From contig JAKCEW010000013.1 in assembly GCA_023539445.1 (NCBI GenBank), positions 1 to 25,870 on the forward strand: a DNA stretch of 25,870 nucleotides. The letters are read 5' to 3'. Below, one piece after another: positions 1 through 25,870 of this stretch. The notes under the pieces are model-generated. The model saw only the letters and a list, made by a program, of their open reading frames with translations, did no database searches and was not told the DNA's origin. How positions within the stretch are numbered: position 1 is the first letter of the stretch; the number at the start of each line of letters is the position of its first letter. Made by a program: the position numbers and the translations under genes. Source of the stretch: Candidatus Terraquivivens yellowstonensis (GTDB taxonomy: Archaea; Thermoproteota; Nitrososphaeria_A; Caldarchaeales; Wolframiiraptoraceae).

Positions 1-2781
1 CAAATATTGAATTGTGCGGCCAATCTGATAATAATCGAGGGAACGTTCCAAGCTCCTTTCTAAGTCTTCTAGGAGGAGATCAACCTTTATTTGGTCTTCT
101 GGATGTAGGCAGATGGTGGCTATAACATTTTGGATGAGCTTTGCGGTTTTGGTAAAGTATATTCCAATTTTCTTTGGTGGGATAAGAGTTTGTTCTAGGA
201 GATAGCCATATCTCTTATAGAACCAGCTTTTGACGATTTCAGCCAGTGTTATATAGGCGCCGAGAATTGTGGCTAGGGCTATGTAGAATGTTGTTGGAAG
301 TTTTGCAAATTTGAAAATTTCTCCTAACGGTGTATAGGGAAGCATAAAAGCAAATGTTATTATTGCTACGCTGCTTAGTAGCAAGAGTTTGCTTGGTTTG
401 CTTTTCCAGAAGGGCGACCTCTTCGTTCTAATGACGAATATTACAAGAGTCTGCGAAGTCAAAGATTCGATAAACCAAGCGGTTTGGAAAAGCGGCTCAG
501 AAGCTTTGAAGATGAAAAGCATTACAAAGAACGTTAGGAAGTCAAAGATGGAACTTACTGGACCCAAAAATATCATGAACCTTCTAATGAAGCGTACATC
601 TAAGCGTTTAGGTTTTTCAATGTATTCTTGATCAACTTCGTCCGTAGGGATTGTTGATTGAGAAAAATCGTATAGGAGGTTGTTAAGCAATATTTGTATG
701 GGCAACATTGGCAGAAAAGGTAAAAACAAGGATGCTCCGGCAACGCTGAACATGTTTCCAAAGTTTGAGCTCACACCCATCATAATGTATTTCATAGTGT
801 TGCCGAATGTTTTCCTGCCCTCCAAAACTCCGTCATGAAGTACCTTCAAGTCATTCTGCAAAAGAATTATGTCTGCCGATTCCTTTGCAACGTCAACTGC
901 ATTATTCACTGAAATGCCGACATCTGCAGTTTTCAGTGAAGGCGCATCATTTATTCCGTCCCCCAAAAAACCTACAACATGCCCATTGCTTCTCAAAGCA
1001 TTTATTATTCTGTCTTTCTGAATTGGTGTAACCCTGCAGAACACGTTGGCCTCCTCAACGACCCTTGCGAGGGCATCATCATGTATTTGGGCAACCTCAC
1101 TCCCTGTAACAATCCCTTTTATATCGAATCCTAACTGCTCACAAACCTTCCTTGTTACAAGCTCGTTGTCGCCTGTGAGAATCTTCAACTCTATGTTAGC
1201 GTTCTTAAGAAGCTGTATGGCCTCTCTGGCCGTTTCTTTCGGCGGGTCAAGGAAAGCTACAAAGCCCAAAAACACCATTTCCTTTTCATCGTTTGCCGTG
1301 TATACGGGCTTGTCCTCTATAATGCGTCTGTAGGTTACTGCTAAAACCCTATAGCCTTCAGAGCTAAGCTCAACGTATTTTTGCTCAATTTTTTTGCGTA
1401 TTTCATCGGTTATGCTGATTATGAGATCCCTAATTTCATAGTAAGCGCAGACTTTGATAATTTCCTCAGGAGCGCCCTTAGTAATCATAAAGCGTTGGTT
1501 TTGATGTTCCACTACAACAGATAAGCGTTTGCGCACAAAGTCAAACGGCACCTCGTCAATTTTCCGATAATCCTTAACATCTATATCCCTAAAATTCAGT
1601 ATTGCTTCATCGAGGGGGCTTTTCAATCCGGTTTGGAAGTAACTGTTGAGATAGGAATAAAGCAAAACTTTCTCGTTTTCCTCACCATTAAGGTCAACGT
1701 GAAGTATCAGTCTTATCTTGTTCTCCGTCAAGGTTCCAGTTTTATCCGTGCATAGAACATCCATGCTTCCAAAATCTTGTATGGCTGCCAAACGTTTCAC
1801 AATGACACCCTTCTTAGCCATTGATACTGCTCCTTTGGAGAGGTTCACTGAAATTATCATGGGCAGAAGTTCTGGTGTTAAGCCCACAGCCAAAGCTACG
1901 GCGAAAAGAAGCGAATCCAAAACGCTCCGCATGTAAAGGGCATTAATGAAAAACACAAATATGACCAGAAGAAAAGTTACCTGCATTATCATGTAGCCAA
2001 AATTTCGAATACCTCTTTGGAACTCGGTTTCAGCCTCCCTTTCCACAAGCCTTTTCGCAATCCTCCCGTACTCTGTTAGGTTGCCAGTTTTTACAATAAC
2101 CGCAGTCGCAGTTCCGCTCACAACGGAGGTGCCCATAAAAAGGTAGTTGCTCCACTCCGTTATCGATGGGTCAAAAGATTTTAATGGTTGAGCAGTCTTT
2201 TCAACGGGGAAAGATTCACCAGTCAGAGCGGATTGGTTAACGAACAAATCTTTGGCAGCTATAACCCGGGCGTCCGCAGGCACAATGTCGCCTGCTGAAA
2301 GATATATGATATCTCCCGGAACTATCTCATTAAGCCTAACTTCCCGCTTAACTCCATCCCTCAAAACTGTGGCTGTCGTCACAACTTTTTGCTTAAGCAT
2401 TTCAGCTGCCCTTTCGGCCTTAGACTCCTGATAAAAGTCTAGGACAATGCTGAACACCACTATTGAGAATATTATCACGGTATTCGCAACTTCTCCAAAA
2501 AAGCCAGAAATCAACCCAGCTATGAGGAGGATGATTACTAGCGGGCTTTTGAAATGTAGGAGAAAATCGACAACGGCCGCTCTCTTCTTTTTCCTAACAA
2601 GCTCGTTGTAACCAAACACCTTAAGACGCTTTTCCACATCTTCGGAAGAAAGCCCAGCCAAAGAAGTGTTCAGACGCTTAAGAAGTTCTTCAATGGGCAG
2701 GGTTAGAATCTCTTCAGTACTTGGCAGAGTCCAACCAGAAATCTCGCCAACACTGGGTCTCTCTAAATTCTGAGCCATCAT
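1..2781 (-). CDS. mgtA: Magnesium-type P-type ATPase (MgtA/MgtB, P-IIIB), partial at left edge
   Basis: Membrane cation pump, probably importing Mg2+ by ATP hydrolysis. The frame is open from the start at 2781 to base 1 without a stop, about 927 codons, so the 3' end lies outside the window. Landmarks in order: N-terminal cytoplasmic segment; two membrane helices with the actuator loop carrying LTGES (about residue 188); the phosphorylation motif CTDKTGTLT with the aspartate near residue 346; the hinge motif GDGINDAPSL near 606; then a hydrophobic C-terminal half in the order expected for P-IIIB pumps. A strong Shine-Dalgarno GGAGG (2789-2793) lies 7 nt before the first of two adjacent ATGs (2781, 2778). 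It follows the PAP2 gene by 24 bp and is probably cotranscribed with it. After the expected end (WFYKRYG) the frame continues at least 70 residues with a charged tail. Family assignment is firm; Mg2+ specificity is inferred from family. Confidence 0.9.
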   Translation of the reverse strand, partial: MMAQNLERPSVGEISGWTLPSTEEILTLPIEELLKRLNTSLAGLSSEDVEKRLKVFGYNELVRKKKRAAVVDFLLHFKSPLVIILLIAGLISGFFGEVANTVIIFSIVVFSIVLDFYQESKAERAAEMLKQKVVTTATVLRDGVKREVRLNEIVPGDIIYLSAGDIVPADARVIAAKDLFVNQSALTGESFPVEKTAQPLKSFDPSITEWSNYLFMGTSVVSGTATAVIVKTGNLTEYGRIAKRLVEREAETEFQRGIRNFGYMIMQVTFLLVIFVFFINALYMRSVLDSLLFAVALAVGLTPELLPMIISVNLSKGAVSMAKKGVIVKRLAAIQDFGSMDVLCTDKTGTLTENKIRLILHVDLNGEENEKVLLYSYLNSYFQTGLKSPLDEAILNFRDIDVKDYRKIDEVPFDFVRKRLSVVVEHQNQRFMITKGAPEEIIKVCAYYEIRDLIISITDEIRKKIEQKYVELSSEGYRVLAVTYRRIIEDKPVYTANDEKEMVFLGFVAFLDPPKETAREAIQLLKNANIELKILTGDNELVTRKVCEQLGFDIKGIVTGSEVAQIHDDALARVVEEANVFCRVTPIQKDRIINALRSNGHVVGFLGDGINDAPSLKTADVGISVNNAVDVAKESADIILLQNDLKVLHDGVLEGRKTFGNTMKYIMMGVSSNFGNMFSVAGASLFLPFLPMLPIQILLNNLLYDFSQSTIPTDEVDQEYIEKPKRLDVRFIRRFMIFLGPVSSIFDFLTFFVMLFIFKASEPLFQTAWFIESLTSQTLVIFVIRTKRSPFWKSKPSKLLLLSSVAIITFAFMLPYTPLGEIFKFAKLPTTFYIALATILGAYITLAEIVKSWFYKRYGYLLEQTLIPPKKIGIYFTKTAKLIQNVIATICLHPEDQIKVDLLLEDLERSLERSLDYYQIGRTIQYL

Positions 2782-2805
2782 CGAACAACCTCCATGGCTG
2801 GGCTC

Positions 2806-3582
2806 CTACACACTTACAAACATCATCTGATACATAAAATTCTTTTTTGGCCAAAATTTGTGAATTTGTCCCTTTACCGATTCAATGTATATGTTCACAA
2901 GGTACGGCGTTATTGTGATGCAGAATGTGAGCCAAAAGGCGCCAAGAAAATATCCTGCCAAGACGTCGGTAAGCCAGTGAACGTTGAGGTATATTCTTGT
3001 AAATCCTACGAACAGTGCCAAAGCTACAGCAAGCAGGCTGGATATCGCTTTAATTCGCACACTCTTTAAGGTTTTCCAAGCGAAAAATACTAGCAAACCG
3101 AAAAAAACTACCGTGCTTGTAACGTGGCCGCTCGGGAAAGAATTGCCCGTTTCAGGTATTAATCCGTTTAAAGGTCTAGGAGAATAAATGAGTGTTTTAA
3201 GTACTTTTAGTATCACAGCATTTCCGGTCATCGCTCCAACCAGTAACAAAGCGTTCTCTCTCATCTTCAACAGAAACAACACCGCTCCTATTATTAGCGA
3301 GAGTACTAACAGAGATGTTGTTTCGAACACGTCTGCTATCAACTTGGCTATTGACGTGAAGAAATCATTGTGGATTGTTGTTGCCCAAGTATTCACATTG
3401 GTATTCACTCCTGCGAGGTTGTCTCTCAAAAGTGCAATCAACAAAAAGCCGATTAAATATATGAAGGGCATCATGAATTTTTTAATGGGGCTTCCAGCTT
3501 TCCTCGATTCACCCTTACAATTATTTGTCCTGCTGGAATAAACTATCGTTATTGGTGAAGATTGCAACCCTAATCGGAGCAT
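2806..3582 (-). CDS. PAP2-family membrane phosphatase
   Basis: Integral membrane phosphatidic-acid-phosphatase-type enzyme, likely acting on a lipid phosphate or polyprenyl pyrophosphate. All three PAP2 signature motifs are visible: K129-x6-R136-P137, P150-SGH153, and R196-x5-H202-x3-D206, embedded among about six hydrophobic segments. The natural substrate cannot be read from sequence; undecaprenyl/dolichyl-pyrophosphate recycling is the usual suggestion for the family. Start: ATG at 3582 is preceded by GAGGG 6 nt upstream, which supports it, though the first 36 residues are hydrophilic and a double ATG at 3474/3471 just before the first membrane helix is possible. It sits 25 bp after the ACT regulator and 24 bp before the MgtA-like pump on the same strand, so a three-gene operon is likely. 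The region is visibly more AT-rich than the rest of the window. Confidence 0.88.
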   Translation of the reverse strand: MLRLGLQSSPITIVYSSRTNNCKGESRKAGSPIKKFMMPFIYLIGFLLIALLRDNLAGVNTNVNTWATTIHNDFFTSIAKLIADVFETTSLLVLSLIIGAVLFLLKMRENALLLVGAMTGNAVILKVLKTLIYSPRPLNGLIPETGNSFPSGHVTSTVVFFGLLVFFAWKTLKSVRIKAISSLLAVALALFVGFTRIYLNVHWLTDVLAGYFLGAFWLTFCITITPYLVNIYIESVKGQIHKFWPKKNFMYQMMFVSV

Positions 3583-3607
3583 GCCTAGCCCTCTTGTTCA
3601 GTTACCT

Positions 3608-4111
3608 CTAATATGCCGTGACGGACTTTACAGTCGGAACGTTCAGCATCTTTCTGATAGCATCACCCGAAGGATGTCTCTCGAGTACAAGTATCAACCT
3701 CGGCTCGGGAAATAGATCGGGGTCCTCAGCAGAAGCCTGCCTTATCGCTATACCCTCCTCAGACACTATCGAGGCAATTTTTGCAAGCACACCGACGGCG
3801 GAAGGGTCTGCTCTGATCTCAAGAACGGAGTATCCCAGTACCTTTGCGATCGGCGATAACAGGGCTCCTGCAGGTCTAAGGCCAGTAAAGATCTTCTTTA
3901 AGGTCTCGTCCGACAGCAGGTACTCGACCGTCTTCCTTACAACCCTTCTATCAACACCAGCTGCTTTTGCAAGGGCAAGGTCCGCTATCTCCACAGGCCC
4001 TACAACTAGGCTTCCCCGCTCCGTTATGCCTATTCCGTGCTCTATCATGAGCCTGACTACCTTAATACGTGCAGGATATTCCTTAAGTTGTTCTAGAATG
4101 TTTTTCCACAT
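3608..4111 (-). CDS. ACT-domain regulator of amino-acid metabolism (COG2150-like)
   Basis: Small archaeal protein of 167 residues with an N-terminal helical part that looks like a winged-helix/HTH region (residues about 15-75, including the segment VEIADLALAKAAGVDRRVVRK) and a C-terminal ACT domain (about 92-165, starting LGYSVLEIRADPSAVGVLAKIASIVSEE in spirit). ACT domains bind small ligands, usually amino acids, so this is a probable ligand-responsive transcription factor. The ligand and targets are not known from sequence. It is transcribed away from the CitG-like gene from a shared, strongly symmetrical promoter region at 4140-4169, which makes autoregulation and control of the divergent gene plausible. 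It is the first gene of the probable unit regulator-PAP2-MgtA. A 167-residue antisense frame over the same bases is a shadow. Confidence 0.8.
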   Translation of the reverse strand: MWKNILEQLKEYPARIKVVRLMIEHGIGITERGSLVVGPVEIADLALAKAAGVDRRVVRKTVEYLLSDETLKKIFTGLRPAGALLSPIAKVLGYSVLEIRADPSAVGVLAKIASIVSEEGIAIRQASAEDPDLFPEPRLILVLERHPSGDAIRKMLNVPTVKSVTAY

Positions 4112-4139
4112 CTCTCAATGACAATTTTTGTGCATAAAG

Positions 4140-4169
4140 GTCCGTTGTTTATAAACTTTTTTAACGGAC
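4140..4169. promoter_or_regulatory. Symmetrical divergent promoter/operator between ACT regulator and CitG-like gene
   Basis: GTCCGTT (4140-4146) and AACGGAC (4163-4169) are perfect 7-base inverted repeats whose centres are 23 bp apart, about two helical turns. Between them GTTTATAAAC (4147-4156) is itself a perfect 10-base palindrome containing a TATA element. The TATA centre is 29 nt before the ATG at 4181 on the plus strand and about 40 nt before the ATG at 4111 on the minus strand, so one element could serve both directions. Operator function is inferred. Confidence 0.6.
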
Positions 4170-4180
4170 GTACCCTTGTT

Positions 4181-5104
4181 ATGCCCATGCAGGATTACGA
4201 AAGGGCCCATAATATAGCGGCCTGTTGCCAGCTTGCCCTCCTCTTGGAGGTAAGCGCATACCCTAAGCCAGGCCTCGTGCACAGGACCAGGGAATTTCAC
4301 GAGACCAGCTTCGAGCATTTCTTATCTTCAGCATCCTCCTTGTACTGGCCCTTCTTCGAGGCGGCCTTGAACGGGATAAGGGGGAAGGTCTCTATTGGAT
4401 GTTTGGTAAGGCTTGCAACGGAACGGATGCTGAGCTGGCAACATGGTGGTAACACGCACTTGGGGGCTCTCTTATTGGTCTTACCGATGGCGACGGCGGC
4501 CGGCATGTCCGACGATTTCCCCGTCGATCCGAGCAGGCTTAGGAAGGAATTGAAAAACGTTCTGAAAATTATGAAGCCGAAAGATACTGAAGAGATTTTT
4601 CGATCCATAGCTTATGTGATGCCAGGAGGACTCGGAAGGGTTCCCTATTTGGACGTGAGAGTTCGTAGGACGTATGAGGAAATTAGGCGCAAAAAGATTA
4701 CGCCCTTAATGGCGCTGAAGCATTATGTGGACAGGGACATAGTCGCTCATGAGTGGGTGACGTGCTACAGCCTCACGTTCGAGCTAGGGTACAAAGAGCT
4801 GAAGAGGGAGATATCAAGGACAAAGAACTTGAACGAAGCTATCGTTAACGCATTTTTGAAGATACTTGCCCAAAAACCAGACACGCTTATAATGAGAAGG
4901 GCTGGGATACAGGTTGCTAGACTCGCATCGAGCATGGCGGCAAAAGCGATTAAATTGGGAGGCATGAGTTCCGCAAAGGGAAGGAAAGAGGTCGAGAAGA
5001 TGGATGAGCAATTTAGGAGGAGCAGGTCCATGAGACCGGGTGCAACTGCGGATCTCTTATGCTCATCCTTGGCAGTCCTCCTAATAGAGGGTTTCAGACC
5101 TTAG
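4181..5104 (+). CDS. CitG-like protein (triphosphoribosyl-dephospho-CoA synthase family, COG1767)
   Basis: Archaeal member of the CitG family, whose bacterial prototype moves a 5-triphosphoribosyl group from ATP to dephospho-CoA. Visible family marks are the N-terminal KPGLVHRTREF followed by FEHFLSSA, the central GGNTHLGALLL motif (family GVNTHKGA), and a helical C-terminal half. No citrate lyase or malonate decarboxylase gene, the usual clients of CitG, occurs here. Instead a DUF447 gene follows 29 bp downstream and mptG, mptA and mptE lie 4-7 kb away, a grouping I recall from H4MPT-dependent methylotrophs as well as archaea. A role in H4MPT synthesis is therefore likely, perhaps transfer of the alpha-ribofuranosyl phosphate. 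Start: the frame opens at 4118, but that extension crosses the TATA box, so ATG 4181 (leaderless, TATA centre 29 nt upstream) or 4187 is preferred. Confidence 0.8.
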   Translation: MPMQDYERAHNIAACCQLALLLEVSAYPKPGLVHRTREFHETSFEHFLSSASSLYWPFFEAALNGIRGKVSIGCLVRLATERMLSWQHGGNTHLGALLLVLPMATAAGMSDDFPVDPSRLRKELKNVLKIMKPKDTEEIFRSIAYVMPGGLGRVPYLDVRVRRTYEEIRRKKITPLMALKHYVDRDIVAHEWVTCYSLTFELGYKELKREISRTKNLNEAIVNAFLKILAQKPDTLIMRRAGIQVARLASSMAAKAIKLGGMSSAKGRKEVEKMDEQFRRSRSMRPGATADLLCSSLAVLLIEGFRP

Positions 5105-5115
5105 TTTTTATATTT
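5105..5115 (+). promoter_or_regulatory. TATA box for the DUF447 gene
   Basis: TTTTTATATTT is centred 24 nt before the ATG at 5134, directly after the stop of the CitG-like gene. The spacing predicts a leaderless transcript for DUF447 in addition to any read-through. Confidence 0.5.
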
Positions 5116-5133
5116 CCAGGAGCATGAAGCACC

Positions 5134-5826
5134 ATGTCAGAAGCGTACGTGGAGGGGAGTCTAAAAGATTTTATGGATACGAACCATGTAATCCCTCGAG
5201 TAGTTTACGAATGCATACTAACCACGAAAGCGGATGGGGAGACGAATGCGGCACCGATGGGTGTAATCTTCGAGGAAGACGGCATTCTGCTGAGACCATT
5301 CAAAAGCACGAAGAGCTACAGGTTGTTGAAGCGTGCTCCATACGGTGTTGTCAACTTCACCGACGATGTTGAAGTATTTTACATAACGACTTTTGGTGCG
5401 GAAAGCGATTTTAATGAGCTCCTTACACCATCCGTTTCTGTCCCCGCACCATCTTTGGCAAATGCGTATGCTAAGCTAGAATTCTTCGTAGAAAGTTTAG
5501 TGGACGAGGACGATAACCGGGCTGTTTTCAGATGTAAGGTACTCAAGGCTTTATGGAAACTAAGAGAAGCAAAACCGTACACTAGAGCTGAGCATGCAGT
5601 TATCGAATCACTCATTCATGCGACGAGGTTAAAGTTCTTCCTAGAAAGTGGCATGATTCAAGAGGCCATCCAGCTTGCACACCTTATCAAACATTATGAT
5701 GCGCTAGTTTCTAGGGTGGCACCGAACACCGTCTACTCGTCCATAATGGTTAAGCTAAAAGCGTTAATTTCCAGCTGGGGATTGTCTGGGCCTCTTCTGG
5801 GTCTTTTTGAGTTCCAGAAAGAGTAG
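5134..5826 (+). CDS. DUF447 family protein (COG2457), probable flavin-binding split-barrel
   Basis: 230-residue protein of the DUF447 family. The N-terminal half (about 15-95) resembles an FMN-binding split barrel: HVIPRVVYECILTT, then DGETNAAPMGV, LLRPFKSTKSYRLL and GVVNFTDDVEVFY. As I recall, an archaeal member has been crystallised with FMN. The C-terminal half (about 130-225) is helical. Family members co-occur with H4MPT biosynthesis genes in archaea and methylotrophic bacteria, and here it follows the CitG-like gene and lies near mptG/mptA/mptE. The reaction is unknown; a flavin-dependent reduction in cofactor assembly is a reasonable guess. ATG 5134 is chosen for homology and TATA spacing. 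Its last 63 bases overlap the convergent signal peptidase gene. Confidence 0.8.
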   Translation: MSEAYVEGSLKDFMDTNHVIPRVVYECILTTKADGETNAAPMGVIFEEDGILLRPFKSTKSYRLLKRAPYGVVNFTDDVEVFYITTFGAESDFNELLTPSVSVPAPSLANAYAKLEFFVESLVDEDDNRAVFRCKVLKALWKLREAKPYTRAEHAVIESLIHATRLKFFLESGMIQEAIQLAHLIKHYDALVSRVAPNTVYSSIMVKLKALISSWGLSGPLLGLFEFQKE

Positions 5827-6339
5827 GACGACGTTAACGATAATTAAAAGCACGAGCGTTATCCGGCCGTAGGGAGGGTATAGCTCGCCTTTCATGAAAA
5901 GCGACAGGTAACCTAAACCTGTCCAATATGGTAGTTTCATACCCGTCCACTTGCCTATGACGTAGCTTGGAGGCACAGGGCTCCATGGATCTACCATGGC
6001 GTTCGCATCGCCCTTGGTGATGAAACCATCCTCGACAACCCCTATAGCTCTATGCACTATAAGTTGGCTCAGGTCACCGTAGTATGGAGGTTTAAAGAAC
6101 ACGATCACGTCCCCATCTTTTGGATCCGCTTTTATCTCGGAAGGTTGGACCGGCACTGCAATTATTATGTCTCCGACATGTATGACGGGTTCCATACTTC
6201 CGCTTTTCACGACCAAGAATGGAAATGATGCACCAACCGCGCCTTGGACGATAGAGAATATGGTAAGGGCTATCAAAAAAATGAATACTGCATAAAAAAA
6301 GTAGACGAATACGCGTCCTATGGTCTTAAGTCGGGACAT
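5764..6339 (-). CDS. Signal peptidase I, archaeal S26B type
   Basis: Membrane serine protease that removes signal peptides from secreted precursors. The catalytic residues are visible: SGSMEP with the nucleophile Ser48, IVHR with His96, and TKGDAN with Asp111 (numbered from ATG 6339). The histidine rather than the bacterial lysine marks the archaeal/ER (S26B) class. One N-terminal membrane helix (about 8-32) and a second near the C-terminus (about 160-180) bracket the extracellular domain. A GTG at 6348 would add three residues, but AGGTGA lies 5 nt before the ATG at 6339, which favours the latter. The gene converges on DUF447 and their coding ends overlap by 63 bases. The 185-bp region upstream is shared with the divergent yjbQ gene. 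Confidence 0.9.
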   Translation of the reverse strand: MSRLKTIGRVFVYFFYAVFIFLIALTIFSIVQGAVGASFPFLVVKSGSMEPVIHVGDIIIAVPVQPSEIKADPKDGDVIVFFKPPYYGDLSQLIVHRAIGVVEDGFITKGDANAMVDPWSPVPPSYVIGKWTGMKLPYWTGLGYLSLFMKGELYPPYGRITLVLLIIVNVVLLFLELKKTQKRPRQSPAGN

Positions 6340-6492
6340 GCAACTCACCTAATTTGTCTTTTTGCTATCACAAGCCCTTGGTCTCCGTAACGCTGATCTT
6401 CACATAACACTTCGCCCTTTGATAAATCTTTTCACGTAAAAGAAGCTGACAAAAATTGTGTAAATCGAACGTTCCTTTGAGCTCTTGAGCCT

Positions 6493-6502
6493 AAAGATAT
6501 AT
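6493..6502 (+). promoter_or_regulatory. TATA-like element for yjbQ
   Basis: AAAGATATAT is centred about 27 nt upstream of the GTG at 6525, the distance expected for a leaderless archaeal transcript. A GGAGG at 6504-6508 is too far (16 nt) to act as a normal ribosome site for that start. Confidence 0.4.
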
Positions 6503-6524
6503 TGGAGGATTCCAAAAGAATGTT

Positions 6525-6956
6525 GTGGTGCACAAAATGGGCGTCTGGATGGGCGAGCTCTCGATAAAAACTAAGGGCGAGGGTGATGTGGTCAATATAA
6601 CAGACATGGTAAGCTCGGCGACAAGAAGCTCCGGGATATCGAACGGCATCGTGAATGTTTTCGTCGTCGGCTCGACAGCTGCTGTAACGACGATAGAGTA
6701 TGAGCCGGGTTTGGTCCGAGACATATCGGACATATTAGAGAGGGTGGCGCCCAAAAACCACCCGTACAAACACCACGAGAGGTGGGGCGACTACAATGGG
6801 CATTCTCATGTAAGGGCGGCCCTGATAGGCCCAAGCATATCCGTACCTTTGAGGGACGGAAGGCTAGTGCTGGGAACTTGGCAGCAACTGGTCCTCTTAG
6901 AGTTGGATACCAGGGCTAGGGAGAGAAAGGTCGTATTAACAATCGTCGGCGAGTAG
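6525..6956 (+). CDS. YjbQ/UPF0047 family protein
   Basis: 143-residue member of the YjbQ (UPF0047) family, small conserved proteins found in all domains; some members show secondary thiamine-phosphate synthase activity, but the physiological role is not settled. The characteristic features are present: GSTAAVTTIEYEPG, the histidine-rich stretch with HPYKHHERWGDYNGHSHVRAALIGPS, and the C-terminal GTWQQLVLLELDTRARERKV. The conserved histidines probably bind metal. Start is GTG 6525 by TATA spacing; the ATG at 6537 is an alternative four codons in. The gene ends 2 bp before the stop of the convergent coiled-coil protein, so it is a single-gene unit. Confidence 0.85.
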   Translation: MVHKMGVWMGELSIKTKGEGDVVNITDMVSSATRSSGISNGIVNVFVVGSTAAVTTIEYEPGLVRDISDILERVAPKNHPYKHHERWGDYNGHSHVRAALIGPSISVPLRDGRLVLGTWQQLVLLELDTRARERKVVLTIVGE

Positions 6957-6958
6957 AG

Positions 6959-7540
6959 CTATCTTTGGGACGAAGATATCGTGTCTAGGGCCCATCTTAT
7001 GGAGCTTATGACCTCCCTCAACCTCCTCTCGTCCCGATAATTTCTTACTATTATCTCCCTGACCTCTCCGCCCTCGTAAACTATGTCGTAGCTCAGCTCC
7101 TTGCCCGGCTCCAGCTTCCCTGCCTCAACGTCCTCCTTATCGACCTTGACCATCGCATCCAAAACCTTCTTTATCAGGAAGGATGAGAAGGGTTTCATGT
7201 CCGACGTTATGCGCAGCTCCGGGTTAACCGTCAACCTAATCTCATCCTGTGTTACCGTTAACATACCAAGCAGGTTTCCGGATTTGCCGCGAAGGTTTCT
7301 AACGGCTCCCAACTCTTTTGGCTTTTCCTCCTTTTTCGCTACCTCAACAACCTTTGGTTTCTCTTCTTTCTTGACAGTCTCTAACGTTTTGAAACTCTTT
7401 GCTGCTAACTGTTCGTCCACGATCGACACAAGAAGTCTTAGACTTTCGATTTCGCCCGAGAGTTCTTCGATTCTCCTTTCCAAGTAGCTCTTGACAATGG
7501 CCAGCTTCTTCAGCTTTTCTTCACCAGATTCTTCAGACAT
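6959..7540 (-). CDS. Unrecognised coiled-coil protein downstream of DNA ligase
   Basis: I do not recognise this family. The 193-residue protein has three parts: an N-terminal charged heptad-like coiled coil (about 5-50, EEKLKKLAIVKSYLERRIEEL), a Lys/Glu/Pro linker in which KKEEKPK occurs twice (about 60-80), and a compact C-terminal region (about 90-193) with alternating strands and helices, containing FSSFLIKKVLDAMVKVDKED and EIIVRNYRDERRLREVISSI. No catalytic motif or membrane segment is evident. The frame extends upstream to 7573 inside the ligase, but ATG 7540 follows GAGG immediately after the ligase stop and is preferred. The 4-bp gap implies cotranscription and probably translational coupling with DNA ligase. 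Confidence 0.75.
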   Translation of the reverse strand: MSEESGEEKLKKLAIVKSYLERRIEELSGEIESLRLLVSIVDEQLAAKSFKTLETVKKEEKPKVVEVAKKEEKPKELGAVRNLRGKSGNLLGMLTVTQDEIRLTVNPELRITSDMKPFSSFLIKKVLDAMVKVDKEDVEAGKLEPGKELSYDIVYEGGEVREIIVRNYRDERRLREVISSIRWALDTISSSQR

Positions 7541-7544
7541 ATCC

Positions 7545-9323
7545 TCAAACACCCTCCGTCGGTTTTTCAGCAACTTTCTTCAATTGTCTCTCATACATGG
7601 AGAGTATCTCAGAGGAGGTTGTTGCATCTTCAGGGGACTTGTCAAACCTGAATCTGCCCGTGAAACGTGGGAATCTGATAGCTAGACCAGCCCCTTCCTT
7701 TACCCGACCCCAGCAACACGTATGGATGGGACTGAGCGTGATCTCGTCACCGATTATCTCCAGAACCATGGCAGGCTTGAGCCATACGTCTGGTTGCATA
7801 TTGGAATCGACCCTCGGAGGCTTGTCCTTTGATATGTAGGGTGACAACATCTCCGGCAACTTGGCTAAATCCTCGTCCGTAAAGCCCGAGCCTACTTTAC
7901 AGACAGACTCAAAAACATCCTCTTCCGGATTATAAGCCGCCATGAGTAACGCGCCGAATTTTCCCCTCCTCTTTCCCTTTCCGTAGAAGGCTCCAACAAC
8001 TACAAGGTCAACAGTATCGACCATCTTGGATACGTAGGAGCGTTTGTATTTAATCCAGAGCCAGCCCCTTGCACCTGCCTTGTATACGGACTCCGGGGAT
8101 ACAGACTTGACGATGGCGCCCTCACAACCGCTTTCCACGGCCCTTAGGAAGAAGGCCTCGAGTTCCTCGGGTTTTTCGACCAGCTTACTCTCAGTCAACG
8201 CAACACCTTCGTTGACCTCTATTATGCTTTCCAATACCTTTCTCCTCTCGAGGAGTGGTTTGGATGTTAGGTCTTGGCCGTCTACGTAAAGTGCGTCGAA
8301 GAAGAAGAGGCTGACCGGGTACTTCTCTATGGCTTTCTCGATATCGTACTTCCTCCTTCTGTGCATCAGTTCTTGGAATGGAAGCATGTCGCCTGTTTCG
8401 GGATCCACTGCGACGGCCTCGCATTCAACTATGGCCTCATTTGCCTTTATGCACCTCTTAGCGTGGTTAACAACGTCTGGATATTGCGCGGTTATGTTCT
8501 CCTGCCGTCTTGAGAATATTATTATCTCCTCACCCCGTTTGTGTATTTGCATCCTCTCACCATCGTACTTAAATTCTGCCAACCCCTTGCCACCCATCTT
8601 CTCCAAAATTTCCTCAGCAGTAGAGAGTCTCTCCGCCAGCATCGGTCTTATCGGGTTTCCGACCCTTATCTTGAATCCCTTTATTGCCTCCAGTCCCCCC
8701 TCGGCCGCAACCTTTGCAACGAGACCTATGTCGGAGCTTATGTTGTATGCTCTCTCGAAAGCCTCCCTAACCTCCTTACTGCCTCCGTATGCCACTGCAA
8801 GCGCGTCCAGTATCGTCATATCCGCAACACCGAGCCTCATCGTACCCGTTACCATTCTCATGATGTACTTGGCCTCCTTCGGTTGAGCAGAGCCGAGAAT
8901 CCCGACGAGTATTTGGAGCTTTGTTTCGATGGCACCTTCCCCGGTCGTCCTCGCTATCTTTTCTAAGGATGAGTATACGCGTTCAACGGTCAAAGGTTCT
9001 GTGTACAAAGTTACTTGGGCCTTCGAGAGAAGGAGTTTCTCAGCCGTTAATCCGATATCGCCAAGCTTTCCATAGAGCTCTTGTATCTTCTTCTCGGATG
9101 CGCCGGTAACTGCTTTGAGCGCCCTGAGTGCTAGCTTTTCTGCGACGCCGAGCTCTATTCCTACGAACGGTGGATATAGCTCGCCCAGCGTCATGTAGAC
9201 AACCTTGTCTATTATTTCGGGGTCTGTTTTCTTGAATAGTTCCACGAGTATATCCGTCATCTCCAACCTCTTTGTCGTAGCCTCAATCCTTTCGTAGAAT
9301 TCAACAAGTTCTGAGAAGAGCAT
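7545..9323 (-). CDS. lig: ATP-dependent DNA ligase, archaeal replicative type
   Basis: Seals nicks in duplex DNA, joining Okazaki fragments and completing repair. Length (592 residues) is typical of archaeal Lig. Domains in order: N-terminal DNA-binding domain (about 1-220, with LGVADMTILDALA), adenylation domain with the nucleotidyl-lysine in EFKYDGERMQIH (Lys252), further motifs such as LFFFDALYVDG and EGAIVKS, then LWIKYKRSY, and an OB-fold C-terminus ending with RFPRFTGRFRFDK. The start ATG at 9323 has GGG close by and a TATA-like GGTTTATC about 37 nt upstream. The coiled-coil protein follows 4 bp downstream. Confidence 0.96.
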   Translation of the reverse strand: MLFSELVEFYERIEATTKRLEMTDILVELFKKTDPEIIDKVVYMTLGELYPPFVGIELGVAEKLALRALKAVTGASEKKIQELYGKLGDIGLTAEKLLLSKAQVTLYTEPLTVERVYSSLEKIARTTGEGAIETKLQILVGILGSAQPKEAKYIMRMVTGTMRLGVADMTILDALAVAYGGSKEVREAFERAYNISSDIGLVAKVAAEGGLEAIKGFKIRVGNPIRPMLAERLSTAEEILEKMGGKGLAEFKYDGERMQIHKRGEEIIIFSRRQENITAQYPDVVNHAKRCIKANEAIVECEAVAVDPETGDMLPFQELMHRRRKYDIEKAIEKYPVSLFFFDALYVDGQDLTSKPLLERRKVLESIIEVNEGVALTESKLVEKPEELEAFFLRAVESGCEGAIVKSVSPESVYKAGARGWLWIKYKRSYVSKMVDTVDLVVVGAFYGKGKRRGKFGALLMAAYNPEEDVFESVCKVGSGFTDEDLAKLPEMLSPYISKDKPPRVDSNMQPDVWLKPAMVLEIIGDEITLSPIHTCCWGRVKEGAGLAIRFPRFTGRFRFDKSPEDATTSSEILSMYERQLKKVAEKPTEGV

Positions 9324-9417
9324 CCCAAGCCATCATACTTGATGTTTAGACTCATAGATAAACCATTATCAAGCCGGTTTTCGGTTTAGGTCATGGGAGC
9401 ATTTTAAGATACTACGT

Positions 9418-10362
9418 CTAAATTCTTCGTATAATGGCACCGGAGTTCGTGGCTTTCGTAATTAGCACGATTCCCTTATCTGCGAGAACATCTCTCAAAG
9501 CGGATGCAACCCTATTCGCATTCTTCATAGAATCTGTGAATCCATAGGCCGTAGGCCCCCACGAGCTCTGGCCCGAACCGGCCGCACCGTTCTCCAACAT
9601 GGTCTTGACACAGAGATGCGTCAATTCATTCGAGAATATGCCGCCCTGAACGCTCGAGAAGCACATGCCGACGAGTCTTTGTACTTCGCTCAGCGCATCC
9701 CCAAATTCCCACACATCTTCTTCCAATATTCCTGGGATTAGCTTCATCAGTACGAGCCTAGATATTCTGTCAGCTATCCATTCTGGTTGTCTTCCAAGGC
9801 TCTTAAAAGCCATCTCTTCTTCCTCATCGCTCAACCCCCTGACACCGAAGGGTATTGCGAGAACTATCGGCCATCTTTCTGGGAAATCTATTCTCATGAT
9901 GACCGGCGGAATTTGTTTTTTACCGGGCTTTATGCCCCCGTCGATAACGAATCCACCGTGCTTGAAGACTGCCGTTCCGATGCCGGACCTTGTACCCCTC
10001 CCGAGCTTGATTGCTAACTCTTCGACCGAAAGCTCGATATCCAAGAGGTTTGCCAACCCTGCTGCCATGCCCAATAAAGTCTGCGTTCCAGAGCCTAAGC
10101 CCACGTGCCTTGGTATCTTGTTCATAACATTTACAGCAAACCCATCAGCGATACCTAGTGCCGACTTGGACTTTTCAGCCGCCTCATTTAGGAACGCGTC
10201 ATACGGTTCGATCACGATCTCCGAGGTTTTAGGCTCGATAATCGCCTCGAAGGATGGCTCTGAGATGGAAAGGCCTAGGGAGCCGTAAAGCCTACCAAGA
10301 CTACCGTTGAGGTCTATCATACCCAGGTGGAGCCTAGAGGGGGTTTTGACGTATACTTTCAT
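9418..10362 (-). CDS. mptG: Beta-ribofuranosylaminobenzene 5'-phosphate synthase (MptG)
   Basis: Catalyses the committed step of H4MPT synthesis, joining p-aminobenzoate and phosphoribosyl pyrophosphate with loss of CO2 and pyrophosphate to make beta-RFAP. The protein has the GHMP-kinase fold: N-terminal SRLHLGMIDLNG, a glycine-rich GLGSGTQ (88-94), GRGTRSGIGTAVFKHGGFVIDGG in pieces around 112-134, and C-terminal GAAGSGQSSWGPTAYG. Length (314) matches family. A GGTGA lies 8 nt before the ATG. It is divergent from mptA, 43-55 bp away, so one short intergenic region controls both arms of the pathway. Confidence 0.92.
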   Translation of the reverse strand: MKVYVKTPSRLHLGMIDLNGSLGRLYGSLGLSISEPSFEAIIEPKTSEIVIEPYDAFLNEAAEKSKSALGIADGFAVNVMNKIPRHVGLGSGTQTLLGMAAGLANLLDIELSVEELAIKLGRGTRSGIGTAVFKHGGFVIDGGIKPGKKQIPPVIMRIDFPERWPIVLAIPFGVRGLSDEEEEMAFKSLGRQPEWIADRISRLVLMKLIPGILEEDVWEFGDALSEVQRLVGMCFSSVQGGIFSNELTHLCVKTMLENGAAGSGQSSWGPTAYGFTDSMKNANRVASALRDVLADKGIVLITKATNSGAIIRRI

Positions 10363-10417
10363 GCTGGCTCACCGTTAAATCCCGGCCGAGTCCCCCTACT
10401 AAACGTTGGATGGAGAA

Positions 10418-11341
10418 ATGCGAGCCCCAGATATAAAGGACGAGCAACCCGATGTGAAGCTACCCATACGGCTGGTTGGTATAGATGGTGTAAGGATGCC
10501 TGCTGGCCAGGTCAGGTTGGGAGATTCGAGATCCGTCATGACCGTAAGGCTCGGTGCCTTCATAGACCTTCCACCCGAACGACGCGGTATACACGCCTCT
10601 AGGAACTATGAGCCCATAGCGGAGGTGATAAAAGCGTACGAGGGCAAAGCCTTCAAGCTTGAAGACATTGTAGCGGAGATAGCAGCTTCTTTGCTGAAAA
10701 AGCATGAGTACTCCAAAAGGTCTTACGTGAAGGCGGATGCGACAGCCTTCTACGCGACAAAGATGCCTTCAGAGAACATCTCCTATGAGACGTTTACTAT
10801 ACATGCTAGGAGCTATGCTACGAGGGAAGGAAAAGTTCTCTCAATAAAGAAGATGGTGGGTGTGACAGTCACGGGCATGACTGCCTGTCCCTGTGCACTA
10901 GAACACATCAAAGAAATATGCAAAGAGGAATTGGCGATGTTTGATAAGGGAAGCTCAGGGCAGATGATAGATAGGTTGCCGATAGCAACCCACATGCAAA
11001 GATGCAAAGGTACGTTGCTCATTGAAGTATCGGAGGATGATGTTGATGTTATGGACCTCGTCAGGATAGTTAACGAGTCCATGAGCTCTGCAACGTATGG
11101 ACTGCTTAAGAGGGATGACGAGGCTAATGTGGTGGTGAACGCCGTCAGGAAGGCGCGGCTTGTTGAGGATGTAGCAAGGTACATGGCAAAGGCAGCCTCG
11201 GAGCTGAAGGTTAAGGATGGGTGTACGATATTGGCGAAAGCGAGGAGTATGGAGAGCGTCCACGGGCACGACATAGTGGCGTTCATCAAGACAACTGCCG
11301 GAGAGGTTAGGAGAGCGCTCGCTACTAAAAGGCATATATAA
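10418..11341 (+). CDS. mptA: GTP cyclohydrolase MptA (FolE2-like, type IB)
   Basis: Opens the pterin branch of H4MPT synthesis by converting GTP to 7,8-dihydroneopterin 2',3'-cyclic phosphate with a metal-dependent mechanism. Diagnostic sequence: PDIKDEQPDV at the N-terminus, GIHASR, SIKKMVGVTVTGMTACPCA with the metal-site cysteine region, and PIATHMQRCKGTL. Length about 308-312 residues is normal. Start is uncertain: ATG 10418 is used here; an in-frame TTG at 10406 would add four residues and sits about 29 nt after a TATA-like GTTAAAT. Its stop overlaps the TATA box of mptE. Confidence 0.92.
   Translation: MRAPDIKDEQPDVKLPIRLVGIDGVRMPAGQVRLGDSRSVMTVRLGAFIDLPPERRGIHASRNYEPIAEVIKAYEGKAFKLEDIVAEIAASLLKKHEYSKRSYVKADATAFYATKMPSENISYETFTIHARSYATREGKVLSIKKMVGVTVTGMTACPCALEHIKEICKEELAMFDKGSSGQMIDRLPIATHMQRCKGTLLIEVSEDDVDVMDLVRIVNESMSSATYGLLKRDDEANVVVNAVRKARLVEDVARYMAKAASELKVKDGCTILAKARSMESVHGHDIVAFIKTTAGEVRRALATKRHI
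11332..11341 (+). promoter_or_regulatory. TATA box for mptE overlapping the mptA stop
   Basis: GCATATATAA spans the last codons and stop of mptA and is centred 26 nt before the GTG at 11363, predicting a leaderless mptE transcript. Confidence 0.5.
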
Positions 11342-11362
11342 CTAACGGCCCTTCCAATTTAC

Positions 11363-12178
11363 GTGAAAAGATTCCATAACCCTTGGATAACTTTGGATGA
11401 ATGGTTGGTGTGGTATCACAAAATTGTTAAGGAGTGCCAATTCGATGAACTTGCAGACTTTGAGGCGGCTACGCTTCTCAATTCCATGCTGAGCGGTAAG
11501 GCCTTGAAATTTACACAAATCGAACGCAAGCTTTCGGGCAAGGTTTCTATTGTATTCGGCGCCGGTCCTTCTCTCGCTATTGACGTTAAAAAGTTTGTAG
11601 AATTTCCCCAGAGACGTGTCTTCACGATCTTAGCCGCCGACGGCGCTACCGCTGCATTACTCGAGCATGGTGTGATTCCAGACGTCGTTGTTACGGATCT
11701 AGACGGACCCGTTGATGAGCTGCTGGAGGCTTACGCGCATGGTTCAATACTCGTTGTTCATGCACACGGCGATAACATTCCCCAAATCAAAAACATCATA
11801 CCCTTAATTTCTGATAGGGTTTTGCCAACGACCCAGATAGAACCCTTCGGTTGCCTATATAACTTCGGGGGCTTTACGGACGGTGATAGGGCAGCATTCC
11901 TGTGCTCCTCTGCCAGCGTCAAGGCCATAGTTCTGGCCGGAATGGATTTGGGAGAGGAAATAGGCCCATACTCAAAACCCCTCAAAATGCTAACGTCTGA
12001 ACGTCTGGAGATGAAAAGGAAGAAGCTAAAGATAGCGAAGGAGTTGCTCGAATGGTTGGCGAGCAAAATACCGCTACCGATATACGATTTGACGACACAT
12101 GGTACGGAGTTGCAGGGAATAATAAAGCTAGGGTCGTTTAACGAGCTTCCGTTGCATAAGCTGATATGTTCGACCTAA
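11363..12178 (+). CDS. mptE: 6-hydroxymethyl-7,8-dihydropterin pyrophosphokinase (MptE)
   Basis: Transfers pyrophosphate from ATP to 6-hydroxymethyl-dihydropterin, activating the pterin for coupling to beta-RFAP. This archaeal enzyme (COG1634, DUF115-type fold) is unrelated to bacterial FolK. Visible motifs: VSIVFGAGPSL (62-71), LAADGATAALLEHG, VVVTDLDG (108-115), ILVVHAHGDN, the FGCLYNFGGFTDGDRA segment and VLAGMDLGEEIG near 195. Length 271 is somewhat above the family average because of an N-terminal helical extension beginning HNPWITLDEW. Start is GTG 11363, 21 bp after mptA. Being next to mptA and close to mptG gives strong context. Confidence 0.92.
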   Translation: MKRFHNPWITLDEWLVWYHKIVKECQFDELADFEAATLLNSMLSGKALKFTQIERKLSGKVSIVFGAGPSLAIDVKKFVEFPQRRVFTILAADGATAALLEHGVIPDVVVTDLDGPVDELLEAYAHGSILVVHAHGDNIPQIKNIIPLISDRVLPTTQIEPFGCLYNFGGFTDGDRAAFLCSSASVKAIVLAGMDLGEEIGPYSKPLKMLTSERLEMKRKKLKIAKELLEWLASKIPLPIYDLTTHGTELQGIIKLGSFNELPLHKLICST

Positions 12179-12220
12179 AGGTATTTTTAGAACTTCGCTG
12201 GTTATCTACCCGAAAAGAAA

Positions 12221-12664
12221 ATGGCCAGGATGCATTCGAGAAGGCGTGGAAAGTCGGACTCTGTCAGACCCATTAGCAAGCTTCCGCCTGCTTGGGTAAA
12301 GGCGACGCCCGAAGAGGTCGAAAGCTTGGTCGTGGAGTACTACAAGCAAGGCTACAAGCCCAGCATGATAGGCGTCATACTGAGGGATAGCCACGGCATA
12401 CCGCTCGTCAAGCAGATAACTGGGAAGAGCATCAAGCAGATACTCAAGGAGAACGGTCTCTACACCGGAATACCCGAGGATCTAGAGAATCTTTTGGCCA
12501 AAGTGGTCAGGATGAGAAAGCATCTTGAGAGGTTCAAGTCGGATAAAGCGAACATTCACAGACTTCAGCTGATTGAGTCTAAAGTAAGGAGGCTGGTCAA
12601 TTACTATAAGAGGGTAGGAGAGCTACCTCCAGAATGGGTGCCGCCGATAGAGGGGGTATCCTAG
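12221..12664 (+). CDS. rps15: 30S ribosomal protein S15 (S13e)
   Basis: Small-subunit primary binding protein contacting the 16S rRNA central domain. The 147-residue archaeal/eukaryotic form has the N-terminal extension (MARMHSRRRGKSDSVRP, PPAWVKATPEEVE) and the conserved core with LVVEYYKQGYKPSMIGVILRD in two parts, HLERFKSDKANIHRLQLIESKV and the C-terminal WVPPIEG. A TATA-like TATTTTTAG (12182-12190) lies about 35 nt before the ATG. It leads a plus-strand cluster followed 6 bp later by the RecJ-like gene; this S15-RecJ-Pcc1-S3Ae order is common in archaea. Confidence 0.96.
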   Translation: MARMHSRRRGKSDSVRPISKLPPAWVKATPEEVESLVVEYYKQGYKPSMIGVILRDSHGIPLVKQITGKSIKQILKENGLYTGIPEDLENLLAKVVRMRKHLERFKSDKANIHRLQLIESKVRRLVNYYKRVGELPPEWVPPIEGVS

Positions 12665-12670
12665 CATAAA

Positions 12671-14104
12671 ATGAATGATGCATACGAGCGACTGCTGTCC
12701 TCGGCCGCAAAAGCCGCTGAGTTCATAGAAGAATGCGTCGAACAGGATGCTCTTTTGTTGCTGGTCTGTCATAACGATGCGGATGCCCTCTCGTCTTGCG
12801 GTATAATGGTTGGCTCGTTATGGAGGAGCGATGCAAGATTTCTAGCAAGGTCTGTAAATAGGATTGATGAGTTTTTTCAGCAATTGGACGAAGGCTCGGC
12901 AGACGCCGATTGCATAGTCTTCCTTGACCTAGGCAGCGGTTATGTAAAGGAAATATACAACAAGATTGGCGAGAAGAAGGTCGTCATTATCGATCATCAC
13001 CAGCCGCAAAGCTTTGACATCCCAAAGTGCTACGCTCACTTGAACCCACACCTTCAAGGCTTAGATGGTGCTACGCATATAAGCGCCTCAGGTCTAGCAT
13101 ACCTAGTCTCAAAGGCTCTTAACGAAGAGAACTACATCTATTCTCCCATCGCCGTGGTAGGCGCACTCGGCGACCTACAGGATAAAGATGATAAGAGAAG
13201 GCTGGGAGGGGTGAACGCAAAGATAGTCGAGGAAGCCGTCGAAAAGGGTCTGATGCAGGTTACTGAAGATTTGATATTATTTGGCAGGAGCTTTAGGCCA
13301 ATCCATGCGGCACTCGCCAGCACTTCAAGCCCGTTCCTGCCGGGACTAACTGGCAGGGAAGATGTATGTTATAGCCTAGTGACATCGTTGGGCATAAAGG
13401 TCAAAGATGGAGATAGGTGGCGGGTACTCGCTGACCTGACAGATGAAGAGAAATCGAAGCTTTATAATGGCATAATATCGTTCCTTGCCTCAAAAGGGTT
13501 GGCAGCCGGCAACATCGCTAAGGAGTTAATCGGGGTAATCTACGAGCTGACGGAGGAAGACCGGTGGACGTATCTAAGGGACGCTAGGGAGTTTGCATGG
13601 CTCTTGAACGCTTGCGGTAAGACTGGCAACGCCTGGATGGGGATAGCGATAGCCGCGGGCGTTAGAGGCAGTATTTTAGAAGAGGCGCAGAAGCTCCTCG
13701 AAGATTACAGGGCCCAAATGGCAAAGAACATCGAGCTCTTCACAAGACCAGGTTCCGTCACGAATATGGAACATATCATAGTCTTCAACGGCGGGGATTT
13801 GATAGATGAGAGGCAGGTTAGCTCCTTAGCATCGCTCATATCATCCTCGGGCATGATACCGCAGGATAAAGTCTTGATAGCATGGGCAAAGCATGGTGAT
13901 AGGGTCAAGGTATCGGCTAGGGCTAATAGGTCGCAGGTTGAAAAGGGAATTAATTTGGGAAGCATTCTTTCTGACGTGGCCAACGCTGTTGGTGGCAGGG
14001 GCGGTGGTCATAACATAGCCGCGGGTGCCGATTTACCAGCAGAAATGCTCGAGCAATTCCTGAAGGAGGTGGACAAAAGGGTTGGATCCCAACTCGGAGC
14101 CTGA
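12671..14104 (+). CDS. DHH-family RecJ-like nuclease (GAN-type)
   Basis: Single-strand exonuclease/phosphoesterase of the DHH superfamily, the archaeal RecJ/Cdc45-related group that includes the GINS-associated nuclease. Motifs: HNDADAL (34-40), FLDLGSG (85-90), the name motif IDHHQP (107-112), a NPHLQGLDGATHISASG segment, and the DHHA1 C-terminal GGRGGGHNIAAGADLP. Catalytic aspartates and histidines look intact, so this is an active enzyme rather than a Cdc45-like inactive paralogue. Length 477 is typical. It follows S15 with a 6-bp gap and its 3' end overlaps the Pcc1 start by 23 bp. Confidence 0.9.
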   Translation: MNDAYERLLSSAAKAAEFIEECVEQDALLLLVCHNDADALSSCGIMVGSLWRSDARFLARSVNRIDEFFQQLDEGSADADCIVFLDLGSGYVKEIYNKIGEKKVVIIDHHQPQSFDIPKCYAHLNPHLQGLDGATHISASGLAYLVSKALNEENYIYSPIAVVGALGDLQDKDDKRRLGGVNAKIVEEAVEKGLMQVTEDLILFGRSFRPIHAALASTSSPFLPGLTGREDVCYSLVTSLGIKVKDGDRWRVLADLTDEEKSKLYNGIISFLASKGLAAGNIAKELIGVIYELTEEDRWTYLRDAREFAWLLNACGKTGNAWMGIAIAAGVRGSILEEAQKLLEDYRAQMAKNIELFTRPGSVTNMEHIIVFNGGDLIDERQVSSLASLISSSGMIPQDKVLIAWAKHGDRVKVSARANRSQVEKGINLGSILSDVANAVGGRGGGHNIAAGADLPAEMLEQFLKEVDKRVGSQLGA

Positions 14105-14366
14105 GCCTATCAAAGCTATATTAGAGGTGATTTACGACTCCGAAGAAGAGGCGAACCTAGTCATTTCTGCATTATCGCCCGATAATGCGCCCCTTCCAGA
14201 GGGGTTGAAAATCTTGATGTACGTCGATGGATGTAGACTTGTATCAGAGATTGAGTGCAGGAGACCCATACTATCGCTCTTGAATACGCTCGACGACATA
14301 TTGTCCATGGCATCCCTTATAAAAAGGGTTGTCCTCGAAACAAAACGGTCGGAAAGCAAAGATTAA
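14082..14366 (+). CDS. pcc1: KEOPS complex Pcc1-like subunit
   Basis: 94-residue protein matching the CTAG/Pcc1 dimerisation subunit of KEOPS, which makes the t6A modification at position 37 of ANN-decoding tRNAs. The pattern is beta-alpha-beta with EANLVISALSPDN, then CRLVSEIECRRPILSLLNTLDDIL and a final helix. TTG 14082 is the start: it is in frame, overlaps the RecJ-like gene by 23 bp, and AAGGAGGT (14063-14070) lies 11 nt upstream. No in-frame ATG allows the full first strand. Linkage between the RecJ-like gene and S3Ae is common in archaea. Other KEOPS genes are not in the window. Confidence 0.8.
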   Translation: MDPNSEPEPIKAILEVIYDSEEEANLVISALSPDNAPLPEGLKILMYVDGCRLVSEIECRRPILSLLNTLDDILSMASLIKRVVLETKRSESKD

Positions 14367-14421
14367 TAAGTAAACTTTTCAGGAACAACCGGACAGAATA
14401 CGTATACAGAGGAGAGAATGG

Positions 14422-15039
14422 TTGTCCAAGAAAGCAGGAGAGAAGACCAAGTATCTGGTAACGGTGTACGCACCGCCGTACTTTGGAGGGCAAGAGATAG
14501 GCACAATAATCGCAACGGAAGATCCCAGCCGAGCGGTAGGTAGGGTAATAAGGACTGATCTGTATCAGCTTACTGGCGACCCGTCCAAACACTACCTATT
14601 GATATACTTCAAGATAATTAATGTCAAAGATTCCTCCGCCTCAACAATATTTTACGGTCACGAGTACGGAAGGGAGTTCTTGAGGAGTTTAATCAGGAGG
14701 GGCAGCACTAAGATAGACGGCATATTCGACATTACAACGAAGGATGGTTTCCACCTAAGGTTAACGATCATGGCAATCTCTGTGGAGAGAATAAGACGTG
14801 GCAAAAGTAAAACCATAAGACGCATAATGAGGGAAGTAGTGACGAAAGCTGGAGAAAGCTTAACGCTGGACCAACTCTCGCAAGAGATGGTTTTAGGAAA
14901 GACCGCATCGGACATATTTAACTTGGCGAAGAAGATCACGGTCTTGAGACATGTCGGTGTCGTTAAATCTAAAGTCCTCAAGATTCCAGATTGGGTTTAT
15001 TCTGGAGAGAGAGCGGAGGAGTTAAAGCAGGAGGCTTAA
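14422..15039 (+). CDS. rps3ae: 30S ribosomal protein S3Ae (S1e)
   Basis: Archaeal/eukaryotic small-subunit protein. Recognised by YLVTVYAPPYFGGQEIGTI, VKDSSASTIFYGHEY and REFLRSLIRRGSTKIDGIFDI in order, and the C-terminal KVLKIPDWV. 205 residues, normal length. The start is TTG at 14422 with GGAG 7 nt upstream (14411-14414); an ATG at 14418 is out of frame. It lies 55 bp after pcc1. Confidence 0.95.
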   Translation: MSKKAGEKTKYLVTVYAPPYFGGQEIGTIIATEDPSRAVGRVIRTDLYQLTGDPSKHYLLIYFKIINVKDSSASTIFYGHEYGREFLRSLIRRGSTKIDGIFDITTKDGFHLRLTIMAISVERIRRGKSKTIRRIMREVVTKAGESLTLDQLSQEMVLGKTASDIFNLAKKITVLRHVGVVKSKVLKIPDWVYSGERAEELKQEA

Positions 15040-15098
15040 AAGCAACCCTTCTAAAACGTTAAATTCAATTAAGGTTACTTTCTTCTTGAAGGCTTGCC

Positions 15099-15743
15099 TT
15101 GAGTAGGAGGCCCTTAGACAGGAGAGAAGGTAGATTGATAGTGGCAAGGCAAGCGGCCATGCTGTTGTACGAAGGCACGGTCTATGAGTACAAGGAGGCC
15201 AAGGAGGTCGCCGCAGAGAACCTTGGAATAAACGTCATGCCCAGCAATTACGAGGTGGCTATGGAGCTGAGAAAATACGCTGAGGAGGTCGAGGGTGCAG
15301 CTTTCGCCGAGAGGCTTAAGTCGATGAGGGAAGATGCTTTAGAGGTTATGAAGGCTTTATCAGAATTCGCCCCAAGGCTTGTTGGTAGCGTTTGGCGAGG
15401 CGTGCTTACTCCAAGAAGCGATATAGATATAGAAGTTTACACGGAAGATTTGAACGCAGTACTCTCGAAGCTGGAGGGTGTTGTAAGTAAGGTTTTGGGT
15501 TGGGAGGAGATAAACCTCCCCGAGCAGATGAGGCTCGGGTCGCTTTATAGGATTAGGGCGAAATCGAAAAGGGGCTATGAGTTGGAAATAGTGTTGAAGG
15601 AGCCAGGAATGCTTAAAAAGCCAGTCAGATGTGAGATATTTGGGGACCTGAAGAAGGGCTTGAGCATCAATGAGTTGGAGGAGCTACTCATGAAAGACCC
15701 AGAGGGTCTCAGGGTTCCGAAAGGTAGGGTGAGGGTAGGATAA
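15099..15743 (+). CDS. Predicted nucleotidyltransferase (COG2413-like)
   Basis: Minimal DNA-polymerase-beta-fold nucleotidyltransferase. The motif GSVWRGVLTPRSDIDIEVY (from Gly96) contains the glycine-serine pair and the metal-binding aspartates Asp108 and Asp110; a third acidic residue probably comes from the strand ELEIVLKEPG. An N-terminal helical region of about 90 residues precedes it (LIVARQAAMLLYEGTVYEYKEA). Substrate unknown. TTG 15099 is the start, with GAAGG close by. The downstream DUF2095 gene starts on the last base of this stop (TAATG), so the two are translationally coupled and probably work together. Confidence 0.8.
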   Translation: MSRRPLDRREGRLIVARQAAMLLYEGTVYEYKEAKEVAAENLGINVMPSNYEVAMELRKYAEEVEGAAFAERLKSMREDALEVMKALSEFAPRLVGSVWRGVLTPRSDIDIEVYTEDLNAVLSKLEGVVSKVLGWEEINLPEQMRLGSLYRIRAKSKRGYELEIVLKEPGMLKKPVRCEIFGDLKKGLSINELEELLMKDPEGLRVPKGRVRVG

Positions 15744-16084
15744 TGAGCGAGTTCGATATTGAAGAGTTTAGGAGGTTGTTCCCGAACCTTTACAGGGAAA
15801 TCGTCCGTAAGAAGATGTGCATAAGGATAGATGCGCAGAGAGACTCTGAAAAGAGGGCAGAAGAGGCGATGGACGTGTTGCATGGCGGCCTTCCAGGACC
15901 TGTTGACTACATCCGACGCTGCGATACAGATGAGGAGGCTATAAAGCTCGTTGACTACTTGGAGTCGAGGGGAGAGGTTACGAAGGAGGAGGCGGATAGG
16001 TTGAGGAAACAGATAACAGAAATGGGAGTCAGAAGTTTTGGCCCGAAGAAGGAGCTGGGTTACTACTCGAAGTTCATCCGTTAG
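15743..16084 (+). CDS. DUF2095 family protein
   Basis: 113-residue conserved archaeal protein of unknown function. It begins FDIEEFRRLFPNLYREI and contains GGLPGPVDYIRRCDTDEEA followed by a helical segment (VDYLESRGEVTKEEADRLR) and GVRSFGPKKELGYY at the C-terminus. One base of overlap (TAATG) with the nucleotidyltransferase stop and a purine-rich GGTAGGGTGAGGG before the ATG indicate coupled translation. Its last four bases overlap the convergent YchF-like gene. I see no catalytic motif. Confidence 0.75.
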   Translation: MSEFDIEEFRRLFPNLYREIVRKKMCIRIDAQRDSEKRAEEAMDVLHGGLPGPVDYIRRCDTDEEAIKLVDYLESRGEVTKEEADRLRKQITEMGVRSFGPKKELGYYSKFIR

Positions 16085-17298
16085 CCGCGTTTGGTCGTCG
16101 CCACGATCGATATAACATCCCCGCTCTTAAGCTGATGTTTTTCTCCAAGCCTTAACTTCGTCCTAACGTCTATTGCGTAAAGAAATCCCTTGCCGAGTTC
16201 GCTATGAATCTTGTAAGCAAGGTCCCTTGCGGTCGAGCCCTTTGGAAGAAGGTATACATCAGGTAGCACGTTACCATCCTTGTCAGAGAGTCTTTCAGCG
16301 TCCTCGACTGGGTAGACCGGTATGTAGCCGAGGACTTCAAGATAAGCCGTGTTGATGAGTTGCTGGACGCCCGTACTTCCCCACCGTGCAAATACATGAG
16401 TCTCTATCATATCTAGGGCCCTCTTCTGCTGCGGTGTCAACTTTGAGGGGTCTAAGACTTTGAACGATGTATCGCCAGGAATATATTGCACAAGACCCTT
16501 CTCCGCGGCTATCCTGAGTATCCTCTCCGCCTCCGCGCTACAAGGTATGACCCTGTAACCGGCAGACCTCAGCCTCTCAACGCCCTTCTCAGCACCCTCT
16601 ACATCTACCTTGTTCGCCGCTACGATTATGGGCTTTGAAAGCGCTCGCAACTCCATCGCCAGCTTGAATATATCTTGCTTAGCAAACTTGGATGGTGCGT
16701 ATGGGTTAAGCCCTAACGATTGCAATGTCTGTTCAATATGGCTAGGGATTATGCCCAAACCTGAGAGCTTGTTGGACAGTTCTTCAACCAACGTGGATTG
16801 TTTATTCTCGACGGCCCTGCATATCCTTCCCCAGTCCTTTTCTATTATTCCAGCAATCCAGAAGATTAGCTCCTCTTCAACGATTTTAACGTCTTCCAAC
16901 GGGTCATGCGTCCCAGGCTCGACGGGTCTACCATCCGCATCGGTTGCACCGGCTGCATCGCACACAACTATGAGAGCGCTCGCCTGTCTTATCTCATCCA
17001 AGAATTGCAGACCCAAACCCTTTCCTAAATGAGCATCCTTCACTATCCCTGGACAGTCGATCACCTGAATCGGCACAAGTCTCACGCCGTTGATGCATAA
17101 TGAGTTTTTTGGGTTGTCTTTCACACCAAATTCTTTGCAAACGCATTCTATCCTGAGGTGGGTTATGCCAACATTTGGTTTGATTGTCGTGAATGGGTAA
17201 TTGGCTATCTGCACGGGCACCAAGGTCATTGCAGAAAAGAGCGTGCTTTTACCTGTGTTCGGTTTACCAACGATGCCCGCTAACTCCAAACCCCGCAC
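16081..17298 (-). CDS. YchF/Obg-related GTP-binding protein
   Basis: Translation-factor-class NTPase of the archaeal YchF/OLA1-related branch. G1 is GKPNTGKST (11-19), the switch region includes NYPFTTIKPNVGITHLR in pieces, G3 is DCPGIV, G4 is ANKVD, and a C-terminal TGS domain (about 320-405) ends LKSGDVISIVATTKRG. It has the C-rich insertion IECVCKEFGVKDNP typical of archaeal members. Probably ribosome- or rRNA-associated. The start is GTG 17298 because P-loop strand spacing fits; a TATA-like ACTTTAAAGC is about 44 nt upstream. It follows aIF6 on the same strand after 61 bp and may have its own promoter. Confidence 0.9.
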   Translation of the reverse strand: MRGLELAGIVGKPNTGKSTLFSAMTLVPVQIANYPFTTIKPNVGITHLRIECVCKEFGVKDNPKNSLCINGVRLVPIQVIDCPGIVKDAHLGKGLGLQFLDEIRQASALIVVCDAAGATDADGRPVEPGTHDPLEDVKIVEEELIFWIAGIIEKDWGRICRAVENKQSTLVEELSNKLSGLGIIPSHIEQTLQSLGLNPYAPSKFAKQDIFKLAMELRALSKPIIVAANKVDVEGAEKGVERLRSAGYRVIPCSAEAERILRIAAEKGLVQYIPGDTSFKVLDPSKLTPQQKRALDMIETHVFARWGSTGVQQLINTAYLEVLGYIPVYPVEDAERLSDKDGNVLPDVYLLPKGSTARDLAYKIHSELGKGFLYAIDVRTKLRLGEKHQLKSGDVISIVATTKRG

Positions 17299-17359
17299 CC
17301 TTCGAAATCGAATGCAACTGACGGTTATCTTCGTTGCTTTAAAGTATTGCTCTCAATCA

Positions 17360-18028
17360 TCAGAGCCCGAGGACTTCAGATATCGTCATTAGTTCTGGAC
17401 CCGTAGTCCTAGAACCCACAACGGCACCCAATGATGTAGCTATTATGCCGCTTCTTACAAAGGGCACACCGTCGTTTATAGTGCATGGTTTGCATGGAAC
17501 CTTCAATACGTTTCTTATGAGTTCCTCATCCTCCTCGGTGCTTTCCACATGTATCACCGCTCCTACATTTGTAGCTACGCATATTGAACCGACGTACGGC
17601 CTTCCAGCAATCCTTGCTTGAACTACCTCTACATCCAATACATCTCTAATCTTCGCAACTTCCTCTTTCGTGAATTCTGGGCTTACTATCGCGCCCTTAT
17701 CGTTTGTCAGTATCAGGTTCCCGACCGCCGTCAATTTACTATTCAAAACTCCAACTCGCACGTTATCCAACTCTTTCTTGATAACATCAACTTCCTCTTC
17801 GAGCGCTATGGGTGAAATAATTATGCCGTTGGAGTTTCCAGTAAGAAGCGCACCTATCAGGTAGGTGCCGCCTATCGTGGCGGGGACGACCTTTACGTTT
17901 AGAGCCTTCGCTATCGTCGCAATCTTCTTTTTCGTCAATTGAACAGGAACGATCGCATACTTTTCAGATGCAAAGGAGAGGACTCCTATCTCCGCCGTCC
18001 CGAAGAAGTCCTCCATGATTACGACCAT
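17360..18028 (-). CDS. Translation initiation factor aIF6
   Basis: Anti-association factor that binds the large subunit and blocks premature joining of the small subunit. The five-fold pseudo-symmetric repeat is visible: GVLSFASEKYAIVP, GLLTGNSNGIIISP-like segments, AVGNLILTNDKGAIVSPE, GSICVATNVGAVIHVES and RSGIIATSLGAVVGSRTTGPE. 222 residues, normal for the family. ATG 18028 is preceded by GAGG overlapping the L31e stop, at good spacing, and is preferred over ATG 18016. It is 7 bp from L31e and certainly in the same operon. Confidence 0.95.
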   Translation of the reverse strand: MVVIMEDFFGTAEIGVLSFASEKYAIVPVQLTKKKIATIAKALNVKVVPATIGGTYLIGALLTGNSNGIIISPIALEEEVDVIKKELDNVRVGVLNSKLTAVGNLILTNDKGAIVSPEFTKEEVAKIRDVLDVEVVQARIAGRPYVGSICVATNVGAVIHVESTEEDEELIRNVLKVPCKPCTINDGVPFVRSGIIATSLGAVVGSRTTGPELMTISEVLGL

Positions 18029-18035
18029 TTCTGCC

Positions 18036-18311
18036 TCATTCCGTCCCCTCTTCCTTGGGTAACGATATCACCACGACACCATCCTCGTCCTTTTCCATTA
18101 GGACCTTTATCCTTCTCGGAGGCTTTTGTATACTCCTTTCCCATATGAGCTCATTTACTTCTTCCGAAATCTTCACCTTGTCCGATTTCATATGTCTTAT
18201 TGCGAATCTCTTGAGCAGATTTATAGCCCTCTCCGCCCTCCTCTTTCTGGAGGCTTTCCACGCATCCCTTAAGGGTACTGTGTATATCCTCGAGACGACG
18301 GCTTTGGCCAT
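18036..18311 (-). CDS. rpl31e: 50S ribosomal protein L31e
   Basis: Archaeal/eukaryotic large-subunit protein near the exit tunnel. Recognised by RIYTVPLRDAWKASRKRRAE, RAINLLKRFAIRHMK, and VNELIWERSIQKPPRRIKV. 91 residues. It forms the conserved L39e-L31e-aIF6 string. A TATA-like CTTTTTAAGC upstream (near 18366-18375) suggests an internal promoter in the 75-bp gap after L39e. Confidence 0.95.
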   Translation of the reverse strand: MAKAVVSRIYTVPLRDAWKASRKRRAERAINLLKRFAIRHMKSDKVKISEEVNELIWERSIQKPPRRIKVLMEKDEDGVVVISLPKEEGTE

Positions 18312-18386
18312 GTTAGAACACCAGTCTCTACTATGAAACGTTTTGAAAGACGCTCATATTTAGGCTTAAAAAGTTAACGGGGCGCG

Positions 18387-18536
18387 CTATGGTTTTATCC
18401 TCGAGGTCCTCCAATGCCTCCTTCTCTCATGCGTCCTGACTTTACGTGCCGTTCTTAATATAACCCATGATGGTACTGGCCAGCTCCTTCTCATGGCCCT
18501 TGCCAATCTCTTCTTGAGGGGTAGTGTCCTAGCCAT
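18387..18536 (-). CDS. rpl39e: 50S ribosomal protein L39e
   Basis: 49-residue basic protein lining the peptide exit tunnel. I translated the minus strand by hand from ATG 18536 to TAG at 18387-18389. It begins [17 protein letters not shown] and contains [15 protein letters not shown] and [12 protein letters not shown], matching the family pattern of a conserved WV..(K/R)T and RRHWRR-like end. The position upstream of L31e is the usual archaeal arrangement. It is below common length cutoffs, so easily missed. Confidence 0.93.
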
Positions 18537-18581
18537 TTCGGGTCAATTCTTAAACAATCTTCTGTTATTTGTGCGTTGTGC

Positions 18582-18899
18582 TCATATCCTTTCTATCCTT
18601 ATTTCCCTCTTCTTCGGTAGGACCCTTTCCAGAATTGCCTTTACATCGTCATCCGTGATAGGCGTCCTTACCCTTCCTTCGTTTACGAGCCTTATCAACA
18701 ACTCTTCTACAGCAGTAACCAACTCTGGTCTTACGAGCTTAAGATTAGCCAACCTTTGGCGCGCCTCTGGTGTCAGTATTAGCCTCATGGCTGCCGCCCT
18801 TTCAGCCTCTCTTTGTCTCCTTGCCTGCTCTTCAGCTATCTTTGCTTGGAGCTCTGCCATCTTTTGTTGTCTTATCCTCTCGAGCTCCTCGTCCGACAT
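18582..18899 (-). CDS. PDCD5-family DNA-binding protein
   Basis: Archaeal homologue of PDCD5/TFAR19, a small helical-bundle protein reported to bind DNA; cellular role is unclear. 105 residues: a long charged N-terminal helix (EELERIRQQKMAELQAKIAE), then the conserved core LILTPEARQRLANLKLVRPELV and a C-terminal ITDDDVKAILERVLPKKREI. AGAGGGGG about 7 nt before the ATG is a strong ribosome site. It lies between S19e and L39e, the usual position in archaea. Confidence 0.92.
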   Translation of the reverse strand: MSDEELERIRQQKMAELQAKIAEEQARRQREAERAAAMRLILTPEARQRLANLKLVRPELVTAVEELLIRLVNEGRVRTPITDDDVKAILERVLPKKREIRIERI

Positions 18900-18988
18900 T
18901 GTTTTTCGCCCCCTCTGGGATTCTGAATAAAATTTCAGACGAGATAACTTAAACGTTGCTTTAAAAAATTTAGACTCTCAAAGCTTTT

Positions 18989-19408
18989 CTAGCCCTTTAG
19001 TAGAACCTTTGCCGCCTCTTCGAGCAGCTCCCTGCCCTTAGCAGTAACTATCCTGCCTTTCTTTCCTTCTTTTGTTATAAGGCCGGCCGCCTCTAACTGT
19101 TGGAGGGCCTTTCTGATAATGCTACCGCTACCTTTCGCGAACGCCGGAGGTCTGTATCCCCTTCTATGCCTGCCACCATACTCCGTCCTAAGCCTAGAGA
19201 CACCTATCGGTCCCTTTAGGTAGACTTTTCTCAGGATCGCGGCGCACCTAACATACCACCAATCCGGGTCGGCCGGTGGCCTTTCCTTATGTACGCCAGT
19301 CTTGACGAAGGCAGCCCATGGAGGTGGCTTTACTAGCTGCGCCTCCTTTAGGTATGCGGCCACTTTTTTGATAAGCTTCTCTGGATTCACGGCCAGTACC
19401 CGCAACAT
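18989..19408 (-). CDS. rps19e: 30S ribosomal protein S19e
   Basis: Archaeal/eukaryotic small-subunit protein with a winged-helix fold, needed for late small-subunit maturation. Conserved stretches: LIKKVAAYLKE, PPPWAAFVKTGVHKERPP, DPDWWYVRCAAILRKVYL, GPIGVSRLRTEYGGRHRRG and GSIIRKALQQLEAAGLI. ATG 19408 is chosen because GGTG lies 6 nt upstream; GTG 19417 would add three residues. It is 27 bp after the RNase P subunit gene. Confidence 0.95.
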   Translation of the reverse strand: MLRVLAVNPEKLIKKVAAYLKEAQLVKPPPWAAFVKTGVHKERPPADPDWWYVRCAAILRKVYLKGPIGVSRLRTEYGGRHRRGYRPPAFAKGSGSIIRKALQQLEAAGLITKEGKKGRIVTAKGRELLEEAAKVLLKG

Positions 19409-19435
19409 ATCATACACCTTTCTCTTAAACTTTCG

Positions 19436-19774
19436 CTAAGGCTTCTGAGCGGCCGATCTTATGTGTTTTTCTTTAAGAGCTGGATACCTCCTTATCCATC
19501 CGCACTTCAAGCACTTCACGACGACATGTGTTGTCCTTTTATCCCTAACCCTAACGGAGAAGGAGCCAGTTCCCAGAAACAGGTTGCCGCACCTTCTACA
19601 GAAAATTAACCTATACTGCTTCGGAATCCTCATTCTGGCCCTTTGGGCTATCCGCCTAGCGATGGCCACAGCCTCCCTCGCAGCCTCCGGATCCGATTGT
19701 GCGTACGCCCTTGCGAATTCGAACAGCCTCTCAATCCTCTCGCGTGCTATCGCTTTGATCAAATGGTCTTTCAT
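19436..19774 (-). CDS. rnp4: RNase P protein component 4 (Rpp21 type)
   Basis: Zinc-binding protein subunit of archaeal RNase P, which trims the 5' ends of pre-tRNAs. The N-terminal half is helical (ERIERLFEFARAYAQSDPEAARE), and the C-terminal zinc ribbon has Cys59-x2-Cys62 (CRRC) and Cys88-x2-Cys91 (CLKC) with KQYRLIFC and HVVVKCLKCG as in Rpp21. 112 residues. A palindromic TTAATTAA TATA-like element (19806-19813) is about 35 nt upstream of the ATG, making this the first gene of the minus-strand translation operon. Confidence 0.92.
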   Translation of the reverse strand: MKDHLIKAIARERIERLFEFARAYAQSDPEAAREAVAIARRIAQRARMRIPKQYRLIFCRRCGNLFLGTGSFSVRVRDKRTTHVVVKCLKCGWIRRYPALKEKHIRSAAQKP

Positions 19775-19805
19775 GGGATACGCTCTACAGCTCCATCGTT
19801 TTCTT

Positions 19806-19813
19806 TAATTAAG
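19806..19813 (-). promoter_or_regulatory. TATA-like element for the rnp4-S19e operon
   Basis: TTAATTAA, flanked as CTTAATTAAAG on the coding strand, is centred about 35 nt before the rnp4 ATG at 19774. It lies in the 119-bp divergent gap with nep1. Confidence 0.4.
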
Positions 19814-19893
19814 ATTATTGTTCACCATAATCAACGGAGCAAAAACTTTTTCCAGAACCTTCGACAGTCTCTAATACGCCGGTTGGGAAGGCC

Positions 19894-20580
19894 GTGGGGT
19901 TTGTAAAGCTAGCCTTGGTTTTCGTGGAGGCAGCCCTCGAACTCGTTCCAAGAGAGTGCTGGAACCATAGGGCAGTGATATCCAATGCGGAAAGGAGGGG
20001 AAAAAGACCTGGTCAGTTGCTACTGGACAGGTCTTATCATCATGCAGCGATGAAGGGTTTAGCTGATGCGCACAAACGGGGAAGGCCGGATATCGTACAT
20101 TTCTGCCTGCTGGCGTCTTTAGGCTCGATCCTTTCCAAGAAAGGCCTCCTAGAAGTTTACGTACATACAAGAGAAAACAAGGTGATTTGGATAAATCCTG
20201 AGACAAGGTTGCCAAGGGTTTATGAAAGGTTCAAGGGACTCATCGAGGCTTTGTACGAGCAGCACATCATAGAGTCGGATGGTAAGAAATTGCTCGAGCT
20301 TAGGGATGGTACGTTAAACGAGTTACTGTCTAACCTGAGACCCGACCAAGTAATCCTCATGAGTGAGAAGGGCAATAGGCTGACGATGAAGGAGCTTGGT
20401 ACGTTGCTAGCATCTTATGAGAGGCCCGCTGTACTCATAGGAGCCTTCCCACGGGGTGAACTGGAGGAGCAGACAGTTAAGGCGGCCAACATGGCCGTAT
20501 GTATTCATGAAGAACCTCTGGAGGCATGGACTGTTACATCCTACGTGATCTGCTCGCTTGAGCACGCCCTCGGCTACTAA
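19894..20580 (+). CDS. nep1: rRNA pseudouridine N1-methyltransferase Nep1 (Emg1)
   Basis: SPOUT-class methyltransferase that N1-methylates a pseudouridine in helix 35 of small-subunit rRNA and helps assembly. Family marks: LLDRSYHHAAMKGL near the N-terminus, RGRPDIVHFCLLASLGS, VYVHTRENKVIWINPETRLPR in two parts, and the SAM-binding knot with VLIGAFPRGELEE and the final AWTVTSYVICSLEHALGY. 228 residues. GTG 19894 gives the expected first strand. It is divergent from the RNase P/S19e operon. Confidence 0.95.
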   Translation: MGFVKLALVFVEAALELVPRECWNHRAVISNAERRGKRPGQLLLDRSYHHAAMKGLADAHKRGRPDIVHFCLLASLGSILSKKGLLEVYVHTRENKVIWINPETRLPRVYERFKGLIEALYEQHIIESDGKKLLELRDGTLNELLSNLRPDQVILMSEKGNRLTMKELGTLLASYERPAVLIGAFPRGELEEQTVKAANMAVCIHEEPLEAWTVTSYVICSLEHALGY

Positions 20581-20588
20581 ACAGATGG

Positions 20589-20598
20589 CTTTATTATT
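20589..20598 (+). promoter_or_regulatory. TATA box for deoC
   Basis: CTTTATTATT is centred about 28 nt upstream of the deoC ATG at 20622, implying a leaderless transcript separate from nep1. Confidence 0.45.
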
Positions 20599-20621
20599 CA
20601 GCTCTCTACGTATCATTTTTA

Positions 20622-21290
20622 ATGATTGGTAGGAGAAAGTTGGCAAAGCTAATAGACCATACAGATGTAAGGCCCATAGCCACGGATGCTGACATAAAGA
20701 GGCTCTGTGACGAGGCTGTTAAATACGGTTTTTATGCCGTGTGCGTTCAGCCATATTTTGTGAAGCTGGCATCAAGGTTACTCGCCGACGAAAGCGGGGT
20801 TAAGGTTTGCACGGTCGTAGGTTTTCCTTTTGGGTTGAACGTCACAGACGTAAAGGTGTTTGAGGCAAGGAAGGCAATAGAAGATGGCGCGGAAGAGCTG
20901 GACGTCGTGATGAACATAAGTGCGGTGAAGTCTGGAAGTTATGATTACCTCGAAGACGAATTGAATAAGATTATGAATGCTGCGGAAGACGCCGTCGTTA
21001 AGCTGATAATCGAAACAGGATATCTAACGGTCGAAGAGATGCGCACGGTCTGCGAGATTGCCGTAAAAGCTGGAGTGGATTATATAAAGACATGCACAGG
21101 ATTCGGACCTAGAGGCGTATCCTTAGATGATGTGAGATTGATAAAAGAGTTCACAGGCGGTAAGGTAGGGATAAAAGCTTCAGGGGGAATAAGGACCTAC
21201 GAGCAGGCAGTCTCATTAATTGAGGCAGGAGCCACTAGGCTTGGAACGAGCCGTAGTTTAAAAGTGCTGGAAGGTGCGCCACCAGAATAG
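20622..21290 (+). CDS. deoC: Deoxyribose-phosphate aldolase
   Basis: Class I aldolase that interconverts 2-deoxyribose 5-phosphate with glyceraldehyde 3-phosphate and acetaldehyde, in nucleoside breakdown. TIM-barrel signatures: LIDHTDVRP, CTVVGFPFG, the acidic ELDVVMN (Asp94), the Schiff-base lysine in YIKTCTGFGPRG (Lys156) and the second lysine in GIKASGGIR (Lys185). 222 residues, as for the archaeal short form. The gene ends 10 bp before the 3' end of the convergent tRNA-Gly(UCC). Confidence 0.96.
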   Translation: MIGRRKLAKLIDHTDVRPIATDADIKRLCDEAVKYGFYAVCVQPYFVKLASRLLADESGVKVCTVVGFPFGLNVTDVKVFEARKAIEDGAEELDVVMNISAVKSGSYDYLEDELNKIMNAAEDAVVKLIIETGYLTVEEMRTVCEIAVKAGVDYIKTCTGFGPRGVSLDDVRLIKEFTGGKVGIKASGGIRTYEQAVSLIEAGATRLGTSRSLKVLEGAPPE

Positions 21291-21300
21291 CGGAGATGGT

Positions 21301-21394
21301 TGCGGCGGCCGGGATTCGAACCCGGGATTTCAGGCTTGGAAGGCTTACGCCGAAAAACCCGACTGCGTCCTAGTCCAGACTAGACCACCGCCGC
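21301..21394 (-). tRNA. tRNA-Gly(UCC) with an 18-nt intron in the anticodon stem
   Basis: The minus strand folds as a complete cloverleaf: acceptor GCGGCGG/CCGCCGC with discriminator A, D-stem GTCT/GGAC, T-arm CCGGG-TTCGAAT-CCCGG. The anticodon arm only forms after removing 18 nt (21345-21362): CAGGC-CTTCCAA-GCCTG, anticodon TCC. Mature length is 76 nt. CCA is not encoded. Confidence 0.93.
21345..21362 (-). other. tRNA intron at position 29/30 with bulge-helix-bulge
   Basis: Splice sites are fixed uniquely by restoring the stem CAG|GC. The precursor shows outer helix AGG/CCT, perfect 4-bp central helix ACGC/GCGT, 3-nt bulges AG|T and AA|G cut after the second base, and a short CG/CG helix closing a GGTTTTT loop. 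This is a relaxed but clear archaeal BHB. Confidence 0.88.
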
Positions 21395-21492
21395 ATGTTG
21401 TCATAAGACCCATTCACTCTTCATCATTTAAGAATTTCATGGGGCAATAATAAGGCTTGATGCCGTTAAAGTCCTCGAACAATTAATCATAA

Positions 21493-21508
21493 TATTTTTT
21501 AAAAAATA
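21493..21508. promoter_or_regulatory. 16-bp AT palindrome upstream of hydB
   Basis: TATTTTTTAAAAAATA is a perfect 16-base palindrome in the 172-bp gap between the tRNA and hydB. Downstream are a TATA-like ACTTAAAT (21515-21522) and TTTTTTTAAAA (21530-21540), then AAAGGGGG (21551-21558), which is 8 nt before the TTG start and can serve as ribosome site. The palindrome may be an operator or an upstream TATA element; AT-rich gaps produce such palindromes by chance at some rate. Confidence 0.4.
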
Positions 21509-21566
21509 AACCAAACTTAAATTCCGCTATTTTTTTAAAAGAGTTAACATAAAGGGGGCACACGTA

Positions 21567-22670
21567 TTGTCACAACAAAAATCTTGCTTTGCCCTAGATG
21601 CTGAAAGATTTGGTGACCTCATTGGCGTACTAAAAGACCTTGGTTATGTTGTCTATGGACCTGTGGAGAGGGATGGCGCAATCGTTTGCGACCTCATAGA
21701 CTCCGTTGAGCAAATACCAAAGGGCTTGTCAGACGTCCAGATGCCCGGGAGCTATAGGCTTGTCAAAAGAGATGACGGAAGATACTTCGGCTATGTTGTC
21801 GGTCCGCAATCCCCGAAGTACGTGCTACGCCCTTCGCAGCATTTGCTCTTTAAGGTAAGGAAGGATGGAAAGACGATGCTTCCGCAACCGGATGTAAAGA
21901 AGATTGCATTCGTCGGGCTCAGATCATGCGATTTAAAGGCAATAGAGATACTCGACAAGATCTTGCTCCAAGGACCGTATGTGGACAACACGTACGCGGC
22001 GCTCAGGAAGGGTGCGTTGTTTATAGCGGTCAACTGCACAGAGCCGGGCAACAACTGCTTCTGCACGTCCATGAACACCGGTCCGTTCGCACAATCCGGT
22101 TATGATATCTGCATCACAGAGCTCTTAAATGATGGAAACCATGTCTTCATCTTGGATGTTATTACAGATAAGGGTGCCGAGGTCGTGAATAGGCTTGGGT
22201 GCAGGAATGCGACTGACGAAGAGCTTAGTGCTGTATCAAGATTGATGGAGGAGGCGAAGAACAAAATAAAGAAGAAATTAAACGTTGAGAACATAAAGGA
22301 TGATCTGTACAAGAACCTTGAGCACCCGCACTGGAATGAAATAAGCAACAGATGTCTGGCATGCGGGAACTGCACGCTCGTCTGTCCTACGTGTTTTTGC
22401 ACATCTGTATTCGATAAAACTTCGCTATCGTTGGATATGGCGGAAAGGTGGGAGGTGTGGGATTCTTGCTTCAGCATAGATTACTCGTACATTCACGGCG
22501 GTTCGATAAGACAATCGATCATGAGCCGTTATAGGCAGTGGCTGATGCATAAGCTCGCCACATGGGTTGACCAGTTTGGAACCTTTGGATGCGTTGGTTG
22601 TGGAAGGTGTATAACTTGGTGCCCCGTTGGGATAGATATTGTAGAGGAGGCTAATAAGGTGAGGGGTTGA
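21567..22670 (+). CDS. hydB: Group 3b [NiFe] hydrogenase/sulfhydrogenase, iron-sulfur subunit beta
   Basis: Electron-transfer subunit that links the hydrogenase dimer to the flavin subunit; in Pyrococcus it is tied to sulfur or polysulfide reduction. Two ferredoxin-like [4Fe-4S] motifs are visible near the C-terminus: CLACGNCTLVCP from Cys263 and CVGCGRCITWCP from about Cys342. Further cysteines in CTEPGNNCFCTS and in GLRSCDLKAIE follow the family pattern. 367 residues. TTG 21567 is the start, with a purine-rich AAAGGGGG 8 nt upstream. First gene of the canonical B-G-D-A order. Confidence 0.93.
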   Translation: MSQQKSCFALDAERFGDLIGVLKDLGYVVYGPVERDGAIVCDLIDSVEQIPKGLSDVQMPGSYRLVKRDDGRYFGYVVGPQSPKYVLRPSQHLLFKVRKDGKTMLPQPDVKKIAFVGLRSCDLKAIEILDKILLQGPYVDNTYAALRKGALFIAVNCTEPGNNCFCTSMNTGPFAQSGYDICITELLNDGNHVFILDVITDKGAEVVNRLGCRNATDEELSAVSRLMEEAKNKIKKKLNVENIKDDLYKNLEHPHWNEISNRCLACGNCTLVCPTCFCTSVFDKTSLSLDMAERWEVWDSCFSIDYSYIHGGSIRQSIMSRYRQWLMHKLATWVDQFGTFGCVGCGRCITWCPVGIDIVEEANKVRG

Positions 22671-22674
22671 GTGT

Positions 22675-23532
22675 ATGAAGGGAAAAGCAGCTCTTGAAAG
22701 TACCCAGATGGTAGAAGTCGAGGTCATGAGGAAATTTTCAGTCGAGAATGTCATCAAGGAGACGCCCGATACGTACACGTTGATGCTGAAGCCGCTAGAC
22801 AAGAAGGAGTATAGTTTCGTTCCAGGTCAGTTTAACATGCTGTACGCCTTCGGTGTTGGGGAGGTACCTATCTCCATGAGTGGCGATCCGGATGAGAAGT
22901 ACTTGATTGCGCACACGGTCAGGGCCGTCGGTGCGGTAACAAATGCTTTGGTGAACACGAAGAAGCCCGGCTTCATCGGCCTTCGGGGTCCTTTTGGGAA
23001 TGGATGGCCTTTGGAGAAGGCAAAGGGAAAGGACGTTATAATAGTGGCAGGAGGCATAGGTCTGGCACCGCTTAGACCAGCGATATACTACATCCTGAAA
23101 CATAGGAAGGAGTACGGGAAGTTCTTCTTCCTCTACGGTGCTAGGACACCGAACGACCTGCTATACAAGAAGGAGCTGAAGGAGTGGAAGAGTAGGTTCG
23201 ATATGGATGCATTCATAACCGTGGATGCGGGAGATGAAAAATGGACGGGGAATGTCGGTGTCGTAACGACGCTCTTTAAGCGCATAAAGCTCGACCCCGA
23301 TAACACATATGCTTTTGTTTGCGGGCCCGAGATAATGATGAAGTTTACTGTACTCGAGCTCAGGAATCAGGGTCTAACCGACGATAAGATATACATATCG
23401 ATGGAGAGGAATATGAAATGCGGCATGGGATTGTGCGGGCACTGCCAGTTCGGCCCTTACTTCGTGTGCAAGGACGGGCCAATTTTCTCTATGGATCAGA
23501 TAAACAGGTTCTTTGGGAGGCGTGAGGTCTGA
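22675..23532 (+). CDS. hydG: Group 3b hydrogenase, FAD/NAD(P)-binding subunit gamma
   Basis: Flavoprotein reductase subunit that passes electrons between the iron-sulfur chain and NAD(P). Ferredoxin-NADP reductase fold: FAD-binding barrel with [22 protein letters not shown], nucleotide-binding domain with [16 protein letters not shown] near residue 125, CGPEIMM, and a C-terminal [2Fe-2S] site [17 protein letters not shown] (from Cys249). 285 residues. The ATG is 4 bp after the hydB stop, with GAGGGG upstream. Confidence 0.93.
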
Positions 23533-24308
23533 TGGCAGGAAAGGTACCTAGGATAGCGGTATACAAGTTTGCATCATGCGACGGCTGTCAGCTGAGCATA
23601 GTGGATCTAGAGGACGAACTTTTGGAGATAGGTCAAAGGTTTGAGATAGCGTACTTCATGGAGGTAACCAGAGCGGCAAGGAAAGGTCCCTATGACGTAG
23701 GTCTGGTCGAAGGAAGCATATCCACACCGCACGATGTTGAGCTGATAAAGTCGATAAGGAAGGATTGCAAGAAGCTCGTGACTATAGGTGCATGCGCAAC
23801 CGCGGGCGGAATCCAAGCACTCAGGAACTGGGCGAATGTCGAGGAATTCTCAAAGTACGTTTATGCGAAGCCGGAATACGTACAGACACTAGAAAAAGCC
23901 TCTCCGGTCTCAGAATACGTACAGGTCGACTTTGAGCTCAGGGGATGTCCGGTGAACAAATACCAGCTCCTTGAGTTACTATCCGCGCTACTCGCTGGAA
24001 GGAAGCCGAACATACCGACATACAGCGTTTGCATGGAATGCAAGATGAAAGGAAATGTCTGTGTAATGGTCGCTAAGGGCATACCATGCCTTGGGCCGGT
24101 TGTGCAGGCAGGGTGTGGTGCGATATGCCCGACGTATTCAAGAGGATGTTATGGATGCTTCGGTCCTATGGAAAGCCCGAACGTGAAGAGTCTGGCAACG
24201 AGCTTCATCGACCTCGGAATGAATAAGAAAGACGTGATCCTTACGTTTAGAGGGTTTACAGGTTGGTCGAAGGAATTTAGGGAGGTGGATGGGTTAATTG
24301 AAGGGTAA
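23532..24308 (+). CDS. hydD: Group 3b [NiFe] hydrogenase small subunit delta
   Basis: Small subunit of the hydrogenase dimer, holding three iron-sulfur clusters that wire the NiFe site to HydB. The proximal-cluster motif CDGCQ (Cys16, Cys19) is followed by [19 protein letters not shown] and a cysteine-rich C-terminal half with [34 protein letters not shown]. 258 residues. There is no twin-arginine signal, consistent with a cytoplasmic enzyme. The ATG overlaps the hydG stop (TGATG). Confidence 0.94.
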
Positions 24309-25593
24309 GGTAAAAACGGTAAAGGTAGATTATCTTGCGAGGGTTGAGGGCGAGGGCGCTCTATACATAAAGGTAAAGGGCAACGAAGTCTTGGATGTAA
24401 AATTCAAGATATTTGAGGCGCCGAGGTTCTTCGAGGCATTCCTAAGGGGAAGGAAGTACTATGAGGTGCCAGATATAACCGCAAGGATATGTGGCATATG
24501 TCCGTTCGCATACCAGATGAGTTCAGTACATGCATTCGAGGATGCATTCGGTGTAAGGGTGGAAGGTCCTTTAAGGGAGCTGAGGAGGCTCTTTTACTGC
24601 GGAGAGTGGATAGAGAGCCACGCGCTCCATGCCTTCCTCTTACACGCGCCCGACTTCCTTGGCTACGATGACGCATTAAGGATGGCGAAAGACCATCCAG
24701 ACGTAGTTAAGAAGGCGCTGTTCGTTAAGAAGGTTGGCAACGACATCATGATTAGGCTTGGAGGAAGGGAGATACATCCGGTATCCGTTTGCGTCGGAGG
24801 GTTCTACAAGGTTCCGACGAAGAGACAGGTAGAAGCTATGAGGGAGGACCTGAAGAGGGGGCTGGATCTAAGCATCGAGCTGCTCAGATGGGTCGCAGAC
24901 CTCAAGTTCCCCGACTTCGAGCAGGACTACGAGTTCGTATCGCTTAGGCACCCAGACGAGTATCCATTCAACGAGGGGAGGATAGTTTCCAACAAGGGCT
25001 TGGACATACCGATAAGGGAGTACGAAGATAACTTCATTGAGGAGCACGTTCCTTACACGAACGCCCTTCAATCATACATAAAGGGCAGGGGTTCCTACAT
25101 GGTAGGTCCCCTCGCAAGGATAAACCTGAATTACGACAAGCTATGGGACAGGACGAGGGACACTCTGAAGTCAATAGGCTTCAAGGTTCCATGCAGGAAT
25201 CCATTCAAGAGCATAATAGCCAGGTGTGCCGAGACTGTGTATTCCTTCGAGGAAGCGCTCAGGATAGTTGACGAGTACAAAGAGCCAGAGAAACCAAAGG
25301 TAGATTATGAGGTAAAGGCAGGTAGGGGATGCGGTTGCACGGAGGCGCCGAGGGGCTCGTTATACCATAGGTACGATGTGGCTGCAGACGGAACAGTGCT
25401 CTCGGCAAAGATAGTGCCTCCGACAGCACAGAACCAGAAGCGGATGGAGGATGACCTGAGGGCTATGGCTCCGTCTGTCATGAAGCTTCCTTACGAGAAG
25501 GCGGTCTGGAGGTTCGAGCAAGCCGTAAGGAACTACGACCCGTGCATATCCTGCGCTACGCACTTCCTGAGGCTAGAGGTCGACCGCTCATAA
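24298..25593 (+). CDS. hydA: Group 3b [NiFe] hydrogenase large subunit alpha
   Basis: Catalytic subunit carrying the NiFe site for H2 oxidation or evolution. L1 motif [11 protein letters not shown] (Arg63, Cys65, Cys68) and L2 motif DPCISCATH (Asp414, Cys416, Cys419, His422) supply the four metal cysteines. Nine residues follow His422, the short C-terminal piece normally removed by a maturation protease. [13 protein letters not shown] and [13 protein letters not shown] match group 3b members. 431 residues. TTG 24298 overlaps hydD by 11 bp with GGAGG (24281-24285) upstream. No hyp maturation genes are in the window. Confidence 0.95.
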
Positions 25594-25642
25594 TCACCGC
25601 CGGGTAGCATACGGCTTAAAAAATGCGTAAATCCTGTTAAAA

Positions 25643-25652
25643 TTTTTATTTA
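25643..25652 (+). promoter_or_regulatory. TATA box for tRNA-Gly(GCC)
   Basis: TTTTTATTTA is centred 28 nt before the first base of the tRNA, in the 82-bp gap after hydA, so the tRNA has its own promoter. Confidence 0.55.
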
Positions 25653-25675
25653 GAGTCTGACATGGTTAGAGCCGG

Positions 25676-25750
25676 GCGGCCGTGGTCTAGCCTGGATAAG
25701 ACACCAGCCTGCCACGCTGGGGTTCCCGGGTTCAAATCCCGGCGGCCGCA
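25676..25750 (+). tRNA. tRNA-Gly(GCC), intronless
   Basis: Complete cloverleaf: acceptor GCGGCCG/CGGCCGC plus discriminator A, D-stem GTCT/AGAC, anticodon arm CCAGC-CTGCCAC-GCTGG with anticodon GCC, T-arm CCGGG-TTCAAAT-CCCGG. 75 nt. CCA not encoded. Confidence 0.96.
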
Positions 25751-25870
25751 TAAACTGTACCTATAACTCTTCTGAAATTTCCCATACCAGAATTTCTCGA
25801 AAAACCTATTTTGCTGTGGGGTTTGAAACCGGCCGAGGTATGGAGATTTAAATTGGTTCAACCGTTGCTC
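25751..25870. other. Non-coding right edge
   Basis: I see no gene in these 120 bases. A TATA-like GATTTAAATT near 25846-25855 could be the promoter of a gene beyond the edge. Confidence 0.3.

Follow-up and report, generated by a model that had tools for sequence, protein, structure and literature searches.

The citG locus

The window, by which we mean the whole stretch of 25,870 nucleotides analysed here (contig JAKCEW010000013.1 of Candidatus Terraquivivens yellowstonensis), carries a gene of the CitG family followed by a DUF447 gene and, a few kilobases further on, by genes of methanopterin synthesis. The features considered in this work are listed below.

4112..4180, + strand: intergenic region, candidate promoter of citG-DUF447, common to a divergent TrpY-type gene (proposed from gene positions only)
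4181..5104, + strand: CitG-family protein, 307 aa (PF01874, 226 bits; core residues kept; pLDDT 93.7)
5134..5826, + strand: DUF447 protein, probable FMN-binding split-barrel flavoprotein (PF04289, 69.8 bits; PF20766, 28.9 bits)
9418..10362, - strand: MptG, beta-ribofuranosylaminobenzene 5'-phosphate synthase, which adds the first ribose (TIGR00144, 197.7 bits, over the cut-off)
10406..11341, + strand: MptA, archaeal GTP cyclohydrolase (TIGR00294, 261.9 bits, over the cut-off)
11363..12178, + strand: MptE-like 6-hydroxymethylpterin diphosphokinase (PF01973, 87.8 bits)

The first-pass annotation had described a CitG-family gene at 4181-5104, paired with DUF447, lying within 7 kb of mptG, mptA and mptE and with no citrate lyase client nearby, and this description held on every point. 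The PF01874 match is full-length (model positions 1-283 of 284) and far above the cut-off of 27 bits; DUF447 follows on the + strand after a gap of 29 bases; mptG, mptA and the mptE-like gene are 4.3 to 7.1 kb away; and no citrate lyase or malonate decarboxylase subunit was found among the ten window proteins scanned. The open frame runs from 4118 to 5104 on the + strand. Translation from the in-frame ATG at 4118 would make the protein 328 aa long, against the 307 aa (MPMQDYERAH...) obtained from the ATG at 4181; since PF01874 is matched from residue 13 of the 307-aa form onward, we consider 4181 the sensible start. A search of the whole 1.16-Mb genome found CitG in a single copy. The order citG-DUF447 ... 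mptG-mptA-mptE is kept in a genome of the same genus (CitG identity 83%) and also in a sister genus, and is therefore not a chance arrangement of one assembly. MptG, when scored against the model NF040726, reaches 227.7 bits, below the cut-off of 328.

Divergent from citG lies a gene for a TrpY-family regulator (3608-4111, - strand; 166.7 bits, just below the NCBIfam cut-off), which is also kept in the same-genus genome (locus L044) and is a possible regulator of the citG operon.

The relatives of DUF447 in the PDB are 2iml, 2nr4, 3b5m and 2ptf and, weakly, the FMN oxidoreductase 2d36. Among 101 genomes of the phylum (see below) its gene adjoins mptG in about 14 and citG in others. Our guess, from family and place, is that the first ribose is opened to ribitol by a flavin-dependent reduction for which DUF447 may be responsible.

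Relationship to CitG and MdcB

The window protein has in common with E. coli CitG and with MdcB the core K29-P30-G31, N91-T92-x-x-G95, D234 and P286-G287-x-x-A290-D291, where a core residue is one kept in at least 15 of 16 alignment rows and the reference set consists of E. coli CitG and three MdcB proteins. The acceptor-side stretch GAHxDM of CitG and MdcB is replaced. When the equivalog models were applied, the protein scored 55.9 bits for CitG (TIGR03125, cut-off 272.3), 86.7 bits for MdcB (TIGR03132, cut-off 282.35) and 23.4 bits for NF007503 (cut-off 477).

The best PDB match of the predicted structure is 3h9p, with a TM-score of 0.90 by target length. Weaker structural matches after it include ADP-ribosylhydrolase 3, an enzyme of alpha-ribosyl links, whose likeness to the model is too weak for a claim of kinship.

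In an unrooted tree of 50 proteins, CitG and MdcB form one group (100/100) and the CitG proteins of bacterial tetrahydromethanopterin (H4MPT) islands form a group of their own (100/100) within the archaeal rows. The window protein, together with five order-mates, is placed between CitG/MdcB and all other rows (100/99), on the CitG/MdcB side and short of the main archaeal group; the MdcB branch is long, and long-branch attraction may be partly behind this placement. If CitG/MdcB are taken as outgroup, all the archaeal and H4MPT-island proteins fall on one side.

Distribution of CitG across archaea

A draw of 101 genomes of the window's phylum was searched with profiles for CitG (found in 43), MptG (39 at 80 bits or more, a line set after the scores were known), DUF447 (35) and the H4MPT enzyme Mch (21). 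CitG and MptG occur together in 36 genomes, CitG alone in seven, MptG alone in three and neither in 55. All seven genomes with CitG and no recognisable MptG (G001, G015, G023, G031, G049, G056 and G073) possess Mch, and could either have a different enzyme for the first ribose or take up a precursor. The phylogenetic profile that had been proposed as a check on the role of CitG thus came out in its favour: MptG or Mch is present in 43 of 43 CitG genomes, and CitG in none of the 49 genomes that have neither. Counted by genus, CitG against MptG/Mch gave 29/0/6/25 (p = 1.5e-11), counts that are not independent of ancestry. DUF447 accompanies CitG in 32 of the 43 genomes.

Mch was found neither in the window's genome nor in 13 of 14 order-mates, and CitG, MptG and DUF447 are kept in all 14 Mch-less genomes of the order. 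All three proteins also match in the controls Methanocaldococcus jannaschii, Methanosarcina acetivorans, Haloferax volcanii and Sulfolobus acidocaldarius. Haloarchaea are considered to lack methanopterin-specific enzymes (PMC8305020), and the homologues in H. volcanii count against the explanation that we prefer below. It had been argued beforehand that a wide occurrence of CitG in genomes lacking H4MPT would speak against a role in its synthesis; such genomes do exist (S. acidocaldarius, H. volcanii and the window's own), but MptG and DUF447 match in each of them. From the Mch-less order, Sulfolobus and Haloferax we conclude that CitG follows an MptG-type arylribitol pterin, not the C1 enzymes of H4MPT. 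For the same reason the product of the window's genome, where Mch is lacking, is called here an MptG-type pterin rather than H4MPT, and we lean slightly against H4MPT itself being made in this organism. The earlier suggestion of CitG as a candidate for the phosphoribosyl transfer of H4MPT therefore stands only in part: its link to the pathway is borne out by co-occurrence, methanogens, neighbourhoods and bacterial operons, while H4MPT as the product in this genome is not.

CitG was found in 111 of 114 genomes of Methanobacteriota, and MptG scores over its cut-off in eight of eight CitG genomes from varied archaeal lineages. The link is weaker in 119 Asgard genomes (CitG 102, Mch 83, MptG 50), where many genomes have CitG and no recognisable MptG: CitG and Mch occur together in 79, CitG alone in 23, Mch alone in four and neither in 13, and MptG or Mch accompanies CitG in 84 of 102. 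In 16 of the 18 remaining CitG genomes, without MptG and Mch, the protein is divergent, scoring below 160 bits, a line also drawn with the scores in hand. Seven of ten fetched loci of this group (L163-L172) share a neighbourhood of unrelated genes, without H4MPT genes, and the group probably does something else, a third role for the family.

Gene neighbourhoods of CitG

Every protein encoded around citG at 101 archaeal loci was entered into a clustering with no preselection of families. The leading neighbours are a nucleotidyltransferase, NT hereafter (41 loci), DUF447 (19), an ECF-type membrane protein (18), FmdA and FmdB (13 each), a DHPS-like protein (TIGR00284, 13), Mch and MptG (11 each), MptE, MptA and a DmrX-like flavoprotein (10 each), CofE, an MptN-like RimK ligase and DUF1464 (nine each), Mtd (eight) and Mer (seven), the names CofE, Mtd and Mer being assigned by eye. 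C1 and H4MPT genes account for almost the whole list, and no lyase or decarboxylase gene is enriched around these loci.

The ECF-type protein is an S component (PF07155/PF12822, weakly of the folate family TIGR04518) found beside citG in L040, L043, L047, L053 and 14 other loci. Among the phylum loci examined it is present in four of six MptG-minus and none of 14 MptG-plus loci (p about 0.003), and archaea without MptG may use it to take up a methanopterin precursor.

In bacteria, four annotated plasmid islands (Phyllobacterium, Azospirillum, Azoarcus and Thiodictyon) show the order mptG-mtdB-ATPgrasp-mch-rimK-citG-fae, with which two unannotated H4MPT islands agree; in Azoarcus the gene in the place of rimK is annotated as hypothetical. 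The rimK gene of the islands is of the orf5 (MyfB) type, and the position of citG, between orf5 and fae, is that of orf7 of Methylosinus (PMC3615186). The orf7 of another report (PMC7391723) is a different gene. All genes of the methylotroph H4MPT cluster are reported to be essential for growth on methanol (PMC8141765).

A nucleotidyltransferase that accompanies CitG

The commonest neighbour, NT, is a protein of about 340 aa whose gene is often adjacent to citG. It carries the motif GhSGS...SDIDhhhYG, also written G(V/I)(S/T)GS...SDIDhhhYG, with GS...DxD in all aligned members. Matches to PF01909 are mostly of 22-33 bits against a cut-off of 21, and two members lie below it (B-type, 19.8 bits; methanogen, 17.2). 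The first-pass annotation missed this partner because it lies outside the window: the genome has two NT genes in tandem, away from the mpt genes (contig C22 of genome G000, 48642-50602; locus L147, 8616-10633).

A profile search found NT in 47 of the 101 phylum genomes, namely in 41 of the 43 with CitG (p = 2e-19, counts again not independent of ancestry) and in six others, each of which has MptG or Mch. Of 32 methanogens, 30 have it, as do 12 of 13 Asgard genomes with both CitG and Mch; it was found in none of the 18 Asgard CitG genomes without MptG and Mch. One Asgard operon reads MptG-DUF1464-DmrX-like-TIGR00284-MptA-NT-NT, and in genome G064, of family f20, which we take to be Sulfolobaceae, a DUF1464-like gene, the NT gene and citG are mutually overlapping. 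It is most likely that CitG and NT work together.

Five NTs of four genomes match PF01909 and related palm models and do not match the MdcG models PF10620 and PF20866, both of which a real MdcG matches. The predicted structure of NT (pLDDT 93) found no full-length match in the PDB, where matches were to an OB-like C-terminal part and, weakly, to palms of poly(A)-polymerase type. Relatives of NT with about 24-27% identity occur on L157 and other Streptomyces plasmids, beside a kinase/phosphotransferase-like gene and methyltransferases; the NT family is thus not confined to a methanopterin-type pathway.

NT was found neither in 30 kb read around each of the bacterial islands L031-L034 nor on any H4MPT-bearing plasmid of the collection, a survey covering plasmids only. 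The coenzyme of Methylorubrum is dephospho-H4MPT, which has neither the phosphate nor the hydroxyglutarate (PMC8141765), so islands with CitG and without NT are what a division of labour between the two proteins predicts. We also considered NT as a marker of true, Mch-dependent H4MPT only; this idea was dropped, since NT occurs in the Mch-less order of the window and in family f20. The occurrence of CitG and NT without Mch in these two groups, where hydroxyglutarate is not known to occur, counts against the explanation given in the next section. So do the genomes with CitG and no recognisable MptG (seven in the phylum draw and many in Asgard), the 18 Asgard CitG genomes with neither MptG nor Mch, and the position of the window protein in the tree.

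Proposed reaction and alternative explanations

C1 units are carried on methanopterin not only in methanogens but also in many other archaea and in bacteria that are methylotrophic. In H4MPT an alpha-ribofuranosyl group is attached to the ribityl arm, and its 5-phosphate forms a phosphodiester with 2-hydroxyglutarate; to our knowledge, the enzymes for this second ribose and for the phosphodiester have not been assigned. In the CitG reaction ATP gives up its adenine, and the 5-triphosphoribosyl group is passed to a hydroxyl in an alpha link; CitX or MdcG then uses the 5-phosphate to make a phosphodiester with a serine residue of the acyl carrier protein, with loss of pyrophosphate. Since the product of CitG and CitX and the arm of H4MPT are alike bond for bond, we suggest that the ribosyl step falls to CitG and the hydroxyglutarate step to NT. 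The ribityl arm of the pterin precursor would attack C1 of the ribose of ATP through its 5-hydroxyl; adenine would leave and the beta link would be inverted, giving an alpha-ribofuranosyl 5-triphosphate on the arm. In true H4MPT makers NT would then esterify the hydroxyl of (S)-2-hydroxyglutarate with the 5-phosphate, with release of pyrophosphate, so that the pair would repeat the chemistry of CitG-CitX and MdcB-MdcG on a small-molecule acceptor. Open papers linking CitG with methanopterin or methanogens were not found in our literature search, nor were relevant ones on methanopterin and nucleotidyltransferases.

Our confidence differs along this chain. That CitG belongs to an MptG-type pterin or H4MPT-type pathway is very well supported by distribution and neighbourhoods, and the addition of the second ribose is a likely candidate activity. 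ATP is a somewhat favoured donor, and for the putative formation of the hydroxyglutarate phosphodiester by NT we see about even chances. Read as a whole, the window protein is probably a glycosyltransferase of the CitG family that came to serve MptG-type pterin synthesis and is driven by ATP, with NT for the hydroxyglutarate step. The stricter statement, that CitG and NT build the alpha-ribosyl phosphodiester arm of H4MPT itself, at the expense of ATP and without drawing the second ribose from PRPP, is put forward more tentatively.

Among the other explanations, the one to be taken most seriously, though it appears unlikely, is that CitG adds the second ribose from PRPP to give a 5-monophosphate, whose phosphate NT activates with an NTP before hydroxyglutarate is joined. 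All our data on co-occurrence and neighbourhood fit this equally well, and White, working with cell extracts in 1996, reportedly gave the role of ribosyl donor to PRPP and not to ATP. However, characterised CitG enzymes use ATP and their core residues, common to CitG and MdcB, are kept here; moreover PRPP is an alpha donor, from which simple inversion should give a beta link and not the alpha link of H4MPT. Less probable still is a different step, either on the arylribitol before it is coupled to the pterin or in a branch off the pathway, methanofuran or F420 for instance. The F420 gene cofE does lie near citG in the nine loci counted above, and the bacterial islands also carry methylofuran genes, but the established structures of methanofuran and F420 have no second ribosyl link, and CitG tracks MptG or Mch without exception in the phylum draw and is kept in MptG genomes that lack Mch.

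A full-length PF01874 protein with the core residues of its family could also be an ordinary triphosphoribosyl-dephospho-CoA synthase serving an unrecognised acyl-carrier client; the equivalog scores far below both cut-offs, the replaced GAHxDM stretch and the lack of lyase or decarboxylase genes among enriched neighbours make this very improbable. We give hardly any weight to the idea that the gene has nothing to do with MptG-type pterins in this organism, after the example of the 18 Asgard CitG genomes, mostly divergent, that lack MptG, Mch and NT, as here citG sits beside DUF447 and near mptG, mptA and mptE in a genome with two NTs.

If the pathway assigned here to CitG and NT is correct, candidate genes are obtained at once for both the second ribose and the hydroxyglutarate phosphodiester of methanopterin, the presence of "CitG" in so many archaea without citrate lyase is accounted for, a widespread annotation is corrected, and steps specific to methane-making archaea are on offer.

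Comparison with known systems

The Archaeoglobus fulgidus structure 3h9p has the same fold as the model of the window protein, which it matches by sequence at 69 bits; its label, "putative triphosphoribosyl-dephospho-CoA synthase", is by homology only. The CitG-CitX system of E. coli (L158) is of the same family, with the core residues kept as in the window protein, and its citG overlaps the gene of the partner transferase within the citrate lyase operon. There the client is an acyl carrier protein and the acceptor motif GAHxDM is present, unlike in the window protein.

The MdcB loci matched in bacteria sit in malonate decarboxylase operons. In MdcB-MdcG (Cupriavidus, L036; Phyllobacterium, L159) a CitG-family protein is again combined with a transferase, whose nucleotidyltransferase motif, GVTGA...SDIDLL, is close to that of NT. 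The archaeal NT differs from MdcG in being longer, in matching PF01909 only weakly and in having the OB-like C-terminal part; as it is not an MdcG in Pfam terms, we infer its likeness of role to CitX and MdcG. In the methylotroph H4MPT island (Methylosinus, Methylorubrum) orf7 occupies the place of the CitG-like gene, with the rimK-type orf5 on one side and fae on the other; it differs from the archaeal system in that the island proteins are a separate bacterial clade, with no NT in the islands seen and a coenzyme that lacks the phosphate and hydroxyglutarate.
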